Part shown: positions 1 through 64,000 of the stretch, in pieces
Position numbering within the stretch: position 1 is the stretch's first letter
Layout: each line of letters starts with the position of its first letter
Assembly: GCF_000166135.1 (NCBI RefSeq)
Contig: NC_014666.1
Span: 1,550,001-1,614,000 of the forward strand
Direction of reading: 5' to 3'
DNA length: 64,000 nt
Source of the DNA: Pseudofrankia inefficax
Lineage (GTDB): Bacteria > Actinomycetota > Actinomycetes > Frankiales > Frankiaceae
Made by a program: the position numbers and the translations under genes
The notes under the pieces: model-generated
The model's input: the letters and a program-made list of their open reading frames with translations, nothing else
Told to the model about the DNA's origin: nothing
Database searches by the model: none

Positions 1-618
1 CAGCTCGGTCAGGAAGTCCCGCAGGCCCTCGTTCCACTCGGTCTCGGTCGGGCCGGGGGCGACGGTGTTGACGCGGATGCCGCGCCGGCCCCACTCGGCC
101 GACCAGGACGTCGTCAGCGAGTGCAGCGCCGACTTCGAGGCGCCATACAGGGCTGCCCCGTTCATGCCGATGAGGCCGTTGATCGAGCCGACGTTGACGA
201 TGACGCCGGCGCCGTGGTCGAGCATCGCCGGCACGAGCGCGGCGGCGAGCAACAGCGGTGCCTTGATGTTCGTCGCGAGGACGGTGTCGATCAGGGCGTC
301 GTCGGTCTCGACGGTCGGCCGGCCGCCGACGAGCGCGGCCGCGTTGTTCACCAGGATGTCCACCCGGCCGCCGGCCACCGCCAGCGCGTCCCGGGCCAGT
401 GCCGCGACCCCGGCGCCGTCCCGCAGGTCGCCGGCGAGGAACGTAGCCGCGCCTCCGGTCTCGGTGATCTCGGCGACGACCTTCTCGCCGGCCGCCGTCC
501 CACGCCCGGTCACCAGCACCTGGGCGCCTTCGGCCGCGTACGCGAGCGCGATCCCGCGGCCGATGCCACGGGTGGACCCCGTCACCAGCGCGGTGCGGCC
601 AGCCAGTCGTTGCGTCAC
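1..618 (-). CDS. SDR-family oxidoreductase, C-terminus cut by window edge
   Basis: NAD(P)-dependent short-chain dehydrogenase/reductase of the classical type. Reading the minus strand from the GTG at 618 gives VTQRLAGRTALVTGSTRGIG, so the cofactor glycine motif TGSTRGIG is at about residues 14-21. It is followed by NNAA and by the catalytic YGASK motif with an upstream Ser (VGSINGLIGMNGAALYGASK). The chain then runs through a typical RVNTVAPGPTET segment. About 206 residues are present and roughly 40 C-terminal residues lie outside the window. It is divergent from the TetR regulator at 703, and the two genes share an intergenic region with two copies of a palindrome, so it is probably the target of that regulator. 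The substrate cannot be read from sequence. Confidence 0.9.
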   Translation of the reverse strand, partial: MTQRLAGRTALVTGSTRGIGRGIALAYAAEGAQVLVTGRGTAAGEKVVAEITETGGAATFLAGDLRDGAGVAALARDALAVAGGRVDILVNNAAALVGGRPTVETDDALIDTVLATNIKAPLLLAAALVPAMLDHGAGVIVNVGSINGLIGMNGAALYGASKSALHSLTTSWSAEWGRRGIRVNTVAPGPTETEWNEGLRDFLTEL

Positions 619-641
619 GGCGTCTCCCTCACGTTGCTTAA

Positions 642-657
642 TGGACTCTGCGGTCCA
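642..657. promoter_or_regulatory. Candidate TetR operator, copy 1
   Basis: TGGACTCTGCGGTCCA, an inverted repeat of the form TGGACn6GTCCA. It lies between the divergent SDR and TetR genes and matches the second copy at 676. The two centres are 34 bp apart, about three helical turns. Binding by the adjacent TetR protein is inferred from position and symmetry. Confidence 0.7.
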
Positions 658-675
658 ATCCTGGCCCGCGAATAA

Positions 676-691
676 TGGACTGGCAAGTCCA
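676..691. promoter_or_regulatory. Candidate TetR operator, copy 2
   Basis: TGGACTGGCAAGTCCA, with perfect 6-bp arms TGGACT/AGTCCA around GGCA. It ends 11 bp before the TTG start of the TetR gene, so it would overlap that gene's promoter or leader and allow autoregulation together with control of the divergent SDR. Confidence 0.75.
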
Positions 692-702
692 GAACTTGTA
701 GG

Positions 703-1287
703 TTGGCTCACGTGAGCCGCCCACTCACCGCGAAGGGTGCAGCCACCCGCGAGCGGATCGTCTCGGCCGCCGCCACGCTCGTCCGTGCCCAGGGGGCGCA
801 GAACACCGGGCTCGACGACATCAGGGCGTCCACCGCGACCAGCAAGAGCCAGCTGTTCCACTACTTCCCGGGCGGTCGGGCCGACCTGCTCTACGCGGTC
901 GCGGTCCACGAGGCGGCCCTGGTGATCGCCGACCAGCAGCCGGAGCTGGACCGGCTCGGGCCGCCGCCGAGCTGGCGGGCCTGGCGCGAGACCGTCGTGC
1001 GCAAGTACCGGGAGCAGGGACGGCAGTGCCCGCTGCGCTCGCTCACCAGCCAGCTCGCCGACTCCGACCCCCGGGTCGGGCCGCTGGTCGCGTCGATGGT
1101 GTCGGACTGGCACGCCTTGCTGCTGGCCGGAACCACCCGTGCCGGGGCCACGGCGCCGGACGCGCTGGCGACGTCCGTGCTCGCCGCGGTCCAGGGCGGC
1201 GCGGGCCTGCTCATCGCGACCGGCGAGCTCGGCTACCTGGAGACGGCCGTCGACCTCGCGATCGCGCCGCTGGTCGCGGCGGCCTGA
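703..1287 (+). CDS. TetR/AcrR-family transcriptional regulator
   Basis: DNA-binding repressor with an N-terminal TetR helix-turn-helix at about residues 10-58 (TRERIVSAAATLV, then TSKSQLFHYFPGGRADLL). The PGG after the recognition helix and the C-terminal half resemble the LmrA/YxaF branch of the family; that placement is from memory of the family. Length 194 aa is typical. The reading frame opens with TTG at 703; a GTG at 712 (VSRPLTAKG) is an equally reasonable start. It is divergent from the SDR at 618, with two matching palindromes between the genes, so autorepression plus SDR control is likely. The ligand is unknown. Confidence 0.9.
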   Translation: MAHVSRPLTAKGAATRERIVSAAATLVRAQGAQNTGLDDIRASTATSKSQLFHYFPGGRADLLYAVAVHEAALVIADQQPELDRLGPPPSWRAWRETVVRKYREQGRQCPLRSLTSQLADSDPRVGPLVASMVSDWHALLLAGTTRAGATAPDALATSVLAAVQGGAGLLIATGELGYLETAVDLAIAPLVAAA

Positions 1288-1301
1288 GTCTCCGGCCGGC
1301 T

Positions 1302-1326
1302 CGCGCGACGGCCTGGCTGTCGCGCG
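1302..1326. terminator. Hairpin between convergent TetR and NUDIX genes
   Basis: Arms CGCGCGAC and GTCGCGCG around a 9-nt loop, flanked by further partly complementary CCGG blocks. It sits in the 44-bp gap between two convergent stop codons and probably serves both strands. There is no U tract, as is common in actinobacteria. Confidence 0.6.
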
Positions 1327-1331
1327 GCCGG

Positions 1332-1841
1332 TCAGGCCTGCTGGGTCTCGCCGGGCGGGTTCAGTAGCCCGAGCAGGCGGTCGAGGAACGTGACCTGGCC
1401 GCGGACGAGCTTGGTCCGGGCGGTCGCCACGTCGAACCAGGCGACCCGGTCGATCTCGGGGAAGGCCTGGACCCGGCCCGAGCCGCGCGGCCATTCCAGC
1501 TCGAAGGTGTTGCTGACGGCCGTCGCCGGGTCGAACTCGCCGCGCAGCGCGTACGCCGTCACGATCTTGCCGGTGGACTGGCGGGCCTCGCCGAGCTCCA
1601 GCCACGCACCCGCCGGTGGCGGCGAGCCGAGCTCCTCGGCGAACTCCCGCGCGGCGGCCAGCCGCAGGTCCTCGCCGGGCTCGGTCTCGCCCTTCGGGAT
1701 CGACCAGGCCCCCGCGTCCTTCCGCGCCCAGAACGGCCCACCCATATGGCCGATCAGCACTTCCGGGCCGTCCTCGACAACCCGGAACAGCAGCAGCCCG
1801 GCGCTGACCACCCGACCGCCGCCGGCCCGACCCCCGCTCAC
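1332..1841 (-). CDS. NUDIX hydrolase
   Basis: Pyrophosphohydrolase acting on a nucleoside diphosphate linked to another group; the exact substrate is unknown. A complete NUDIX box GETEPGEDLRLAAAREFAEELG is at residues 51-72, with the REFAEE metal-binding glutamates intact. The preceding GAWSIPKGE strand is typical of stand-alone NUDIX proteins that clean up damaged or signalling nucleotides. 169 aa is a normal length. Its GTG start overlaps the stop codon of the upstream FAD oxidoreductase gene by 4 nt (GTGA), so the two are probably translationally coupled. The pairing with a redox enzyme may suggest a shared role in oxidative-damage handling, but that is inference. Confidence 0.9.
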   Translation of the reverse strand: MSGGRAGGGRVVSAGLLLFRVVEDGPEVLIGHMGGPFWARKDAGAWSIPKGETEPGEDLRLAAAREFAEELGSPPPAGAWLELGEARQSTGKIVTAYALRGEFDPATAVSNTFELEWPRGSGRVQAFPEIDRVAWFDVATARTKLVRGQVTFLDRLLGLLNPPGETQQA

Positions 1842-3373
1842 AGGCCGTAGGTCTCCAACAGGCGAAGCCAGACCTCGCTGACCGTGGGGAACGAGGGGAC
1901 GGCGTGCCAGAGCCGCTCCAGCGGCACCTCGCCCACGATCGCGATCGTCGCCGAGTGCAGGAGCTCCTGGACGTCCTGACCGGTGAAGGTGGCGCCGACG
2001 AGCACGCGGCGTTCCTCGTCGACGACCAGCTGGGAAGTGCCGACCAGGCCGACGCCCCGGACCGAGGAACCGGCGACGCCGCTGGTCGGCACCGAGACGG
2101 CCCGGACCGGCAGGCCGGCCTCGCGGGCGGCCTGCTCGGTCAGCCCGACGGCCGCGACCTGCGGGTCGGTGAACGTGACGCGGGGGATGAGGCGCTCGCC
2201 CGCGACCTCGACGGGTACGGCGCCCGCCGCGTCCCGGCGGCCGGCGACGAGGTCGGCGACCAGCCGGCCCTGGTACTTGCCCATATGAGTCAGCAGAGCC
2301 CGGCCGTTCACGTCGCCGATCGCGTAGAGCCAGCCGTCGCCGTCCGCCTCCCCCGAGCCGCCGGTTGCCGGCGTCGCGCCCACCGCGCGCAGGCTGCTGT
2401 CGACCGTGACCGGGCGGCCGGGGGTCAGGCCGACGGTCTCCAGTCCCAGGTCCTCGGTGGCGGGCCGGCGGCCGACGGCGACCAGGATCTCGTCGGCCGT
2501 CAGCTCGTCGCCGTTGTCCAGGGTCACCACGACGGGCGGCCGCCGGCGCTCGCTCGACGCGGGCCCCGGCGCGGCCCCGTCGTCGCCGCGCCGGACGGCG
2601 GTGACGCGGCAGCCGGTGCGCACGGCGATGCCCTCGGCCTCGAACGCGGCGCCGACCTCGTCACCGGCGAACGGCTCCTCCCGGGCGAGCAGCCGGGGCT
2701 GGCCCTCGATGATGGTCACCTCGGCCGTACCGAGCCGGCGGAACCCCTGAGCGAGCTCGGTACCGACCGCCCCGCCGCCCAGCACCACCAGCCGGCGCGG
2801 AACGAGGGTCGCCCCGGTGGCGCTCCGGTTGTCCCACGGCTCCACGTCGGCGAGGCCCGGAATCGGCGGCATGAACGCCTTCGTCCCGGTCGCCAGCACG
2901 ACCGCCTTGCGGGCCGCCAGCCGCCGGGTCGTCCCGGCCGGCGTCCCCGCGTCCGGCTGGATCGCGTCGGCGGTGTCGACGTCCACCCGCAGCGGGCCGG
3001 CCAGCCGGCCGCGGCCCCGCACCAGCGTGACCCCGCGGTCGAGCAGCCACGGCACCGCGCCCTCGTCCGAGTAGCCGCCGACCATCTCGTCCCGCCTGGC
3101 GAACGCGGCCGGGGTGTCGATCTCGCCGGTCACGGCGCTCGCGGCGCCGGGCACCCGGCGCGCCGCCGCGATGACGTCTCCCGGCCGCAGCAGCGTCTTG
3201 CTCGGGATGCACCCCCAGTAGGAGCACTCGCCGCCGACGCGCTCCCGCTCGACGACGGCCACCGACAGCCCGGCCTCGGCCGCGCGGCCGGCGACCACCT
3301 CACCCGCCGGCCCGGCCCCGATCACGACGACGTCGAAGACCTCCGGGCCTGGCCCGTTCGCGACTGCGCTCAT
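1838..3373 (-). CDS. FAD-dependent pyridine nucleotide-disulfide oxidoreductase
   Basis: Class I flavoprotein disulfide reductase, of the dihydrolipoamide dehydrogenase/mercuric reductase type. An N-terminal FAD-binding GAGPAG is near residue 20. The redox-active disulfide sits in GGECSYWGCIPSK (Cys50 and Cys55). A second dinucleotide motif VLGGGAVGTELAQ marks the NAD(P)H site. The C-terminal dimerisation domain ends with HAVPSFPTVSE, matching the His-Pro-Ser-Glu region that supplies the active-site base. The 511-aa length is slightly long because of low-complexity insertions. It lacks the extra N-terminal HMA domain or C-terminal Cys pair expected of a true mercuric reductase. It has no E2/E3 neighbours, so it is unlikely to be the pyruvate dehydrogenase E3. 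The substrate disulfide is unknown. Confidence 0.88.
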   Translation of the reverse strand: MSAVANGPGPEVFDVVVIGAGPAGEVVAGRAAEAGLSVAVVERERVGGECSYWGCIPSKTLLRPGDVIAAARRVPGAASAVTGEIDTPAAFARRDEMVGGYSDEGAVPWLLDRGVTLVRGRGRLAGPLRVDVDTADAIQPDAGTPAGTTRRLAARKAVVLATGTKAFMPPIPGLADVEPWDNRSATGATLVPRRLVVLGGGAVGTELAQGFRRLGTAEVTIIEGQPRLLAREEPFAGDEVGAAFEAEGIAVRTGCRVTAVRRGDDGAAPGPASSERRRPPVVVTLDNGDELTADEILVAVGRRPATEDLGLETVGLTPGRPVTVDSSLRAVGATPATGGSGEADGDGWLYAIGDVNGRALLTHMGKYQGRLVADLVAGRRDAAGAVPVEVAGERLIPRVTFTDPQVAAVGLTEQAAREAGLPVRAVSVPTSGVAGSSVRGVGLVGTSQLVVDEERRVLVGATFTGQDVQELLHSATIAIVGEVPLERLWHAVPSFPTVSEVWLRLLETYGL

Positions 3374-3509
3374 GTCACCCCGTTCGCCCTGGCTGTTGCC
3401 GAGATCGACCGTTCCACGACCGTGACCGTAAGGCCTGGGCGCCCCGCGGCGGCGCAGGCTGCCCGGGGCCTCGTCAGGTGGCGCGACGACCGTCCGGCTG
3501 GCCGCCCGG

Positions 3510-5570
3510 TCAGGAGGCCAGGTCGGTCATGGTGCCCGGTGCGGCGCCGTCGGGGTGGGACGGGCCGGTGCCGCCGTTGCTGGACACCCGGCTGATCGAG
3601 CTGACGACGGCGCGGCGGGCGGCGCGCAGGCTCGCCGCGGCGGTGGCCGCCGCCGAGGTCGCGGCCGACGCGACGGTGACCCCGGTGATCGGGACCGTCT
3701 CGTCCAGGTCCACCTCCGCGGGAACGGGGGGCGTCGGCTGCGGGCGGGCGGTGGCGCGCACGGACGGCAGCCGGCGGGCGTCCGGCGCCGCGCGGCGGGC
3801 GACGTCGGCCGTGGCGTCGTCGGGCGTCTCCTGGGACGCGCGCTCGGCGGCGACGCGGGCCTCGTACAGGTCGATCTCGGCGCGGGTCCGCGTCTCGTCC
3901 CACCCGAGCACCGGGGCGACCAGCGCCGCGACCGGCCCGGCGGCGGCCAGGCCCCGGTCCGCGGCCTCGAAGGAGATGCGGGTGCGGCGGGTCAGCACGT
4001 CCTCCAGCCGCAGCGCGCCCTCATGCGTCACCGCGTACAGCGCCTCGACGGCGAGATACGCCTCCGCGCCGGGCAGCGCCGCGCCCAGGCTCGGGTCCGC
4101 GACGACCAGGTCGACGAGTTCCTCGGTCAGCGTCCCGTACCGGCGTAGCAGGTGCTCGATCCGGGCGACGTGCAGGCCGGCGCGCTCGGCGAGCCGCTCG
4201 CGGGCGTTCCACAGCGCCTGGTACCCGTCGGCTCCGAGCAGCGGGGTCTTGTCGGTGCACGACGGCGGTACCACCCTGGTCAGCCCGGCGGCCGCCGCGT
4301 CCACCGCGTCCTCGGCCATCACCCGGTAGGTCGTGTACTTCCCGCCGGCGACCGTGGTGAGTCCCGGCGCGGCGGCGAGGACGGCGTGCTCGCGGGACAG
4401 CTGCGCCGTGTCCTCGGACTCGCCGGCCAGCAGCGGGCGCAGGCCGGCGTAGACCCCGACGATGTCGTCCCGGGTGAGCGGGCTGCGCAGCACCCGGTTG
4501 AGCTGGTCGAGCAGATAGTCGATGTCGGCCCGGGTCGCCGCCGGGTGGGCGAGGTCGAGCTCCCAGTCGGTGTCGGTGGTACCGATGATCCAGTGGGTGC
4601 CCCAGGGGATGACGAACAGCACGCTGCGCTCGGTGCGCAGGATCAGCCCGGTGGTGCCCTGCAGCCGGTCGCGCGGGACGACCAGATGGACGCCCTTCGA
4701 CGCCCGCACGGAGACGGGCCCCCGGGCGCCGCCGAGCAGCGCGTGCAGGTCGTCGGTCCACACCCCGGTGGCGCCGATCGTCTGGCGGGCCCGGACCCGG
4801 ATCTCGGCCCCGCCGGGCGACTCCAGGTCGCGCACGACCGCGCCGGTCACCCGGTCCTCCTCCCGCAGCAGCCCGACGACCGGAGCGGACGTCACGACCG
4901 CGGCGCCGTACCTGGCCGCGGTGCGGGCGACGAACATCGTGTGCCGGGCGTCGTCGACCTGCCCGTCCCAGTACTGGATCGCGCCGACGAGGGCGTCGGG
5001 CCGCAGCGCCGGGAACTCGCGCAGCGCCGCCTTGCGGGTCAGATGCCGGTGCAGCGGCAGACCGCCGGAGTGCTGTGTGCCGGGAGCTGGGCTGATCCGG
5101 GCCAGGCCCTGGCCCAGGGTGTCGTAGAGCAGCACGCCGCTGCCGATGTAGGCCCGCTCCCAGCCGTGGTGCGTCAACGGCAGCAGGAACGGCACCGGGC
5201 GGACCAGGTGCGGGGCCAGCGTCTCGAGCAGCAGGGTCCGCTCCCGCAGCGCCTCGCGGACCAGCGCGCCGTTGAGCTGCTCCAGGTAACGCAGCCCGCC
5301 GTGTATCAGCTTGCTGGACCGGCTGGACGTGCCCGCCGCGAGGTCGCGGGCCTCGACGAGGGCGACGGACAGGCCGCGGGCCGCCGCGTCCAGCGCGGTG
5401 CCGGCGCCGGTGACGCCGCCGCCGATGACGAGCACGTCGAACGTCTCGGTGGCGAGGCGCCGCAGTGCCTCGGCGCGCTGCGCCGGCCCGAGGCGGCCGC
5501 CGGCCGTGGCGATCGGCGGGACGGCGGCGGCGTCGGGGACGAAGCCGTCCGAAGGGTCCGTGCCGGGCAT
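3510..5570 (-). CDS. glpD: Aerobic glycerol-3-phosphate dehydrogenase with long C-terminal tail
   Basis: FAD enzyme that oxidises sn-glycerol-3-phosphate to dihydroxyacetone phosphate and passes electrons to the quinone pool at the membrane. FAD motif DVLVIGGGVTGAGTALDAAARG begins near residue 45. It is followed by the GlpD signature SSRSSKLIHGGLRYLEQ, and the DAO fold continues to about residue 420 before the GlpD C-terminal helical domain. Start chosen at the ATG preceded by a strong AGGAGG site. The family is usually about 560-580 aa; here roughly 100 extra residues rich in Ala, Arg, Thr and Pro follow the conserved fold and look disordered. No glycerol kinase or facilitator gene is adjacent. 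Confidence 0.92.
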   Translation of the reverse strand: MPGTDPSDGFVPDAAAVPPIATAGGRLGPAQRAEALRRLATETFDVLVIGGGVTGAGTALDAAARGLSVALVEARDLAAGTSSRSSKLIHGGLRYLEQLNGALVREALRERTLLLETLAPHLVRPVPFLLPLTHHGWERAYIGSGVLLYDTLGQGLARISPAPGTQHSGGLPLHRHLTRKAALREFPALRPDALVGAIQYWDGQVDDARHTMFVARTAARYGAAVVTSAPVVGLLREEDRVTGAVVRDLESPGGAEIRVRARQTIGATGVWTDDLHALLGGARGPVSVRASKGVHLVVPRDRLQGTTGLILRTERSVLFVIPWGTHWIIGTTDTDWELDLAHPAATRADIDYLLDQLNRVLRSPLTRDDIVGVYAGLRPLLAGESEDTAQLSREHAVLAAAPGLTTVAGGKYTTYRVMAEDAVDAAAAGLTRVVPPSCTDKTPLLGADGYQALWNARERLAERAGLHVARIEHLLRRYGTLTEELVDLVVADPSLGAALPGAEAYLAVEALYAVTHEGALRLEDVLTRRTRISFEAADRGLAAAGPVAALVAPVLGWDETRTRAEIDLYEARVAAERASQETPDDATADVARRAAPDARRLPSVRATARPQPTPPVPAEVDLDETVPITGVTVASAATSAAATAAASLRAARRAVVSSISRVSSNGGTGPSHPDGAAPGTMTDLAS

Positions 5571-5902
5571 CGGGGGTACCTCCTACGGATACCTGTGCGA
5601 CCGAGAGCGGGTTCGGGGCGTGGTCCCCGTCAGCCACCATCGTGCCGGGCGGGTGCGACAACCGCCCCCGAGGCGGATCGGAGACGCGGTGATGTACGCC
5701 GCTGTTGGGCTGGTGTCCCGGACCTGGTAACCAACCGGCCGACCCGATCCCTTCAGCGCCTGCATCGTGCGCCCTTCCGGTGGATGATCGCGGTGTCGGC
5801 CAGCCAGCCGTCGCGTCATCTGTTACTTATGGGTAACCTATGACCCGCCGGCCGACGCCCCGGCACCGCCCGGCGGTGCCGCGCACCCGGGAGCGAGCAC
5901 CC
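5571..5902. other. Divergent intergenic region, glpD / acyl-CoA dehydrogenase
   Basis: 332 bp without a convincing gene. It must hold the promoters of glpD (leftward) and of the acyl-CoA dehydrogenase pair (rightward). It contains a GTTAC/GTAAC inverted repeat at 5822-5837 and two copies of GGTAACC (5726-5732 and 5832-5838). Confidence 0.6.
5822..5837. promoter_or_regulatory. Inverted repeat upstream of acyl-CoA dehydrogenase genes
   Basis: GTTACTTATGGGTAAC: 5-bp arms GTTAC/GTAAC separated by 6 bp, centred about 70 bp upstream of the chosen ATG. The AT-rich spacing and position fit an operator or promoter-overlapping site. No cognate regulator gene is adjacent. Confidence 0.4.
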
Positions 5903-7075
5903 ATGGATCTGACGTTCACCCCGCAGGAGGAGCAGTTCCGTTCGGAGCTGCGGAGCTGGCTCGACGCCAACATCCCCCAGGAGTGGCGCGAACCCGTCTT
6001 CTGGGAGCGGATCCCCGCGGACGAGGGCTTCGAGCTGCGCCGTGACTGGGAGCGGCGCAAGGCCGCGGCCGGGTTCGCCGGGATCGCCTGGCCCACCGAG
6101 TACGGCGGCCGCGGTGGCACGCCCGGCATGAAGGCGATCTACGACGAGGAGATGGCGCTCGCCAGCGCCCCCGAGTCGGCCAACGCGCTGGGCCTGACGT
6201 TCCTCGCGCCGACGGTCATGGCGATCGGCACCGAGGAGCAGAAGCGGGACATCATCGGCCCGATGCTGCGCAACGAGGTGATCTGGTGCCAGGGCTTCTC
6301 CGAGCCGGGCGCCGGCTCGGACCTCGCCGCGCTGCGCACCTCCGGCCGGCTGGAGGGCGACGAGTTCGTCGTCAACGGCCAGAAGATCTGGACCACCAAC
6401 GCGATGCACGGCGACAAGCTGTTCACCCTGGTGCGGACCGAGCCCGGTAGCCAGTCCCACCGCGGCATCTCGATGCTGCTCATCGACATGCACCAGGAGG
6501 GCGTCGAGGCTCGCCCGCTCAAGCAGATCAGCGGGGCATCCGAGTTCGGCGAGGTGTTCTTCACCGACGCCCGGGTCAAGGTGTCCGACTGCGTCGGCGG
6601 CGTCGGCAACGGCTGGAAGACCGCGATGATGCTGCTCTCCTTCGAGCGCGGCGCCTCCGGCATCTCCCAGTACGCGAACTACCGGCGCGGCTACGACCAG
6701 ATCGTCGCCGCCGCCCGCGTGCTCGGCCGGGACACCGACCCGACGCTGCGCCGTGAGCTCGCCAGCCGGCTCGTCGAGCTGGAGTGCCTGCGCTACCACG
6801 CCATGCACGTGCTCACCCAGGTCGAGCAGGGCCACGACCTCGGCTCCGAGTCCTCGATCACCAAGCTGCAGTGGTCGGAGACCTACCAGAAGCTGTTCGA
6901 GACGTTCGACCATCTGCTCGGCGTCGACGGCGTCCTCACCTCGCCGGTCGAGGGCCTGGACCTCAGCGCCCTGCAGCACGAGGCGTTCTGGACCCGGTCG
7001 GTGACGATCTGGGGTGGCTCGTCGCAGGTGCAGCGCAACATCGTCGCCGAGCGCGTGCTCGGCCTGCCGCGGTAA
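5903..7075 (+). CDS. Acyl-CoA dehydrogenase, large (alpha-type) subunit
   Basis: FAD-dependent alpha,beta-dehydrogenation of an acyl-CoA thioester. The chosen ATG (MDLTFTPQEEQF, preceded by GGAGCGAG) gives 390 aa, the usual family length; an upstream in-frame ATG would add a non-conserved tail. FAD/substrate motifs are intact (WCQGFSEPGAGSDLA, GQKIWTT, and C-terminal QRNIVAERVLGLPR). At the position where medium-chain enzymes have the catalytic Glu (YEGT) this protein has WGGS, so the base must sit elsewhere, as in the alpha subunits of actinobacterial alpha2beta2 FadE enzymes. The second gene, 14 nt downstream, encodes a beta-type partner. The two probably form a heterotetramer for a bulky or branched acyl-CoA. 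Confidence 0.85.
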   Translation: MDLTFTPQEEQFRSELRSWLDANIPQEWREPVFWERIPADEGFELRRDWERRKAAAGFAGIAWPTEYGGRGGTPGMKAIYDEEMALASAPESANALGLTFLAPTVMAIGTEEQKRDIIGPMLRNEVIWCQGFSEPGAGSDLAALRTSGRLEGDEFVVNGQKIWTTNAMHGDKLFTLVRTEPGSQSHRGISMLLIDMHQEGVEARPLKQISGASEFGEVFFTDARVKVSDCVGGVGNGWKTAMMLLSFERGASGISQYANYRRGYDQIVAAARVLGRDTDPTLRRELASRLVELECLRYHAMHVLTQVEQGHDLGSESSITKLQWSETYQKLFETFDHLLGVDGVLTSPVEGLDLSALQHEAFWTRSVTIWGGSSQVQRNIVAERVLGLPR

Positions 7076-7089
7076 GGGGACGAGGCACA

Positions 7090-8196
7090 GTGTTCTTCGC
7101 GCTGACCGATGAGCAGCGGGCGCTCGCCGAGACCGTCCGCGACTATCTCGCGGACCGGTTCGACCTGACCGCCGTCCGGGCCGTCTTCGAGGACACCGCC
7201 GGTGACGGTCACCCGGCCGACCTGTGGAAGGCGTTCGGCGAGCAGGGCTGGCTCGCGGTGCTCGTGCCCGAGGAGAACGACGGGCTCGGCCTCGGCCTGC
7301 TGGACGCGCAGGTCATCGCCCGCGCGCTCGGGGCCGGCGCGGTGCCCGGGCCGTGGCTGGCGACCGTGCTCGCCGGCGAGGCGGTCCGGCTCGCGGGCTC
7401 CGCCGAGCAGCGTGCCGCCGTGCTCGGCCCGCTCGCCGCCGGCGAGCTGGTCGCGACGGTCGCGCTGCGCGCTCCCGGCAAGGCGTTCGACGTGTCCGGG
7501 GTGGGCGTCACCGCCGACGCCGACGGGCGGCTGACCGGGACGGCGTCGCCGGTCGAGTACCCGGCGGTCGCGCGCCTCGCCGTCGTCGCGGCCACCGAGC
7601 CCGACGGCGGGATCGGCCTCTACCTCGTCGAACCGACCGCCCCGGGGGTCACGGTCGCCCCGCACACCAGCTACGACGCCACGACGAGGCTCGGCGGCCT
7701 TACGTTCGCCGGCGCCGCCGGCGAGCGGCTGGCGGGCTCCAGCGGCGACGTGCTCGCCGACCTGAACCGGCGCGGCGCGGTGCTCACCGCCGCCGACCTC
7801 GTCGGCTCCGCGCGGGCCGCGATCACCCGGACCGTCGAGTACGACAAGACCCGGGTCCAGTTCGGCAAGGCGGTCGGCAGCTTCCAGGCGATCAAGCACA
7901 CCCTCGCCGACCTGCACGTCGCGGTCCTGATGGCCGAGCACGCCGCGCTGTACGCCGCGCACGCGCTCGACGAGGCCCTGCCCGACGCCGAGCTCGCCGT
8001 CGCGGTCGCCAAGGCCAAGGCCAACGACGCCGCGACCGCCGCGACCGGCGCGATGATCCAGTACCACGGGGGCATCGGCTTCACCTGGGAGCACGAGGCC
8101 CACTTCTTCTACAAGCGGGCCAAGCGCCTCGTCGGCACCTTCGGCGACTCCGCCCAGCACCTGGACCGCGTCGCCGCGCTCAGCCTCGACAACTGA
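7090..8196 (+). CDS. Acyl-CoA dehydrogenase, small (beta-type) subunit
   Basis: Second acyl-CoA dehydrogenase in the operon, 368 aa from GTG (VFFALTDEQRALAETVRDYL), starting 14 nt after the upstream stop behind AAGGGGACGAGG. It has the N-terminal helical domain, a short and divergent beta-barrel domain, and the C-terminal helical motif RVQFGKAVGSFQAIKHTLAD, with GGIGFTWEHEAHFFYKRAKRL near the end. The poorly conserved middle domain is typical of beta chains in two-gene FadE pairs such as FadE26-FadE27 or FadE28-FadE29 of steroid catabolism. Formation of a heteromer is inferred from the adjacency and the subunit types. Confidence 0.85.
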   Translation: MFFALTDEQRALAETVRDYLADRFDLTAVRAVFEDTAGDGHPADLWKAFGEQGWLAVLVPEENDGLGLGLLDAQVIARALGAGAVPGPWLATVLAGEAVRLAGSAEQRAAVLGPLAAGELVATVALRAPGKAFDVSGVGVTADADGRLTGTASPVEYPAVARLAVVAATEPDGGIGLYLVEPTAPGVTVAPHTSYDATTRLGGLTFAGAAGERLAGSSGDVLADLNRRGAVLTAADLVGSARAAITRTVEYDKTRVQFGKAVGSFQAIKHTLADLHVAVLMAEHAALYAAHALDEALPDAELAVAVAKAKANDAATAATGAMIQYHGGIGFTWEHEAHFFYKRAKRLVGTFGDSAQHLDRVAALSLDN

Positions 8197-8214
8197 GGAC
8201 CCTGGCCCGCGGGG

Positions 8215-9588
8215 TCAGTGGCAGTGCACGCGCCTGGTCCAGAGCAGGACGGGCGGGGTCGCGGTGTCGCTGCCGCCGTAGGTGTGCTGCCAGTCGCCGA
8301 GGGCGTTGGTCTGTTCGGGGCGGACGGCGAGCACCAGGGGAGTGCCGGGGCGGATGCCGGGCCTGCCCTTCGCCGTCGGCATGCCCTCGACCCAGCGGGT
8401 GTAGAGATCGGTGACGTCGGCGGTGATCTCGCGGGGCCTGGTCGCGGTCGCGGCCGGCTGCCCGTCGGCGCCGGGCTGGCCCGCGGCGGCGAGCGCGGCC
8501 GTGTCGCCGTCGCCGACGGGGTTCGGCAGGTTGTACGGCGTCCAGTCGAAGTCGCCGCGCGGCCGGTTCGCGACCAGGTCGAGCGTGGGCACCCTGGCCG
8601 GCACCACGCCGCGGGCCAGGCCCGTCAGCGCCGACGGATAGACCCCCAGCGGATAGGGGCCCTCGTCACCGATCGTGCCCTCGCTCGCCAGCAGCGTCAG
8701 CCGCAGCTGGACCTGGGCCACGCAGGCCAGGGGTGCCGGCAGCAGCGGGAAGACGAGCTCACCGGTGAGCAGGTGGTCGTCGCCGCGGCGCGGCACGTGC
8801 CGGTACATCCGGCCGACCGGGAGCCCACCCGAGGCGGCGGTGACCGCGGTCGGGCGGCCGCTGCCGGCCGCGAACGCGCTCAGCAGGAACGTCCGGGTGG
8901 CCGCGATCGGGACGCCGGGCGACTCGGTGACCGGGGGCGGGGCGGCGGTGGTCGTGGCCACGACCACCGCTGGGGCGCTGGGGGTGGGCAGCAGCGGGCG
9001 CAGCGCCGCCGGCCCGCCGCCCATCACGCCGAGCACCACCGAGCCGAACGCGATCAGCAGGACGGCGCCGCCCGTCGTCGTCAGGAAGATCCGCCCACCA
9101 AGCCCGGGTGACCGCAGCGTGACGCCGAGCCGCCGGTCGAGGCCGCGTTCGACCCGGCGGCCGATGCGAGCGAGAACGGCGCGCGTCTTGCGGGCGCGGC
9201 GACGCGCGAGCCGCGCCGGACCGGCGACGCCTGCCGTCAACAGCCAGGCCAGCCGGACCAGGCGGCGTCCGGACCAGCGCAGGCCCAGGCCCGTATGCGC
9301 CGCCGTCACTCGCCCAGCCCTGGCCGTGGCGTGGGCCGCCTGAACGCTCGCGCGGGTGATCCGCCTGACCCGCGGCGCTGCGCGCGCGCCGGGAATCCTC
9401 GCGAGGCCGGTTCGCGCCGGGCGCCCCTCAGCGGGAGTCCGGTACAGCGCCGCGGTCCGGGCTTCCGCGGCTGCCGGGCCCGTTCCCGAGACCGTCGGCG
9501 TCGTCGGTGGCTCGGGGGGCGCCGGGGCGAGCGGAGCAGGTGGGCTGGCGTCGTCCCGCGTGGTCGTCACCACCGAGAGGTTGTCCAT
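8215..9588 (-). CDS. Single-pass membrane protein with DNRLRE-like C-terminal domain
   Basis: Not assigned to a named family with certainty. Residues 1-165 are Pro/Ala/Arg-rich and very basic. One transmembrane helix (IFLTTTGGAVLLIAFGSVVLGVM) lies near residues 165-190, followed by a Pro/Ser/Thr linker (about 195-225) and a roughly 230-residue extracytoplasmic domain. That domain has alternating hydrophobic strands (ELVFPLLPAPLACVAQVQLRLTLLAS) and an ADVTDLYTRWVEG segment that resembles DNRLRE-type surface domains. The topology, N-in with a large exported domain, is inferred from charge. It overlaps no neighbour and its stop is 18 bp from the convergent acyl-CoA dehydrogenase stop. Confidence 0.65.
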   Translation of the reverse strand: MDNLSVVTTTRDDASPPAPLAPAPPEPPTTPTVSGTGPAAAEARTAALYRTPAEGRPARTGLARIPGARAAPRVRRITRASVQAAHATARAGRVTAAHTGLGLRWSGRRLVRLAWLLTAGVAGPARLARRRARKTRAVLARIGRRVERGLDRRLGVTLRSPGLGGRIFLTTTGGAVLLIAFGSVVLGVMGGGPAALRPLLPTPSAPAVVVATTTAAPPPVTESPGVPIAATRTFLLSAFAAGSGRPTAVTAASGGLPVGRMYRHVPRRGDDHLLTGELVFPLLPAPLACVAQVQLRLTLLASEGTIGDEGPYPLGVYPSALTGLARGVVPARVPTLDLVANRPRGDFDWTPYNLPNPVGDGDTAALAAAGQPGADGQPAATATRPREITADVTDLYTRWVEGMPTAKGRPGIRPGTPLVLAVRPEQTNALGDWQHTYGGSDTATPPVLLWTRRVHCH

Positions 9589-9806
9589 GTGTGAACTCCC
9601 GGGTGTCGACCCCTCTTCGTGGTGAAGATGTCACTCCAAGTCGCGTTCCCGCCTGGAGGCGCGCCGGGTGCACCTGTGGGCCTCCTGTGTCCCGACAGAT
9701 GCCGCTAGCCTGCCGGCAGCACGGTGTCGGGTCGGGGACGCGCGCGCCTACCTCCTGGATCGCTGCTGGTACGTTTCGGCCCGATTCAGACCCTTGGAGT
9801 GCCGCC
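9589..9806. other. Divergent intergenic region
   Basis: 218 bp between the membrane protein (leftward) and the TM2 protein (rightward). No gene or clear repeat is seen beyond promoter-like AT-richer patches. Confidence 0.5.
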
Positions 9807-10472
9807 ATGTCGACCCCAGCTCCTGGCCAGTCGCCGGACCCGTTCGCCAAGCCCGGGCCGCAGCAGACCCCGGCCGGCGGGCCGGCCTACCCGCCGGCTC
9901 CCGGGCCTTACGGCGACCCGACCGCGCCATACTCCGGGGGCTACGCGCCTGGCGCCGGTGACCCGAACGCCGGGTACGGCTACCCGCCCGGCGGCTACCC
10001 GCCCGGGGACCCGAACGCCCAGTACGGCACCCCGCCAGGCGGCGGCTACCCGCCGGCCGGCGACCCGAACGCGCCCTACTACGGCCAGCCCGGCTACCCG
10101 CCTGGCCCGGGTTACCCGCCCGGCCCGGGCTACACCCCGGCGCCCGGTGACCCGGGCTTCGGCTACCCGCAGCCCGGCTACCAGCAGCCCGGCTACGGCG
10201 TGCCCGCCGTCTGGGGCGCGGACCCGGCGGCGCCGTTCGGGCGGCACCAGCTGACGGGTGAGCCGCTCTCCGACAAGGACAAGCTGACCGCCGGCCTGCT
10301 GGAGATCTTCCTCGGCTGGTGCGGCGCCGGCCGGTGGTACCTGGGCGACTACGGGATCGCGACCGCCCAGTTGCTCACCTGCGGTGGCCTGCACATCTGG
10401 TCGCTGATCGACGGCATCATGATGTTGACGGGCAGCGTCCGGGACAAGCAGGGCCGCCCCCTGCGGGACTGA
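9807..10472 (+). CDS. TM2-domain membrane protein with Pro/Gly/Tyr-rich N-terminus
   Basis: 221 aa from the ATG at 9807 (MSTPAPGQSPDP, with TTGGAG upstream). Residues about 1-145 are low complexity with many PPG, GYPP and GDPNA repeats, typical of disordered cytoplasmic tails in actinobacterial membrane proteins. The C-terminal 70 residues form a TM2 domain: two hydrophobic helices (KLTAGLLEIFLGWCGAGRWYLG and TAQLLTCGGLHIWSLIDGIMML) joined by the characteristic short turn, with a conserved DG in the second helix. The function of TM2 proteins in bacteria is not known. It is followed 2 nt later by a LysE-type exporter gene, so the two are co-transcribed. Confidence 0.88.
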   Translation: MSTPAPGQSPDPFAKPGPQQTPAGGPAYPPAPGPYGDPTAPYSGGYAPGAGDPNAGYGYPPGGYPPGDPNAQYGTPPGGGYPPAGDPNAPYYGQPGYPPGPGYPPGPGYTPAPGDPGFGYPQPGYQQPGYGVPAVWGADPAAPFGRHQLTGEPLSDKDKLTAGLLEIFLGWCGAGRWYLGDYGIATAQLLTCGGLHIWSLIDGIMMLTGSVRDKQGRPLRD

Positions 10473-10474
10473 CC

Positions 10475-11113
10475 ATGATCTCCGGAGAGCAGCTGGCGGG
10501 CTTCGCCGTCGCGGCGTTCGTGCTGATCGTGATCCCGGGCCCGAGCGTGCTGTTCGTGGTGGGGCGGGCGCTGTCGCTGGGGCGGGGCGCCGCGATCGCG
10601 AGCGTCGTCGGCAGCGCCCTGGGCAACTACGTCGTCGCGGTGCTGGTCGCCTTCGGCCTCGGCACGCTGGTGGAGCGCTCGGAGCTCGCGTTCCTGATCA
10701 TCAAGCTGGTCGGCGGGGCGTACCTGGTCTGGCTGGGGGTCCAGGCGTTGCGCCACCGGCGGGCGTTGGCCGAGGTGGCCCAGGCCCGGGTCGCGGCGAC
10801 GTCCCGGTGGCGGACGGCCCGGCAGGGCTTCGTCGTCGGCCTCACCAACCCCAAGGCACTGATCATGTTCGGCGCGGTGCTCCCGCCGTTCGTCAGCCGG
10901 GACGCGGGGCACGTGCCGGCCCAGATGCTGCTGATGTCGCTGGTCGCCATCTGCATCGGGCTGGTCTCGGACACCGTGTGGGCGATGACCGCGAGCGCCG
11001 TCCGGTCGTGGTTCACCCACGACACCCGCCGGCTCGCGGCCGTCGGCGGCGCCGGCGGCCTGGCGATGATCGGCGTCGGCCTGACGGTAGCCCTCACCGG
11101 CCGCCGCGGCTGA
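10475..11113 (+). CDS. LysE/RhtB-family amino-acid exporter
   Basis: 212-aa integral membrane protein of the LysE/RhtB translocator family, which exports amino acids or derivatives by proton antiport. The family's early motif is present (FVLIVIPGPSVLFVVGRALSLGRGAAIASVVG), followed by GGAYLVWLGVQALR, the cytoplasmic loop, and the NPKALIMFGAVLPPFV segment with the conserved NPK. Five to six hydrophobic helices are predicted by eye. The ATG lies 2 nt after the TM2 gene stop. The exported substrate cannot be read from sequence. Confidence 0.9.
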   Translation: MISGEQLAGFAVAAFVLIVIPGPSVLFVVGRALSLGRGAAIASVVGSALGNYVVAVLVAFGLGTLVERSELAFLIIKLVGGAYLVWLGVQALRHRRALAEVAQARVAATSRWRTARQGFVVGLTNPKALIMFGAVLPPFVSRDAGHVPAQMLLMSLVAICIGLVSDTVWAMTASAVRSWFTHDTRRLAAVGGAGGLAMIGVGLTVALTGRRG

Positions 11114-11115
11114 AA

Positions 11116-11139
11116 CCGGCGCGGCCCGGGTCGCGCCGG
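11116..11139. terminator. Hairpin between convergent LysE and hydrolase genes
   Basis: CCGGCGCG and CGCGCCGG, perfect 8-bp arms around an 8-nt loop, starting 3 bp after the LysE stop codon. Probably a bidirectional terminator. Confidence 0.65.
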
Positions 11140-11159
11140 CCTCGCGAGGCGCGCGGGCG

Positions 11160-11948
11160 TCAGCCGAGCAGCTCCGGGAGGGCTTCGGCGACCAGCTTCC
11201 AGTCCGGGGTGGCCGGGTCGATCAGCGAGTAGTGGTCGCCCGGGGTCTCCAGCAGGCGCGCGGTGGCGCCGGCGGCGGTGGCGGCCTCGACGTAGCGGAC
11301 GCTCTGGTCGAACGGGACCTCGTCGTCGGCGCGGGCGTGCGCGCACAGCACCGGGACGTCGAGCGGGATCGCCGCGCCCGGATCCGCCAGGCGATAGGCC
11401 TCCGGAAGCCGTGCCGGGGTGCCCCCCATGAGGTCAACGGCCGCCGTGCCGCCTACGCCGTCGCGGGCGCAGTCGGCCAGCCACACCGCGCCGGCCTGGG
11501 AGACGACGCCGGTCAGCTCGACGCCCGGCCGGGCGCCCGGCGCGCCGGCGGGCAGCCTGGAACGCCCGGCGGCCCAGACGGCGAGGTGCCCGCCCGCGCT
11601 GTGCCCGACGGCGACGAGCCGGGAGGTGTCCACCGGCAGCGTCGCCAGCAGGTCGATCCCCGCGGCGACGTCGGCGAACGTGGCCGGCCAGCCGCCACCG
11701 TGCCCGACCCGCCGGTACTCCAGGTTCCAGGCCGCGTAGCCCCGCCCGGCCAGGTCCCTGGCCAGCGGCCGGGCCAGCGTCGAGCTGTACCGGGCCCGCC
11801 AGAACCCGCCGTGGAGCAGGACCACGGTGCCGCGCCCGGCCCCCGCACCGTCGGCCGGCAGCCACAGCTCGCCGAACTGGTCGCCATCCCGGCCATACCG
11901 GTGCACGCTCGGTCGCACGCCGCGCTCCCGCCTGGACAGAGAGAACAT
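11160..11948 (-). CDS. Alpha/beta hydrolase, possible kynurenine formamidase
   Basis: 262-aa serine hydrolase of the acetyl-esterase/BD-FAE type. The oxyanion-hole motif HGGFW is near residues 46-50 (VVLLHGGFWRARY), the nucleophile elbow GHSAGG near residue 117, an acid in ARADDE, and the catalytic His in GDHYSLID. HGG[FY]W plus HSAGxHL is also the signature of the animal-type arylformamidase (AFMID), which hydrolyses N-formylkynurenine. The kynurenine operon 2.4 kb away has every upper-pathway enzyme except a formamidase, so this gene is a reasonable candidate for that step. It is not in the operon, and other esterase functions are equally compatible with the motifs. Confidence 0.85.
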   Translation of the reverse strand: MFSLSRRERGVRPSVHRYGRDGDQFGELWLPADGAGAGRGTVVLLHGGFWRARYSSTLARPLARDLAGRGYAAWNLEYRRVGHGGGWPATFADVAAGIDLLATLPVDTSRLVAVGHSAGGHLAVWAAGRSRLPAGAPGARPGVELTGVVSQAGAVWLADCARDGVGGTAAVDLMGGTPARLPEAYRLADPGAAIPLDVPVLCAHARADDEVPFDQSVRYVEAATAAGATARLLETPGDHYSLIDPATPDWKLVAEALPELLG

Positions 11949-12116
11949 TTCCGCGCAGCCGTCGACTGGCCCTGCCGGCGGGCGCCACTCGACGTAGCCT
12001 GATCACGGGGGACGTGCTGCGCCCCCCAGGGGACGGGGCGTGATCACGCTTCCGTCCGCGTCTGGAGGGCATCATGCCCTCAGGCCGTGCCCGGGCGCAC
12101 GGGGAGGTGGTCGCCG

Positions 12117-13451
12117 ATGAGCCGGTATGCGGTGGACGTCCACGACCACGCGCTGGTGGTGTCCTGGGACACCGGGCTCGGCGACGTGGCCGCGCGGGTC
12201 GCCCATTTCCCGACCTCGGTGGACGAGTCGGACGCCCTTCAGCTGGCCCGCACGCTGACGTTCCTGTCCGCCGCGGCCTGGCGCACGTACACCCACCCGG
12301 AGGAGGCCGCGCTGCAGGCGCTGCCGACCGGGGACGACAACCTCAGCGGCCGCGGCCGCGAGGTGTTCGGCAAGGTGGTCGCGGCGATCGAGAGCCCGCA
12401 CCTGCCGCGCGAGGGGCTGATCCAGCAGGCCGTGGTCGTCGTGGAGGAGGCCGCGCACCGGGTCGGCCGGGCGCTGCACACGATCGCCGACACCGAACTG
12501 ACCACCCAGGTCGCCGCCGACGTGCGCGCCGAGCTGGCCGCCGTCGAGAGCGCCGAGCTGGGTGAGCTGTCCGGCCGCGCCCGCCAGGCGGTCACGCTGA
12601 GCCGGGCCGACGCCTCGCCGCTGCAGATCGCCGCGGCCGACCTGCTGCTGCGGGGCGACCCGTTGGGCTCGCGGGCGCTGTTCACCGACGTCGAGCCGAC
12701 CGCGGCCGCGATCGCGGCCGCGCACTGGCTGCACGCGGCGGCGATCGTCGCCGCCCAGCACGCCGACCTCGACGTCACCCAGGTCGTCGCCGAGGCGGAC
12801 GCGATCGAGCCGCTGCCGCACCGGACGCCGACCCTGGTGCTGCACCAGGTCGAGGCGGGCGACTCGCCCCGCGAGGCCGTGCTCGACCTGATCTCGCACG
12901 CGATGGTCGTCGCCGAGGGGCGCAACCCGGACCTGGACGACATCTTCGAATGGGTCGCCGAGATCGTCGAAGACGGCGGCCCGCGTGACGCCGACGGTGA
13001 CGACGACGGCCCGCTGCCCCGGCTGCTGACCCGCCCGCCGACGCCGGTCGACGGCCTGGCGATCCAGATCCGCGGCGGCCTCGACGACGGCTCCGACGAC
13101 GACCACGCCGACGACCCGCTCGGCCTCGCCGACGATGACGATGACGATGACGAGGAGATCGGCGAGACCGTCGTGCTGCCGGACCGGCTCACCCCGCTGG
13201 ACCCGCGCCGCCCGGCCGTCGACCTGCTCGAGGACCTGCTCGCCGGGATCCACGGCTGCTGGCTGCTGTACCGCGAGTTCGCCGATCCGCCCACGGTCCC
13301 GCGCCCGCCGGAGCCGGCCGCCGCGAGCGCCGTGGCGCCGACCGCCGAGACCGTCGCCGCTGCCCGGCGCATCCGGCGCGAGCAGCTGCGGGCGGCGTTC
13401 GACGACGAGGTGCGCGCCGCGGCCGCGACCCTGCGCGACCAGCTCGTCTAG
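12117..13451 (+). CDS. Unknown acidic protein
   Basis: No family recognised. 444 aa from the ATG at 12117, preceded by a good GGGGAGGTGG site; an in-frame start 30 nt upstream lacks one. Residues 1-290 are Ala-rich, probably helical, and carry no obvious catalytic motif. Residues about 330-360 contain a very acidic stretch (DDGSDDDHADD, DDDDDDDEE) encoded by GAC/GAT runs, and the last 60 residues are charged and possibly coiled. No signal peptide or membrane helix, so it is cytoplasmic. It ends 10 bp before the patatin gene on the same strand, suggesting one transcript. Confidence 0.75.
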   Translation: MSRYAVDVHDHALVVSWDTGLGDVAARVAHFPTSVDESDALQLARTLTFLSAAAWRTYTHPEEAALQALPTGDDNLSGRGREVFGKVVAAIESPHLPREGLIQQAVVVVEEAAHRVGRALHTIADTELTTQVAADVRAELAAVESAELGELSGRARQAVTLSRADASPLQIAAADLLLRGDPLGSRALFTDVEPTAAAIAAAHWLHAAAIVAAQHADLDVTQVVAEADAIEPLPHRTPTLVLHQVEAGDSPREAVLDLISHAMVVAEGRNPDLDDIFEWVAEIVEDGGPRDADGDDDGPLPRLLTRPPTPVDGLAIQIRGGLDDGSDDDHADDPLGLADDDDDDDEEIGETVVLPDRLTPLDPRRPAVDLLEDLLAGIHGCWLLYREFADPPTVPRPPEPAAASAVAPTAETVAAARRIRREQLRAAFDDEVRAAAATLRDQLV

Positions 13452-13461
13452 GCTGGGGCGC

Positions 13462-14316
13462 ATGTCGCGGGCGCTGGTGCTCGGTGGCGGCGGGCTCGCC
13501 GGGCTGGCGTGGGAGATCGGGCTGCTGGCCGAGCTGGCCAACGGCGGGTCGGATCTGGCCGCGGCCGACACGGTGATCGGATCGTCGGCCGGCTCGGTGG
13601 CCGGCGCGCTGCTACGGACCGAGCCGAGCCTCCAGCCATCGCTCGCGTTCCAGCTGGCGGCGCACGAGGCGGGAACCGAGCTGTCGGTCAAGCTCGACCC
13701 GGAGCTGCTGTGGACCATGTTCGGCGAGGCGGTCAGCGGCGCCCGCGACCTGGAGTCCGCGCTGTCCCGGATCGGCGCGATGGCGCTGGCCACGCCGACG
13801 GTCGCCGAGGCCGAGCGCCGTCAGGTCATCGAGGCCCGGCTGCCCAGCCACGCCTGGCCGGCGGCCCGGCTGCTCGTCACCGCGATCGACGCCGAGCGCG
13901 GCGCGCTGCTCGTCTTCGACAAGGACTCGGGCGTGCCCCTGGTCGACGCGGTGACGGCCAGCTGCGCCGTCCCCGGGGTCTGGCCGCCGGTGACGATCGG
14001 CGGCCGACGCTACATCGACGGCGGCTCCGGCTCGCCGACGAACGCGACGCTCGCCGCCGGCCACGATGTCGTGCTCGTCGTCGCGGCGATGACGATGCCC
14101 GCCCGCGGCCCGTTCCTCGGCATCGACGACGAGGTGCACGAGCTGGAGTCGACCGGCAGCAGGGTGATGGTGATCAGCACCGACGACGCCGCCCAGGCCG
14201 CCTTCGGCGTGAACCCGCTGGACCCGAGCGTCCGCCCGGCCTCGGCCCGCGCCGGCCGCCGCCAGGGCCGCTACCTCGCCTCCGCCGTCCGCGCCTTCTG
14301 GGCCGGCGCGGCATAA
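13462..14316 (+). CDS. Patatin-like phospholipase
   Basis: 284-aa lipid acyl hydrolase using a Ser-Asp dyad. Anion-hole motif GGGGLAGLAWEIG at residues about 8-20, nucleophile elbow GSSAGS near residue 45, and the DGG aspartate motif in RRYIDGGSGSPTNA near residue 190. All three are intact and in the family order. It lacks a signal peptide, so it acts in the cytoplasm or at the inner face of the membrane. Its ATG is 10 bp after the preceding unknown gene. It converges on the kynurenine operon 22 bp away. Confidence 0.92.
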   Translation: MSRALVLGGGGLAGLAWEIGLLAELANGGSDLAAADTVIGSSAGSVAGALLRTEPSLQPSLAFQLAAHEAGTELSVKLDPELLWTMFGEAVSGARDLESALSRIGAMALATPTVAEAERRQVIEARLPSHAWPAARLLVTAIDAERGALLVFDKDSGVPLVDAVTASCAVPGVWPPVTIGGRRYIDGGSGSPTNATLAAGHDVVLVVAAMTMPARGPFLGIDDEVHELESTGSRVMVISTDDAAQAAFGVNPLDPSVRPASARAGRRQGRYLASAVRAFWAGAA

Positions 14317-14338
14317 CTGGTGGGGGCGGTGTAGCCGG

Positions 14339-15130
14339 TCAGGGCCGGGACCGGACCTGCCAGAGGTCGGGGAAGCTGGGGCGAAAGAGGGTCGAGCGCA
14401 GGTAGGCGCTGCCGGCCGAGCCGCCGGTGCCGGCCCGGGCGCCGATGATCCGTTCGACCATCTTGACGTGGCGGTAGCGCCATTCCTGGATTCCCTCGTC
14501 GATGTCGACAAGGGCCTCGCACACACCGGCGGGGGCGGCGCGTTCGTCCTGGTAGACCTCCAGGAGGGCGGCCTGGACCGCGTCGTCGCCCGGCCAGGCC
14601 TCGCTCGGATCCCGGTCCAGGATCTCGGCGGGGAGCTGCCAGCCGGCGGTGGCCAGGTAACGCAGCAGCGAGGCGAAGACCGACCGGCGGCCCACGATCG
14701 CGTCGAGGGTGGCGTCGCCGCTGGGGTGGGGGAAGTCGCGGCGGCCGAGTGTCGCCTCGATCCAGCGGAACTGGGACGACTGGAACCCGCTGGACGAGCC
14801 GAGCTCGGGGCGGAAGCTCGCGAACTGGCGCGGGGTCATCGTCTCCAGGACGTCCAGCTGCCCGACGACCGTCTTGAGGATCTTCGCGACCCGCCCGGCG
14901 GTGTGCATGGCGCCGACGCCGTCCCCGGCTTCCAGCCGCCGCTGCAGCAGGGCCAGCTCGTGCAGGATCTGCTTGAACCACAGCTCGTACACCTGGTGGA
15001 TCACGACGAACAGCAGTTCGTCGTGCTCGTCGGTGCGCGGGTGCTGGGCCGCGAGCAACTCGTCGAGGTGCAGGTAGGTGCCGTAGGTGAGCTCGTCCGC
15101 GTCCTGGCTGGACCCGCTCGGGCCGGTCAT
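14339..15130 (-). CDS. kynA: Tryptophan 2,3-dioxygenase
   Basis: Haem enzyme that opens the indole ring of L-tryptophan to give N-formylkynurenine, the entry reaction of the pathway encoded here. 263 aa, normal for bacterial TDO. Visible family motifs: LTYGTYLHLDELL, HDELLFVVIHQVYELWFKQIL (substrate and haem pocket, including the His and Tyr), SSGFQSSQFRWIEA, and the C-terminal EWRYRHVKMVERIIG that contains the proximal haem His. The ATG overlaps the kmo stop by 4 nt. It is the last gene of the eight-gene operon, so the first enzyme of the pathway is translated last. Confidence 0.96.
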   Translation of the reverse strand: MTGPSGSSQDADELTYGTYLHLDELLAAQHPRTDEHDELLFVVIHQVYELWFKQILHELALLQRRLEAGDGVGAMHTAGRVAKILKTVVGQLDVLETMTPRQFASFRPELGSSSGFQSSQFRWIEATLGRRDFPHPSGDATLDAIVGRRSVFASLLRYLATAGWQLPAEILDRDPSEAWPGDDAVQAALLEVYQDERAAPAGVCEALVDIDEGIQEWRYRHVKMVERIIGARAGTGGSAGSAYLRSTLFRPSFPDLWQVRSRP

Positions 15131-16512
15131 CGGCGCCGGCCGCGGCTGGTGAGGGCCCCGACTCGGAGGACCCCGGCCCCGAGGCCCGCGATCCCGGCGG
15201 CGGCGAGCGCCGTGAGCCGCGTCTGGCGGCGCATCCGGTCCGGGATCTCGGCGTAGGGCATCGTGGTGAAGCTGACCAGTTCGTAGCGGGAGACGAACCG
15301 GCCGGGCAGCCGGCGTTCCAGCCAGTGCTCGGCCGCGACCTTGGCCTGGAAGACCTTCGAGCTCACCCGGTCGCGCATCTCGACGAAGTTGTCCAGGGCC
15401 ATCTCGGCGATCGCGTCGCAGTTCGCCTTGCGGCGGCGTTCGTACGCGGCCAGCGCCGCGGGCCAGTCGTCGCCGGACTCGGCCAGGCAGCGGTCGATCT
15501 CGACGCAGTCCTCGAACGCGCAGTTCGCGCCCTGGCCGAAGAACGGCACGATGGCGTGCGCCGCGTCGCCGACGAGCGCCAGAGTCGTGGCCACGCCCGC
15601 GCCCACGCTCGTACCGCTGTGCACCCACGGCCAGGCGCGGATCGTCGCCAGCGAGCCGAGCGGGTTGCGCTGGTAGTCCTCGACCAGGTCCGGCGCCAGC
15701 CCGACGACATCGGGATAGTGCGCGCGGAAATGGTCGACGATCTGTGCGGGGGTCCGCAGCGCCGCGAACTGCTCGGCCGTCCAGAACAGGGTGCAGGTGA
15801 AGGACCGGTCCAGGTTCGGAAGGGCGATCATCATCGACTCCCCGCGCGGCCAGATATGCAGCGCGTCCGGGTCCAGCGCGAACTCGCCGTCCCGGGCCGG
15901 GATCGTCAGCTCCTTGTACCGGTGGTCGAGATAGTCCTGGCCGAACGTGAAGCCTGGCCGGAACGTGACCGCGCGCCGGGCCGCGCTGAACGCGCCGTCG
16001 CAGGCCAGCACGAGGTCCGCCCTGGCCAACCGCGGCCCCTCGTCGGTGTCGAACCGCAGCTCGCCGGTGTCGAGATCCAGCTGGGTCAGCCGGCAGCCGA
16101 ACGACACGTTCACCCCGGGCGTCTTCGCCGCGACGTCGAGCAGCGCGAGGTTCAGCTCGGCGCGGCTGATCGAGTTGATCGCCCGGCGGCCGTCGGCGCT
16201 GTACGGCCGGAAGCTGCGCCCGCCGGCCTGGTCGTGCACCATCCGCCCGTGCATCGGCAGCGCCCGGGACAGGGCCTGCTCCCGCAGCCCGACCTGGTCG
16301 AGCGCGGCCAGCCCACGCGCGGAGATGGCCAGGTTGATCGAACGCCCGCGTTCCGGCGGCGCGGCGCGGGGATCCTCACGCCGCTCGTAGACGACCACAT
16401 CCAGGCCGCGGCGCCCGAGCAGGGTCGCCAGCAGGCAGCCGGCCAGGCCGGCTCCGATGATCACGACGCGCCGCGGCTCCCGCGGGTCGCCGGCGTGGGC
16501 CCGCTCAGGCAT
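15127..16512 (-). CDS. kmo: Kynurenine 3-monooxygenase
   Basis: FAD- and NADPH-dependent hydroxylase that converts L-kynurenine to 3-hydroxykynurenine. 461 aa. FAD motif VVIIGAGLAGCLLATLLGRRG near residue 17, then the KMO hallmark GRSINLAISARGLAALDQVG, and the second FAD segment LVGDAAHAIVPFFGQGANCAFEDC near residue 310. The C-terminus ends in a hydrophobic helix (LTALAAAGIAGLGAGVL) followed by Arg residues, like the membrane anchor of eukaryotic KMO. The start overlaps the kynU stop by 8 nt and the stop overlaps the kynA start by 4 nt. Confidence 0.96.
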   Translation of the reverse strand: MPERAHAGDPREPRRVVIIGAGLAGCLLATLLGRRGLDVVVYERREDPRAAPPERGRSINLAISARGLAALDQVGLREQALSRALPMHGRMVHDQAGGRSFRPYSADGRRAINSISRAELNLALLDVAAKTPGVNVSFGCRLTQLDLDTGELRFDTDEGPRLARADLVLACDGAFSAARRAVTFRPGFTFGQDYLDHRYKELTIPARDGEFALDPDALHIWPRGESMMIALPNLDRSFTCTLFWTAEQFAALRTPAQIVDHFRAHYPDVVGLAPDLVEDYQRNPLGSLATIRAWPWVHSGTSVGAGVATTLALVGDAAHAIVPFFGQGANCAFEDCVEIDRCLAESGDDWPAALAAYERRRKANCDAIAEMALDNFVEMRDRVSSKVFQAKVAAEHWLERRLPGRFVSRYELVSFTTMPYAEIPDRMRRQTRLTALAAAGIAGLGAGVLRVGALTSRGRRR

Positions 16513-17791
16513 CGAGCACCGCCGCGAGCGCGCCGGCGGCCCGCCAGCAGTCGTGGAACGTGCAGTACAGCGGCGCGGGGGCCAGCCGGATCACGTCGGG
16601 GCGCCGGGCGTCGGCCAGGACGCCGTGGTCGTGGCGCAGCCGCTCGGTGAGCGGGCCGACGTCGTGGCCGTGGACGCGGACCGAGAGCTGGGCGCCCCGG
16701 CGTTCCGGCTCGCGCGGGGTGATGATCTCGACAGACCGTGACGCGCAGACCTCGTCGAGCAGCGACTCCAGGTAGGCCGTCAGCCGCACGCTCTTGGCCC
16801 GTAGCGCCGGCAGGCCGGTCTGGTCGAACATCTCCAGCGAGAGCAGCACCGGCGCCAGCGCGAGGATCGGCGGGTTGGACAGCTGCCAGGAGTCGGCCGA
16901 GTCCACGGGCGTGACCGTCGGCGCCATCTGGAAGCGACTCGCCGGGTCGGTCGACCACCAGCCGGCGAGCTTCGGCAGCGACCGGTCGGCCAGGTGCCGC
17001 TCGTGGACGAAGGCACCGGCGAGCGAGCCCGGCCCCGCGTTGAGGTACTTGTACGAGCACCAGGCGGCCCAGTCGGCGCCCGCGTCGTGCAGCCGCAACT
17101 CGACGTTGCCGGCGGCATGGGCGAGGTCCCAGCCGGCGACGGCGCCCGCCGCGTGGGCGGCGGCGGAGATCGCGGCGACGTCGAGGAGTTCGCCGCTGTA
17201 GTAGTTGACGGCGCCGAGCAGCACGAGCGCGACGCCCGCCCCCTGCTCGGCCAGGCAGGCGACGACGTCCTCGGAGCGCAGGGCGGCCTCGCCGGGCCGC
17301 GGTGCCAGCCGGACGACCGCCTCGTCCGGGTCGTAGCCGTGGAACGCGGCCTGCGACCGGACCGCGTAGCTGTCCGACGGGAACGCGCTGTCCTCGATGA
17401 CGATCCGGTGCCGGTCGGGGGTCGGCCGGTAGAAGCTGACCATCAGCAGGTGCAGGTTGACGGTCAGGGAGTTCATCACGACGACCTCGCGCGGCAGCGC
17501 CCCGACCAGGCGCGCGGCCGGCTCCCGGGCCAGCTCGTGGTAGGGCAGCCAGGGCCGGCGGGCCTCCAGATGCCCCTCGACGCCGAGCCGGGCCCAGTCG
17601 TCCAGCTCCTCGCCGAGCCGGGCCCGCAGCGCCTTCGGCTGTAGCCCGAGTGAGTTCCCGGCGAAGTAGGCCGCCGTCCCGCCCGCGTGCGGCGGCAGGT
17701 GGAACTCGTCCCGGCGGGTCGGCAGCGGATCGTTCGTGTCCAGCTCCAGCGCCTGGCTTTCCCGGCCGACCAGGGTGAGCGGGCCCGTCAC
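16505..17791 (-). CDS. kynU: Kynureninase
   Basis: PLP enzyme (aminotransferase fold) that cleaves 3-hydroxykynurenine to 3-hydroxyanthranilate and alanine. 428 aa from GTG. Family features include YFAGNSLGLQPKAL at the N-terminus, VVMNSLTVNLHLLMVSFYRPT, the PLP phosphate and ring region GWDLAHAAGNVELRLHDAGAD, and the Schiff-base lysine in WCSYKYLNAGPGS near residue 240. The GTG overlaps the preceding decarboxylase stop by 4 nt (GTGA). The operon context, with KMO on one side and 3-hydroxyanthranilate enzymes on the other, supports a preference for 3-hydroxykynurenine. Confidence 0.96.
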   Translation of the reverse strand: MTGPLTLVGRESQALELDTNDPLPTRRDEFHLPPHAGGTAAYFAGNSLGLQPKALRARLGEELDDWARLGVEGHLEARRPWLPYHELAREPAARLVGALPREVVVMNSLTVNLHLLMVSFYRPTPDRHRIVIEDSAFPSDSYAVRSQAAFHGYDPDEAVVRLAPRPGEAALRSEDVVACLAEQGAGVALVLLGAVNYYSGELLDVAAISAAAHAAGAVAGWDLAHAAGNVELRLHDAGADWAAWCSYKYLNAGPGSLAGAFVHERHLADRSLPKLAGWWSTDPASRFQMAPTVTPVDSADSWQLSNPPILALAPVLLSLEMFDQTGLPALRAKSVRLTAYLESLLDEVCASRSVEIITPREPERRGAQLSVRVHGHDVGPLTERLRHDHGVLADARRPDVIRLAPAPLYCTFHDCWRAAGALAAVLDA

Positions 17792-18894
17792 CCGAGCCCC
17801 TCAACCAGGCCCGCGCCCGCGGCGGCGGGTGCGGTGGCCGGCGCGGCTGTGGGTCCGGCGAGCCCCAGGAAGTCGCGTGCGTTGCCGGCGAGCAGCCTGG
17901 CGCGGGTGGCGGCGTCGAGGAAGTCGGCCGCGTGGACGACCGAGCCGGCGGGGCGTTCGCCGAGCGGGTAGGGGTAGTCGCTGCCGACGACGACCCGGTC
18001 GGCGCCGATCGTGTCGACGAGCAGCCGCAGCGCGCCGGCGTCGAAGACCACCGAGTCGACGTAGAACCGGCCGAGGTAATGCTCGGGGTGCAGCTCGGAC
18101 GTGCCGATCACGTCGCCCCGCCGGTGCCAGGCGTTGCCGAGGCGGCCGAGCCAGAAGGCGAACGAGCCGCCGCCGTGGGCGAAGCAGATCCGCAGGCCCT
18201 CGTCGACCCGGTCGAAGACCCCGCCGAGGATCATCGCGAGGATCGACAGGTGCGTCTCGGACGGCATCCCGACCAGCCACTGCGCCATCCACCGGTCGAG
18301 CCGCGGTGAGGTCGGCATGTCCCACGGGTGCACGAAGACCGGCGCGCCGAGCGCCGCCGCGTGCTGCAGGAACGTCACGACGCCCTCGTTGTCGAGGTCG
18401 TGGTCGCCGACGTGGTTGCCGATCTCGACCCCGACGTGGCCGGCGGCCAGGCAGCGCTCCAGCTCGGCGCAGGCCGCGTCCGGGTCCTGCAGCGGCACCT
18501 GGCACATCGGCAGCAGCCGCCCGGGCGCCGGCGCGCAGATCTCCAGCGCCAGGTCGTTGAGGATGTGCGCGATCTTCGTGGCCTGGGCGACGTCGTGGGC
18601 GTAGGAGAAGAAGACCGGGGTGGGGGAGACGACCTGCCGCGCCACCCCGTCGGCGTCCATGTCGGCCAGCCGGATCTCGGCGTCCCAGCAGTCCGACGCC
18701 ACCCGGCGGAACTCCCTGCCGGCCAGCATGATCATGACTTCGGCCTCGGTCTCGAACCGGGCGGTCGGCGTGTCCGGGCCGAGGTCCGGCCAGCCGTGCG
18801 GCACGTAGTGGGTGTGGACGTCGATCACCTCGACGCCCGGGGTTGGAGGCTCGGCGGCCGGGGACTCGGTAGCCTGGGATTGGGCGGGTCGCAT
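17788..18894 (-). CDS. nbaD: 2-amino-3-carboxymuconate-6-semialdehyde decarboxylase
   Basis: Zn-dependent amidohydrolase-fold decarboxylase (ACMSD) that removes CO2 from ACMS and so diverts carbon from quinolinate toward 2-aminomuconate semialdehyde. 368 aa. Metal-binding HTH motif in VIDVHTHYVPHGWPD near residue 25, further metal/substrate residues in VFVHPWDM and CFAHGGGSFAFWLGR, and the terminal Asp in VVVGSDYPYPLGE. The first 20 residues and last 25 are poorly conserved low-complexity extensions. A 9-bp gap separates it from the upstream dioxygenase gene. Its presence argues for full catabolism rather than NAD synthesis. Confidence 0.93.
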   Translation of the reverse strand: MRPAQSQATESPAAEPPTPGVEVIDVHTHYVPHGWPDLGPDTPTARFETEAEVMIMLAGREFRRVASDCWDAEIRLADMDADGVARQVVSPTPVFFSYAHDVAQATKIAHILNDLALEICAPAPGRLLPMCQVPLQDPDAACAELERCLAAGHVGVEIGNHVGDHDLDNEGVVTFLQHAAALGAPVFVHPWDMPTSPRLDRWMAQWLVGMPSETHLSILAMILGGVFDRVDEGLRICFAHGGGSFAFWLGRLGNAWHRRGDVIGTSELHPEHYLGRFYVDSVVFDAGALRLLVDTIGADRVVVGSDYPYPLGERPAGSVVHAADFLDAATRARLLAGNARDFLGLAGPTAAPATAPAAAGAGLVEGLG

Positions 18895-18903
18895 GGGCCG
18901 GCG

Positions 18904-19425
18904 TCAGCCCCTTCCGGGGTGCACGGTGCCGCACTTCGGGCAGGTCCGGGCAGCTTCGTCGGCGTAGAACGCGCTGAACACCGGTGGCAGGTCCTTGACG
19001 ATGTCGCGTACCTGCAATTCCGTCTCGTGCACCAGGGCCGCGCAGTCCGGGCAGTACCACTGGAACTTCTCCAGCAGCCCCTCCTCCCGGATCCGCTCCA
19101 CGACCAGCCCGACGGAGCCCGCCTCCGGTCGCTGCGGCGAGTGCGGCACTCCCCGGGGCAGCAGCCAGGTCTCGCCCGCCCGGATGTCGATGCGCCGCGG
19201 GCTGCCGTCCTCGTCGATGACGTTGACGTGCATCGAGCCTCTGATCTGGTGGAACCACTCCTCGTACGGGTCGACGTGGTAGTCGGTGCGGGCGTTCGGG
19301 CCGCCGACGACCTGGACGATGTAGTCGTCCCCGACCACGAGCGTCTTGTTGCCGACCGGTGGCCTGAGCAGGTGCTGGTTCTCCTCGATCCAGGCGCCGA
19401 GGTTGATCGGCTGGGAGAGGCTCAT
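18904..19425 (-). CDS. nbaC: 3-hydroxyanthranilate 3,4-dioxygenase
   Basis: Fe(II) extradiol dioxygenase of the cupin fold, turning 3-hydroxyanthranilate into ACMS. 173 aa, the bacterial length. Cupin iron ligands are in [16 protein letters not shown] (two His and a Glu), with a second motif [14 protein letters not shown]. The C-terminus carries two CxxC pairs (CPDC and CPKC), the rubredoxin-like iron site found in the homodimeric bacterial enzymes. The ATG overlaps the preceding RidA-gene stop by 4 nt. Confidence 0.96.
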
Positions 19426-19859
19426 GGCTCGGCCCTTCTCGGCACGTACGCGACGGCCTGCATCTCGATCAGCAACAACGGGTGCGGGAGCTGGTGGACG
19501 GCGACCGTCGTCCGGGTCGGCCCGGTCTCGTCGAAGAACTCGGCCCAGACCTCGTTGTAGCCGCCGAAGTCGTTCATGCTGACCAGGTAGGCCGTGACGT
19601 CCACGAGATCGGCCAGTCCGGCCCCGACTTCAGCGAGCAGTGCGCCCAGGTTCTCGATCACGGCTCTGGTCTGGGCCCGGATGTCCAGCGACGTCGTTCC
19701 CAACGGGTCGACCGCCGCGCCGACGAACGTGTTGTCGGGCCGCCGCGAGGACGTCCCGGACAGGTAGACGAGGTCGCCCGCTCGCCTCACATGCGGGAAC
19801 CGCCCCCGTGGCGTCGCCGTCCCGGGGACCACCCTGGCCGAGCCGGAGGTCTCAGCCAT
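19422..19859 (-). CDS. nbaF: RidA-family 2-aminomuconate deaminase
   Basis: 145-aa member of the YjgF/YER057c/UK114 family. In this pathway the family member releases ammonia from 2-aminomuconate to give 4-oxalocrotonate. Family motifs: [45 protein letters not shown], and the C-terminal active-site-like [17 protein letters not shown]. The specific function is assigned from its position between the ring dioxygenase and the decarboxylase/dehydrogenase genes; sequence alone cannot distinguish it from general RidA imine deaminases. It overlaps both neighbours (8 nt and 4 nt). Confidence 0.88.
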
Positions 19860-20649
19860 CGGCCCCGCCCTCGTTCCCTGCCCTGGCGCGCACGCTCGCG
19901 GTGCCGAGGCCGAAGATCTCGACGCGCACCGGGCCGGCCCGCAGCGGCACGGCCGCCGTCGCGGCGCCGGCGAGGATCACCTGCCCGGCGCTCAGTGGGA
20001 ACCCGTACTGACGGGCGAGTGGGACCAGGGCCCGCAGCGCGTTCAGCGGATGCCCGAGGATCTCCCTCGTGGACCCCGCCTCGACGGTCTCGTCGCCGGC
20101 GAACAGCTGGACCGACAGCGCGCCGAGTGTCTGCCGCCACGACTCGTGCATCGGCGGGCGCCACGTCCCGACGACGAAGAACGCGGCCGAGGTGTTGTCC
20201 GCGACGACGTCCGGCAGGCTGAACCGGAAGTCCGCGTACCGCGAGTCGATGATCTCCAGCGCCGCCGCGACCCCGCCGGTGCAGGCCACGATGTCCACGT
20301 CCGGGTCGCTCAGGTCGACGTCCCGGGCGAGCCGGAAGGCCACCTCCGGCTCCACCCGCGGATGGATCAGCGTCGTCAGGTCCACCGAGCCGCCGTCGGG
20401 CACCATCATCGCGTCGGTGAGCTGGCCGCAGATGATCTCGGAGATCCCCATTTGCTCCATCTTCGCCCGGCTCGTCATCCCGAGCTTCGTGCCGACCAGC
20501 CGCTCACCGCGCGCCAGCCGCCGGCCGACGACGGCCCGCTGGATCCGGTAGGCGTCGGCCAGCTCCAGCCCAGCCGGCAGCTGCGGCACCGCCGTGACCC
20601 GCAGCCGCGCGTCATCGAGATAGCCAGCCGTCTCCTCGATCGGCTTCAC
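19852..20649 (-). CDS. nbaG: 4-oxalocrotonate decarboxylase / 2-oxopent-4-enoate hydratase family
   Basis: 265-aa FAH-superfamily enzyme, Mg2+-dependent. It has [31 protein letters not shown] near the N-terminus, the metal-binding ExE-type segment [15 protein letters not shown], and a C-terminal [13 protein letters not shown]. The family contains both 4-oxalocrotonate decarboxylase and 2-oxopent-4-enoate hydratase, and they are hard to tell apart by eye. Since the preceding operon step makes 4-oxalocrotonate, decarboxylase is the more economical call. The GTG start overlaps the aldehyde dehydrogenase stop by 4 nt. The aldolase and acetaldehyde dehydrogenase that would finish the route are not in this window. 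Confidence 0.85.
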
Positions 20650-22184
20650 AGCGCCACACAGACGTTGGTCAGCTCGGTGTAGAAGTCCAGCGAGTGCTCG
20701 CCGCCCTCGCGGCCGATCCCGGACAGGCCGACGCCGCCGAAGGGCGAGCGCAGGTCCCGCAGGAACCAGGTGTTCACCCACGACAGCCCGACCCGCATCC
20801 GCTGCGCCACCCGGTGCCCGCGCGACAGGTTCGTCGTCCAGACCACCGAGGCCAGCCCGTAGTCGGTGTCGTTCGCGAGCCGGACCGCCTCGTCCTCGGT
20901 GTCGAACGGGACGATGGCCGCGCACGGCCCGAAGATCTCCTGGCGCAGCGGCGCGTCCGCGTTCGTCAGCCCGGTCCACAGCGTCGGCGAGATCCACGAC
21001 CCGCCGTCCAGGCCGTCACCCAGCGCCGGGACCCCGCCGCCGACCAGCACCCGGGCCCCCTGCTCCTCGGCGAGCCGGTAGTACCCGAGCACCCTCTCCC
21101 GGTGCTCGGTGGAGATCAGCGGTCCGGTGGTGGTCGCCGGGTCGTCCGGTCGGCCGAGCCGCAGCGCCTCCGCCTGCTTGACCAGCCCGGCCACGACGTC
21201 GTCGAAGACCGGCCGTTCGACGTAGACCCGCTCCGTGCACAGGCAGACCTGGCCGGTGTTCGCGAACACCGAGCGGGTCAGCCCGGCGAGCGTCAGCTCC
21301 AGGTCGGCGTCCGCGAACACGACCGCCGCGTTCTTGCCGCCCAGCTCGAACGACACCGGCCGCACCCGCGGCGCGACCGTCCGCATGATCGCCGACCCGG
21401 TCGCCGACGAGCCGGTGAACGTCACCCCGTCGACGCCGGGATGCTCGGTGAGGAACTGTCCCGCCGACCCCGGCCCGAAGCCGTGCACCACGTTGTAGAC
21501 GCCGTCCGGCACGCCCGCCTCGGCGAGCACCTCGGCCAGCAGCGTCGCCGTCGTCGGCGTCCACTCGCTCGGCTTGACCACGACGGCGTTCCCGCAGGCC
21601 AGCGCCGGCGCGACCTTCCAGGTCAGCAGCAGCAGCGGCAGGTTCCACGGGACGATCACGGCGACGACGCCGAGCGGCTTGCGGACGGCGTAGTTCAGCG
21701 CCTGCTTCCCGCCCGCGAGGTCGGTCAGGTAGCTCGGCGCCCCGGCGGCCGCGACCGTGTCGGCGAAGGCCCGGAAGTTCGCGACCGCGCGGGCCACGTC
21801 CAGCTCGCGGGCCTGGGCCAGCGGCTTGCCGGTGTCGCCGCTCTCGGCCAGCACGAACTCCTCGAACCGGGCCTCGATCCGGTCCGCGACCTTGCGCATC
21901 AGCCCGGTCCGCTGGGCGACCGACAGCGCGCCCCACGGTCCGTCGAGCGCGGCCCGGGCCGCCAGGACCGCCCGGTCGACCAGATCCTTGCCGGACTCCT
22001 GCACCCGGGAGCGGACCGAGCCGTCGACCGGGTCGACGTTGTCCCAGCTCGGGCCCGCGTCGACCGGACAACCGGCTACGAAGGCGCGCAGGACGGGCGG
22101 GTCCGCGCCGCCTGCCCCGGCGGTGCTCCGGGGTGCGGCTCGCCCGGCCGTCGTCGGGCCGACGGGGACGGTCGCGGAAGCCAT
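20646..22184 (-). CDS. nbaE: 2-aminomuconic semialdehyde dehydrogenase
   Basis: NAD+-dependent aldehyde dehydrogenase, first gene of the operon. From ATG (MASATVPVG) it is 512 aa; an upstream in-frame start would add 31 basic, non-conserved residues. Canonical ALDH features: VPWNLPLLLLTWKVAPALACGNAVVVKPSEWTP in the cofactor domain, catalytic Glu in FELGGKNAAVVFADAD, and the nucleophilic Cys in FANTGQVCLCTERVYV, followed by EIFGPCAAIVPF. The substrate assignment rests on the operon: ACMSD makes 2-aminomuconate semialdehyde, which this enzyme would oxidise to 2-aminomuconate. About 45 N-terminal residues are low complexity. Confidence 0.9.
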   Translation of the reverse strand: MASATVPVGPTTAGRAAPRSTAGAGGADPPVLRAFVAGCPVDAGPSWDNVDPVDGSVRSRVQESGKDLVDRAVLAARAALDGPWGALSVAQRTGLMRKVADRIEARFEEFVLAESGDTGKPLAQARELDVARAVANFRAFADTVAAAGAPSYLTDLAGGKQALNYAVRKPLGVVAVIVPWNLPLLLLTWKVAPALACGNAVVVKPSEWTPTTATLLAEVLAEAGVPDGVYNVVHGFGPGSAGQFLTEHPGVDGVTFTGSSATGSAIMRTVAPRVRPVSFELGGKNAAVVFADADLELTLAGLTRSVFANTGQVCLCTERVYVERPVFDDVVAGLVKQAEALRLGRPDDPATTTGPLISTEHRERVLGYYRLAEEQGARVLVGGGVPALGDGLDGGSWISPTLWTGLTNADAPLRQEIFGPCAAIVPFDTEDEAVRLANDTDYGLASVVWTTNLSRGHRVAQRMRVGLSWVNTWFLRDLRSPFGGVGLSGIGREGGEHSLDFYTELTNVCVAL

Positions 22185-22282
22185 GCCCACCAGTCTCGGG
22201 CGGCTCCATATGTTCCGCAAATACCGAGCAGGCGCTGGCGGCCGGGCCGTAGCCGCGATCGTTGGGTCGCACCGCACAGCCG
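22185..22282 (-). promoter_or_regulatory. Promoter region of the kynurenine operon
   Basis: 98 bp between the nbaE start and the terminator of the upstream ABC operon. It is locally AT-richer (a TATTTGCGGAACATATGGAG stretch on the minus strand). Because the terminator isolates the operon from the ABC genes, this segment should carry the only promoter for all eight kynurenine genes. Confidence 0.5.
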
Positions 22283-22317
22283 CGCGGCGGCTCCGGATCA
22301 GCTCCGGAGCCGCCGCG
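22283..22317 (-). terminator. Strong terminator after the ABC transporter operon
   Basis: Perfect 15-bp arms, 22283-22297 and 22303-22317, around a 5-nt loop TCAGC, all GC-rich. It begins 17 bp downstream of the substrate-binding protein stop codon (reading leftward), so it separates ABC transport from kynurenine operon transcription. Confidence 0.85.
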
Positions 22318-22334
22318 GGTCTCCCGGGCCGGGC

Positions 22335-23417
22335 TCAGCCCTGGGCGCCGGCGGGCGTGGTGGTCGTGCTGAAGCCACCCACCTTGTTCGCCTGGATCGC
22401 GAAGTCGTTGGTGAACGTCGTCGACAGGTCGACCGATGATGTGGCCGACCCGATCAGCTCCTCCATTGCCAGCACGGTCTTCGGGCCGCCCGCTGGCATG
22501 ATCCCGTCCGGCAGGAACTGGCCCTTGTCCTGGCTCAGCGCGCTGATGTAGTCCGCCTTGGAGATGACACTGTTCTGGACGTAGGCCGGTGGCAGGGCGT
22601 TGGCGATGTCCGTCGCGGTGTGGGTGTTGATCCAGTGCATGGTCGCCACGAGTGCGTCGACGACCCGCTGCGTCGCGTCCCTGTGGCTGTTGACCCAGCT
22701 GGTGAGGGCGATGACACCCGCGGCGGGCCAGGCGCCACCGAGCGCGGTGGTCGCGCCGGAGGTCGTCGCCAGGTCGATCGCCGAGTAGGCGATCCCCAGC
22801 TTCTGCATCGCGGTGACCGTCGGCTGGGTGGTCATGACACAGGCGGCGGAGCCACTCTTGACCGCGGCGATCGCGATGGATCCGGCTCCGACGGCGAGGC
22901 GGTGGAAGTCCGCGGACTTGAGGCCCTTCTGCGCCGCCAGGAATTTCGTGAGCGAATCAGTGCCGGAGCCGAGGTCGGTGACTCCCAGCGTCTTTCCGGC
23001 GAAGTCCGCCGCCGAGTGCACACCGCTGTTCGTGCCGCACATCTCGCGTTCGCCGGGCGCGCCGGACAGCTGCACGACGTCCTCGACAGCCTTGCCCTTC
23101 ACCTGGAAGTCGATCGTGTGGTTGTACCAGGCTCCGGCCATGTCGACCTGGCCGGAAGCCATCGCGTCCTCGGCGCCGGTGCCGCCGTTGGACTCGGTGC
23201 TCAGTACGACGTTCACGCCGTACTTCTTGTAGAAGCCGAGCTGGTCGGCGAGCTTGTACGGCAGGTAGATCTGCTTGTCGATGCCACCGACCATGAGGCG
23301 CACGGTCGGGGTGCTCGTTCCCGAGCCGGATTTGGAAGAACCTGAGCCGCCTGAGCAGGCGACGGTTCCTAAGGTGAGAGCACCGACGACTGCGATGGCG
23401 GCCACGGATCTGCGCAT
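22335..23417 (-). CDS. ABC transporter substrate-binding lipoprotein (SsuA/NMT1 type)
   Basis: 360-aa periplasmic-type binding protein tethered as a lipoprotein: signal MRRSVAAIAVVGALTLGTVAC with lipobox TVAC and mature Cys at residue 21, followed by a Ser/Gly linker. The mature protein has the SsuA/ThiY/NMT1 fold: IYLPYKLADQLGFYKKYGVNVVLSTE, AMASGQVDMAGAWYNHTIDF, then GKTLGVTDLGSGTDSLTKFLAAQKG. Such proteins bind small organic acids, sulfonates, pyrimidines or aromatic compounds. Third gene of an ATPase-permease-binding protein operon, and close to the kynurenine operon. An aromatic or amino-acid-derived substrate is possible but not shown. Confidence 0.92.
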   Translation of the reverse strand: MRRSVAAIAVVGALTLGTVACSGGSGSSKSGSGTSTPTVRLMVGGIDKQIYLPYKLADQLGFYKKYGVNVVLSTESNGGTGAEDAMASGQVDMAGAWYNHTIDFQVKGKAVEDVVQLSGAPGEREMCGTNSGVHSAADFAGKTLGVTDLGSGTDSLTKFLAAQKGLKSADFHRLAVGAGSIAIAAVKSGSAACVMTTQPTVTAMQKLGIAYSAIDLATTSGATTALGGAWPAAGVIALTSWVNSHRDATQRVVDALVATMHWINTHTATDIANALPPAYVQNSVISKADYISALSQDKGQFLPDGIMPAGGPKTVLAMEELIGSATSSVDLSTTFTNDFAIQANKVGGFSTTTTPAGAQG

Positions 23418-23482
23418 GGCGAGTCAGCTTCCTTTCGAGGAATGGGCGGGGAGAACGTGCGGCAGGTGCCGGAGGGCGGCGG

Positions 23483-24361
23483 TCAGATGGCCGCGCTCTC
23501 CGTCGGGCTCGGGGGGCGCCAGGACAGGACCCGGTGCTCCAGCAGAGTGATCAGGTACTCGGCGACCAGGGTGATGACGGCGACGACGAGCATTCCGGCG
23601 AAGACGCCGTTCGGGTCGAGGTTGCCCTGGGAGGTGCGGATCACCAGGCCGACACCGTGCTGCGCGCCCAGCACCTCGCCGACGAGCGCGCCGACGATCG
23701 CGAAGCCGAAGGCCGTGTGAAGGCTCGCGATGATCCATGTCAGCGCGGACGGGAGCGTCACATGGCGGACGATCTGCAGTGTCGACGCGCCGAGCACCCG
23801 GACGTTGGACAGGATGGTCCGGTCGACCTCGCGCACGCCCTGGAAGGCGTTGAAGAAGACCACGAAGAAGACCAGCACGGCCGCGAGCAGCACCTTGGGG
23901 GTCGTCCCGACGCCGAACGCGACGATGAAGATCGAACCGAGGACGATACGCGGGATCGCGTTGACGACCTTGATATAAGGCCCGAGGACGTCGGCCAGGA
24001 AATGGTTCTGCCCCAGGCTGACGCCGAGGACGACCCCGGCGAGGGCACCGATGACGAAGCCGAACACGGCCTCCTTGAGCGTCGTGGCGATGTCCGTCCA
24101 GAACGACCCGAACTCCGTGCCGTGCTCGAACAGGTCGAGGGTCCGCCGCCAGATCCCGGTCGGCTGGCCGTAGAAGAACGGGTCGACGATCTTCAGGCTG
24201 GTGAACAGCTGCCAGCCACCGAGGACGACCACGGCGAAGAGCAGGCGCGCACCCCACACGGCCAGCCGGCGGCGCCGGCGTGCCCGGCGAGCCAGGGCCG
24301 AGGCTCGGTCCACCGTGGCGTCGGCGGGGACGGCCGCGGCCGACGTGGCGATGGTGCTCAC
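23483..24361 (-). CDS. ABC transporter permease (SsuC type)
   Basis: 292-aa inner-membrane subunit with about six helices and the BPD_transp_1 fold. The EAA-type cytoplasmic loop is in VNVRVLGASTLQIVRHVTLPSALTWIIASLHTAFGFAIVGALVGE, where the coupling helix contacts the ATPase. The N-terminal 35 residues are basic and cytoplasmic. Start at 24361 overlaps the ATPase stop by 4 nt, so the two subunits are translationally coupled. 65 bp separate it from the binding-protein gene. Confidence 0.92.
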   Translation of the reverse strand: MSTIATSAAAVPADATVDRASALARRARRRRRLAVWGARLLFAVVVLGGWQLFTSLKIVDPFFYGQPTGIWRRTLDLFEHGTEFGSFWTDIATTLKEAVFGFVIGALAGVVLGVSLGQNHFLADVLGPYIKVVNAIPRIVLGSIFIVAFGVGTTPKVLLAAVLVFFVVFFNAFQGVREVDRTILSNVRVLGASTLQIVRHVTLPSALTWIIASLHTAFGFAIVGALVGEVLGAQHGVGLVIRTSQGNLDPNGVFAGMLVVAVITLVAEYLITLLEHRVLSWRPPSPTESAAI

Positions 24362-25212
24362 GCGCTCGCCGCCGCGGTGCGCGCGTACGCGGCCTCGACC
24401 TCGTCCCGCAGCGAGCTCCAGATCTGCTGCTGAACGTCCAGGAACTGCCGGTCGAACCGGAGGTCCTGGACGGCGCCACGCGGGCGCGGCAGGTCGACGT
24501 CGTAGGAGGTCTTGACCGAGCCGGGGCCCGACGTCATGACGACGACCTGGTCGGCCAGGGCGACGGCCTCATCCAGGTCGTGCGTGATGAACACGACGGT
24601 GGGCCGCAACTGCTCCCACAGCGTGATCAGCTCGGTCTGCATGATCGCCTTGGTCTGGACGTCGAGCGCGCCGAACGGCTCGTCCATCAGCAGGATGCGG
24701 GGCTCGTTGATCAGCGCCGCGGCCATCGCGACCCGCTTGCGCATGCCGCCGGAGAGCTGATGCGGGTGGTGGTCCTCGAAGCCGCTCAGGCCGACCCGGC
24801 GCAGCCAGTCGCGCGCCGTGGCCTCGGCCTGCCGCCGGCCGCGGCCGTTGAGGACCGGCCCGAGCGCGACGTTGCCAAGTACGGTCTTCCATGGCAGGAG
24901 GGCATCCGCCTGGAACATGAAGCTGACGCCGTCGGTCAGCCCGTGTACCGGACGGCCGTCGACGGTGATCGTGCCGTCGCTGGGCTTCTCCAGGCCGCTG
25001 ACCAGGCTGAGAGTGGTGGACTTACCGCAACCGGTGGGTCCGACGACGGCGCAGAAGCGTCCGGGCTCGACCCCGAACGTCACGTCTTTGATCGCGGTGA
25101 ACGCGTGTCCCGCGGGGTCCAGGAACCGTTTGGTCACCCCGTCGAGTTCAATCCTGGCCCCCCCGAGGGCCGCGGACGCTTCGCCCGCGGTGGCGTTGGG
25201 TTTGCTGGCCAT
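24358..25212 (-). CDS. ABC transporter ATP-binding protein (SsuB/TauB type)
   Basis: 284-aa ATPase of the nitrate/sulfonate/taurine importer subfamily. Walker A GPTGCGKSTT near residue 59, Q-loop FMFQADALLPWKTVLGN, signature LSGGMRKRVAMAAALI, Walker B RILLMDEPFGALD, and the switch His in FITHDLDEAV. It is the first gene of the importer operon and is divergent from the sensor kinase at 25.4 kb. That arrangement suggests the two-component system controls this importer. Confidence 0.94.
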   Translation of the reverse strand: MASKPNATAGEASAALGGARIELDGVTKRFLDPAGHAFTAIKDVTFGVEPGRFCAVVGPTGCGKSTTLSLVSGLEKPSDGTITVDGRPVHGLTDGVSFMFQADALLPWKTVLGNVALGPVLNGRGRRQAEATARDWLRRVGLSGFEDHHPHQLSGGMRKRVAMAAALINEPRILLMDEPFGALDVQTKAIMQTELITLWEQLRPTVVFITHDLDEAVALADQVVVMTSGPGSVKTSYDVDLPRPRGAVQDLRFDRQFLDVQQQIWSSLRDEVEAAYARTAAASA

Positions 25213-25282
25213 CGTGTCGGCTGACCTCCTCGGTCGACGTGTCGTCGGACACGGTCGGCAGCTGTGGTTGGCCGAACGTAAA

Positions 25283-25303
25283 GTGACGCTTCGGTGACGT
25301 CAC
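25283..25303. promoter_or_regulatory. GTGACG repeats and palindrome between ABC operon and sensor kinase
   Basis: GTGACG at 25283-25288 is repeated at 25294-25299 with an 11-bp period, and the second copy is the left half of a perfect palindrome GTGACGTCAC (25294-25303). The site lies about 75 bp upstream of the ATPase start and about 90 bp upstream of the kinase start. One-turn direct repeats are typical of response-regulator sites, so it is a candidate target of the adjacent regulator. Confidence 0.5.
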
Positions 25304-25390
25304 GGTTTCGCGCGCATGTCGGGGTTTTGCGCGTTCTGCTCATGAATGGGCCCGTCGGTCACCTTGCCGGACCCTGTGATCCACCGCACA

Positions 25391-27025
25391 ATGACGTCCG
25401 TGTCGCGCGGGATGAACCGGAAGCTGTCCACCCGAATCCTGATCAACCAGTTGCTGATCCTCGGTGCGACGGTTCTCATCGGTTTCGTCCTGTTCGCTCG
25501 CGTCGAGCGCGGCCAGCTGGACGGGCAGTACGAGCAGCGCGCCGCGGCCATCGCGCAGACCACCGCGGGCGTGCCCGACGTCATCGGGTGCCTGGAGGCC
25601 CCGCAGCCGCCCTGCTCGACACGGGTGGAGATGATCGCGGAGCGGATCCGCCGAGAGACGGGGGCCTCCTACGTCGTCGTCATCGACATGAACCGTGTCC
25701 GGCATTCGCACCCGATCGCGGCCCTGATCGGTCAGCAGGTCAGCGAGCCGATCGCGACGACGGACGGCCAGACGCACACCGGCATCGACAACGGGAGCAC
25801 CGGGCGTTCCGCCAACGGCAAGGCGCCGATCTCCGGTGGTCGGGGGCAGCTGGTCGGTGAGGTGTCGGCCGGCATTCGCGAGAGCTCGGTCTCGCTGGCG
25901 CTGTGGCGGTCGCTGCCGGTCTACGCGCTCTGGTTCGCCGTGGCGCTCGCGTGCGGCGCGGTCGCCTCATGGCTGCTGGCGCGGCGCCTGAAGCGTCAGA
26001 CGTTCGGCCTGGAGCTGGAGGAGATCTCGCTGCTGCTCCAGGAGCGAGAGGCGACCCTGCACGGCATCCGGGAGGGCATGATCGCGCTCGACCCGGGCGG
26101 GCGGGTCTCGATGATCAACGACGAGGCCAGGCGGCTGCTCGGCATCGGAACCGCCGGCGTGGGCAGGCGTCTCGACGAGCTGGTCGAGCCGGGGCGGTTG
26201 GCCGCTGTGCTGACCGGCCAGATCTCCGGTCCCGACGAGGTGGTGCTGACGGACGACTACTGCCTCACGGTCAACCGGATGCCCGTCACCCTCTACGGCC
26301 GGCCACACGGCGCGGTCGTCACGCTGCGGGACCGCACCGAGATGGCGGGGCTGCTGCGGGAGCTCGACAACGTCCGTGGCCTGACCGAATCCCTGCGCGC
26401 CCAGCAGCACGAGTTCTCCAACCGCATGCACACCGTCGCCGGGCTGCTGGAACTGGGCCATGCCGACGAGGCGCTCGGCTACCTCACGGAGCTGCATGCC
26501 CGCGAGGCCCGGTTCGGGGACGCCCTGGCGGCTCGCATCGCCTCACCGCTGATCGTCGGGCTGCTCGTCGGGAAGGCCGCCCAGGCCAGCGAGCGAGGCA
26601 TCGCCCTGTCGATCGGTGAGGAGACCTGGCTCGGCGAGGTGCCGGACCTCGGCGACCCGCTGGTAACGATCATCGGAAACCTGATCGACAACGCGTTCGA
26701 GGCGCTGTCCAGCTCGGACCCGCCGGTCGTCGGCCCACGGGTCACGGTGGACCTGTTCGAGGACGAGGACGACGTGCGGGTCCGGGTGGTCGACAACGGA
26801 CCGGGGATACCCGAGGGCGTCGGCCGGTCGGTCTTCCTCGACGGCTTCTCCACCAAGCCCGCGCGGGGAAGCCTTCGCCGTGGCCTCGGTCTCGCGCTCG
26901 TCCACCGTCTTGTCCAGCGGGTCGGTGGACACATCGACGTGTCCGAGGGCCCTGGCGCGGCCTTCGACGTCCGGCTCCCGAGGTGCGGCGAGACCATATC
27001 CGCGGGAGGGGTGCTCGTGGCGTGA
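25391..27025 (+). CDS. Sensor histidine kinase, CitA/DcuS type
   Basis: Membrane kinase, 544 aa from the ATG at 25391 (MTSVSRGMNRK); an in-frame start at 25346 and an ATG at 25412 are alternatives with no clear ribosome site to decide. First helix ILINQLLILGATVLIGFVLF, an extracytoplasmic sensor region of about 150 residues containing two Cys, and a second helix LPVYALWFAVALACGAVASWLL. Then come a PAS domain (ATLHGIREGMIALDPGGRVSMIN), the phospho-acceptor His in QQHEFSNRMHTVAGLLEL typical of the citrate/dicarboxylate sensor family, and an HATPase domain with N box NLIDNAFEA and G boxes DNGPGIP and GLGLALVHRL. Family knowledge suggests a carboxylate ligand. It is coupled to the response regulator by a 4-nt overlap. 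Confidence 0.93.
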   Translation: MTSVSRGMNRKLSTRILINQLLILGATVLIGFVLFARVERGQLDGQYEQRAAAIAQTTAGVPDVIGCLEAPQPPCSTRVEMIAERIRRETGASYVVVIDMNRVRHSHPIAALIGQQVSEPIATTDGQTHTGIDNGSTGRSANGKAPISGGRGQLVGEVSAGIRESSVSLALWRSLPVYALWFAVALACGAVASWLLARRLKRQTFGLELEEISLLLQEREATLHGIREGMIALDPGGRVSMINDEARRLLGIGTAGVGRRLDELVEPGRLAAVLTGQISGPDEVVLTDDYCLTVNRMPVTLYGRPHGAVVTLRDRTEMAGLLRELDNVRGLTESLRAQQHEFSNRMHTVAGLLELGHADEALGYLTELHAREARFGDALAARIASPLIVGLLVGKAAQASERGIALSIGEETWLGEVPDLGDPLVTIIGNLIDNAFEALSSSDPPVVGPRVTVDLFEDEDDVRVRVVDNGPGIPEGVGRSVFLDGFSTKPARGSLRRGLGLALVHRLVQRVGGHIDVSEGPGAAFDVRLPRCGETISAGGVLVA

Positions 27026-27720
27026 GGAACAGTCCTATCCGGGTGCTGATTGTCGATGACGACTACCGCGTCGCCGGGATTCACGCCGCGTTTGTCGGCA
27101 GGGTGGACGGATTCGTCGCGATTGGCGCCGCGAACAGCGCCTCGACCGCGGTGGAGCTGGTCGACAGGCTGCGTCCCCACGTGATCCTTCTGGACATATA
27201 CCTGCCAGATCGCGACGGCCTCTCCCTCATGCGCGCCCTCGCCGAGCGGAGCGATCCACCCGACTTCATCGCCATCACCGCGGCCCGCGACGTGAGCACC
27301 GTGCGTACGGCCATGCAGCTCGGTGCTGTCCACTATCTGGTCAAGCCATTCCGTTTCGCCGACCTGCGCGACCGACTGCTCTCCTACGCGGACCTGCGCC
27401 AGCGGATCGCCACCCTCGAGATCGGGGATGCCAGGCAGGAGGACGTCGACGAGCTGTTCGGAATGCTGCGTCGCCGGACTGTCCCGAAGATCCCGGTACC
27501 GTCGAAGGGACATTCGGCGCCGACCCTGGAGCTGGTCCGCAACGCCGTCGCGGCCGCGCCCGGCGAGGTCTCGGCCGTCGAGGTCGCCGCCGCGGTCGGA
27601 GTCAGCCGCGCCACCGCGCAGCGCTACCTGCGCTACCTGGCCGACCACGGCCTCCTTCGTCTACAGCTGCGCTACGGCGCGACCGGACGCCCCGAGCATC
27701 GCTACTTCCCCGCCACCTGA
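27022..27720 (+). CDS. Response regulator, CitB/DcuR type
   Basis: 232 aa from the GTG that overlaps the kinase stop (GTGA), with GGGAGGGG about 11 nt upstream; starting further upstream in the same frame would add a Arg-rich tail. Receiver domain residues 1-120: acidic pair in VLIVDDDYRV, phospho-acceptor Asp in VILLDIYLPDRDG, Thr in FIAITAARDV and Lys in HYLVKPFRF. The C-terminal part carries a winged-helix HTH (EVSAVEVAAAVGVSRATAQRYLRYLADHGLLRL) and ends RPEHRYF, as in CitB/DctR regulators. Likely target: the divergent ABC importer. Confidence 0.93.
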   Translation: MRNSPIRVLIVDDDYRVAGIHAAFVGRVDGFVAIGAANSASTAVELVDRLRPHVILLDIYLPDRDGLSLMRALAERSDPPDFIAITAARDVSTVRTAMQLGAVHYLVKPFRFADLRDRLLSYADLRQRIATLEIGDARQEDVDELFGMLRRRTVPKIPVPSKGHSAPTLELVRNAVAAAPGEVSAVEVAAAVGVSRATAQRYLRYLADHGLLRLQLRYGATGRPEHRYFPAT

Positions 27721-27753
27721 GGTTGAGCCGCTGGCGACCGGGAACCGGTGGTT

Positions 27754-27773
27754 TACCAAGCAAACGCTTGGTA
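27754..27773. promoter_or_regulatory. Palindromic operator upstream of thiolase gene
   Basis: TACCAAGCAAACGCTTGGTA: perfect 8-bp arms TACCAAGC/GCTTGGTA around AAAC, centred about 22 bp before the GTG of the thiolase. The half-sites (ACCAAG/CTTGGT) match those of the KstR2 operator upstream of the EchA20-like operon at 40.93 kb, but with a 6-bp rather than 2-bp gap between them, so it is either a variant site or the target of another TetR protein. Confidence 0.7.
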
Positions 27774-27785
27774 GCGTGACCTGTC

Positions 27786-28937
27786 GTGCCAGCGGCCTAC
27801 ATCGTTGAAGCGGTCCGGACCCCGGTCGGGCGGCGCGGGGGCGCCCTGTCGGGCGTACACCCAGCCGACCTGGGGGCGGCCGCGATCAGCGCCCTGATGG
27901 AGCGTTCGGGCGTCGACCCGGCCGCGGTCGAGGACGTCATCTTCGGATGCGTCGACGCGGTCGGCCCGCAGGCCGGTGACATCGCCCGGACCTGCTGGCT
28001 GGTCGCCGGACTGCCCGACCACGTGCCGGGCACGACCGTCGACCGGCAGTGCGGCTCATCCCAGCAGGCCGTGCACTTCGCGGCGCAGGCGGTGCTGTCG
28101 GGCACGGCGGACCTGGTCGTCGCCGGTGGCGTGCAGAACATGAGCGCGATCCCGATCTCCTACGCCATGACCGCCGGGCAGGCGCTCGGCTTCGCCGACC
28201 CGTTCTCCGGCTCGCCGGGCTGGCGGGCGCGCTACGGCGACGGCGAGGTCTCCCAGTTCCGCTCGGCCGAGATGATCGCCGAGAAGTGGTCGCTGAGCCG
28301 GGACGTGATGGAGCGGTTCGCGGTCCGTTCGCACGAGCGGGCGATCGCGGCCCGCGCCGAGGGCCGGTTCGACCGGGAGATCGTGCCCGCGTTCGGCCTG
28401 ACCGCCGACGAGGGCCCGCGCGAACCGAACTGGGCGAAGATCCGCTCCCTGCCGACGCTGATGCACGGTGGGCGGGTCACGGCGGCCACCGCGAGCCAGA
28501 TCTCGGACGGCTCGGCCGCGCTGCTGATCGCCAGCGAGGCCGCGGTCCGGACCCACGGACTGACCCCACGCGCCCGCGTCGACCACATCTCCGTGCGCGG
28601 CGCGGACCCGGTCTGGATGCTGACCGCGCCGATCCCGGCGACCGCGCACGCGCTGGCGAAGGCCGGCCGCACACTCGACGACATCGACCTCGTCGAGATC
28701 AACGAGGCCTTCGCCTCCGTGGTGCTCGCCTGGGCCGCCGAGACCGGCGCGGACCCGGAGAAGGTGAACGTCAACGGCGGCGCGATCGCGCTGGGCCACC
28801 CGCTCGGCGCCACCGGTGCCCGCCTGATGACCACCCTGCTGCACGAGCTGGAGCGCACCGGCGGCCGGTTCGGCCTGCAGACCATGTGCGAGGGCGGCGG
28901 CCAGGCCAACGTCACCATCCTGGAACGGCTGGGCTGA
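27786..28937 (+). CDS. Thiolase, FadA6-like
   Basis: 383-aa acetyl-CoA acyltransferase that cleaves a beta-ketoacyl-CoA. Acyl-enzyme Cys in TVDRQCGSSQQAVHFAAQAV near residue 88, His in VEINEAFA, and the C-terminal GGAIALGHPLGATGAR plus the second Cys in MCEGGGQANV. The details (RTPVGRRGGALSGVHPADLGA, GGVQNMSAIPISYAM, YGDGEVSQFRSAEMIAEKWSLSR) resemble my recollection of mycobacterial FadA6, the thiolase of steroid ring C/D degradation; this is from memory, not alignment. GTG start about 13 bp after the palindrome at 27754. It is followed by an SDR gene on the same strand 30 bp later. Confidence 0.9.
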   Translation: MPAAYIVEAVRTPVGRRGGALSGVHPADLGAAAISALMERSGVDPAAVEDVIFGCVDAVGPQAGDIARTCWLVAGLPDHVPGTTVDRQCGSSQQAVHFAAQAVLSGTADLVVAGGVQNMSAIPISYAMTAGQALGFADPFSGSPGWRARYGDGEVSQFRSAEMIAEKWSLSRDVMERFAVRSHERAIAARAEGRFDREIVPAFGLTADEGPREPNWAKIRSLPTLMHGGRVTAATASQISDGSAALLIASEAAVRTHGLTPRARVDHISVRGADPVWMLTAPIPATAHALAKAGRTLDDIDLVEINEAFASVVLAWAAETGADPEKVNVNGGAIALGHPLGATGARLMTTLLHELERTGGRFGLQTMCEGGGQANVTILERLG

Positions 28938-28966
28938 GCCGGCGGCTCGGAAGCGGGGTCGGTCTT

Positions 28967-29776
28967 ATGACGCAGGGCGAGATCGAGGCGGCGGTCGCGG
29001 TGGCCGGCAACGCTGCCCGGTACGACGGCCAGGCGGTGATCGTGACGGGCGGCACCCGGGGGATCGGCCGCTCGATCGCCCTGGCGTTCCTCGCGGCCGG
29101 CGCCGACGTGCTCGTCTGCGGCCGGTCACGACCGGACCTACTGCCGGCCGTAGCCGGCCGGGAGGCCAGCTTCGTCGCCGCGGACATCCGGGACGCGGCC
29201 GAGGCGAAGGGGGTCGTCACCGCGGCGGCCGACCGGTTCGGCCGGCTCGACGTCCTGGTGAACAACGCGGGCGGCGGTCCGGTCGCCGACGCGGCCACCG
29301 CCTCGCCCCGGTTCTTCGAACGGGTCGTCGCGCTCAACCTGCACGCCGCCTTCTACGTCGGCCAGCCCGCCAACGCGGTCATGCGGACCCAGCCCGGCGG
29401 CGGCGCGATCGTGAACATCGGCAGCGTCTCCGGCCGCCGCCCCGCGCCCGGCTCGGCCGCCTACGCGGCGGCCAAGGCCGGCCTGGTCGCGCTCACCTCG
29501 TCCCTCGCGCTGGAATGGGCGCCGAAGGTGCGGGTCAACCACGTGACGGTCGGGCTCGCGAACACCGCCGTCGACGCCGGCGGCTTCTACGGCGAGGCGA
29601 CCGGCGCGATCGACGCCGTCGTCCCGATGGGCCGGGCCGCCCTGCCCGCCGACGTCGCCGCCGCCTGCCTCTACCTGGCCTCTCCGCTCGCCGGCTACGT
29701 CACCGGCGCCGACCTCGAGGTCCACGGCGGCGGCGAGCTCCCCGGCTTCTACGTGGCCACCAACAAGAACACCTGA
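28967..29776 (+). CDS. SDR-family oxidoreductase, steroid-pathway type
   Basis: 269 aa from ATG ([14 protein letters not shown]). Cofactor motif VTGGTRGIG near residue 27, NNAGG, catalytic Ser (NIGSVSGRR) and YAAAK with the usual spacing, and a C-terminal [19 protein letters not shown]. The HGGGE tail replaces the usual DGG ending and occurs in SDRs that neighbour FadA6/EchA20 in mycobacteria, as far as I recall. Probably a hydroxyacyl-CoA or hydroxysteroid-intermediate dehydrogenase co-transcribed with the thiolase. It ends just before a hairpin at 29793. Confidence 0.85.
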
Positions 29777-29792
29777 CGCCGCGTCGTCGAGA

Positions 29793-29842
29793 GCGCGTCA
29801 AGGTGTTCTTGACGCGCATAGGCGTCAGGCTTACCTTGACGG
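29793..29842. promoter_or_regulatory. Tandem palindromes overlapping a leaderless promoter
   Basis: A perfect 10-bp inverted repeat (GCGCGTCAAG, loop GTGTT, CTTGACGCGC; 29793-29817) is followed by an imperfect copy with the same 5-nt spacing (GCGTCAGG, CTTAC, CTTGACGG; 29822-29842), centre to centre 27 bp. Inside lies a promoter: -35 TTGACG (29809-29814), 17-bp spacer, -10 TACCTT (29832-29837). The start point predicted 7 bp downstream falls on the A of the ATG at 29844. The palindromes would cover both promoter boxes, so they are probably operators; the first could also act as a terminator for the SDR gene. Confidence 0.7.
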
Positions 29843-29843
29843 C

Positions 29844-30218
29844 ATGGCTACTTCAGGAGCTTCCACAGTGACGACCAGTGAGCCGGCGCTCGCGCGCTGC
29901 TCGTTCTGCGGCAAGGACCAGAATTCGGTCGCCAAGCTGGTCGCAGGTCCGGGCGTCTACATCTGCAACGTCTGCGTCGACCTCTGCAACCAGATCATCC
30001 CGCTCCCGGCGCCCGAGCTCGGCTCCTGGGACGAACAGTCCGATGACGAGCTGCTCGCCAGCCTGGCCCGGATTCAGGCCGTCGTTTCCCAGGTCGACGC
30101 CGCTGTCCACCACCACGTGGACGCCCTGCGCCGCCGGGGAATCAGCTGGACCCGCATCGGCGAGACCCTCGGCGTGACGAAGCAGGCCGCGTGGGAGCGC
30201 TTCTCCGGCGAGGACTGA
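29844..30218 (+). CDS. ClpX-type zinc-finger protein with C-terminal HTH
   Basis: 124-aa protein without the ClpX ATPase. Residues 17-50 form a ClpX C4 zinc finger ([28 protein letters not shown]) with Cys19, Cys22, Cys41 and Cys44. After an acidic linker and a short helix ([31 protein letters not shown]) comes an HTH-like end, [21 protein letters not shown]. The zinc finger of ClpX mediates dimerisation and adaptor/substrate recognition, so the protein could be a regulator or a Clp adaptor; both are inference. There is no ribosome site: the predicted transcript starts at the ATG. The tandem palindromes in its promoter may be its own target. Confidence 0.85.
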
Positions 30219-30225
30219 GGCCTCG

Positions 30226-30259
30226 CGGTCGGAGCGTTCCGCGGAACGCTCCGACCGCC
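30226..30259. terminator. Perfect 34-bp palindrome between convergent genes
   Basis: The 34-bp stretch is identical to its own reverse complement (starts GCGGTCGGAGC, centre CCGCGG). It lies 8 bp after one stop codon and 20 bp before the convergent one, so it is most simply a bidirectional terminator. The lack of any loop means it would form a cruciform or a long hairpin. Confidence 0.8.
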
Positions 30260-30279
30260 CGGTCGCCCTGCCGAAAGGC

Positions 30280-30771
30280 CTAGAGAGGCACCAGCGTCGT
30301 GGTCGTTGCCGGCGCGAGCGTGGTGGTCGTCGGCGGTGCCAGTGTCGTGGTGGGTGCCAGCGTGGTGGTGGGTGCCAGCGTGGTGGTGGGTGCCAGCGTC
30401 GTCGTGGTCGTCGGTACGAGCGTCGTCGTGGGTGCGGGCGTCGTCGGTACGAGCGTGGTGGTCGGCGCGAGGGTCGTGGTGGGCACGAGTGTGGTCGTCG
30501 GCGCCGCGCTGGTAGTGGTGGACGGTGGCGCGGTGGTCGTCGTCGACGTGACCGGCGGCTTGGTCGTCGTCCGCGGTGGGTGCGTCGTGTGCGGCGGCCG
30601 TGTGGTGTGTGGCGGCCTCGGGCCGCACCACTTGCCGAGGGTGTTGACGGTGGGAACGCTGAAACCGAGCGCGACCATCTGCTTGAGGAAGGACCGCCGG
30701 CCGGTGCTGCCGGGAAGGCTGTCCTCGTCGGCCGGGCCGTCCGCCGAATCGTCCCGCGGGCGCTCCTGCAT
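30280..30771 (-). CDS. Thr/Pro-rich repeat protein with Tat-like motif
   Basis: 163 aa, no named family. Residues 1-24 are charged and acidic. Residues 25-42 read RRSFLKQMVALGFSVPTV, a twin-arginine-like motif followed by a short, weakly hydrophobic stretch, then NTLGKWCG with the only Cys. Residues about 54-163 are almost entirely Thr, Pro, Leu, Ala and Val, with about ten copies of a TTTL(A/V)P hexapeptide. The DNA under it repeats with an 18-bp period. Such segments are mucin-like and suited to O-glycosylation on Thr. It follows a glycosyltransferase-PqqD gene by 77 bp on the same strand, so it may be that enzyme's substrate. Confidence 0.75.
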   Translation of the reverse strand: MQERPRDDSADGPADEDSLPGSTGRRSFLKQMVALGFSVPTVNTLGKWCGPRPPHTTRPPHTTHPPRTTTKPPVTSTTTTAPPSTTTSAAPTTTLVPTTTLAPTTTLVPTTPAPTTTLVPTTTTTLAPTTTLAPTTTLAPTTTLAPPTTTTLAPATTTTLVPL

Positions 30772-30848
30772 GTTCCCCCCTACATGTCATCCACCGAGGT
30801 CGCCAGATACCGAAGGCGCCTGGATACCGAGGGCGCCAAGATATCGCA

Positions 30849-32567
30849 TCACGGTAAGGCGATCCCGGATTCCGCGAGAACCTCGATTTCGCGGAGCTGC
30901 GCGACGCAGGTGGCCACCTCGACGGACGGGGCCGGGGTCAGCGCGAAGATCTCGGCGAGCGACTCGGCGATCTGCGCGACGGTGCGGCCGCCGTCGCAGA
31001 GTTCCAGAATGACCGCGGCGGTGTTGTTCAGACGGTGTTCGCGCGGCGGGGAGCCCTGGCGAACCAGGAAGCCGTCCGTGAGCTGTATCACCTCGTTCCC
31101 CGGCGCGAGCACGGGCCGGTCGTCGTCCGACCGGTCGTAGGAGAAGTCGACCGCGGTGAGAATCCCGTCGGCAATACGTTCGCGAAGGTACCGGCGCGGG
31201 TCGTCCCAGGCGTTACGGAATTCCATAAAGGTGGGTGCGTCGTGTGGAAAATCCGCCAGGAGGCGTTCGTAGGCCCTTTGATGTACAGCCACCGTGAGGG
31301 GCGCGCTCCCGTCGCCGCCGGCCACGGACGCTGGTAGCAGGCACACGTCCCAGTCCCGGTCCGCGACCACCGCGAGCCGGTCCCGGTGATCCGGCCGGGT
31401 CGGTACCACCGGGCCGGCCGGGTCGTCGACCACGAGAACCTGGCCGTAGCCGCGCCGCGCCGCCGCCGTGAGAGCGGCCCGCCAGCGAGACAGCCGCCGC
31501 CACTCCGGATCGGCCGCCGGCCCGGCATCCGCCTGGACCCGCTCCACCCGCCAGGCGACGTCGGCCGGGTGGAGGTGGGCGTCGCAGGTCTCGTCGTCGC
31601 CGGCCACGCACAGAACCGCGTCGAAGACGGCCAGGGGATGCGCGGACTGGGCGCGGGCCTGCCCGAACACCGCGTCGGCGTCGACGTCCGGGCCGAGCAG
31701 CTCCCGGAAATGCTCCTCGATCGGCGCGTGATCCCAGCCGATCTCCGACCAGGCCACCTGGTAGTTCCGAATCCGGTCCTCCCACCGGTTCGCGTACCCG
31801 GTGCCGGCGGGCCGTGGGAAGCGGTGCAGCCAGCCCAGCCCGGGATGGCAGAGCACCCGTGCGCCCCGCTGCCGGAACTTCTCGTGCAGGTAGCCCTCCT
31901 CCGCGCCGAATCCGCGCAGCCTGGGGTTCAGCCCGGGCCACGCCTCCCGGCGGCAGGCGAACAGACCGAGCCCCTGCATCGCGATCTCGAACGGCTCACC
32001 GCTCGGGTCGTCGACCCGCGGGTCACGCCCCCACTGCCCGAACATGCCGGCGCCCCAGGTCGGCTCCAGATGCGTCGCGGCCGGCTCACCGAGACTGTCG
32101 TACAACAGCGGCCCCTGGAGCAGGTCCCGGCTTTCTGGATGGGCCTCGAACCAGTTCACCAGGTGGGTGAGCGCACCGGGCCGCAGCAGCACGTGTGAAT
32201 CGACGCAGCAGACGATGTCCGCGTCGGTCTCGCGAAAGACCAGGTCACGCACGGCCGTGCCGCGATAGCCGGCGAAGGGGACGTATCGATAGCCGGGAAT
32301 CCAGTCCGCCAGGGCCCGCAAAGGCTCCGCCGCGGCTCCCTCGGGGTGGTTGTCGATGACCACGAAGGACAGCTCCGCCGATACCTCGGACTGGTAGAGC
32401 CGTATCGCCTGGATCGTGAACCAGACCCCATCGAAGTCGTCGTAGGTCGCCATACCCACGCAAAGGCGTGGTAGCGCCCGGCCCCGTTCGTCTGGCACGA
32501 ACCGAAATCCTACCGTCGCTCTGAGGACGAGCGGTCCTGGCCAGCTTTGATGGGTGGCTGATTTCAC
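30849..32567 (-). CDS. Glycosyltransferase with C-terminal PqqD domain
   Basis: 572 aa from GTG. Residues about 34-270 are a GT-A family 2 domain: LCVGMATYDDFDGVWFTIQAI, metal/nucleotide motif CCVDSHVLLRPG (Asp123, His125), GAGMFGQWGRDP, and GLGLFACRREAWPGLN followed by GFGAEEGYLHEKF. Residues about 320-470 look like a second, GT25-like segment (AVLCVAGDDETCDAHLHPADVAWRVERV, then GYGQVLVVDDPAG). The last 85 residues match PqqD (VIQLTDGFLVRQG, HRLNNTAAVILELCDGGRTVAQIAESL), the peptide-binding RRE fold of RiPP systems. The fusion predicts an enzyme that grips a peptide and glycosylates it. The Thr-rich Tat-motif protein is encoded just downstream. Confidence 0.85.
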   Translation of the reverse strand: MKSATHQSWPGPLVLRATVGFRFVPDERGRALPRLCVGMATYDDFDGVWFTIQAIRLYQSEVSAELSFVVIDNHPEGAAAEPLRALADWIPGYRYVPFAGYRGTAVRDLVFRETDADIVCCVDSHVLLRPGALTHLVNWFEAHPESRDLLQGPLLYDSLGEPAATHLEPTWGAGMFGQWGRDPRVDDPSGEPFEIAMQGLGLFACRREAWPGLNPRLRGFGAEEGYLHEKFRQRGARVLCHPGLGWLHRFPRPAGTGYANRWEDRIRNYQVAWSEIGWDHAPIEEHFRELLGPDVDADAVFGQARAQSAHPLAVFDAVLCVAGDDETCDAHLHPADVAWRVERVQADAGPAADPEWRRLSRWRAALTAAARRGYGQVLVVDDPAGPVVPTRPDHRDRLAVVADRDWDVCLLPASVAGGDGSAPLTVAVHQRAYERLLADFPHDAPTFMEFRNAWDDPRRYLRERIADGILTAVDFSYDRSDDDRPVLAPGNEVIQLTDGFLVRQGSPPREHRLNNTAAVILELCDGGRTVAQIAESLAEIFALTPAPSVEVATCVAQLREIEVLAESGIALP

Positions 32568-32594
32568 GTCGACCCGGGTAACGGCCAGGCTGCT

Positions 32595-33095
32595 TCAGCG
32601 GTCCGGCCCCCATAGCTCCCGGACGGTCGCATACACCTTCTGGTTGTGGCTGAACTCGACGACGTTGCCATCCGGGTCGTGCACCGCGCAGATGTAGCCG
32701 ACCGGGTCCGGCATGTCCCGGGGCTCCCACCACAGGCTGCCGTCCGCCCGGGCCCTCGCGGCGATCGCGTCGACGTCCGCGCGGTGCGGGACCTCGATGC
32801 CGAGGTGCGCGAACGGCTTCATGATGCCCTGCCGCGTGCCCCGCGCCGTGTTGAAGGCGGTCAGGACCAGGACGAACGGTGTCTCCCACTGGCCCGGGTT
32901 GGACAGCCAGGCGTTGCGGCCGTCGGCGTCCTCCCGGGTCGCGACGACGACCAGCGGTGTCATCGACGTGTAGAACGCGATCGAGGCGTCGAGATCCCCG
33001 GACGGCAGCGCGATGTGGGTCCAACGGGGCTGGCTGAGCGCGGAGTCGACTGGTCCCGGCGTAGCGGCGGGTGTCCGCGTCCTGTCGGTGGTCAC
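32595..33095 (-). CDS. VOC-family (glyoxalase/dioxygenase fold) protein
   Basis: 166 aa from the GTG at 33095, which has AGAAGGAG at a good distance; a GTG 9 nt further upstream is too close to that site. Vicinal-oxygen-chelate fold: THIALPSGDLDASIAFYTSMTPL with the first metal His, FAHLGIEV with a second His, and VGYICAVHDPDGNVVEFSHN with the terminal Glu. The single-repeat-pair structure suits a dimeric lyase, dioxygenase or resistance protein; the substrate is unknown. Its stop is 27 bp from the glycosyltransferase start on the same strand, so it may share that transcript. Confidence 0.88.
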   Translation of the reverse strand: MTTDRTRTPAATPGPVDSALSQPRWTHIALPSGDLDASIAFYTSMTPLVVVATREDADGRNAWLSNPGQWETPFVLVLTAFNTARGTRQGIMKPFAHLGIEVPHRADVDAIAARARADGSLWWEPRDMPDPVGYICAVHDPDGNVVEFSHNQKVYATVRELWGPDR

Positions 33096-33342
33096 CGGCG
33101 TCACTCCTTCTGCGCTGCTGGTGCCGTGGTCGCACCGGGTTCTCGGCTGTTCGTACCCGGTAGGCCCGCGCGGGCGCACCTCCGCGGGGTCGCCGTCCCA
33201 GGTCGCCGTCCCAGGGGGCCGGGGCGCCACACGCGACGTCCGCGACGCGATGGGACCTTGGGTGTCGCTAATGGTGTTCAGGTGATTACTAGGTGAGACT
33301 TGCTCTATCGGCTGGCGGACGCGGGCCTGGAGGAGTCGCGAC

Positions 33343-33801
33343 ATGGTGATGAGACCGAGACCGGCCACGCGGCGGCGCCCCGCGCGGGCCACGACCGCGG
33401 CCGCCGGGCTGGCCGTCGTGCTGACCGGTGGCCTGGCCGCCTGCTCCTCGGAAGGGTCCGCGCGCCCGGCCGCGGCGGCCGGCCCGTCGGTACCGGTCTC
33501 GGTGCCGAGCTACGACCCCGCGAAGGGCGCCCGTTCGGACGCCACGGCCGGCACCTGCGGCCCGGACAAGGACGGCGGCTGGTCGCTCGCGGGCACCGTG
33601 CGCAACACGGCGAAGAGCAAGCGGTCGTACTCGATCGTCGTCGACTTCGTGACCGACAAGGGCAGCACCGTCGTCGACACCCGGGTCGTCAAGGTGCCCG
33701 GCGTCGAGCCGGGTACGTCGGTTCCGTTCTCCGTCGCCGGCGCCGCCGGCCGCGGCAGGGACGCCCTGCGCTGCGTGCTGCGCGACGTCCAGTTCGGCTG
33801 A
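33343..33801 (+). CDS. Lipoprotein of unknown function
   Basis: 152 aa from ATG with GGAGGAG 7 nt upstream. Lipoprotein signal with a basic n-region (MVMRPRPATRRRPARA), hydrophobic core and lipobox GGLAAC, mature Cys near residue 34. The mature part has an Ala/Pro/Val linker, then a small beta domain (GGWSLAGTVRNTAKSKRSYSIVVDFVTDKGSTVVDTRVVKV, PGTSVPFSVAGAAG) that looks like a FxLYD/immunoglobulin-like cell-surface module, with one Cys pair. It precedes an L,D-transpeptidase gene by 65 bp, so both products belong to the envelope. Confidence 0.85.
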   Translation: MVMRPRPATRRRPARATTAAAGLAVVLTGGLAACSSEGSARPAAAAGPSVPVSVPSYDPAKGARSDATAGTCGPDKDGGWSLAGTVRNTAKSKRSYSIVVDFVTDKGSTVVDTRVVKVPGVEPGTSVPFSVAGAAGRGRDALRCVLRDVQFG

Positions 33802-33866
33802 CGGCCTCCCCGTCCGGTTCACCCCGCGCCGTGCTGACGCGCGGCTCGTAGGAGAAGGAGAACGTC

Positions 33867-34664
33867 GTGGGCGGGGTGGCGTGGGGTCGGTGGCTCGCGC
33901 GGCGGTGGGGGCGCCTGGTCGGCACGCTCGCGACGGTCGCGGGCCTGGTCACGGCGGTCGTCCTGGTCGTGGGCGCGGTAGGGGGCCACTCCGGTTCGAC
34001 CCGGCCGACCCCGCCGGCGGCCACCGAACCGGCGAAGCCCCGGCTGCCACCGGGCGTCACGCTGATCGCGCAGCTGTCCCACGACATCCCGCGTTACGCC
34101 ACGCCCGACGCGACGAAGGCGGCGGGCGTGGTGCCCGGGTCGTGGCTGGGTTCGCCCACGGCGTTGCCGGTGATCGATCTGCGGCCCGGCTGGCTGCGGG
34201 TCCGACTGGCGCAGCGCCCGAACTTCTCGACGGCGTGGATCCGGACGGCCGACGCGCGGCTGGTGAGCACCTCCTACCGGATCGTCGTCTCCGTCCGTGA
34301 CCGGCACCTGCGCCTCTACCAGAACGACAAGCTCACGCTGGACGCCCCGGCCGGCGTCGGCACTCCGGATGACCCGACGCCGACCGGCGAGTTCTTCCTC
34401 GCGCTGTTCGCGCCTCCGCCCGGTCCCGGGTACGGCGACTTCATCCTCGTCACGTCCGCGCACTCCACGAAGATCACGGACTGGGCCCACTCCGGGGACG
34501 CGATCGTCGGCATCCACGGGCCACTCGGCGCCGACGAGGCCATCGGCACGACCGGCGCGGCGGTCTCGCACGGCTGTGTCCGGCTGCACCTGGCCGACCT
34601 GGCCCGGCTGCGCCAGGTCCCGGCCGGTACCCCCATCTCGGTCGTGGGCAGCCCGGTTCTCTGA
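33867..34664 (+). CDS. L,D-transpeptidase (YkuD domain)
   Basis: 265-aa cell-wall enzyme forming 3-3 peptidoglycan cross-links or attaching proteins to the wall. GTG start with AGGAGAAGGAG ideally placed. An N-terminal membrane anchor (LVGTLATVAGLVTAVVLVVGAVGG) keeps it on the outer face, followed by a Pro-rich linker. The YkuD domain begins at YRIVVSVRDRHLRLYQNDKL and contains GIHG and the catalytic motif TTGAAVSHGCVRLHLADL (His and Cys), all intact. The stop codon lies in the first of three 17-bp repeats. Confidence 0.93.
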   Translation: MGGVAWGRWLARRWGRLVGTLATVAGLVTAVVLVVGAVGGHSGSTRPTPPAATEPAKPRLPPGVTLIAQLSHDIPRYATPDATKAAGVVPGSWLGSPTALPVIDLRPGWLRVRLAQRPNFSTAWIRTADARLVSTSYRIVVSVRDRHLRLYQNDKLTLDAPAGVGTPDDPTPTGEFFLALFAPPPGPGYGDFILVTSAHSTKITDWAHSGDAIVGIHGPLGADEAIGTTGAAVSHGCVRLHLADLARLRQVPAGTPISVVGSPVL

Positions 34665-34702
34665 CGGTCCCGGTTCTCTGACGGTCCCGGTGCTCTGACG
34701 GC
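34652..34702. repeat. Three tandem 17-bp repeats over the L,D-transpeptidase stop
   Basis: CCCGGTTCTCTGACGGT twice, then CCCGGTGCTCTGACGGC. The first unit contains the stop codon TGA at 34662-34664. Each unit contains TGA, so the repeats give extra stops in several frames. Probably a recent slippage product. Confidence 0.85.
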
Positions 34703-34873
34703 CCCCGGGCGTGCCGGGACCCTCGGCTTTCGACACGCCGAGTAGCGCAATGTAGTAATCTGATTACGCTAAGTGATTATGGTGGCCCTCGGCAGTGTCA
34801 ACCGCATCCCGCCGCGCGACCCGGCGCTTGCTCCGTCGGCGTAACGGGGGCGGGGAATGCTCGAGGAGCTTAT

Positions 34874-35944
34874 GTGCGCATCGCCGGGAGAACCGGGTCA
34901 AGAACCCGGTCAATGATCATTTCTGCGCGGGTCGCGGCGCCGGCCGCCCTCGCGCTGGGCACCGCCGCCGCGGCCGCGGCGGTCGTGCTCGGCCCGCAGA
35001 CCGCCAGCGCCACCCAGTCGTCCACGCTCACGCTGACGTCGTCGTCGAGCCCGGGCCGGTTCACCGGCCCCGGCCAGACGCTCACGTACAGCTATGTCAT
35101 CAACAACGGCGGGACGGCCACGCTCTACAACGTCGGCATCCAGGATCCGCAGAGCGGGCTGTCGCCCGTCGACTGCCCGAACTCCGTGCTCGACGCCGGA
35201 GCGTCGGAGACCTGCGAGGCGACCTACACGACCACCCAGGCCGACTTCGACCGAGGATTCGTCACGGACCTGGCGACCGCCAGCGGCGACCTGGCCTCCG
35301 AGGGCGGCACCCTCACCTCGGCGCCGGCCAGCCTCACCGTCCCCGACGACAAGGCGGCGCAGGCCCCGACCACTCCGAGCGACACGCCTGGCTTCGTCTC
35401 CGACCAGGCACCCGACGCCTCCCCGAGCCCCACATCAGGCTTTGTCTCCGACGCCGCCCCGGGCGCCGATTCCGGCTTCGTGTCCGACGCCGTCCCGAAC
35501 AGCACGCCCGACGCGACTCCCGGCACCGCCTCCGACGCCGCGTCGGGCTTTGTGTCCGACGTGGCACCCGACGCGGTGACACCCGACGCGGTGACACCTG
35601 GGGCGGTGGCACCTGAGGCGGTGGCGCCCGGCGCGGTGGCGCCGGCCGGTTCCGCCGCAGACTCGGTCGGGGCTCCGCTGGCGCCGCGGCCCAACCTGAC
35701 CGGCGCGGGCGGCGGCGTGACCATCCTGCCGCTGCCGTTCCCGCTGCCGATCGGCGGTATCGGAACTGACAAGGGCGGCGTGGGCACCGGTGTCGGCGGC
35801 GTCGGCGTGGCCGGCGTCGGTGTAGGCGGGGTGGGCGGCCCGGGTGGCGGTCTCGGTCCTGCTGGCGGTGGGGGCCCGGCTGGCGGCGCCGGCCCGGCCG
35901 GCACGAGCCCGATCGGTGGCGCCCCGGCACAGGTCACCGGCTGA
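34874..35944 (+). CDS. Secreted protein with DUF11-like domain and GFVSD repeats
   Basis: 356 aa from GTG behind GAGGAG; an ATG at 34913 would give a shorter, more typical signal peptide (MIISARVAAPAALALGTAAAAAAVVL). Cleavage is likely near TASA-TQ. Residues about 48-145 form a DUF11/DUF7507-like beta domain (TLTYSYVINNGGTATLYNVGIQD, a Cys pair, and TQADFDRGFVTDLATASG). Residues 165-235 contain four spaced GFVSD repeats in an Ala/Pro/Asp/Ser-rich stretch, and the final 100 residues are Gly-rich and end without LPxTG or an anchor helix. It is a probable surface or matrix protein. AT-rich inverted repeat TAATCTGATTA lies about 110 bp upstream. Confidence 0.75.
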   Translation: MRIAGRTGSRTRSMIISARVAAPAALALGTAAAAAAVVLGPQTASATQSSTLTLTSSSSPGRFTGPGQTLTYSYVINNGGTATLYNVGIQDPQSGLSPVDCPNSVLDAGASETCEATYTTTQADFDRGFVTDLATASGDLASEGGTLTSAPASLTVPDDKAAQAPTTPSDTPGFVSDQAPDASPSPTSGFVSDAAPGADSGFVSDAVPNSTPDATPGTASDAASGFVSDVAPDAVTPDAVTPGAVAPEAVAPGAVAPAGSAADSVGAPLAPRPNLTGAGGGVTILPLPFPLPIGGIGTDKGGVGTGVGGVGVAGVGVGGVGGPGGGLGPAGGGGPAGGAGPAGTSPIGGAPAQVTG

Positions 35945-36140
35945 CCTGGCTCCACTCGCGAGCCCCAGGCTCGGCGCGTCCGCCCCGGCCGCGCCGAGCC
36001 TGCCGTCCGTGGGCCCAGCTCGGACGGTCACCGCCCTGTCCGGGCCGGCGTTGAGTCTGAATGGCGGCCCCGTCCGGGTCCGGACCGCGATCGTCTGGGC
36101 GGCGGATCAATCCTGAGCGGTTGGCCCCCCGTGGCTGCCA
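35945..36140. other. Non-coding stretch before the repeat region
   Basis: Nothing recognisable is seen. It is the first part of a 767-bp interval without a gene (to 36711); the rest is described as hairpins and a tandem repeat. Confidence 0.5.
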
Positions 36141-36216
36141 TTTCCCATACCCAATCGGCGATCATCACGCCCTGCGGGCGCCGGGCGTCTTCATGATCGC
36201 CAGTTGAGTATGGAAA
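36141..36216. repeat. Large imperfect hairpin A
   Basis: Left arm 36141-36165 and right arm 36193-36216 pair over about 24 bp with three mismatches and one bulge. Each arm carries the core CATACyCAAyyGGCGATCAT or its complement. The loop is 27 nt. The same core occurs in hairpin B, so four copies lie here in alternating orientation, like REP/BIME or small non-autonomous elements. Confidence 0.8.
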
Positions 36217-36249
36217 TCGTCGGCCGATGCCCTATTTTTCGCATTTATC

Positions 36250-36316
36250 CATACGCAACTGGCGATCACCGCTGTCACTCGCCGCTGGATCGCCCGAAGA
36301 TCGCCAGATGGGTATG
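36250..36316. repeat. Large imperfect hairpin B
   Basis: Left arm CATACGCAACTGGCGATC (36250-36267) and right arm GATCGCCAGATGGGTATG (36299-36316), 18 bp with two mismatches, loop 31 nt. The arms are variants of those in hairpin A, 104 bp away centre to centre. Confidence 0.8.
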
Positions 36317-36403
36317 CGAAGCGGCGCCCTGACTGCTCCGGGCCTTCGGCGGATTCCCTGCCCGCGCCGGAGCGTTCGCCGAGGGCGCCCCGCCGCCCGA
36401 GGC

Positions 36404-36666
36404 GGTGCGGCCGATCTTCGCGTTCCGCGGTGCGGCCGATCTTCGCGTTCCGCGGTGCGGCCGATCTTCGCGTTCCGCGGTGCGGCCGATCTTCGCGTTC
36501 CGCGGTGCGGTCGATCTTCGCGTTCCGCGGTGCGGTCGATCTTCGCGTTCCGCGGTGCGGTCGATCTTCGCGTTCCGCGGTGCGGTCGATCTTCGCGTTC
36601 CGCGGTGCGGTCGATCTTCGCGTTCCGCGGTGCGGTCGATCTTCGCGTTCCGCGGTGCGGCCGATC
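36404..36666. repeat. 25-bp tandem repeat, ten full copies
   Basis: Unit GGTGCGGyCGATCTTCGCGT plus TCCGC, repeated exactly every 25 bp from 36404, ten complete copies and a 13-bp partial one. Copies 1-4 and the last partial have C at the variable position, copies 5-10 have T, so the array grew by block duplication. Because 25 is not a multiple of 3 the array is open in all forward frames and produces a false 25-residue peptide repeat; I do not consider it coding. Confidence 0.95.
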
Positions 36667-36711
36667 AGAGCACAGTGCTATGTGGCAGCCCGGCGGCTGG
36701 AAGGCGGCTGG

Positions 36712-37607
36712 TCAGTCGCTGGATTCGGCGGCGCGGCGGGCGTCACGCATCGAGCGGGCGTCCTGGCCGGCGAGGGGGTCGGTTCCGACCTCGGCGTTGT
36801 GGGCGTGCGCCAGGTGGTGCAGTCCGAAGACGGAGTCCATGCCGGCCTGGAGGCCCATCAGGTCTTCGGCCTGGTTCACCGCCTTCTTGGTGAGGGCGAG
36901 TCCAAGGCGGGGCATCGTCGCGATGCGCTCGGCGACCGCGGTCACCTCGGTGGCGAGGCCGTCGCGGGGGACCACCCGGTTGACCATGCCCAGCTCCAGT
37001 GCGCGGCGGGCGGCGACGCGTTCGCCGAGGAACAGGAACTCCTTCGCCGCTCTCGGCCCCATCACCCACGGATGCGCGAAGTACTCGACCCCCGGAATGC
37101 CCATCCGCACGACCGGGTCGGCGAAGAACGCGTCGTCGGAGGCGATGATCAGGTCGCAGACCCAGGCGAGCATCAGACCGCCGGCGATGCAGGCGCCGTG
37201 CACCTGGGCGATCATCGGCTTCGGCAGTTCCCGCCACCGCCGGCACATTCCCAGGTACACCTCCTGCTCGCGGGCGAACCGGCTCTCCGCGCCGGAGGCG
37301 CCGACGTGGTCCCACCACAGGCCCGCGCGCCGGGTGAACGACTGGTCGATGTCCCGCCCCGGGGTTCCGATGTCGTGGCCGGCGCTGAAGTGCCGGCCCG
37401 CGCCGGCCAGCACGATGACCTTCACCTCGGGATCGGCCGCGGCCCGGTAGAACGCGTCGTCCAGGGCGTAGGTCATCTTCGAGTTCTGGGCGTTACGGAA
37501 CTCGGGCCGGTTCATCGTGACCCGCGCGACCGGCCCGGTCACCTCGTACAGCACCACCGGAGGCTCGGCATCGTCGGCCGTCGGCGCCGGCTGGGCGATC
37601 TGCTCGG

Positions 37608-37611
<4 letters not shown>
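36712..37611 (-). CDS. Enoyl-CoA hydratase/isomerase (crotonase) family protein
   Basis: 299 aa from ATG with GGAAGGGAAA upstream; starts further upstream in this frame lie inside the preceding gene. Crotonase fold: VTMNRPEFRNAQNSKM, oxyanion-hole segments AGRHFSAGHDIG and HGACIAGGLMLAWVCDLIIASDDAFFADP, then GIPGVEYFAHPWVMGPRAAKEFLFLGERVAARRALELGMVNRVVP. The residues after DP (VVRMG) do not show the usual hydratase Glu pair clearly, so it could be a hydratase, isomerase or C-C hydrolase. Last gene of the EchA20-like operon; its ATG overlaps the previous stop by 4 nt. Confidence 0.9.
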
Positions 37612-38891
<1,280 letters not shown>

Positions 38892-38917
38892 ACCGGCTCC
38901 CTTCCGCGGTTTCCGGG

Positions 38918-40105
38918 TCAGACCCTGGGCAGGCCGAGGAGGCGTTCGGCGACGACGTTCCGCTGGATCTCGTTGGTGCCGGCGTAGATCGGGCCCGACA
39001 GCGAGAACAGGAAGCCCTTGCTCCACGGGCCGTCCAACTCGGCACCCGCACCCAGCAGATCGAGCGCGGTCTCGTGGATGCGGACGTCCAGCTCCGACCA
39101 GAAGAGCTTGTTCAGGCTCGACGCCGCTCCGGGCTGTCGGCCGTTGAGCAGGCCGCTGACCTGGTGCAGCGTGAAGAGCTGGTAGGCCTGTGCGTCGATG
39201 TGGGCCTGTACGACACGGTCGCGAACCGCCGCCGGCAGCCCGCCGGGAGTGGCGCGGGCGAGCTCGACCAAGCGGTTCGCGGTGGCCAGGAACCGGCCCG
39301 GCGGGCGCAGCGTCAGGCCGCGTTCGGAGCCGGTCGTCGCCATCGCGACCTGCCAGCCCCTGCCCACGCCACCGAGGACGTTCTCGGTGGGGACGAAGAC
39401 GTCGTCGAGGAAGACCTCGGCGAAGCCCTCGTCACCATCCAGGCGCTCGAAGCCGCGGACCGTCACCCCCGGCGCGTCCAGCGGCACCAGGAAGTACGTG
39501 AGCCCGTGATGCCTGCCTCCGGCCCGGCCTGTGCGTGGCCCGGCTTCCGGCTCCGAAGCCGGTGCAGCGGGCGTGCCAGTCCGGAACAGACCGAACAGGT
39601 GGGTGCAGAACGCGCCCCGGGTCGTCCAGGTCTTCTGGCCGGAAAGACGCCAGCCACCGCCTTCGACGTCTTCGACCCCGGTGGAACGCAGACCGGCGAG
39701 ATCGCTGCCCGCGCCCGGCTCGGACCAGCCCTGCGCCCAGGTGTCCAGGCCGGCGGCCATCCGGGGGAGGATCCGGTCCTGCTGCTCGGGAGTGCCGAAC
39801 TCGAAGACGGTCGGGGCGAGCAGGAAGATCCCGTTCTGGGTGACCCGCTGCGGGGCGCCGGCCCGGGCGTACTCCTCCTCGAAGACCAGCCACTGCCAGA
39901 GGCTCGCGTCCCGGCCCCCATAGCGCTCCGGCCAGGAGACGACCGCCCAGCGAGCCTCGAAGAGCCGCCGTTCCCAGTCGAGATGGGCGGCGAAGCCCGT
40001 TCGGGTGTCGCCGGACGGTAACGGCGTCGCCGGCACGTTCGCCGTCAGCCACGCCCTGGCCTCGGCGCGGAACGCCTCATCCTCGTCCGACCAGGTCAGG
40101 TCCAT
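38918..40105 (-). CDS. Acyl-CoA dehydrogenase, FadE31-like large subunit
   Basis: 395 aa from ATG (MDLTWSDEDEAFRAEARAWL), whose A overlaps the previous gene's stop (TGATG). FAD/acyl binding motifs WAQGWSEPGAGSDLAGLRSTG and GQKTWTTRGAFC are intact, and the C-terminus ends GPIYAGTNEIQRNVVAERLLGLPR. In place of the YEGT glutamate there is YAGT, as in alpha chains of steroid-type dehydrogenases. Text such as HHGLTYFLVPLDAPGVTVRGFERL and GPWSKGFLFSL resembles mycobacterial FadE31 from memory. Residues 170-190 hold a Pro/Ala/Glu/Gly-rich insertion. Expected to form an alpha2beta2 complex with the next gene product. Confidence 0.88.
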   Translation of the reverse strand: MDLTWSDEDEAFRAEARAWLTANVPATPLPSGDTRTGFAAHLDWERRLFEARWAVVSWPERYGGRDASLWQWLVFEEEYARAGAPQRVTQNGIFLLAPTVFEFGTPEQQDRILPRMAAGLDTWAQGWSEPGAGSDLAGLRSTGVEDVEGGGWRLSGQKTWTTRGAFCTHLFGLFRTGTPAAPASEPEAGPRTGRAGGRHHGLTYFLVPLDAPGVTVRGFERLDGDEGFAEVFLDDVFVPTENVLGGVGRGWQVAMATTGSERGLTLRPPGRFLATANRLVELARATPGGLPAAVRDRVVQAHIDAQAYQLFTLHQVSGLLNGRQPGAASSLNKLFWSELDVRIHETALDLLGAGAELDGPWSKGFLFSLSGPIYAGTNEIQRNVVAERLLGLPRV

Positions 40106-40896
40106 CAGCCGTCGCCCTGATCGGCCTTCTGATCGGTCCCGTCCGGGGCCGGCTCGGCCTTCGGCGTGGAACCGAAGCCGGAGCGGACCTCGTCGGCGAT
40201 GCCGGCCAGGTTGAGCTCGAAGGTGAAGCCCTGCTCGAAGCGGTAGCTGCGTTTGACGTCCCACGGGTCGATCCCGTTGAACGCCTCCTTGGCCATCCGG
40301 ATCACCCGCGGGTCCTTCGCGGCGATCTCGCCGGCGACGGCTCGGGCCGCGTCCCGCAGCTTGGCGCGCGGGACGACGGTGTGCACCGAGCCGAACGCGT
40401 GCAGCTCGGCGGCGGTCGCCGTGGCCGAGGTGTACATCATCGCCCTGGCCTTCAGCTGCGGGACCAGCCGCGACAGGTGGGTCGCGGCGCCGAGCGCGCC
40501 CCGGTCGACCTCGGGTAGGCCGAAGGTGGCGTCGTCGCTGGCGACGATCACGTCGGCGTTGCCGACCAGCCCGATCCCGCCGCCCAGGCAGAAGCCGTGC
40601 ACCGCGGCGACGACCGGGACCGCACAGTCGTAGACCGCGGCGAAGGCGGCGAAGCAGCCACGGTTAGCGCCGATGAGCGCCTGATGGCCCTTGTCGCGCT
40701 GGATCTCCTTGATGTCGACGCCCGCGTTGAATCCGCGTCCTTCAGCCCGCAGGACGACGACCCGGACGGCCGGGTTCGCGCCCGCGGCCCGCAGCTCGTC
40801 CGCGAGGGCGTACCAGCCGGCCACCGGGAGCGCGTTCACCGGCGGGTAGTCGACGACGATCTCGGCGATCCCGCCGTCCACCACCGTAGTGATCAT
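40105..40896 (-). CDS. EchA20-like steroid ring D CoA hydrolase
   Basis: 263 aa from ATG with GGAGGTTGG upstream. Crotonase-fold protein whose text (VDYPPVNALP, GRGFNAGVDIKEIQR, ANRGCFAAFAAVYDCAVPVVAAVHGFCLGGGIGLVG, then DATFGLPEVDRGALGAATHL) closely matches my recollection of mycobacterial EchA20, including the C-terminal EQGFTFELNLAGIADE. EchA20 hydrolytically opens the remaining steroid ring in the bicyclic CoA intermediate (HIEC-CoA) during cholesterol ring C/D degradation. First gene of a four-gene operon, with a KstR2-type operator 32 bp upstream of the start codon. IpdAB, FadD3 and KstR2 itself are not in this window. Confidence 0.9.
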   Translation of the reverse strand: MITTVVDGGIAEIVVDYPPVNALPVAGWYALADELRAAGANPAVRVVVLRAEGRGFNAGVDIKEIQRDKGHQALIGANRGCFAAFAAVYDCAVPVVAAVHGFCLGGGIGLVGNADVIVASDDATFGLPEVDRGALGAATHLSRLVPQLKARAMMYTSATATAAELHAFGSVHTVVPRAKLRDAARAVAGEIAAKDPRVIRMAKEAFNGIDPWDVKRSYRFEQGFTFELNLAGIADEVRSGFGSTPKAEPAPDGTDQKADQGDG

Positions 40897-40927
40897 CCAA
40901 CCTCCAGGATCGAGCCGCGAGCACTCT

Positions 40928-40941
40928 AACAAGCGCTTGGT
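40928..40941. promoter_or_regulatory. KstR2-type operator
   Basis: AACAAGCGCTTGGT fits the KstR2 consensus AnCAAGnnCTTGnT at every fixed position. It lies 32 bp upstream of the EchA20-like start codon. KstR2 is the TetR repressor of the steroid ring C/D regulon, released by HIP-CoA. A second inverted repeat (TGGTTGGCAAACCA) overlaps its right half at 40938-40951. Confidence 0.85.
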
Positions 40942-41366
40942 TGGCAAACCAGCGTTGCCGGGCCGGGCGCTCCGCGGCCGTCGCCCGCCCGGCTCGCGCC
41001 TGGGCCCGCCCGGCTCGCGACCCCGCCGACCGGGCCCGCGCCTCCGCCCGGCCCGGCCCGACCCGCGCCGCCCCCCGGCGCCCGCCGCCCGCGCGCCGGA
41101 AGGCGTCGGAGGCGTCCGAGGCGTCCGAGGCGTCGGAGGAGTCGGCGACGCTCGCCCGGCGCGGTCGTTGGATGTGGCGGAAATGGTCGCCGAATGTTCG
41201 GTTTCGAGGTTGGAATGCCCTCGACCGCACAACCTCCGGTACATGTCGGAAATGCGACTGGACGGGTGCCGACACGCCCTGTCGTTGGATTGACGGCGCG
41301 AACCGGTGTCATTGGCGTGGGTCGTTCGCACAATTGCTCTACTGACGTTGTGGGAAGGATCTGGCG
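40942..41366. other. Intergenic low-complexity region
   Basis: About 425 bp without a supportable gene. The left half is C/G low complexity with a short GGCGTCsGA repeat (about 41100-41145). The right half (about 41170-41366) is less GC-biased and should contain the promoter for the secreted protein at 41367. Confidence 0.5.
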
Positions 41367-42110
41367 ATGGCTGCGCAGCGACGAGCTACTTCTCGGCCCG
41401 GCCGCGCGCGTGCCGCCTCCGGAGGCGCCGGCGCCGACGGACCGGGATCGCGCGGGACCGGCACGGCCCGGGCCGTGCTTGGCGGCCTCGTGGCCGGCGC
41501 GCTGATGGTCGCGCCCGTCGCGCTCCTGACGGCCAGCCCCGCCGAGGCGGCCGGGATGAGCCACCCGCTTTTCGACCATCCGCTCGACATTCACATCAAC
41601 ATCGGCCCTTCGGCGGCCCCGCAGCCGCCGGCGGACCTCGGCGGCATCTTCGGTGAGGTCACCCGGGGAATCGGCGGGCTGCTCGCCAGCGGCGGCGTGC
41701 CGACCCCGGCGCCCAACCATCCGGCCGGCCGCACCGGGTCCGGCTCGGGTTCCCGCGGCGGCTCGGGTTCCGGTCAGGGCGGGACGACGGCGACCCATCC
41801 AGCCGCGCCCGCGACCCCGGACCCGACCGTGGACGCCGGCCTGGGCGACCCGGCGGCCATCCCGCCGACCGCCGAGCCCTCCGAATCCGCGGCTCCCAGC
41901 AGCGAGGCGACGCCGGCGGGGGCCACGCCCGGGCCGACCGCCACCCCGGCCGGCCCCGCTCACCCGGCGGTCGTCCACGGCCAGTTGATCTCGTCATCCG
42001 ATGGCGCCTCGATCGCCGCCCTCGACACCCTCGCCATCGTCCTGGCCGGTGTCGGTCTCGTCGGACCGCCGGCCGCCGCCGTGCTCAGGGGCCGCCGCGC
42101 CGCCCGGTAG
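41367..42110 (+). CDS. Secreted, membrane-anchored Pro/Ala/Ser-rich protein
   Basis: 247 aa, ATG with GGAAGGA upstream. Basic N-terminal 34 residues (MAAQRRATSRPGRAR), then a signal core VLGGLVAGALMVAPVALLTASPAEA with a likely AEA cleavage site near residue 62. The mature part starts AGMSHPLFDHPLDIHINIGPSAAPQPP and is otherwise low complexity (GSGSGSRGGSGSGQGG, Pro/Ala/Thr runs). It ends with a hydrophobic helix LDTLAIVLAGVGLVGPPAAAVL and RGRRAAR, a membrane anchor. No family recognised. Its last 26 bp overlap the end of the convergent gene. Confidence 0.75.
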   Translation: MAAQRRATSRPGRARAASGGAGADGPGSRGTGTARAVLGGLVAGALMVAPVALLTASPAEAAGMSHPLFDHPLDIHINIGPSAAPQPPADLGGIFGEVTRGIGGLLASGGVPTPAPNHPAGRTGSGSGSRGGSGSGQGGTTATHPAAPATPDPTVDAGLGDPAAIPPTAEPSESAAPSSEATPAGATPGPTATPAGPAHPAVVHGQLISSSDGASIAALDTLAIVLAGVGLVGPPAAAVLRGRRAAR

Positions 42111-42717
42111 CCGGATCGCGACCGGACGGCCCTGAGCGCGGCCGGGCGTCCTCGCGGGTGACGAACCGGAGAATGGCCTCGCGGTCGGGGGCCGCGCGTG
42201 GATGCGTCAGCGAGAACGGCGACCGGCGCGCGGTCTGGCCGGGCTGGGCGGCGAGTGGCGAGCCGGGCAGGGGGAGTATCCCGTCGAGGACGAGCTGGCC
42301 GGGCCGGCGGTCGCCCTCCCAGGCGCCGTCCGGGTGCCGAATGAACAGCTCACCCGCCACCACGGCGAGCCTGGCTGACCCCGCGGGCCCGTCGGACGGC
42401 CCGAACCCGCCGGACAGCGGTTCGAAGACCGGTTCGTCGCCGTGGCCGGCCGGCCAGCTCGCCCGCAGCCGGTCCGCCGCGGTCCGGATGCGGGCCAGGC
42501 TGATGCCGGCGCGCCGCAGCGCCGCGATGGTCCGTGCCTGGGCCAGGTCGTTGACGCCGGGGCGTAACAGGCCCGATCGCCGCCAGTAGGCGATCTGGCG
42601 TTCGGTGGTGAGCCCGGACCGCGCGTGCACCGTTCGGCCCGCGCCGGCCGGCGGAAGGCCGTCGTCGGCTCCCGCGGCCCGCGTTCCGGCGGCAGGTAGC
42701 GGCGACCCGCCCGTCAT
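42085..42717 (-). CDS. MerR-like HTH protein
   Basis: 210 aa. Residues about 35-80 read like a MerR-type winged helix (GLTTERQIAYWRRSGLLRP, then DLAQARTIAALRRAGISLARIRTAADRL). This recognition pattern of an AYWRR-SGLLRP helix and an ARTI-LR-AGISLARI helix is normal for MerR effectors. The C-terminal half has short beta segments (GSARLAVVAGELFIRHPDGAWEGDRRPGQLVLDGILPL) and no Cys cluster, so metal sensing is unlikely. About 30 N-terminal residues are low complexity. The partner gene and signal are unknown. Confidence 0.65.
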   Translation of the reverse strand: MTGGSPLPAAGTRAAGADDGLPPAGAGRTVHARSGLTTERQIAYWRRSGLLRPGVNDLAQARTIAALRRAGISLARIRTAADRLRASWPAGHGDEPVFEPLSGGFGPSDGPAGSARLAVVAGELFIRHPDGAWEGDRRPGQLVLDGILPLPGSPLAAQPGQTARRSPFSLTHPRAAPDREAILRFVTREDARPRSGPSGRDPATGRRGGP

Positions 42718-42800
42718 GCCAGCAATGTACGCCCGAGTCCGTGGCGGTCGCGGCCATCAGCGGCGTCGCGGGCCGGTCCGTACGGGGCCTATCGGAAATG

Positions 42801-42837
42801 GCGTTGCCCCGCCGGAACTCGGCCGGCGGGGCAACGC
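42801..42837 (-). terminator. Strong hairpin terminator downstream of the DUF4236-like gene
   Basis: Perfect 14-bp arms (GCGTTGCCCCGCCG, 42801-42814; complement 42824-42837) around a 9-nt loop. It lies 76 bp beyond the stop of the small minus-strand gene at 42913 and supports that gene being real. Confidence 0.75.
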
Positions 42838-42912
42838 TCCGGACGGAGCCGGGACGCCGGCCGGACGTTCGACCGTCCCAGGCGCGGGTCCCGCGGATGG
42901 CCGTGCGGCCTG

Positions 42913-43110
42913 CTACCGGCGCGAGCTTCCCTCACGTCGGTACGAGAACGGGCCGGGAAGGTCGACGCTGGACAGGCCGCCGTGGCCGCGTTTGGACCAG
43001 ACCCGCCAGGAGACACGACCGAGCTTGAGCGTGACAGAGGAGATCCCGTGCTCACCTATGTTCATGTGAAACGGGCCGATCTTGGGGCGACGGGTATAGC
43101 GCAGGCCCAT
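42913..43110 (-). CDS. Small DUF4236-like protein
   Basis: 65 aa: MGLRYTRRPKIGPFHMNIGE followed by HGISSVTLKLGRVSWRVWS and a C-terminal GLSSVDLPGPFSYR. The pattern of an N-terminal RYxxRxKIGP strand, a SxxGISS turn and a terminal LPGpfSYR matches DUF4236-type small proteins, whose function is unknown. GGAG lies about 8 nt before the ATG and a strong terminator follows. No signal peptide or membrane helix. The gene stands alone. Confidence 0.6.
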   Translation of the reverse strand: MGLRYTRRPKIGPFHMNIGEHGISSVTLKLGRVSWRVWSKRGHGGLSSVDLPGPFSYRREGSSRR

Positions 43111-43447
43111 GTCAGTGCTCCAGGACTGTCAGTGAGGTGTTCCAGGGAACACGCGCCGGACTTTGGCGGCGATGATCGACAATTTCCCCGTTTTCGTCGC
43201 ATCAACCCTTTTGGCCTCGACAGGTGCCCGACCGCCGGGCGTCGCCCGGGGCCCCGGCCGACCTGGGTTCCCGACGCGATCGCCCGAGCGACCTGCCCCG
43301 CGTCCGCCGGGGCGACGGCGACTGGTGACCTGGCTCGGAACCCCGAAGCGGCCCAGCGGTAAATGGTTCGCGAGCGTCCCAGTTCCGCGTGATGATTCCG
43401 TCGTTCGCCGCGGCGACCGTGCACGGCGAACCTGGCGAGGGAGATTC
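43111..43447. other. Intergenic region before the carboxylesterase
   Basis: 337 bp with no gene I can support. It should hold the promoters of the divergent small gene (leftward) and the carboxylesterase (rightward). An open frame continues upstream of the esterase ATG but shows no family similarity. Confidence 0.5.
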
Positions 43448-44995
43448 ATGACGACGACCGGCGCTCTGGGATCGGCGCCCGCGGGGTTGGGGCCGCAGGT
43501 CCGAGCGGTGGGCGGACGGCTGCGCGGCAGCCGGGAGTCGGGCGTGGCCGTCTTTCGCGGTATCCCGTTCGCCGCGCCGCCGGTCGGGGCGCTCCGGTTC
43601 GCCGCGCCGCGGCCGGCAGCGACCTGGGACGGCGTTCGGACGGCGGTGTCGTACGGCCCACCGGCGCCCCAGACCAGCGAGATCGGCGAGGTCCCGGCAT
43701 CTCAGGGTGAGTCGGGCGACGACTGGCTTACGGTCAACGTCTGGTCGCCCGAGCCTGACCCCGCCGCGAAGCTCGCGGTTCTGGTGTGGATCTACGGCGG
43801 CGCCTACACGTTCGGCGTGGCCAGCCGGCCCGAGTTCGACGGCGGCCGCCTCGCCCGGGAGGGCGGCGTGGTCGTGGTGACGTTCAACTACCGCCTCGGC
43901 ATCGAGGGATTCGCGCAGATCGCGGGAGCGCCCTCCAATCGGGGCCTGCTCGACCAGGTCGCCGCCCTGGAGTGGGTACGCGACAACATCACCGCCTTCG
44001 GCGGCGACCCGGACCGGGTCACGATCTTCGGCGAGTCGGCTGGCGGCGGTTCGGTCGCCGCCCTGCTGGCCATGCCACGGGCGGCGGGGCTGTTCCGCGC
44101 CGCCGTCGCGCAGAGCGTGCCGGGCACCTTCTTCTCGACGGACCTGGCCGCCGACATCGCCGCCGCCTGCGCCGACGAGCTCGGGCTGGCTCCCACGGTC
44201 GCCGACCTGGCCGCCGTGGACCCGGCTCTGCTGGCTCTCGCCGGAGACGCCGTCGCCGCCACGATCATGGAGCGGGCGCGACGCTGGGGCCAGCCGGCCC
44301 GCCGGTCGATCCTGTTCGCGCCCGTCGTCGACGGCGACGTCCTGCCGGCCACCCCGTGGCAGGCCCTCGCCGACGGCGCCAGCCGGGCCGTGCCCCTGCT
44401 CGTCGGCCACACCCGCGACGAGCAGCGCCTGTTCACCGCGATGTCCGGCCTGCTCGGCCAGGTCACGCCCGAACAGGCGGACGCGGCGCTACAGGACTTC
44501 GCGCCCGGTCCGGACGGCGCCAGCCGCTACCGGGACGCCTATCCGGAGGCGAGCCCCGACCAGCTCTACGAACTGGTCCACTCCGACTGGCTGTTCCGTA
44601 TGCCCACCCTGCACCTCGCCGAGGCGCAGGCCGCGGCGGGTGGCCGGGCGCACCTCTACGAGTTGGCCTGGCCGGCCCCGGGCATGGGCGGCACGCTCGG
44701 CGCCTGCCATGGCCTCGACGTACCGCTCGTGTTCGGCAACCTCACCGGGAGCCAGCCGGCGATGCTGATCGGCGAGCCGACCACTCCAGAGGCGGAGGTG
44801 TTGTCCGCGCGCATGCGAACCGCCTGGACCAGTTTCGCCACGGAAGGCGACCCGGGCTGGCCGGCCTACGAGCCGGATAGGCGTCTCACGCAGGTCTTCG
44901 ACACCCCCTCGGTCATCACCGCCTATCCGGAAGAGCGGTCCCGCCTGATCTGGCGGAACCATTCCTTCCCGGTCCTCGCCCTGCCCGGCGAATAG
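43448..44995 (+). CDS. Type B carboxylesterase
   Basis: 515 aa from the ATG after GGCGAGGGAG; upstream sequence in frame is not conserved. Carboxylesterase/acetylcholinesterase fold: VRAVGGRLRGSRESGVAVFRGIPFAAPPVGALRF at the N-terminus, oxyanion region WIYGGAYTFG, nucleophile elbow GESAGGGSVAALLAMPRA with Ser near residue 199, acid GHTRDEQRLF, and catalytic His in GACHGLDVPLVFGN. All catalytic residues are present. No signal peptide, so probably intracellular. Substrate unknown; related actinobacterial enzymes act on p-nitrobenzyl or aromatic esters. Confidence 0.93.
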   Translation: MTTTGALGSAPAGLGPQVRAVGGRLRGSRESGVAVFRGIPFAAPPVGALRFAAPRPAATWDGVRTAVSYGPPAPQTSEIGEVPASQGESGDDWLTVNVWSPEPDPAAKLAVLVWIYGGAYTFGVASRPEFDGGRLAREGGVVVVTFNYRLGIEGFAQIAGAPSNRGLLDQVAALEWVRDNITAFGGDPDRVTIFGESAGGGSVAALLAMPRAAGLFRAAVAQSVPGTFFSTDLAADIAAACADELGLAPTVADLAAVDPALLALAGDAVAATIMERARRWGQPARRSILFAPVVDGDVLPATPWQALADGASRAVPLLVGHTRDEQRLFTAMSGLLGQVTPEQADAALQDFAPGPDGASRYRDAYPEASPDQLYELVHSDWLFRMPTLHLAEAQAAAGGRAHLYELAWPAPGMGGTLGACHGLDVPLVFGNLTGSQPAMLIGEPTTPEAEVLSARMRTAWTSFATEGDPGWPAYEPDRRLTQVFDTPSVITAYPEERSRLIWRNHSFPVLALPGE

Positions 44996-45051
44996 CGCGC
45001 GACATTCGCGGCAGGATTGGCACGCCCTGCGCGGCCGCCCGCGGGGGTCGC

Positions 45052-45498
45052 CTAGCTGAGTGTGACGGTCTCGCCGTCGCTGGCCAGATGCTCGACCCGG
45101 TCGAGGCCCGGAACGGCGGGTACGCCCGGGTCGGTGGGGGCATAACCCGAGGTCAGGACGGTCGTCGAGTTCAGGTTGACGACGACGTCGATCTTGTCGC
45201 CCCGCTGGCCGCCGCCCGTCGCCGGGATGTCGGCCTGGTGCTCGGTTCCGTCGCAGACGGCGGATTGCGGCGCGCCAAAACCACCGGAGAACCCGACCGC
45301 CGCCTCCAGGCTGATGGTGCCCGGTGTTCCGGCAGGACAGGCGTAGGAGACACCGATGAGCAAGGTTCCCCCGTTGACGGCCGCTCGATCGATTTTGACT
45401 CTTTTCGAGGGAGAAGAGGATCCGCCGCAGCCGGCAATGCCGACGGCCATGATTAGAGCGGCCACGAGGTGCGGTTTGTAGAACGCCATTCGGCGCAT
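45052..45498 (-). CDS. Small lipoprotein of unknown function
   Basis: 148 aa. Signal MRRMAFYKPHLVAALIMAVGIAGC with lipobox GIAGC and mature Cys near residue 24, then GGSSSPSK. The mature domain has one Cys pair (YACPAGTPG and SAVCDGTEHQ) and alternating strands (GGTLLIGVSYACPAGTPGTISLEAAVGFSG, KIDVVVNLNSTTVLTSG), so it is likely a small beta-sandwich on the outer face of the membrane. No family recognised. It stands alone between a convergent esterase and the betaine-type cluster. Confidence 0.8.
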   Translation of the reverse strand: MRRMAFYKPHLVAALIMAVGIAGCGGSSSPSKRVKIDRAAVNGGTLLIGVSYACPAGTPGTISLEAAVGFSGGFGAPQSAVCDGTEHQADIPATGGGQRGDKIDVVVNLNSTTVLTSGYAPTDPGVPAVPGLDRVEHLASDGETVTLS

Positions 45499-45711
45499 CG
45501 GCCAACCACCCGTCTCTAGTGCGGTCTTCTTGGCTCGCCCGGCATCCGTGACGATTTCTCTTGCGGGCTACCGTAATGCCGATATTTCGGGATTTACCCT
45601 ATCCGTGCGTGGCCCTCGGACCGGGCCATCGCGGCGACCTACCGCGGCGCGAAGGTGTCGTGTCACTGACACGGGCATTTCAGGTGGTTGGCGGGCGTCC
45701 CAGACCTGAGG

Positions 45712-46845
45712 TCAGGCCTGCAGGCGCCGGACCCAGTCGTGGAAGGCGCCCAGATGGTGCTCGCTCGGCACCAGCACGCCGCCCCTGGCGTAGGCCCGCG
45801 AGGCCATCGCCGGCTGGCAGCGTTCACAGGCGGCGAAGTCCTGCCGGTTGACCCGGTCGAACAGCTCGACGGAACGATCGAGGTCGGTGCCTGCCTCGAC
45901 GACGGCCGGCAGGTAAAGCCAGTCGCACTCGACCAGCGTGCGGTCGGCCGCCACCGGAAACATCCGGTGCAGGATGACGTGGTCGGGAACCAGGTTGACG
46001 AAGACCTGCGGGCGGATCGTGATCGCGTAGTAGCGACGCTCCTGCGCCGGCGCCAGGCCGGGCAGGCGCTCGACCCCTGGCGACCCGTCGACGGTGAAGC
46101 CCGCGACGTCCGGGCCGAACTCGGCGCCGTGCCCCACGTAGTACTGCGCGGCGTAGCCCCGGGCGAACTCCGGCAGGACGCGGACGAGCTCGGGGTGGAT
46201 CGCCGGGCAGTGGTAGCACTCCAGGAAGTTCTCGACCAGCAGCTTCCAGTTGGCCGCCACGTCGTACGAGACGCGCCGGCCGACGCGCAGGCCCGCCACC
46301 TGGTAGCGCTCGATCGCCGCCGGATCTCCCAGCCGCTCGGTGGCCGCGCCGATGACCGTCTCCTCGAACGACGGCGGCGACGCGGCAGGGCACACCCAGA
46401 CGTAGCCGAGCCACTCGCGCACATGCACCCGGTGCAGGCCGTAGGCGGACCTGTCGACGTCGGGCGCGTCCGCGAGGTTCGGCGCGGCGACGAGCGAGCC
46501 GTCCAGGGAGTACGTCCAGGCGTGGTACGGGCAGCGCAGGGTGCGCCGCGTCCGCCCGGCCGCCTCGACGCACAGCCGCGCGCCCCGGTGCCGGCACACG
46601 TTGAGAAAAGCGTGCACGGCTCCGTCGAGCGCCCGGGTGATCAGGACGCTCTCCCGGCCGACCGGCACGGTGCGGAACTGTCCGGGCTCGGCGAGGTCCG
46701 AGCCGTGCACCGCGCACGTCCACACCCGTTCGAAGATCCGTTCCTGCTCCCGGGCGAAGACCTCCGCCGACGTGTACGCGGCGCCGGGCAGCGTCGGCAG
46801 CAGGGTCGGGCCGGCCGGGTCCGGGCGGGAGGCGGGATCGGTCAT
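45712..46845 (-). CDS. Rieske aromatic-ring-hydroxylating-type oxygenase, GbcA-like
   Basis: 377-aa terminal oxygenase. Rieske [2Fe-2S] ligands CRHRGARLC and CPYHAW (Cys84, His86, Cys105, His108). Mononuclear iron site in [13 protein letters not shown] (His212, His217). In this genetic setting, next to sarcosine oxidase and dimethylglycine dehydrogenase genes, it most resembles glycine betaine (or similar quaternary amine) demethylases that make dimethylglycine and formaldehyde. A reductase partner (GbcB) is expected but not encoded in the window, and stachydrine or carnitine-type substrates are alternatives. ATG overlaps the previous stop by 4 nt. Confidence 0.88.
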
Positions 46846-48005
46846 CGAGGAGCCGTCAGGGCGGCGCGGGCCGGGTCGAACAGCGCGATCGGGTGGGGGG
46901 TCGAACCGGTCAGGGCGAGGTCGGCGAGGATCTCCCCGACGACCGGGACGAACTTGAAGCCGTGCCCGGAGAAGCCGCAGGCGACGGTGACCCGCTCGTG
47001 CGCGGGATGCCTGGCGATGACGAAGTGCTCGTCGGGCGTGTTCGTGTACATGCAGGCCTTGGCCCGCAGGAAGCGCCCGGCGGCGTCCGGCAGCCGGGCT
47101 TCCAGATGGGCGGCCATGTCCTCGATCTCCCGCGGGCGGATGGCGCGGTCGATGGTGTCGGGCGTGGTGACCTCGCCGCGGCGGAAGAACGCCACCTTCA
47201 CGCCGCCGTCCGGGCCGTCCAGCGCCGGGAAGCCGTAGACCTGGATCCCGGCGGACTGCTCCCAGATGTAGATCGGCTGGCGCGCCGGCAGGAAAGGCTC
47301 GACGCCGCCGCGCGGGGCGAACCAGAACTGCACGTGGCGCTCGACGACGAGCGGCAGGCCGAGGTCGGCGAGCAGCCGCGAGGCCCAGGGGCCGGGGCAG
47401 ACGACGAGGGCGTCGGCCCGGTAGGTCCCGGCGGCCGTGCGGACCGCGACCCCCGCGCCGTCGGCCGACCACGACACCACCGGCTCGTGGAAACGCAGCT
47501 CGGCACCGAGGCCGGCGGCCAGCGCCAGGTTGGCCTCGACGGTCGCCTCCGGCCGGACCAGCCCGGCCTTGTCCTCGTACAGCGCCACCTCGTCCGGCTC
47601 GGGCCGGAACAGCGGATACCGCCGGCGGATCTCGGCCGCGTCGAGCAACTCGTGCGGCAGCCCCCACTCCCGGGCGCTGCGCAGGCTGCCGGCGACGACC
47701 ACCGAGTCCGGCCGGCCCGCCATGAGCCCGCCGGTCAGGGTGATCAGGTCCCGGCCGGAGTCGCGCGCCAGCTTGTCCCACAGCTCATAGGCGCGCAGCA
47801 GCAGCGGCACATAGGCCGGGTCCTCGAAGTAGGACTGGCGGGTGATCCGAGACCCGCCGTGGCTCGCGCCCTGGTCGTGGGCCGGGCCGAACCGCTCCAG
47901 GCCCAGCACCCGGCGCCCACGGGCGGCCAGGTGATAGGCGGCCGAGCTGCCCATGCCGCCGAGCCCCGCCACGATGACGTCGTACGCCCGCACCCCGCAC
48001 CTCAT
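46842..48005 (-). CDS. Monomeric sarcosine oxidase / N-methyl amino acid oxidase
   Basis: 387-aa FAD enzyme oxidising N-methyl amino acids, producing glycine (from sarcosine), formaldehyde and H2O2. FAD motif [23 protein letters not shown] near residue 8, [17 protein letters not shown], and the covalent flavin-linking Cys in [13 protein letters not shown] (Cys318), then [10 protein letters not shown]. The ATG lies immediately after the dimethylglycine dehydrogenase stop. The order, Rieske oxygenase, sarcosine oxidase and dimethylglycine dehydrogenase, gives all demethylation steps from betaine to glycine. Confidence 0.92.
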
Positions 48006-50312
48006 TCATCGCCGGATCCTGCTGCCCGTCGGGTCGAACAGCGGCGCCGCCCGCACGGTCGCGGCGACCCGCTCGTCGAAATAGGCGATCTCCACCGGCT
48101 GCCCCGGCGTGCTGAGAGCCCTGGGCAGCCACGCGTAGGCGATCGGGGCGCCGACGCTGTAGCCGTAGGCGGCGCTGGTCACGTGGCCGACCGGCACGCC
48201 GTCGGCCAGCACCGGCTCGCGGCCCGCCGGCACCGTCCGGCCGTCGTCCACCGTCAGGCAGCACAGGGCTCGCGGGCCGTCCGGCCGCAGGGCCGCCCGG
48301 CCGACGAAGTCGCCGTGTGCGAGGTTCACGGCGAAGCCCAGGCCAGCCGAGTACGGGTCGTCCTGCGCGGTCATATCCACGCCCCAGGCCCGGTAGCCCT
48401 TCTCCAGCCGCAGGCTCGTCAGCGCGCTGCGCCCGGCGGCGACGGCGCCGACCGACGCACCCGCCGCCCACAGCGTGTCCCACAGCCGCGGGCCCAGCTC
48501 GGCGCTCGCGTACACCTCCCAGCCGAGCTCGCCGACGTAGGAGACGCGCAGCATCGTGACCGGCACCGCGTCGAGGTGGGTGCGGCGGGCGGTGAAGTAG
48601 CCGAACGCCTCGTGCGCGAGGTCCAGCGTCGTCAGCGGCGCCAGCAGGTCGCGGGCGGCCGGGCCCCACACCCCGACGCAGCAGGTCCCACCGGTGATGT
48701 CGGCGACGTGCACGTCGGCCGGGGCGTGCGCGCGCAGCCATGCCAGGTCGAGGCTCGAGTTGACGCCGAGCTGGAACTCCCGCGGGCCCAGGCGCGCCAC
48801 CGTGATGTCGCCGCGCACCCCGGCGCCCTCGTCGAGCAGCAGGGCGTACGTGACGGCGCCGACCGGCCGGTCGACGTGGTTGGAGCACATCCGCTGCAGG
48901 AACGCGGCCGCGCCGGGGCCGGTCACCGCGAGCCGCTTCAGCGGGGTCAGGTCGAACAGGCCGACCCGCTCCCGGGTGGCGAGCGCCTCGGCCGCCGCGA
49001 TCGGTGACCAGTGCCGAGCCGCCCAGACGTCCCGCGGCGGCAGGTCCGGCACCGGCAGGCCGGCGTTCGCCTCGAACCACAGCGGCCGCTCCCAGCCCGC
49101 GCCCTCGGTGAAACGGGCGCCGAGCGCGATGTGGCGGGCGTAGAACGGGCTCACCCGCAGCGGCCGCGGGTCGCCGGCAGGGTCGAGCGGGTGGATGACG
49201 TCGTACACCTCGACGAACGCGCGCTGCCCGCGGGCGTTGACGTAGGACGGCGAGAGCTGGGCCTCCTCGAAGCGCTGGGTGTCGCACTCGTGCAGGTCGA
49301 CCGACGGGCGCCCGTCGACCAGCCACTCGGCGACCGCCCGCGCGACCCCGGCGGAGTGGGTGACCCAGACGGCCTCGGCCAGCCACAGGCCAGGCCGGCC
49401 CTCGACCGGGCCGAGCAGCGGGAACCCGTCGGGCGTGAACGAGAAGACCCCGTTGAGGCCGTGCTCGATGTCGGGGAGGCCGGGCAGCAGCGCCCGGGCG
49501 TCCGCGAGCGACGCGGCGAACTGCTCGGCGGCGAACGGCGGCTCGACGTCGGTCGGCATCGGGTCGTGCGCGTACGAACCGATGCCGAGGCAGCCCGCCG
49601 TCTCGCGGAAGTACAGATCCCGGTCCTGATGCCGCAGGATCGGCACCCCCGAGGGCAGGCCGCGCACCGGGCCGGTGACCGCGTACTGGTGCGCCAGCGG
49701 CAGCAGCGGGACGGGCGCGAGCTTCGGCCCCCAGTACCCGGCCGCGCAGACGACGAGGTCCGCCGGGACGTGCCGGTCACCGACCCGGACCCCGTCGTCC
49801 TCGAGCGCGGTCACCTCCTGGCGGCCGTGGAAGACCGCGCCACGGGCGATCGCGGCCTGCGCCTGCGCCCGGGCGGCGTCGACGGCGCGGGCCAGGCCGT
49901 CGGTCGGCACGTGCAGGCCGCCGAGCACCCGATCCGGCTCCAGCAGCGGGAACAGGGCGTGGCACTCGGCGGGGGAGAGGACCCGCGCCGCGATGCCCCA
50001 CGCGAGGGCGAAGCCGTGGCGCCGGTGCAGCTCCGCCAGCCGCTCGGGCGTCGTCGCGACCTCGATGCTCCCGACCTGGTCGAAGCAGCCGAGGGCCAGG
50101 TACTTCTCGACCGTGTACCGGGCGAAGCCGGCCATCGTCCGCGACGGGTTCACCTGGAACACCAGGCCCGGCGCGTGCGACGTCGAGCCGCCGGTGCGAA
50201 ACAGCGGGCCGCGGTCGAGCACCGTGACGTCCGTCCAGCCGCGCGCCGTCAGCTCGTCGGCGAGCGCGCACCCGACGATGCCGGCACCGACGATCACGAC
50301 CCGTGGGCTCAT
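48006..50312 (-). CDS. Dimethylglycine dehydrogenase-like FAD/GcvT fusion protein
   Basis: 768 aa in two parts. Residues 1-400 are a DAO-type FAD domain (VVIVGAGIVGCALADELTARGW, TSHAPGLVFQVNPSRTM) followed by a FAO-like middle segment to about 440. Residues about 440-768 are a GcvT/aminomethyltransferase domain binding tetrahydrofolate (VGLFDLTPLKRLAVTGPGAAAFLQRM, SYVGELGWEVY, LRLEKGYRAWGVDMT). Such fusions oxidise dimethylglycine or sarcosine and pass the one-carbon unit to folate. Its stop abuts the sarcosine oxidase start, and 4 bp separate it from the GMC gene. The covalent-flavin His motif of the mammalian enzyme is not obvious. Confidence 0.9.
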   Translation of the reverse strand: MSPRVVIVGAGIVGCALADELTARGWTDVTVLDRGPLFRTGGSTSHAPGLVFQVNPSRTMAGFARYTVEKYLALGCFDQVGSIEVATTPERLAELHRRHGFALAWGIAARVLSPAECHALFPLLEPDRVLGGLHVPTDGLARAVDAARAQAQAAIARGAVFHGRQEVTALEDDGVRVGDRHVPADLVVCAAGYWGPKLAPVPLLPLAHQYAVTGPVRGLPSGVPILRHQDRDLYFRETAGCLGIGSYAHDPMPTDVEPPFAAEQFAASLADARALLPGLPDIEHGLNGVFSFTPDGFPLLGPVEGRPGLWLAEAVWVTHSAGVARAVAEWLVDGRPSVDLHECDTQRFEEAQLSPSYVNARGQRAFVEVYDVIHPLDPAGDPRPLRVSPFYARHIALGARFTEGAGWERPLWFEANAGLPVPDLPPRDVWAARHWSPIAAAEALATRERVGLFDLTPLKRLAVTGPGAAAFLQRMCSNHVDRPVGAVTYALLLDEGAGVRGDITVARLGPREFQLGVNSSLDLAWLRAHAPADVHVADITGGTCCVGVWGPAARDLLAPLTTLDLAHEAFGYFTARRTHLDAVPVTMLRVSYVGELGWEVYASAELGPRLWDTLWAAGASVGAVAAGRSALTSLRLEKGYRAWGVDMTAQDDPYSAGLGFAVNLAHGDFVGRAALRPDGPRALCCLTVDDGRTVPAGREPVLADGVPVGHVTSAAYGYSVGAPIAYAWLPRALSTPGQPVEIAYFDERVAATVRAAPLFDPTGSRIRR

Positions 50313-50316
50313 GGCG

Positions 50317-51822
50317 TCAGGTCGCGGTCATCGGGTCGGCCGTCATCAGGTCGGCGCAGCGCTCGGCGACGAGCAGCACCGTGACCATCGGGTTCACCGA
50401 GGGAAGCGTCGGGAAGACGGACGCGTCGGCGATCCGCACGTTCGCCAGCCCGCGCAGCCGCAGCTGCGGGTCGACCACCGCCAGCGGGTCGTCGGGCGCT
50501 CCCATCCGGCAGGTGCTGGCCGGGTGGTAGACGGTGTGGTGGGCGGCCCGGCCGTACGCGGACAGCTCCGCGTCGGTCGTCAGCGCCGGGCCCGGCGCGA
50601 TCTCGCGGGCGATCCAGTCCCGCAGCGGGGCGGCCCGCGCCACCTCGCGGGCCAGGCGCAGGCCGTCGACCACGGTCCGGTCGTCGTAGCCCTCGGCGTC
50701 GGTGAAGTACCGGAAGTCGAGCAGCGGCTTGGTCTCGGGCCGGTCGTCGGCCAGGGTGAGCCGCCCGCGGCTGCGCGGCCGGGGCACGTTCGGCGTCAGC
50801 CCGAAGCAGTTGTCGACCACCGGGTAGCCGAGCGGCTCGGTGTTGACCGTGAACGGCAGCTGGTAGATGTGGAACATCAGGTCGGGCCGGTCCTGCGCGG
50901 TGTCCCGCCGGACGAACAGCACGGCGTCGGCGTCCATCGCGGACTCGGCCGGCAGCGGCCGGGTCGCCTCCCACATGATGATCGACTCGGGGTGGTCGAG
51001 CAGGTTCGCGCCGACCCCCGGCAGGTCGATCCTCGTCCGCGCGCCCAGGTCCGCGGCCGGCCCGATGCCGGCGAGCAGCAGCAGCCTCGGCGTGTCGATC
51101 GCGCCGGCGCAGAGCACGAACTGGTCGCCGTGGACCTCGCCGCCACTGGTGGCGACGGAGACCACCCGGTCGCCGTCGAGCCTGAGGTCGTAGGCCCAGG
51201 TCTCCGTCAGCAGCGTGAGGTTCGGATGGTCGAGGAGCGGGTGCAGGTAGGCCACGGAGGACGAGCTGCGCACCCCGGTCTCCGGGTGGTAGCCGACCGG
51301 CGCGAACCCCGCTCCTTCGACGAACGGCTTCGCGTTGAAGTCCTCGACCAGCGGCACGCCGAGCGCCTCGACGGACGCGGCGATGAAAGCCTCCGTCAGC
51401 GCGTTGCGGTGCCGGGGCGCCACCGGCACGATGTTGGTCCGCAGCCGCCGGAAGAGCGGGAGCAGGGCGTCATAGGTCCAGCCGTCGGCTCCCGCGGCCA
51501 CCCAGTCCGCGAAGTCGGCCGGCGGCGGCAGGAAGCTGATCATCGTGTTGTGCGACGAGCAGCCGCCCAGCACCTTCGCCCGTGAATGCCGGATGCGGCT
51601 GTTGCCCCGCGGCTGCTCGGTGATCGGGTAGTCGTAGTCCAGCTCGGACTCGAGCAGGTTGATCCAGTTGCGCAGCCGCAGCACCCGCTCGTCCCCGACG
51701 TCGCTCGGCCCGCCCTCGATCAGGCAGACCGTCGCGCCCCGCTCGACCAACCGTGCGGCCACCACGGCGCCGGCCGTCCCACCGCCGACGATCACCACGT
51801 CGTACGAGCCGTGCGCCTCCAT
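50317..51822 (-). CDS. GMC-family oxidoreductase, choline dehydrogenase-like
   Basis: 501 aa from the ATG at 51822 (MEAHGSYDVVIVGGGTAGAVVA); an in-frame start 60 nt upstream would extend into the candidate operator. FAD GxGxxG motif, the GMC signature LGGCSSHNTMISFLP, and the C-terminal active site HHTVYHPASTCRMG plus VFPTLPSVNPMVTVLLVAERCAD. It is the first gene of the demethylation cluster and could oxidise choline to betaine aldehyde; GMC enzymes also act on other alcohols, so this is inferred from neighbours. No betaine aldehyde dehydrogenase gene is near. Confidence 0.88.
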   Translation of the reverse strand: MEAHGSYDVVIVGGGTAGAVVAARLVERGATVCLIEGGPSDVGDERVLRLRNWINLLESELDYDYPITEQPRGNSRIRHSRAKVLGGCSSHNTMISFLPPPADFADWVAAGADGWTYDALLPLFRRLRTNIVPVAPRHRNALTEAFIAASVEALGVPLVEDFNAKPFVEGAGFAPVGYHPETGVRSSSSVAYLHPLLDHPNLTLLTETWAYDLRLDGDRVVSVATSGGEVHGDQFVLCAGAIDTPRLLLLAGIGPAADLGARTRIDLPGVGANLLDHPESIIMWEATRPLPAESAMDADAVLFVRRDTAQDRPDLMFHIYQLPFTVNTEPLGYPVVDNCFGLTPNVPRPRSRGRLTLADDRPETKPLLDFRYFTDAEGYDDRTVVDGLRLAREVARAAPLRDWIAREIAPGPALTTDAELSAYGRAAHHTVYHPASTCRMGAPDDPLAVVDPQLRLRGLANVRIADASVFPTLPSVNPMVTVLLVAERCADLMTADPMTAT

Positions 51823-51846
51823 CAGCAGCCCCGCCCCGTCCCCCGC

Positions 51847-51884
51847 TGTTGCGGATGGCACAACTTGCTGCCCCTGCCGCAACA
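51847..51884. promoter_or_regulatory. Candidate IclR operator upstream of the demethylation cluster
   Basis: TGTTGCGG (51847-51854) and its complement CCGCAACA (51877-51884), perfect 8-bp arms 22 bp apart, starting 25 bp upstream of the GMC start. TGTTGC/GCAACA half-sites are typical of IclR-family operators, and a related repeat lies at the start codon of the iclR-type gene next door. Confidence 0.65.
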
Positions 51885-51971
51885 GGATCGGATGGGAATC
51901 GCCGGCCGGTCAATGGGCCGAGCCAGGAGTTCACCCGCGCGAAACCGTCCCGCTGTGGGCGCCTTCAGTTG

Positions 51972-52739
51972 CTAGGAGAGGTGGCCGACCGCCGCGTTGA
52001 TGTCTGTCGCGGCCCTGCGGACGGCCTCGGCGACCTCGGGGAAGCTCCCCTCGGGAAGGCGGTAGGTCGGCCCCGAGACGCTGACGGCCGCGCGTAGCTG
52101 GCCACCCCAGCCGCGGATCGGCGCGGCCACCGCGTTGAGGCCGATTTCCAGCTCCTCGCGGGTGCTGGCCCAACCACGGTCGGCGACGTCCCGCAGCTCG
52201 GCGGCCAGGACGGCGGGGTCGGTGATCGTGTGGGGCGTGAACCGCTCCAACGGATCTTTTACGAGCCTGTCCCGTTCGTCGGGCGGCAGCGTGCTGAGCA
52301 GGACCTTGCCGCTGGACGTGGCGTGCAGGGGCGTCCGCTGCCCGACCCAGTTGTGGCTGGCCACGGCCGCTGGCCCGCGGACCTGACTGATGTTGACGGC
52401 GAAGCCACGGTCGACGATGGCCACGTTGACGGTCTCGCCCAGCTCGTCGGCCAGCCGCTCGCAGACCTCGCGACTCGCGTGCCCGAGGTCGAACTGCGCG
52501 GTCACGGCACCGGCCAGCCGCGCGATGCCCAGCCCCAGCCGGTACTTCCCCCGCCCGCGCGGCTGCTCGACGAGCCCCCTGTGCTCGAGCGCCCCCAGGA
52601 GCCGGGAGGCGGTCGACTTGTGCACCCCGAGCTCGGCCGCGACCTCGGTGACGCCCGCTTCTCCGCCGCGCGCCAGGATCTCCAACACGGTGACCGCGCG
52701 ATCGACCGACTGCACGAGCGCCGTCTCGCTGTTGCTCAT
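51972..52739 (-). CDS. IclR-family transcriptional regulator
   Basis: 255 aa. N-terminal winged helix at residues 8-65 (SVDRAVTVLEILARGGEAGVTEVAAELGVHKSTASRLLGALEHRGLV) followed by the IclR effector domain (YRLGLGIARLAG, ASHNWVGQRTPLHATSSGKVLL, GWASTREELEIGLNAVAAPIR). It is upstream of and in the same direction as the demethylation cluster, 149 bp from it. Related inverted repeats lie in front of the cluster and over this gene's own start codon, suggesting control of both. Confidence 0.93.
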   Translation of the reverse strand: MSNSETALVQSVDRAVTVLEILARGGEAGVTEVAAELGVHKSTASRLLGALEHRGLVEQPRGRGKYRLGLGIARLAGAVTAQFDLGHASREVCERLADELGETVNVAIVDRGFAVNISQVRGPAAVASHNWVGQRTPLHATSSGKVLLSTLPPDERDRLVKDPLERFTPHTITDPAVLAAELRDVADRGWASTREELEIGLNAVAAPIRGWGGQLRAAVSVSGPTYRLPEGSFPEVAEAVRRAATDINAAVGHLS

Positions 52740-52747
52740 GGCGCAAC
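52730..52747. promoter_or_regulatory. Candidate autoregulatory site at the iclR start codon
   Basis: TGTTGC, TCATGG, CGCAACT: half-sites GTTGC (52731-52735) and GCAAC (52743-52747) flank the ATG, using the same half-site sequence as the repeat at 51847-51884 but with a 7-bp gap. Binding there would block initiation of this gene. Confidence 0.5.
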
Positions 52748-52817
52748 TCTAAGGCCGGTCTTGGGTAGGGGAGTCGTGTCTGACCAGGGCATACCCGGCT
52801 ACCGCGGAGCGGTGGCT

Positions 52818-53306
52818 TCAGAGGGTGCGTCGTGTGGCCTTCGCGCGCAGCGCCCATGCTCGGGCGGCGGCGACCAGGATCAGCGCGGCTACCAGCGGTA
52901 CGCCGAAGAAGACGACCAGCCCGTAGCCGATGTTGGCGCCGATCACTCCGGCGGTCGCGACGTGGTACCCGAAGCCGAAGACCACACCGACCCCGACGAG
53001 CGGGCACACGACCTGCCATAGGCGCCGGTCGGCGGTGCCACGGCGGGCCTCGTGCAGCAGCAGCGCCGTGATGGCGGCCATCAGGAGCAGGGCGGCGATA
53101 CCGAGAGCCGTCATTCGCCCGGGCGGGATGTCCAGCGGTCGGACGGCGTAGTCGAGTTCCGAGCGTGGGACGCCCTGATAGTCGTCCTGACCGAGCAGTC
53201 CCGCGACCGCGACCGGAGCGGCCGCGACCAGAAGGAGGGCGGCCCCGGCGTGGAGCGCTCGCGTAGGGGTGGACACCGGCGACCGCTTCGGTGGTGAGGT
53301 GAGCAT
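52818..53306 (-). CDS. Four-helix integral membrane protein
   Basis: 162 aa with four hydrophobic segments (AGAALLLVAAAPVAVAGLLG, MTALGIAALLLMAAITALLL, LVGVGVVFGFGYHVATAGVIGANIGYGLVVFF, then GVPLVAALILVAAARAWAL). A periplasmic loop of about 30 residues after the first helix (QDDYQGVPRSELDYAVRPLDIPPG) is polar. C-terminus basic (RAKATRRTL), placed inside. No family recognised and no operon partner. Confidence 0.8.
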   Translation of the reverse strand: MLTSPPKRSPVSTPTRALHAGAALLLVAAAPVAVAGLLGQDDYQGVPRSELDYAVRPLDIPPGRMTALGIAALLLMAAITALLLHEARRGTADRRLWQVVCPLVGVGVVFGFGYHVATAGVIGANIGYGLVVFFGVPLVAALILVAAARAWALRAKATRRTL

Positions 53307-53509
53307 GAGAGCCAGTCTTCCCAGTGGCCGGCGGTATGGCCTGAGCGCAAATACTCAAATTCATCGGGCAGCGGTCCGTCGCCATTTGAGGGACACGCCG
53401 TGACTTTGTCCGGCAGGCGTCCCTGAACCCGGGCACAACGGCTTCGTGCTCCGGCGAGGTTGCCTTGCCCGAGGTCGACGGGTGAGCGGGCCTGGCGTTG
53501 AATAAGGCC

Positions 53510-53950
53510 ATGTCTGTCGCCCGTGACTATGAGCCGAGCCCGTCGGACTGGGTCCGCAAGCAGGTCGAGGAGTACGAGAGCTCCGGAGGCACCCGCGGCA
53601 CGGAGCTGAACGGCCGGCCGGTGATCATTCTCACCACGGTCGGCGCGAAGTCGGGCAAGATCCGCAAGAGCCCGCTGATGCGGGTCGAGCACGAGGGCCT
53701 CTACGCCGTCGTCGCCTCGCTGGGCGGCGCGCCGAAGCATCCCGTCTGGTACTACAACGTGCTGGCGAACCCGCGGGTGGAACTCCAGGACGGGCCGACC
53801 AAGCAGGCCATGGTGGCCCGCGAGGTGACCGGCGACGAGAAGGCGCTCTGGTGGGAGCGCGCTGTCGCCACCTGGCCCGACTACGCGGAGTACCAGAAGA
53901 AGACCACCCGCCAGATCCCCGTCTTCGTCCTGGAACCCGCCGCCGGCTAG
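53510..53950 (+). CDS. F420-dependent (DDN-family) nitroreductase-like protein
   Basis: 146 aa from ATG ([21 protein letters not shown]); a TTG 12 nt upstream is an alternative. Deazaflavin-dependent nitroreductase fold as in mycobacterial Ddn: [61 protein letters not shown] holds the F420 phosphate-binding Lys/Arg segment and the pocket aromatic residues. The usual role is reduction of quinones or other electrophiles by F420H2; the native substrate here is unknown. It stands alone. Confidence 0.92.
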
Positions 53951-53990
53951 CGCCACATCTGACCAGGCCGGCCTCGCCCGACGGCGGCAA

Positions 53991-54063
53991 GATCGCCGTT
54001 TCCGCCCTCGCGTGGCCGTAACCGCCGCGGTTTCGTGACCATTCGAGGGCCAAGACGGCGATC
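53991..54063. repeat. Interrupted hairpin with GGCGATC arms
   Basis: GATCGCCGT (53991-53999) pairs with ACGGCGATC (54055-54063) and, inside, GCCCTCG (54004-54010) pairs with CGAGGGC (54044-54050), separated by a 4-nt internal loop on each side. It occupies the gap between convergent genes. The outer arm end GGCGATCAT is shared with the hairpins at 36.1-36.3 kb, so it may belong to the same repeat family or serve as a terminator. Confidence 0.7.
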
Positions 54064-54094
54064 ATGTTCGCCCGCCCGCCCTGCTGGACCGGCG

Positions 54095-55342
54095 TCAGGC
54101 GCGCAGGGCGGCGCGGATGGTCTCGGCCGGGTCGCCGGCGTGGTAGCGGCGTTCGCTCGGTTCGATGTTGTCGAGGAACTGCTGGTAGCGGACCGCGTAG
54201 GCGAGGTGGCCCAGCGGCGCGCCGAGGGCCAGGGCGCGCGCCGGGTCGCTGCCGGGGCGGCACGCCGCCCAGGTGGCGATCCAGGCGTCGGCGGCGTGCG
54301 CCCACTGATCGTCGGACAGGAACTCGCGGGGCCGTAGGCCGTCGAGCACGGGATGCCCGACATGGCTGTCGGAGAAGTCGACCAGGACGGTGTGCTTTCC
54401 GTCGGACCGCCAGTTTCCAGGGTGGAAGTCGCCGTGGAGCAGGGTGGTCGGCAGGCCGCAGGCTTCCAGCTCGGTGATCAGCTGCGGCAGGCGCTCGGCG
54501 AGGCGATGGACGGCGGTCAGTTCCGCGGCGGTCAGCTCGTGCGCGGCCGGGCCGTCGAGCAGCTGGTTGACCTCGTCGACCAAGGCGGCCGGGGACCGAT
54601 TCGGCAGGCCGCTGGGAATCGTTTCGGGCCGGGTGGCCAGTTCCGCCTGTGCCGTGGCGAGCCCGCTGACGGCGGCGCGGATGGTGGCGGCCGAGGCGTT
54701 CCAGCAGTCCGAGCCCGGCACGTGGTCGAGCAGGACCCGTCGGCCCTCGGGATCGGCCGCCAGCACGGTGGGGGCGAGTCGTGGTGCGACGTGCGCGAAC
54801 GCCGCGATGACGTCTGCTTCGTGGGCCGCGAACGGCGGGGTCGTTTTCAGCCAGACCGGCCCGGTTGCCGTCGGGATGCGGAACAACCCGGCGAGGTTCC
54901 AGGTCTTGACCTGTTCGACAGGTCCGGTCGAGGGCCGGCCCGCGGTCCGTAGCGAGGCATCGGCCCAGCTCAGCGCCTCCTGGAGGCCTTCTCTGGTGGC
55001 CCATCGGGCTCGAAGGGTCTCGGGCGCGGTCAGCAGCTGGTGCTCGGTGTTCGAGGGAGCTAACGGGCGGTCGGCGGGACGGCGGGCCGCCTGCACGTGG
55101 TAGGTCACATGCCCGTCGCGGGCACCGTCCGCGCCCTCGACATCGAGCAGCCGCAGCACCATCACGGGTACGTCCAGCTCCCGGGCGATGCGCGCGACGA
55201 CCGGCTCGACGTCCGCCCACCACGGGCTGTCCACCGGGAAGGGCCCGAGAGCCCCGAGGCAGTCGCCGCCCGCGGTGACCACCGCGCTGATTGTCCGCCC
55301 TGCTCCGCGATCCACCGGGCCAGTGTCGGGGCCCGCGATCAT
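54095..55342 (-). CDS. Aminoglycoside phosphotransferase-fold protein
   Basis: 415 aa. The C-terminal 260 residues form an APH-type kinase fold: ATP-side segments VKTWNLAGLFRIPTATGPVWLKTTPPF, catalytic loop LLHGDFHPGNWR, and metal-binding VLVDFSDSHVGHP. The N-terminal 130 residues (GDCLGALGPFPVDSPWWADVEPVVARIARELDVPVMVLRLLDVE) are typical of a large actinobacterial group with this architecture whose substrate is unknown. It is not adjacent to any resistance gene, so antibiotic modification should not be assumed. Confidence 0.87.
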   Translation of the reverse strand: MIAGPDTGPVDRGAGRTISAVVTAGGDCLGALGPFPVDSPWWADVEPVVARIARELDVPVMVLRLLDVEGADGARDGHVTYHVQAARRPADRPLAPSNTEHQLLTAPETLRARWATREGLQEALSWADASLRTAGRPSTGPVEQVKTWNLAGLFRIPTATGPVWLKTTPPFAAHEADVIAAFAHVAPRLAPTVLAADPEGRRVLLDHVPGSDCWNASAATIRAAVSGLATAQAELATRPETIPSGLPNRSPAALVDEVNQLLDGPAAHELTAAELTAVHRLAERLPQLITELEACGLPTTLLHGDFHPGNWRSDGKHTVLVDFSDSHVGHPVLDGLRPREFLSDDQWAHAADAWIATWAACRPGSDPARALALGAPLGHLAYAVRYQQFLDNIEPSERRYHAGDPAETIRAALRA

Positions 55343-55435
55343 CTCGGCAAAGGGATATCGGAGCCCTGCGCACGGTAGCGGGTCACGAAGCCGGGTGCTG
55401 CTGCGCTGCTGGGTAGCCAGCGGAGTCGGCGCGTG

Positions 55436-55852
55436 TCAGTCAGGCTCGTCGCGGGCTCGGGTGGCGGACCCGCGGGGGAGACGCTGGCGGGGGCTGAGGC
55501 CGGCCCACGTCTCGGCCCAGTCAGACAGCGGTTCGAGCAGGCCCTGCAGCCGGCGGCCGGTCGAGGTGAGCCGGTAGTCGCCAGCCTCGTCGACCTCGAT
55601 CAGCCCGGCCTCCCGCAACTCGCGGGTCCGCTGAGTGAGCTGCGCCGACGGGGCGTCCAGCAGCGACTCGATCGCTCGGAACGATCGCGGCGCCGTCCGC
55701 AGGCTCCAGAAGATCATCAGGCTGTGCCGCCGGCCGAGCAGGTCGAGCAGCACGGCCAACGGCAGATCGGGACCGCCCGTCGACCGGTTCTCCGGCGCCG
55801 GGCGCGAGGCGGATCGACTCACCAGCCGCTCACGCGCCGCCCGAGTGGCCAC
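55436..55852 (-). CDS. HxlR-like winged-helix regulator
   Basis: 138 aa. Winged helix at residues about 32-105: AVLLDLLGRRHSLMIFWSLRTAPRSFRAIESLL, then SAQLTQRTRELREAGLIEVDEAGDYRLTSTGRRL, the HxlR pattern including the long H1 and the wing. Such proteins sense reactive aldehydes or redox state, but no effector can be read here. The first 25 residues are low complexity; a GTG about 30 nt downstream (VSRSASRP) could be the real start and would avoid the overlap with the preceding gene. Confidence 0.85.
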   Translation of the reverse strand: MATRAARERLVSRSASRPAPENRSTGGPDLPLAVLLDLLGRRHSLMIFWSLRTAPRSFRAIESLLDAPSAQLTQRTRELREAGLIEVDEAGDYRLTSTGRRLQGLLEPLSDWAETWAGLSPRQRLPRGSATRARDEPD

Positions 55853-56054
55853 CGTGACTGCCGATCACCGTTCTCGCGCGTCGGTACGCGCCACCCGCCT
55901 GGGCCGAGACGATGCCGGCGACGCTCTGCACCTCCGGGCGATCCCACACGAGGCGGGCCTGCCGGGTGATCTCTTCGTAGCTCTCGCGCCCCGCGCGCGT
56001 GCCGAGCACGTAGCCCAGCCCGAACGCGACGGCAACCGTGGGGCGGATCCGCAT
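55830..56054 (-). CDS. Small YtxH-like protein
   Basis: 74 aa from the ATG behind GGGAGGC. Begins MRIRPTVAVAFGLGYVLGTRAGRESYEEI, a glycine-zipper-like helix that resembles YtxH/GlyXX small membrane-associated proteins, then a charged tail ending GGHSGGA. Probably inserts one short helix in the membrane. Function unknown. Its end overlaps the start of the HxlR-like gene by 23 nt. Confidence 0.7.
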   Translation of the reverse strand: MRIRPTVAVAFGLGYVLGTRAGRESYEEITRQARLVWDRPEVQSVAGIVSAQAGGAYRRARTVIGSHGGHSGGA

Positions 56055-56428
56055 GCTGCCTCCCGAGGCCTGGGCCGAGCAAGGTACGCCACGCTGCGTT
56101 CCGCGGGGCCGAGTGACGCTGGCTTGGTGACGTTGGTTCCGAGCGACCTCGGCCCGGACGAGCCGGGCCGAGCCTGCGCGACGGCCCACCGCCCACCGCG
56201 ATCACAACGGACCTTACCCACTCGCACCGACAACTCAGGACCGATCCGCCGGCCCGGCGAGGACACCGGCCACCGACAGCCCGGCAACGAGCCGTCAACG
56301 CGCACCTACCCCACCGCCGAACCCCCCGAACCTCCGGTAAGCTGACTCTCGTCGCCCCGCGCCGATGCAAGATCACCTCGGGAGATCCTCCCGGGAGTGG
56401 GACACATCGGTAGGATCGACACGAACGG
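56055..56428. other. Intergenic region upstream of tRNA-Asn
   Basis: 374 bp with no gene I can support. The last part should hold the tRNA promoter, and a short CGGGAG/CTCCCG hairpin lies about 40 bp upstream of the tRNA. Confidence 0.5.
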
Positions 56429-56501
56429 TCCTGCGTAGCTCAATTGGCAGAGCAGCCGGCTGTTAACCGGCAGGTTATAGGTTCGAGTCCTATCGCAGGA
56501 G
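56429..56501 (+). tRNA. tRNA-Asn (anticodon GTT)
   Basis: 73 nt. Acceptor stem TCCTGCG/CGCAGGA with discriminator G, D arm GCTCAATTGGCAGAGC, anticodon loop CTGTTAA with GTT, and T arm with GGTTCGAGTCC. The 3' CCA is not encoded. tRNA genes are standard attachment sites for pSAM2-type elements, and xis and rep genes lie directly downstream, so the 3' part of this gene is the probable attB/attL core. Confidence 0.97.
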
Positions 56502-56570
56502 CTTCACGCCGGGAGAAACCCCAGGTAGAGGCCATGTTGATCTCGCAGAGACGATCACTGGTCGAGGGTC

Positions 56571-56595
56571 GAGTAAGATCATATCCGACTTACTC
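56571..56595. repeat. Inverted repeat between tRNA and xis
   Basis: GAGTAAG and CTTACTC around 11 nt, 18 bp downstream of which xis ends. It may be a terminator for the leftward xis transcript or part of the attachment/Xis-binding region. Confidence 0.45.
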
Positions 56596-56612
56596 CCCAC
56601 ATTCGTTTTTCG

Positions 56613-56810
56613 TCATTCTCGGTCGGCCCTGGTCGCCAGCCACGCCGTCACGTCCTCACGGCGGTATCGCACGTGTCGCCCGATCCGCAGGCCAGTCGGC
56701 CCCTCCCCGGTCGTCCGCCACTTGTAGATCGTGTTCACCGGCACGCCGAGGTACTCGGCCAGGTCCCCGACCGTCCACAGCCGGTCCTGATCAGCGCTCT
56801 GGCCGTTCAC
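56613..56810 (-). CDS. xis: Excisionase-like HTH protein
   Basis: 65 aa: LWTVGDLAEYLGVPVNTIYKWRTTGEGPTGLRIGRHVRYRREDVTAWLATRADRE. This is the MerR-like helix-turn-helix-wing of AICE excisionases (HTH_17), in which Xis directs the integrase toward excision. In pSAM2-type elements int follows xis directly; here xis is followed only by about 110 bp and the tRNA, so its partner has been lost or lies elsewhere. It lies 133 bp downstream of the rep gene on the same strand. Confidence 0.88.
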   Translation of the reverse strand: MNGQSADQDRLWTVGDLAEYLGVPVNTIYKWRTTGEGPTGLRIGRHVRYRREDVTAWLATRADRE

Positions 56811-56943
56811 TGTTCCGTCCTCTCACTGATGTGATGTCCAGTCGCGGACGCCGTTGCGCCGCGCCGGCCGCCAGATTTACAAGATCGCTGGGCGCCCCGG
56901 AACCGGCCCCGCCCACCCACCCCATCGCCGCGCGCGGCGGTCT

Positions 56944-58269
56944 TCACGCCCCGGCCTGATCTGTGGTCGCGGAGGGATCGCGTCCCCGCCCGGCGTAGCG
57001 CCATTCGCCGACGACGAGCGTCCGCGCGTCCCCGTCCGGCCGGCCGAATTCGTCGAGGGTCACGAGCCCGCCGGCCTCATCGGTGCCGAAGGGTCGGCCA
57101 CCGAGCGCCGCCCCCAGGAGCCTTGCCCAGCGACGTCGCACCGCCCGGACCGCGCCGAACGTCGTCGAGTAGCGCCGGCTTTTCGTCATCCAGTGACTGC
57201 CGAACCCGAAGGCGTGCGACCAGCGGATCAGACCGACCGTCCGACCCGGCGCACGGCCCGCCGCCGCGTCGAGCGCCTCCGCGAATGCCCGGTCAGAGCC
57301 CAGACGCCAGCACGCTTCGACCAGACGACGCGGATGATCGCGCAGCGGAAGGCGGGCCAGGTGGCCCAACGACCGCACGGGGGAGTCGAGCAAGCCGTTA
57401 CCGGTGACGCTTTTGGTCAGGTATTTGGCGAGGTAGTTGGCGACCTGCGCCGCGTTCGTCTCGCCGTCCAGGTCGATACGGCGGATGTCGACCTGAGCGC
57501 CCCAGCGGACCTCCCACCGGCCGTCTGACGAGGGTTGCGCCGGCAATGCCCCCGACGCGTCGAGCAGCGCGACACCTGCCGGGTCCGGCGCGTCCACGGC
57601 CACGGTCGCGACGACGCCGCGTAGACAGTCCGCGATCAGGTCCCCGGCCGCCCAGCTCGGCACCGCCGCCGGTTCACCCGAGGAGTCCCGGCCGTCGACC
57701 CGGATCACCACGTGCAGATGGACCAGGCCGCGTTTCTGCATTTCGGCGACCTTCACGAACGACACCCGGATCTCGCGACGCAGACCGGTCATGGTCAACC
57801 CGGCCGCTGAAGCCACCGCCGATTCGAGCCTGTCGCGGGTCGCTTTCCAGAGCGCGGCGCACATGCTGTTCCAGACCACGGCCCGGCCGTAGTTGAAGCA
57901 GCGCGGACAGATCGGTTCCCCGAGCCGCCGGTCGTCGGGTCCATGGCGTTCGGTGCAGCCCAGCGCCCGGCCGTGTTCGCAGGTACCACGACGCGGCCGG
58001 CACACCTTGGCCTCAGCGCCCCGACCGCACCGGGAGTGGACCGGTCCGAAGCTGGGAGCCGTCAGCGTGACGAACCAGACCGGACATCCAGCTCCCACGT
58101 TCTGGTTGCCTTTGGCCGCGCCAACGAGTCCGGTGATGACGATCCGGCGCGCGTCGCGCTTGTAGAGCGCAGAACACGTCGGACACGCGGACGCGCGCCG
58201 GTTGTTGCACCGCACATGTACGACGGGCGGGCCCGAGGCTCGGCGGATCTCACCGGTCGCCAGGTCCAC
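56944..58269 (-). CDS. repSA: RepSA-type replication initiator, probably broken at the N-terminus
   Basis: 441 aa from GTG. Initiator of rolling-circle replication of pSAM2-like elements: zinc-finger-like CNNRRASACPTCSALYKRD, FVTLTAPSFGPVHSRC, then CPRCFNYGRAVVWNSMCAALWK, the HUH nuclease motif VHLHVVIRVDG and the tyrosine segment VANYLAKYLTKSV. The conserved text continues upstream of the GTG in the same frame (GGCARPIRLAGQTDH), but that frame meets a TGA at 58351-58353 and has no start codon after it. Before the TGA the frame still reads VRDQEWTLRDVVG from an ATG. So the gene appears to carry a nonsense mutation, or it starts late and lacks the family's N-terminus. Confidence 0.85.
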   Translation of the reverse strand: MDLATGEIRRASGPPVVHVRCNNRRASACPTCSALYKRDARRIVITGLVGAAKGNQNVGAGCPVWFVTLTAPSFGPVHSRCGRGAEAKVCRPRRGTCEHGRALGCTERHGPDDRRLGEPICPRCFNYGRAVVWNSMCAALWKATRDRLESAVASAAGLTMTGLRREIRVSFVKVAEMQKRGLVHLHVVIRVDGRDSSGEPAAVPSWAAGDLIADCLRGVVATVAVDAPDPAGVALLDASGALPAQPSSDGRWEVRWGAQVDIRRIDLDGETNAAQVANYLAKYLTKSVTGNGLLDSPVRSLGHLARLPLRDHPRRLVEACWRLGSDRAFAEALDAAAGRAPGRTVGLIRWSHAFGFGSHWMTKSRRYSTTFGAVRAVRRRWARLLGAALGGRPFGTDEAGGLVTLDEFGRPDGDARTLVVGEWRYAGRGRDPSATTDQAGA

Positions 58270-58458
58270 GTGATCGGTCTGCCCGGCCAGACGGATCGGC
58301 CGCGCGCAGCCCCCCGCAGCCTTCGCCTGCTCATGCCCGGCCAGGACCTGTCAGCCGACCACATCCCGCAACGTCCACTCCTGGTCGCGCACGGCCACAG
58401 GACACGACATCACAGGCAAACAGGGTTAAAGGACAGGAAACGGGGAAGGGCGCTGCGC

Positions 58459-58488
58459 GTTGCCCCGCATCCCCGCGATCGGGGCAAC
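58459..58488. repeat. Hairpin in the rep upstream region
   Basis: GTTGCCCCG and CGGGGCAAC, perfect 9-bp arms around 12 nt. With the second hairpin at 58519 it lies between the leftward rep gene and the rightward small gene, where the replication origin and promoters of such elements are found. Confidence 0.65.
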
Positions 58489-58518
58489 ACACCCGAGAGG
58501 AGGGAACGGCGGGGGAAA

Positions 58519-58543
58519 GCTGGGGCCGACCAACAGCCCCAGC
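58519..58543. repeat. Hairpin 10 bp upstream of the small plus-strand gene
   Basis: GCTGGGGC and GCCCCAGC around CGACCAACA, perfect 8-bp arms. Its position just before the ATG at 58554 would affect that gene's translation or transcription start. Confidence 0.6.
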
Positions 58544-58553
58544 CGGACCGCAC

Positions 58554-58949
58554 ATGACCACCGAAGCGTTCGATGTCCCGACGCTCACCGGACAGCTCCG
58601 CGCAGCGCTACGCCACGGCGTACGCGCCGCCAGCCTCGCCGCACACTCCTCGGACCTGATCGACCTGCTCACCGCCGGCAACCCCGGCACCCGCGACGAA
58701 CGCGCCATCGTCGCCGAGCAGATCATCCGGACCGCGACCGAGCCACTCGGACCCGACATCGGACCCGCCATGCGGATCATGCTCGGACTCGAACCCGGAA
58801 CCTGGCACACCCGGATCGAGACCCGCCGCAACCGCGCCGCAACCCTCCTCGGCATCGAGCCCGGCACCTTCCGCCGCCGAAGCCACGAAGCCGCCTACCT
58901 GCGCGACATCGCGTGGGAGATCTGGCAGACCCGCCGCAACCCGGCCTGA
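58554..58949 (+). CDS. Unknown protein with HTH-like C-terminus
   Basis: 131 aa. N-terminal 45 residues form a helix (TLTGQLRAALRHGVRAASLAAHSSDLIDLLTAGNPG). The C-terminal stretch RRNRAATLLGIEPGTFRRRSHEAAYLRDIAWEIW matches a short HTH-like module seen in many actinobacterial proteins of unknown role. No catalytic residues are evident. Divergent from the rep gene across a region with two hairpins, so it may be a regulator of replication or copy number; this is inference from position. Confidence 0.7.
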   Translation: MTTEAFDVPTLTGQLRAALRHGVRAASLAAHSSDLIDLLTAGNPGTRDERAIVAEQIIRTATEPLGPDIGPAMRIMLGLEPGTWHTRIETRRNRAATLLGIEPGTFRRRSHEAAYLRDIAWEIWQTRRNPA

Positions 58950-59027
58950 ACCCGGACACGCAAACGGGGCACAGACGACGCTGTCTGTGCCCCCGCCCGC
59001 GAACGCCCAGGACGCCATCCCACAGGA

Positions 59028-59213
59028 TCAACGCGGACCAGTACGGCCGTCCTCGTCCGTGTCTGGCCGTTTGCCAGCGCGGGCAGACTCCATCGCCGCC
59101 CGCCTCAAACGCTCCACGGCCGCGCGTTCCACCGCCGAGACCGGCACCAGATACCTGGGCCGCCGCCAGAGCAGGGCCCGAGGCAGCACCTGCCGCACCG
59201 TTCGATCGCTCAT
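59028..59213 (-). CDS. Small unknown protein coupled to the upstream gene
   Basis: 61 aa from the ATG that overlaps the previous stop (ATGA). Sequence MSDRTVRQVLPRALLWRRPRYLVPVSAVERAAVERL ends in a charged helix. A start further upstream would overlap the preceding gene by 73 nt, so the coupled ATG is preferred. Basic N-half and acidic tail; no family recognised. Typical of the small accessory genes in these elements. Confidence 0.5.
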   Translation of the reverse strand: MSDRTVRQVLPRALLWRRPRYLVPVSAVERAAVERLRRAAMESARAGKRPDTDEDGRTGPR

Positions 59214-59740
59214 GCTGCAATCGGTCGCGGCGAAAGGGTCGCAAGCCAAATCGGGATCTGCGGCCAGGACACGATCTCCCACACGTGCCGGATTTCAACG
59301 CGGTCGCCGACTCGGACTGCCACCTCATGCGGAATCGCCGACCGACCGACACCAAGCGGGGGGCAGACCGCGCACGTCACGACCGCGTGACCATCCCCGC
59401 GATGCCCCCGCAGCACGCCAGCGACCGCGACGGCGAGCGCCGTGCGCGCGGGTGACACGCCCGGCGGGCAGATCACGACGGATGCCACCGACGACGATCG
59501 GCCCATGCTGACCGCGACCCGCGTCAGCTCACCCGCGTGGATCTCCACGAACTCGAACCCCGACGCCACCACTGCCGCTGACCGCCGTGCCATTTCCAGG
59601 CCCGGCCGCGTCTGCTCAACAGCGACCGGCCGCCCCAACAACAGGCCCGCCGTAGTCGCCGGCAGGTTCAACGGCAGCGCCGGTACAAACAGGGCTTCGA
59701 GGCCATCTCCGAGCGACACCGACACAGCCGGCATGCCCAT
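59210..59740 (-). CDS. Unknown protein of the integrative element
   Basis: 176 aa from the ATG with AAAGAAGG 8 nt upstream (MGMPAVSVSLGDGLEALFVP); earlier in-frame ATG codons lack a site. Hydrophobic and Val/Ala-rich, with LNLPATTAGLLLGRPVAVEQTRPGLEMARRSAAVVASGFEFVEI, two Cys (VICPPGVSP and VTCAVCPPLG) and a C-terminal EVAVRVGDRVEIRHVWEIVSWPQ. Not a clear membrane protein. No family recognised; probably one operon with the next small gene. Confidence 0.5.
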   Translation of the reverse strand: MGMPAVSVSLGDGLEALFVPALPLNLPATTAGLLLGRPVAVEQTRPGLEMARRSAAVVASGFEFVEIHAGELTRVAVSMGRSSSVASVVICPPGVSPARTALAVAVAGVLRGHRGDGHAVVTCAVCPPLGVGRSAIPHEVAVRVGDRVEIRHVWEIVSWPQIPIWLATLSPRPIAA

Positions 59741-59831
59741 TGCCATCGCCTTCTTTCCAGCTCCCCGTCGCACGAGGGGCGACATCCGGGCCGCAGCCTG
59801 TGCCACGACCCGGGAACGCCCAGCCGTGCGG

Positions 59832-60125
59832 CTAGGCGCGATCCGCGAGCAGCCGGAACCGGTTGAACTCGCCTCCAGCGACCGCGCGCAAGAAGATGTC
59901 GATCTCGGCCGCAGAGCAGCCGAGCATCACGTCTGGATTGGACGAGTCCCGGATCGCGATGCCGCCGGGCACCGCCGCCATCTCGACGCACATGCCGCCC
60001 GCGCCGTTCGACTCGGCCGGGTGCTGCCAGTTCAGATCTACCGCCGACAGCCCATCGAGAACGGGCTTGCGACGCTGCCTGTCCGTGTAGACGGGCGCCT
60101 CTTCGTACTCGGGTACCTGTTGCAT
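59832..60125 (-). CDS. DUF397 protein
   Basis: 97 aa, ATG behind GGAGGGGAA. DUF397 core from residue 31: LNWQHPAESNGAGGMCVEMAAVPGGIAIRDSSNPDVMLGCSAAEIDIFLRAV and GEFNRFRLL, with the family's CVE(M)A, RDS and terminal acidic residues. DUF397 proteins are usually encoded beside an XRE regulator and may antagonise it. An XRE gene lies 0.7 kb upstream in this element, with the flavoprotein gene between them, all on the minus strand. Confidence 0.9.
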   Translation of the reverse strand: MQQVPEYEEAPVYTDRQRRKPVLDGLSAVDLNWQHPAESNGAGGMCVEMAAVPGGIAIRDSSNPDVMLGCSAAEIDIFLRAVAGGEFNRFRLLADRA

Positions 60126-60283
60126 GAACTTCCCCTCCGTCTAAGCGCCGCCCGGCCCGCGCGCAGGGCAAGAAGGACGCGGGCCGGGCGAGTGGGAAGC
60201 GCGGCGCGCGGATGCGCACGCGCTACACCCCAGAGGAGACACCCAGGAATGGCAGGGAACCCGGACAGCGTGTCCGGGTACGG

Positions 60284-60862
60284 TCAGCGCTCTTGGCGCC
60301 GCGCGCCCGCCGCCGTCATCGCATCGTCAATCGTGCGGAGGATTGCCGGCCAGGGCAGTTCACGGCCGGTGGCGCTCCTGGGCTGGTGGAGCGGCCACAC
60401 GTCTTCCCCGTAGACGAGCCGCACGCCGGCCCGCTGCAACGTCGTAATGTGGGCATCCCACGCGGGCTGACCCGCGTGCGCCGCGTTGACCCGAGGAAAC
60501 ACCACGACCGGCACCTGCCGGCCGCCGACAGCCTCGCAAACCTGCGTCAGCGCCTGGTTGTCCGCAATCCCAAGCGCGATCTTGGCGACCATGTTCGCGG
60601 TCGCCGGTACCACGGCGTAGCAGTCGACCTGCGGATGCGGGCTGACTTCCTGAGGAAGCCGCGGAGCGGAGCGGACCGGCCAGCCCGTCACCTGCTCGAT
60701 ACGGGATGTCTCCCCTTCCGCGTCGAGCCACGTCGCCGCCGTCGGAGTCGCCGTGACCGCGACCGACCAACCTCTTTGGAATAGAGGCTCGACCAGCCGG
60801 GGACGCACCAGTTCCGCGCCGCCAGCCGCCGATACGACCACGCCGACGACCCCCGCGCTCAC
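60284..60862 (-). CDS. Flavoprotein (PPC decarboxylase-like fold)
   Basis: 192 aa. GTG start overlaps the upstream stop by 1 nt (TAGTG), so it is coupled to the XRE gene. The flavoprotein fold of coenzyme A/lantibiotic Cys-decarboxylases: VGVVVSAAGGAELVRPRLVEPLFQRG and VSVAVTATPTAATWL at the N-terminus, then the FMN motif PATANMVAKIALGIADNQALTQV near residue 90. Ends with RAGVRLVYGEDVWPL. Stand-alone enzymes of this fold decarboxylate peptidyl or pantothenoyl cysteine; the role in this XRE-flavoprotein-DUF397 set is unknown. Confidence 0.87.
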   Translation of the reverse strand: MSAGVVGVVVSAAGGAELVRPRLVEPLFQRGWSVAVTATPTAATWLDAEGETSRIEQVTGWPVRSAPRLPQEVSPHPQVDCYAVVPATANMVAKIALGIADNQALTQVCEAVGGRQVPVVVFPRVNAAHAGQPAWDAHITTLQRAGVRLVYGEDVWPLHQPRSATGRELPWPAILRTIDDAMTAAGARRQER

Positions 60863-62097
60863 TACACCGCCCTGCACCGCGCTGCGAGCGCAAGCAGGGC
60901 CGACGATCGCCCCCCGGTAACCGGGGCACGCCGAGCCATGGTCTTCACCGTCTCCCGCACCGCCGGATGGTGCCGGACAAGGGAAGGAGCCTCGCGTTCG
61001 GCGTCGAGCAGCGTAGTCAGAGCGTCGTCGTCGCGCGCCATCATGTGCAGCGCACGGGCTACGTCGATGCGGTGTGACACCCGCCGCTCGACGGGCATGC
61101 TCTCCGCTTGGACTACCTGGCCCTGCTCAACCACCGTCGTGACGTCCCCGAGATCCAGAGCCGCCGACAGCCGGTGGAGTTCGACGTTGGTCGGTCCAAA
61201 GCCCGTCTGCCAGTGGTTGCCGTCGTACCCAAGCTGCTCAGCCGCGCGAGCCGCGACGCCGAGCAGCTCGGTCGCCGTCGAGCGGTCCTGTTTCCGCGCC
61301 GCCGCGACTGCCGTCCGAAGGTGCAACATGCCGTACAGGCTCAGTGCGGCCGGATCGCCCTGGTCCAGTTGCACGCGCAGCCAGGCTGACGCGGTCTTTC
61401 CGAGGTTCACCGCGTCCTCGAAGCGACCCAGCTCCAGGAGTGCATGGGTGCCAGCCCGCGCCGCAGAGGCCAAAACCAGCGGATCGTCAGAGTGATCGGC
61501 CGCCTGCATCGCGCGTTCGGCCGCGATCCAGCTCAAATCTGCCTCGCCCAGTTTGCTCAGCGTCGTCGACGCCAGATGGTGCGTCCGAGCCGAGGCCGCC
61601 CACGCACCGTGTTCGTAGTCGAGACCCGCGCCCGGTGCTGCGTCCTCCAGGTGCTGCGCCGTCCCAATCAGCCCCGGCAGAGCCGCGACAACGCGGCCGA
61701 TCCGTCCCCGCTGATAGTCGGCCCAACCCGCCTCAACTGCTCGTACGACTGGTTGCAGATCGATGATCGGAGGATCTTCCGGGGCGGAAAACAGAACCCG
61801 CGAGAGACGACGCGGGCTCATAAGCGCATCCCTCACGGCCGGGACGTCGTCCCCCTGGAAAGCCTCTTCGGAGAGGATCGGCTGCCCGAGGAGATCACCC
61901 AAGGTCACGCGGAGCGCCTTCGCTACCTCAGCTAGAAGATCGACGCGGCGGATCTCCCGTTCTCCTCGCTCGACCTTGCTAAGCCAGTCCTCCGACCGAC
62001 CCACGAGACCCGCGAGGACGGCCTGTGTCAGGCCCCGACGACGCCGGTAGAACGCAATCCGCTCACCGATCGTCAACCGATCTCCGGCCCCTCTCAT
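60862..62097 (-). CDS. XRE-family regulator with TPR-like C-terminal domain
   Basis: 411 aa. N-terminal HTH_3 at residues about 9-65 (LTIGERIAFYRRRRGLTQAVLAGLVGRSEDWLSKVERGEREIRRVDLLAEVAKAL), followed by a long helical region built like TPR repeats (VRAVEAGWADYQRGRIGRVVAALP, THALLELGRFEDAVNLGKTASAWL), as in peptide- or ligand-sensing regulators. No ribosome site is visible; a TAAGAT -10 box lies about 6 nt upstream of the ATG, so a leaderless transcript is possible. First gene of the set with the flavoprotein and DUF397 genes. Confidence 0.9.
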   Translation of the reverse strand: MRGAGDRLTIGERIAFYRRRRGLTQAVLAGLVGRSEDWLSKVERGEREIRRVDLLAEVAKALRVTLGDLLGQPILSEEAFQGDDVPAVRDALMSPRRLSRVLFSAPEDPPIIDLQPVVRAVEAGWADYQRGRIGRVVAALPGLIGTAQHLEDAAPGAGLDYEHGAWAASARTHHLASTTLSKLGEADLSWIAAERAMQAADHSDDPLVLASAARAGTHALLELGRFEDAVNLGKTASAWLRVQLDQGDPAALSLYGMLHLRTAVAAARKQDRSTATELLGVAARAAEQLGYDGNHWQTGFGPTNVELHRLSAALDLGDVTTVVEQGQVVQAESMPVERRVSHRIDVARALHMMARDDDALTTLLDAEREAPSLVRHHPAVRETVKTMARRAPVTGGRSSALLALAARCRAV

Positions 62098-62179
62098 AGG
62101 ACGATCTTAGGTGCAGCCGTCGCGAGCCACTGGCGAGGGGCGCGGCTGCTATGCGACTACCGATTCGTTCGCTTTGGGG

Positions 62180-62488
62180 TCAAGGTGAACCTGCGGGAGA
62201 CCCCTCGACGCCAGCGCCGGCGGGATGTCCACGGCGCCGAGAGACGGCCCTTGCAGCCGCTCGGGCCGGAACGGCCACCGCGTTGCCGGGAAGTCGGATG
62301 AGCGCTGGCGCCGCGACCCAGCCCTTCATAGCCTCAGCCACTGCCGCCGCGTGGCGTACTGCGTCGGCATCGCCAGTGCGCTCGACGGCGAACTGGATGA
62401 CGTCCATATAGCGCTTCCAGGCCTTATAACGCGCGACGCATCCAGCCAGGACGAGCAAAGCAGTGGTGAGGGCGATGACGACGTACAT
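62180..62488 (-). CDS. Small single-pass membrane protein
   Basis: 102 aa from the ATG with GGAG 8 nt upstream (MYVVIALTTALLVLAGCVARYKAWKRYMDVIQFAVERTGD); an upstream in-frame start would add 23 low-complexity residues. One N-terminal helix, then a basic and helical cytoplasmic part with DADAVRHAAAVAEAMKGW. No family recognised. Similar small helix-plus-tail proteins occur in actinomycete mobile elements, but that is only an impression. Confidence 0.6.
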   Translation of the reverse strand: MYVVIALTTALLVLAGCVARYKAWKRYMDVIQFAVERTGDADAVRHAAAVAEAMKGWVAAPALIRLPGNAVAVPARAAARAVSRRRGHPAGAGVEGSPAGSP

Positions 62489-62820
62489 GACGAGGGCTCC
62501 TACGCCTGCCCTCGCCGCCCCCGGCTCCGACGAGGGCTGACTCGTGCCAGCAACCATCGTCGAGACCGTCGGGCCGCCTCAGAGCTGTCCTCTGTCAGCG
62601 AGTGAAGAAGGTGCCTCGTCTCTAGAAGAGTCCGAGAGAGCGGCGCTTGCGCCCGCCGGGGGGACGGGCGTGAATCTTGCGCACTGGCCTTCTAACTCTG
62701 GTTGGCGCGACCATCACCTGAATCCGCACCTACCACTACCCTGTGGAAGAACGGGTCCCGGTTGCCATCCGGAGAATGAGGCCTAGAGCCAGGTGACGCT
62801 CGCGGCCACGATATCAGTTG

Positions 62821-62877
62821 GTGGCCCGGGTGGCCCGGGTGGCCCGGGTGGCCCGGGTGGCCCGGGTGGCCCGGGTG
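62821..62877. repeat. Six tandem GTGGCCCGG repeats
   Basis: Six perfect 9-bp units followed by GTG, so 57 bp. In any frame it would code for a VAR or WPG-type tripeptide repeat, but no gene covers it. Probably slippage. Confidence 0.95.
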
Positions 62878-62885
62878 ATTGTCTA

Positions 62886-62930
62886 GTCCCAGCTGATACT
62901 TGACGTTTCCGTCCCAGCTGATGTTGGACA
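62886..62930. repeat. Two direct 20-bp repeats, IS-end-like
   Basis: GTCCCAGCTGATACTTGACG (62886-62905) and GTCCCAGCTGATGTTGGACA (62911-62930), 25 bp apart, sharing the first 12 bases and 16 of 20 overall. Closely spaced multiple copies of such terminal repeats are a feature of IS21-type element ends. No IS21 transposase is seen here, so this could be a solo end. Confidence 0.6.
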
Positions 62931-62973
62931 GGTGGCCTAGGAACGCTCGGGGGATGGTGTCGCTGGCCTCCTG

Positions 62974-63531
62974 TCAGGGCGTGACCTGGAGGTGATCCTT
63001 AACCCAGTCGCGTAGGCAGTCTGCCTCGGGACGGCCCTGCCAGGTGCCGAAGAGGCTGATCGCGACGACGAACAAGGCCATGCCTACGCACCCGGCGGCG
63101 GTAGTTGCCGGGTGGACGGCGGCGGTGCCGCTGGCGGTGACGAGGTCAGCGACTGTGCGGACCACGTTGAGGACGAAGCCCGTGGTCGCGATGCCCAACC
63201 ACGCGAGCATGATTGCCTGGGTCACCGGGCGCCAGCCGATCCAGCACGTGATCCGGCTGCCGGCGGCGGATGCCCACAGGTCGCCCCGCAGGATCGGCCG
63301 AAACGAGCCGATCCCGACTGCAAACACCCATAGCCGCAGCTCACCGTCGCGCAGCCGCCCGGCGATGGCAGCGCCGCTGAGGCCGTGCGCGTCGGCGTAT
63401 TCCGCGGCGGCGGTGCGGGACGCCAGTCCAGCGGCAAGCTGCCGGCTGGCATCGTTGATGTTCAGCGGTGAGTCCACGACGAAGCGTTCGCCGCGCCAGC
63501 TGAGTGACCAGTTGATGATCCACTGTTGCAC
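62974..63531 (-). CDS. Unknown membrane protein
   Basis: 185 aa. The first 90 residues look soluble, with LSWRGERFVVDSPLNINDASRQLAAGLASRTAAAEYADAHGLSGAAIAGRL containing a HGLSGAAIAGRLRD turn. A membrane domain with two helices follows (VTQAIMLAWLGIATTGFVLNVVRTVADLV and GCVGMALFVVAISLFGTW), and a charged end. No family recognised. It lies between the IS-end-like repeats and the IS110 element. Confidence 0.7.
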   Translation of the reverse strand: MQQWIINWSLSWRGERFVVDSPLNINDASRQLAAGLASRTAAAEYADAHGLSGAAIAGRLRDGELRLWVFAVGIGSFRPILRGDLWASAAGSRITCWIGWRPVTQAIMLAWLGIATTGFVLNVVRTVADLVTASGTAAVHPATTAAGCVGMALFVVAISLFGTWQGRPEADCLRDWVKDHLQVTP

Positions 63532-63787
63532 CTCGCCAGTGTCTCAACTGTCAAGCATCCCTACCGTCTTTCTTGGGTCGACTCGGGCCGGTCGTAGGGT
63601 CCGGGGGCCCAGGGGTGTCGGGTATGGCTTTCAAGCATCTGCCGTACGAGTGGCTTCACATGATTGGCCGCCCGGCGCCCCCTCGACGACTCGGCCGCTG
63701 ATTGAGAATTGCGATCTGATCGCTGCGTAGGGATGAGCCGGCGAGGTCGTCTGTGGACAACGTGCTGGTCAGAGCAGGGAGACACGG
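63532..63787. other. Left non-coding end of the IS110-family element (probable)
   Basis: 256 bp without a gene, directly upstream of the transposase start. In IS110-type elements the non-coding end upstream of the recombinase encodes the structured bridge RNA, so it could lie here. I see no unambiguous long hairpin by eye, and I cannot place the element's left boundary. Confidence 0.4.
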
Positions 63788-64000
63788 GTGGAGCGTGTGT
63801 GGGCCGGGGTGGACATCGGCAAGGAGCACCACCATGTGGTGGTGATCGACGCCGACGGCGCCCGAATGCTGTCGCGCCGGGTAGCCAACGACGAGCCGAC
63901 GCTGCTGGATCTACTCGGCCAGGTCACCGCGTTGGCCGAGCGGGTGCACTGGGCCGTCGACCTCAGCACAGGCGGAGCCGCGTTACTGCTGGGGCTGCTG
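63788..64000 (+). CDS. IS110-family transposase, cut by window edge
   Basis: Only the first 71 residues are present, from GTG (VERVWAGVDIGKEHHHVVVIDADGARMLSRRVANDE). WAGVDIGKxHHHVVV is the N-terminal RuvC-like strand of IS110 recombinases and contains the first Asp of the DEDD catalytic set; the phrase ending WAVDLSTGGAALLLGLL carries the second acidic position. The Ser-containing Tnp_20 domain and the rest lie beyond the window. Confidence 0.88.
   Translation, partial: MERVWAGVDIGKEHHHVVVIDADGARMLSRRVANDEPTLLDLLGQVTALAERVHWAVDLSTGGAALLLGLL

Follow-up and report, generated by a model that had tools for sequence, protein, structure and literature searches.

The window analyzed here is a 64,000-nucleotide stretch of the Pseudofrankia inefficax genome (contig NC_014666.1; below, the Frankia genome), and it contains two adjacent genes on the minus strand. 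The larger of these (30849..32567, minus strand) encodes a glycosyltransferase (GT) fused to a PqqD domain and is 572 residues long as listed. The true start is probably the GTG at 32498 (residue 24), which would make the listed GTG 23 codons too long, because the orthologue in G002, a second genome of the genus, has in-frame stops in the preceding stretch. Promoter and terminator scans found nothing. A sequence-only reading of this DNA had described the protein as a GT2-type enzyme with a C-terminal PqqD domain, and both domains are indeed found above their Pfam cut-offs, Glycos_transf_2 at residues 41-145 (E 2.6e-6) and PqqD (PF05402) at residues 511-558 (E 5.1e-7). In the AF2 model, the GT-A core spans residues 33-314 (31626..32471, minus strand), and its predicted fold is nearest to the polypeptide GalNAc-transferases of family GT27. 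The PqqD domain, also known as an RRE, can be drawn more broadly at residues 485-566 (30870..31115, minus strand), where it aligns with the PqqD domains of other GT fusions. It is also matched by TIGR03859 at E 1.5e-6, which is under the equivalog cut-off of that model, and the gene has no HprK match in NCBIfam. Between core and PqqD lies the second, GT25-like segment of the earlier description (residues 316-480; 31128..31622, minus strand). Some relatives have GT25 domains that match PF01755, and residues ~316-480 align with these, but the Frankia segment has no Pfam match of its own and its motifs are eroded. The GT25 motifs INLDxRxDR, GCxLSHR, and EDD are lost in all three Frankia proteins, with VDD standing where EDD is expected, and are retained by most relatives. 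The Frankia segment is degenerate, and its role is probably structural.

The second gene (30280..30771, minus strand) begins 77 bp past the GT stop and encodes a small Thr/Pro-rich protein of 163 residues. It is made up of an N-terminal leader with the pattern RRSFLKQMVALGFSVPTVNTLGKWCG (30622..30771, minus strand), proposed to serve as the PqqD recognition element and a Tat-like signal, and a tail of TTTL(A/V)P repeats (30283..30615, minus strand), the proposed glycan acceptor. The tail is as Thr-rich as had been claimed, with 51 Thr and 24 Pro among about 111 residues. The protein carries GRRSFLKQMVALGFSVPTVNTLGKWCG and its N-terminus reads RRSFLK, so that the RRxFLK pattern behind the claimed Tat motif is present, but no TAT model of NCBIfam or Pfam, TAT_signal_seq included, matches the Frankia protein; analogous partners in three other loci (L121, L125, and L014) do match TAT_signal_seq. 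A profile of the KWTKPVV-AHA leaders discussed below does not match the Frankia leader significantly (E 0.31 for its orthologue), and the Frankia genome holds no paralogue of the leader (other matches E >0.5).

The GT is found in two further genomes of the genus among those searched, G002 and G006. The G002 locus is syntenic with that of the window. In G006, the GT core is 90% identical, the N-terminal part of the small protein is 51% identical, and the two genes are separated by a gap of 8 bp. None of the flanking window genes tested is found around the G006 pair; only the GT and the small protein are common to the regions compared, and the two genes therefore travel as a pair. The repeat unit changes from TTTLAP to PPSTTTV in G006, and Thr-richness is retained. 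The persistence of the pair across changes of context and repeat sequence would be best explained by joint function. The window pair is flanked directly by genes for a ClpX-type zinc finger protein and a glyoxalase-fold protein, and the neighbors in G006 are different. The zinc finger protein (29844-30218, plus strand; 124 residues) has the C4 finger of ClpX (E 1.7e-17), no ATPase, and a weak helix-turn-helix match. Elsewhere in the window, at ~36380-36730, short tandem repeats give reiterated RSSRSAVRPIFAFRGAADLRVPRCG in at least two reading frames and probably represent a DNA repeat rather than protein. The only other PqqD genes of the same genome (L001 and L002) are not GT fusions; their loci are lasso-peptide-like, with ORFs that by eye resemble asparagine synthase and transglutaminase.

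The enzymes of family GT27 O-glycosylate Thr and Ser residues in eukaryotes. The predicted Frankia core has AF2 pLDDT above 90 in most blocks, and in a VIA-align ranking of PDB entries, polypeptide GalNAc-transferases take all of the first 28 places (Z 21.1-24.0 over ~250 residues), followed by RmlT and chondroitin polymerase (K4CP) at Z 20.2. Foldseek places COLGALT1 first (E 2.6e-12) and GalNAc-transferases among its top ranks. Three motifs are invariant in 100 of 100 homologous cores: D123-x-H125, E223-E224, and H248-R-F. By analogy with GT27, the DxH motif (D123-S124-H125; 32193..32201, minus strand) would form the metal site, and H248 of the invariant W-x-H-R-F motif (31824..31826, minus strand) is, by alignment, the counterpart of the GT27 metal His. 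In GalNAc-transferases, the Asp and His of DxH and a distal His coordinate Mn2+ (PMC11074326). The WxHRF region aligns weakly with GalNAc-T7 (E 0.16), and Glyco_transf_7C gives weak matches in 5 of 33 sequences (best E 0.004). By sequence, the core has no significant similarity to GT27 (GalNAc-T7 E 0.14-0.16, T12 E 0.38), and for this reason, we describe the core as GT27-like in predicted fold and motif and do not file it in the family. Like GT27 enzymes of animals and Apicomplexa, it has the nearest fold, the DxH and third His, and an apparent Thr/Pro-rich acceptor. Unlike them, it shares only ~13-16% identity, belongs to a cytoplasmic bacterial or viral protein, and has relatives with PqqD or HprK modules; the Frankia GT has no recognized ricin lectin domain and instead has PqqD and the degenerate GT25-like segment. 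The collagen galactosyltransferase COLGALT1/GLT25D1 (GT25) resembles the Frankia protein in having a GT-A domain followed by GT25 in tandem, but across both domains the TM score is 0.27-0.29 with an rmsd of ~22 Å, and the GT25 active site is lost in the Frankia protein.

Homologues of the core at 45-60% identity are found in Oricola, Brucella, and Devosia records, in gammaproteobacteria including Thiomargarita and Parabeggiatoa, and in Desulfocapsa, Candidatus Binatia, Actinomycetota, and Anaerolineae (Chloroflexota). The core is present in 3 of 394 Actinomycetes genomes, 4 of 369 gammaproteobacterial genomes, 1 of 385 alphaproteobacterial genomes, and 2 of 251 genomes from the phylum of the Anaerolineae record, and no homologue was found in the plasmid collection at E 1e-20. 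The family is rare yet widespread. Its module architecture is variable. The core is fused to PqqD in the window protein, L012, L015, and L123 (and in L122 by alignment) and to HprK_rel_A-like N-termini in L008, L009, L011, L016, L121, and L125, the latter scoring 33-101 bits, under the 200-bit equivalog cut-off. In L124, it is fused to TPR repeats instead of PqqD. Fusion to GT25 is frequent, and fusion to a GT32-type domain occurs once; most cellular loci have PqqD or HprK-related modules within the GT polypeptide or beside it. The L123 protein (7797-10490) combines a GT32-type DXD domain, PqqD, the GT27-like core, and GT25 in one polypeptide, giving three glycosyltransferase modules and one peptide-binding domain.

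The pairing of these GTs with small RR-leader and Thr-rich neighbors recurs in unrelated bacteria, although it is not universal. An ORF was counted as Thr-rich when Thr made up 40% or more of a 30-residue stretch. Of 20 dereplicated cellular loci, 11 have such an ORF no farther than 4 kb from the GT, against an expectation of 5.8% per locus from random DNA sampled in three of the genomes (400 kb in total; binomial P 2.7e-9, phylogenetic dependence ignored). Ten random 20-kb regions of the window genome (200 kb) held three Thr-rich ORFs, and 200 kb from two other genomes held none. The repeat units vary among partners (TTTLAP, PPSTTTV, TTTATP, TTTSAP, TTTEEP, and poly-T), with Thr-richness being constant. 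Most partners start with an RR leader. An RR-leader protein adjoins the GT in 14 of the 20 loci, and in 10 of these the leader is of the type RRxxxK...KWTKPVVDSVVLPAHAxTS (RR...KWTKPVVDSVVLPAHA); proteins with such RR...KWTKPVVDSVVLPAHA leaders are absent from the 400 kb of control DNA. No leader protein is found near the GT in L016, L017, and L020, or in the truncated L013 and L126; the sole Thr-rich ORF of L016 sits at the 0.40 threshold, 2 kb off. The partners in L010 and L012 have no Thr tail. Directly after the GT in L014 (4120-5016), a PqqD domain, an RR leader, a Big_9-like domain, and a Thr-rich tail are joined in one polypeptide, apparently a substrate with its recognition domain in cis.

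The KWTKPVVDSVVLPAHA leaders form a paralogous family that is strong in six of 274 gammaproteobacterial genomes. It is present in 4 of 4 GT-positive and 2 of 270 GT-negative genomes (Fisher P 6.5e-8, in a sample centered on one of the four GT-positive genomes). Within the six leader-bearing genomes, Thr tails are found on 4 of 6 GT-adjacent leader proteins and on 0 of 20 elsewhere (hypergeometric P ~0.001, calculated by hand; the four include a pair of tandem paralogues). This is a strict count in which a weak case in G601 is not scored as Thr-rich. The family members with no Thr tail indicate that the leader is a general tag and that the Thr tail accompanies the GT.

The GT is also encoded by 116 uncultivated viral contigs, mostly as the core alone. 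After dereplication, a Thr-rich ORF lies within 3 kb in 7 of 32 viral loci (7 in 180 kb versus 2 in 250 kb farther away), and in 4 of 32, an upstream protein with a Thr-rich C-terminal tail ends 10-48 bp before the GT. Most viral copies lie amid replication or packaging genes with no Thr-rich neighbor. The annotated phage collection gave no match to the core at E 1e-15 or to two viral-contig GTs at E 1e-5, although terminases were found in that collection; the viral copies of this analysis are thus from uncultivated contigs only. Neither the viral GTs nor their Thr-rich neighbors have a family in PHROGs. In one contig (IMGVR_UViG_3300025282_000073; L062, 6472-8852), the GT directly follows a terminase large subunit related to that of Pelagibacter phage HTVC027P. 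This places it in a packaging module, in contrast to the viral copies with Thr-tail neighbors.

The Frankia pair is probably a cytoplasmic, leader-guided cassette for mucin-type protein O-glycosylation whose product is then exported. In this model, the C-terminal PqqD/RRE domain of the enzyme would hold the small protein by its N-terminal RR leader in the cytoplasm, and the GalNAc-transferase-like core would use a nucleotide sugar to glycosylate many Thr residues in the Thr/Pro tail. Export of the glycosylated product, probably by Tat with the RR leader as signal, would then display it as a small bacterial mucin at the cell exterior. Where relatives have an active GT25 domain, this may add to the first sugar. 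The model is built on the domains, adjacency, and co-mobility of the pair, the Thr-rich partners in distant lineages, the core fold, and the metal motif, which are seen in the sequences and structural models; from these, we infer a donor sugar and linkage, the PqqD-leader contact, export, and a coat or adhesion role. The peptide-glycosylation system put forward in the sequence-only reading is largely borne out, with a significant PqqD match and GTs that repeatedly adjoin RR-leader or Thr-rich proteins. Serine-rich repeat protein glycosylation (GtfA/B) and the glycocins (SunS) are known examples of cytoplasmic O- or S-glycosylation of low-complexity or small proteins before export, although their GT folds and partners differ from those described here as far as is known.

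The strongest alternative, to which we give roughly one chance in four, is that the enzyme glycosylates Thr-rich tails without PqqD binding the RR leader. PqqD would then be vestigial or a scaffold, and the Thr-rich sequence alone would be recognized, as by GalNAc-transferases. The viral GTs are consistent with this, as they consist of the core alone and yet some adjoin Thr-rich tails, and several cellular GTs also have no PqqD. However, PqqD or HprK-related modules recur in or beside the GT in most cellular loci, the L014 protein fuses PqqD to an RR-leader/Thr-rich protein, and leader binding is the known role of the RRE fold (PMC7470986). The PqqD of L014 has the β3-α3 PqqD fold, resembles 5SXY and 6JX3, and is close to ScmD and PqqD_rel_X. 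In the AF2 model of this natural PqqD-leader fusion, the leader has a pLDDT of ~45-55 and is not docked with confidence. The GT relatives with HprK_rel_A-like N-termini recall the HPr-rel-A and SynChlorMet cassettes (HprK_rel_A, PqqD_rel_X, and ScmC/ScmD), but unlike these, they fall under the equivalog cut-offs and are fused to glycosyltransferases, and the Frankia pair has no radical SAM partner beside it.

Alternatively, the pair could belong to a classical RiPP natural-product cluster in which a glycosylated antimicrobial peptide is cut from its leader, which we consider improbable. An RRE fusion with a small precursor-like partner is what such clusters contain, and a modifying enzyme fused to PqqD beside a small leader-bearing protein is shared with RRE-dependent systems such as PqqD, lasso B1, and NisB. 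RRE-Finder (2020) reported RRE-glycosyltransferase fusions as possible novel RiPP classes, with no mention of Thr-rich pairing (PMC7470986). Unlike in these systems, the leader is RR and Tat-like, the enzyme is GT27-like, and the product looks like an exported mucin-like protein rather than a short peptide. There is no peptidase, protease, transporter (ABC included), or other maturation gene beside the Frankia pair, and the neighbors change in G006. The tails are long, repetitive, and quick to turn over, traits that suit a mucin-like coat better than a defined peptide.

It is similarly improbable that the Thr-rich protein leaves the cell without modification, to be O-mannosylated on the outside by a Pmt-type (GT39) enzyme, with the GT-PqqD protein making some other glycoconjugate and its adjacency being incidental. 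Actinobacterial Pmt glycosylates exported Thr/Pro-rich proteins, and seven PF02366 matches are present in the genome. Protein O-glycosylation in actinobacteria is described in PMC6593405. The PF02366 matches are, however, weak and partial, with E 5e-10 at best. In addition, GTs of this family adjoin Thr-rich proteins in alphaproteobacteria, gammaproteobacteria, and viral contigs as well, and the two genes stay together in moving from one Frankia genome to another. Finally, an ordinary surface-polysaccharide GT2 with a Thr tail that arose beside it by low-complexity drift is very improbable and already largely contradicted, for although GT2-family HMM scores are only modest and chance Thr-rich ORFs occur in high-GC DNA (3 per 200 kb), the enrichment of Thr-rich ORFs (11 of 20 loci), the restriction of Thr tails to GT-adjacent leader paralogues, and the GT27-like fold with its DxH motif all argue against it.

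Leader-guided mucin-type O-glycosylation may extend well beyond the Frankia pair. A broader proposal, for which we see an even chance, is that bacteria and microbial viruses share a prokaryotic, cross-phylum GalNAc-transferase-like class that acts on the Thr-rich tails of Tat-leader proteins or of viral proteins encoded directly upstream, with RiPP-style leader recognition (PqqD or HprK-related modules) in bacteria. Mucin-type O-glycosylation is viewed as a trait of eukaryotes, and the open-access papers searched contain no description of the GT27-like core, its Thr-rich partners, or their cross-phylum recurrence. If the proposal is true, dense coats of O-glycans would have arisen or spread among prokaryotes as well, RiPP leader recognition and protein glycosylation would be joined as fields, and a compact genetic, leader-directed means to glycosylate chosen proteins in bacteria would be at hand. 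It also suggests a testable partner class for orphan PqqD and HprK-related modules.

Members of the KWTKPVVDSVVLPAHA leader family are also found in other settings. In four loci of G401 and G486 (L154, L155, L165, and L168), they adjoin different GT-like genes and a sulfotransferase-like gene, as judged by eye, which hints at several modifying enzymes served by one leader.

Follow-up and report, generated by a model that had tools for sequence, protein, structure and literature searches.

The window analysed here, a 64-kb stretch (bases 1,550,001-1,614,000) of the genome of Pseudofrankia inefficax, a soil-living member of the Frankiaceae, carries on its minus strand a four-gene operon headed by a crotonase gene at 40105-40896. 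This gene was identified as the orthologue of echA20 (HIEC-CoA ring hydrolase), with its ATG at 40894-40896 and GGAGG at 40901-40905. The reading frame itself spans 40105-41331, and the start at 41331 was rejected because homology, the GGAGG and the position of the operator box described below place the start at 40896. Against the model NF005925/PRK07938 the protein scored 418.9 bits (cut-off 260; next family 188), so that the EchA20-like identity proposed in the earlier note held and no unrelated crotonase family gave a better match. It was the sole gene of the genome matching EchA20 below E 1e-60, the next crotonase showing 40% identity. The protein was 72-74% identical to crotonases in the ipd clusters of Nocardia farcinica and Nonomuraea, which adjoin ipdF, ipdB and ipdC in the former and ipdB in the latter. 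It was 71% identical to Mycobacterium EchA20, where the gene order is ipdF / echA20-ipdA-ipdB-ipdC, the layout also of M. tuberculosis Rv3549c-Rv3553. EchA20 orthologues stand beside ipdF, ipdA, ipdB and ipdC in Mycobacterium, Nocardia and Streptomyces. The EchA20 stretch on a contig of Pseudofrankia sp. BMG5.36 matched that of one genus relative (L020) without a difference, and P0001 at 93% identity.

The three genes that follow are also on the minus strand. The first (38918-40105), whose ATG overlaps the echA20 stop, encodes a FadE31-like large acyl-CoA dehydrogenase subunit with 59% identity to its counterpart in N. farcinica, located behind fadD3 and a hydratase gene, and 51% to that in the HIP cluster of Vibrio alfacsensis. 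The second (37608-38891) encodes a FadE32-like small subunit with low-complexity inserts; at 28-29% identity to the cluster counterparts, its assignment is the weaker one. When this protein was tried as IpdE2/FadE33, it reached 85.7 bits against a cut-off of 450, and no IpdE2/FadE33 above the cut-off was found in the genome, the copy of N. farcinica falling below it likewise. The same protein also contains an insert rich in serine and alanine and, internally, a short duplication (AARDATLAARDA). The last gene (36712-37611), whose ATG overlaps the stop of the fadE32-like gene, encodes a ScdN/RHA1_RS22405-type enoyl-CoA hydratase of the HIP pathway, 73% identical to the N. farcinica hydratase encoded between fadD3 and fadE31 and 64% to that of the Vibrio HIP cluster. 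The dehydrogenase pair and crotonase that had been read downstream of echA20 were thus recovered, and such a pair with a hydratase has been assigned to the end of the HIP pathway (PMC8399759). Elsewhere in the window, a second acyl-CoA dehydrogenase pair is found at 5840-8196 with no KstR2 box, and the segment 15127-19859 resembles by sequence a tryptophan (kynurenine) catabolic cluster, with an FAD monooxygenase, a kynureninase, an amidohydrolase, a 3-hydroxyanthranilate dioxygenase and a RidA-like protein.

Upstream of echA20, the palindrome AACAAGCGCTTGGT (ACCAAGCGCTTGTT in the echA20 sense; no strand assigned) was located at 40928-40941. It fits the KstR2 consensus AnCAAGnnCTTGnT with 0 mismatches, as had been claimed, and is the sole exact match in the window, in which 3 matches at one mismatch or fewer were found versus 0.24 in shuffles. 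The gap between box and ATG is 31 bp, correcting the 32 bp given in the earlier note; at regulated promoters the published box-to-start distances are 22-82 bp (PMC3068626). The 14-bp palindrome was derived from the kstR2 promoters of mycobacteria, Nocardia and Rhodococcus, and the consensus, the binding of KstR2 to it and its use as a repressor site have been published (PMC3068626). A predicted echA20 promoter is formed on the minus strand by a -35-like TGGTTT (40946-40951), mostly unchanged among eight genomes of the genus, and, 17 bp from it, a -10-like TAGAGT (40923-40928), invariant in eight genomes. In the echA20 promoter, and likewise in that of fadA6, the box takes up the 17 bp that separate the conserved TGGTTT from TAGAGT/TAGCGT, which we infer to be -35 and -10 elements; a plain sigma-70 scan gave no match.

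The fadA6 orthologue (beta-ketoacyl-CoA thiolase) lies in the same window on the plus strand at 27786-28937 and was recognised by NF005865 with 675.6 bits (cut-off 591). Its product is 68-69% identical to thiolases encoded next to kstR2 in N. farcinica and Nonomuraea, and 63% identical to that of Vibrio. Upstream of it, at 27759-27772 (no strand assigned), stands the box AGCAAACGCTTGGT with one mismatch. A wider operator, ACCAAGC-N4-GCTTGGT, was considered for fadA6 and rejected for the genus, since five of the eight relatives have the narrow, exact consensus AGCAAGCGCTTGGT at this site and have lost the left outer half-site. The wider spacing also fits the sites at fadE30 and ipdF/ipdA, with mismatches.

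The genome was searched for the partners that an HIP regulon should include, as had been recommended. A TetR repressor gene at C1:2326825-2327436 encodes KstR2, its top solved relatives being 4W1U and 4W97 (M. tuberculosis KstR2) and 2IBD (Rhodococcus) at E 1.8e-55; the identity to the solved relatives is 47% (89/191) and the recognition helix is nearly unchanged. The gene has an exact, perfect palindrome, ACCAAGCGCTTGGT, in front of it; next in line come a FadE30-like gene (65% to Nonomuraea) and a gene for an SDR. The same locus (C1:2.326-2.344 Mb) continues at 2.340-2.344 Mb with ipdF (75% to N. farcinica) and, divergently, ipdA, ipdB and ipdC; the top solved relatives of IpdA are the IpdA structures 6CON and 6CO6 (E 9e-102). 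Together, EchA20, IpdA, IpdB, IpdC, IpdF and FadA6 share 57-75% identity with steroid-degrader enzymes. A FadD3 family ligase was found outside both regulon loci, at C1:5833943-5835490 (706 bits, cut-off 657), with no KstR2 box near it. The OB-fold/Ltp-type thiolase trio known from steroid clusters has homologues some 16 kb ahead of kstR2 (L005:7051-10505), again with no KstR2 box. Beside the ipd cluster, a KstR-like TetR gene lies at C1:2346027-2346578 (L096:6-605), with counterparts in all eight genomes of the genus.

Since KstR2, IpdA and IpdB are present and the crotonase is the only EchA20-type gene, the earlier proposal of a steroid ring C/D (HIP) regulon in this organism is supported, with IpdC and IpdF also present and boxes at target promoters. 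The search for further sites returned boxes at kstR2, fadA6, fadE30 and ipdF/ipdA, the boxes at the last three differing from the consensus at one position. Exact AnCAAGnnCTTGnT sites occur 4 times in the single-contig genome of 8,815,781 bp and the reversed pattern, used as control, occurs 11 times; because the reversed pattern is the commoner, the count of exact boxes alone proves nothing. Their placement is more telling: two of the four stand before echA20 and kstR2, for which the binomial P, taking five 300-bp promoters, is about 2e-7. When sites within one mismatch of AnCAAGCGCTTGnT were taken, five of the 11 in the genome fell at the kstR2, echA20, fadA6, fadE30 and ipdF/ipdA promoters (P about 7e-17 for five 300-bp promoters, the GC centre having been chosen post hoc). 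The other two exact boxes (C1:1154685 and C1:6179367) had no HIP gene behind them on inspection, nor did the one-mismatch sites at 4705690, 5103090, 5597068, 6275596 and 7868572 stand before HIP genes, and all were treated as chance matches. At C1:2010697, TCCAAGCAAACGCTTGGC precedes the gene of a small protein resembling an antitoxin.

Across eight genomes of the genus, all 14 box columns are invariant at echA20, kstR2 and fadE30, and 13 of 14 at fadA6; in the flank from 40 to 11 bp upstream of the box, the number of invariant columns out of 30 is 0 at echA20, kstR2 and fadE30 and 2 at fadA6. The echA20 box is identical in 8/8 genomes, and the ipdF/ipdA box, AGCAAGCGCTTGTG, in the 7/7 checked. 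From this sequence evidence, the site upstream of echA20 is very probably a working KstR2 operator in an HIP regulon, KstR2 binding and repression in P. inefficax being presumed. Three findings weigh against it: the fadD3 candidate without a box in its vicinity; the weak match of the FadE32-like subunit and the lack of an IpdE2/FadE33 above the cut-off, under which the N. farcinica copy falls too; and a genome-wide number of exact boxes no higher than that of the control pattern.

Genes for rings A and B were sought with HsaC, HsaA and KstR models. The best match of the genome to the HsaC-type model reached 24 bits versus 327 for N. farcinica HsaC with the same model. HsaA above the 450-bit cut-off was found in 0 of 35 family genomes, the best own match scoring 203 versus 702 in N. 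farcinica, and no family genome had KstR above the cut-off of 280, the best own match (154) being the TetR gene beside the ipd cluster. The ring-C/D regulon thus seems to stand here with the classical ring-A/B genes lacking, and full steroid catabolism in P. inefficax is not supported. Since these models recovered neither HsaC nor an HsaA above the cut-off, uptake of HIP or a similar hydrindanone is most likely, rather than degradation of sterols from the start.

The proposed mechanism builds on the box, gene content, synteny, footprint and co-occurrence observed here, takes the enzyme steps and the effector from the literature, and presumes binding, repression and substrate. KstR2, encoded about 0.74 Mb away, would bind the 14-bp palindrome as a dimer and, seated between the -35-like and -10-like elements, would block transcription of echA20-fadE31-fadE32-hydratase. 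A FadD3-type ligase would make HIP-CoA, the CoA ester of the steroid ring-C/D remnant, and the repressor would then be released, so that the echA20 operon, fadA6, fadE30, ipdF/ipdABC and kstR2 would be switched on together. EchA20 would open ring D of HIEC-CoA hydrolytically, IpdAB would open the remaining ring, FadA6 would cleave what results, and MOODA-CoA would be finished by the two FadE subunits together with the hydratase. The chemistry of EchA20 and IpdAB has been published (PMC5380842), as has HIP-CoA as the KstR2 effector (PMC7807495); binding and repression by KstR2 have been published for mycobacteria and Rhodococcus only (PMC3068626).

Three other explanations were weighed. Random matches to the palindrome are expected at this genome size, as the 4 exact sites against 11 of the reversed pattern illustrate, and the box could in principle be one of these or could serve an unrelated TetR regulator as its operator; this is very improbable, since the same box stands before kstR2 itself and other pathway operons, and in all four promoter alignments made across the genus it forms the conserved block. 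Degradation of whole sterols, with ring-A/B genes that are of another type or too diverged for the cut-offs, would accommodate the distant HsaA-like monooxygenase (203 bits), the KstR-like TetR protein (154 bits) beside the ipd cluster, and the Ltp-like thiolases and OB-fold protein near kstR2. The HsaC-type match of only 24 bits (327 in N. farcinica) argues against it, as does the HsaA-like protein, which is far under a cut-off that none of the 35 family genomes passes, and we consider whole-sterol degradation unlikely.

A slightly smaller likelihood was given to a KstR2-like regulator and operon serving a pathway for another hydrindanone or a terpenoid, with the CoA ester of that compound as effector. 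Such a pathway would fit the absence of HsaC and the sub-threshold HsaA and KstR matches in a genus that yet keeps EchA20, KstR2 and FadA6 in 8/8 genomes; the identity of 57-75% between the six enzymes named above and those of steroid degraders speaks against it.

A further-reaching reading, held tentatively and at somewhat less than even confidence, is a genus-wide, KstR2-controlled ring-C/D pathway kept without that for rings A and B, by which Pseudofrankia would act as a specialist scavenger of HIP or another hydrindanone released by other steroid degraders or by plants. Cross-feeding on excreted steroid intermediates has been discussed (PMC8399759).

With the KstR2 regulon of M. tuberculosis, M. 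smegmatis and Rhodococcus jostii RHA1, Pseudofrankia has in common the 14-bp box, the orthologous repressor with a box before its own gene, and the enzymes EchA20, IpdA/B/C/F, FadA6, FadE30, FadE31/32 and the FadD3 family. The mycobacteria and RHA1 have their boxes in a single cluster that surrounds kstR2 (PMC3068626), whereas the Pseudofrankia regulon is split between two loci 0.74 Mb apart, echA20 stands apart from ipdABC at the head of the fadE31-fadE32-hydratase operon, and the fadD3 candidate lacks a box. Proteobacterial HIP (scd) clusters, such as that on a Vibrio alfacsensis plasmid (L013), also have EchA20 followed directly by both acyl-CoA dehydrogenase subunits, large and small, and by a thiolase, with the same hydratase nearby, but the Vibrio EchA20 is just 50% identical to that of Pseudofrankia. 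Nearly the same order is found in the echA20-fadE31-fadE32-hydratase operons of Virgisporangium and Blastococcus, whose EchA20 is 80-82% identical and on the same tree branch; they differ in that the 400 bp next to echA20 hold no exact KstR2 box and that ipdB/ipdC and a gene for an SDR are found immediately upstream. The echA20 promoters of many Streptomyces (loci L123-L180) carry a consistent variant of the KstR2 box, AACAAATGTTTGGT or AACAAACGTTTGGT, whose distance from the gene is often the same.

Within Frankiaceae, EchA20 and KstR2 co-occur in the same 10 of 35 genomes, namely 8/8 of Pseudofrankia, 2/6 of one other genus and 0/21 of the others; genomes of g2, probably Frankia proper, had neither at the thresholds used. 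In the EchA20 tree, the Pseudofrankia sequences share a group (support 95/96) with those of Virgisporangium, Blastococcus and uncultured actinobacteria, and the two other-genus Frankiaceae genomes group with Nocardia, Mycobacterium and Tsukamurella (98/93). Since these lineages fall in different parts of the tree, there was no single recent family-wide copy. Separate acquisition of EchA20 by two Frankiaceae lineages is one reading and old diversity followed by losses is another; Pseudofrankia may have acquired the regulon. In the other-genus genomes G019 and G021, a KstR2 orthologue (69%) is accompanied by a KstR2 paralogue (45%) beside echA20-ipdC (L049, L050), and the ipdF/echA20 gap holds a wider palindrome, ACCAAGCAATCGCTAGGT (L022:1458-1475, L023:2279-2296); the paralogue is possibly a second regulator with a shifted operator. 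FadA6-like thiolases (64-65%) in G001 and G010 (L061, L062), which lack KstR2 and EchA20, are preceded by a related palindrome, ACCAATCGTTTGGT.

Frankiaceae are not among the genera named in the text of a 2016 genome survey of steroid degraders (PMC4810484). On the basis of one homologue of 3-ketosteroid 9alpha-monooxygenase, it was proposed in 2023 that some Frankia use cholesterol (PMC9956245). The present results extend the KstR2/HIP regulon of mycobacteria, which in M. tuberculosis includes virulence determinants, to a plant-associated genus of the Frankiaceae. The type of regulon is already known, and the apparent lack of ring-A/B genes is the mildly unexpected point. If it is true that the ring-C/D module is kept without the ring-A/B pathway, the KstR2 regulon would count as an independent catabolic module, and HIP cross-feeding, hitherto only proposed, would become directly testable by a single culture experiment.
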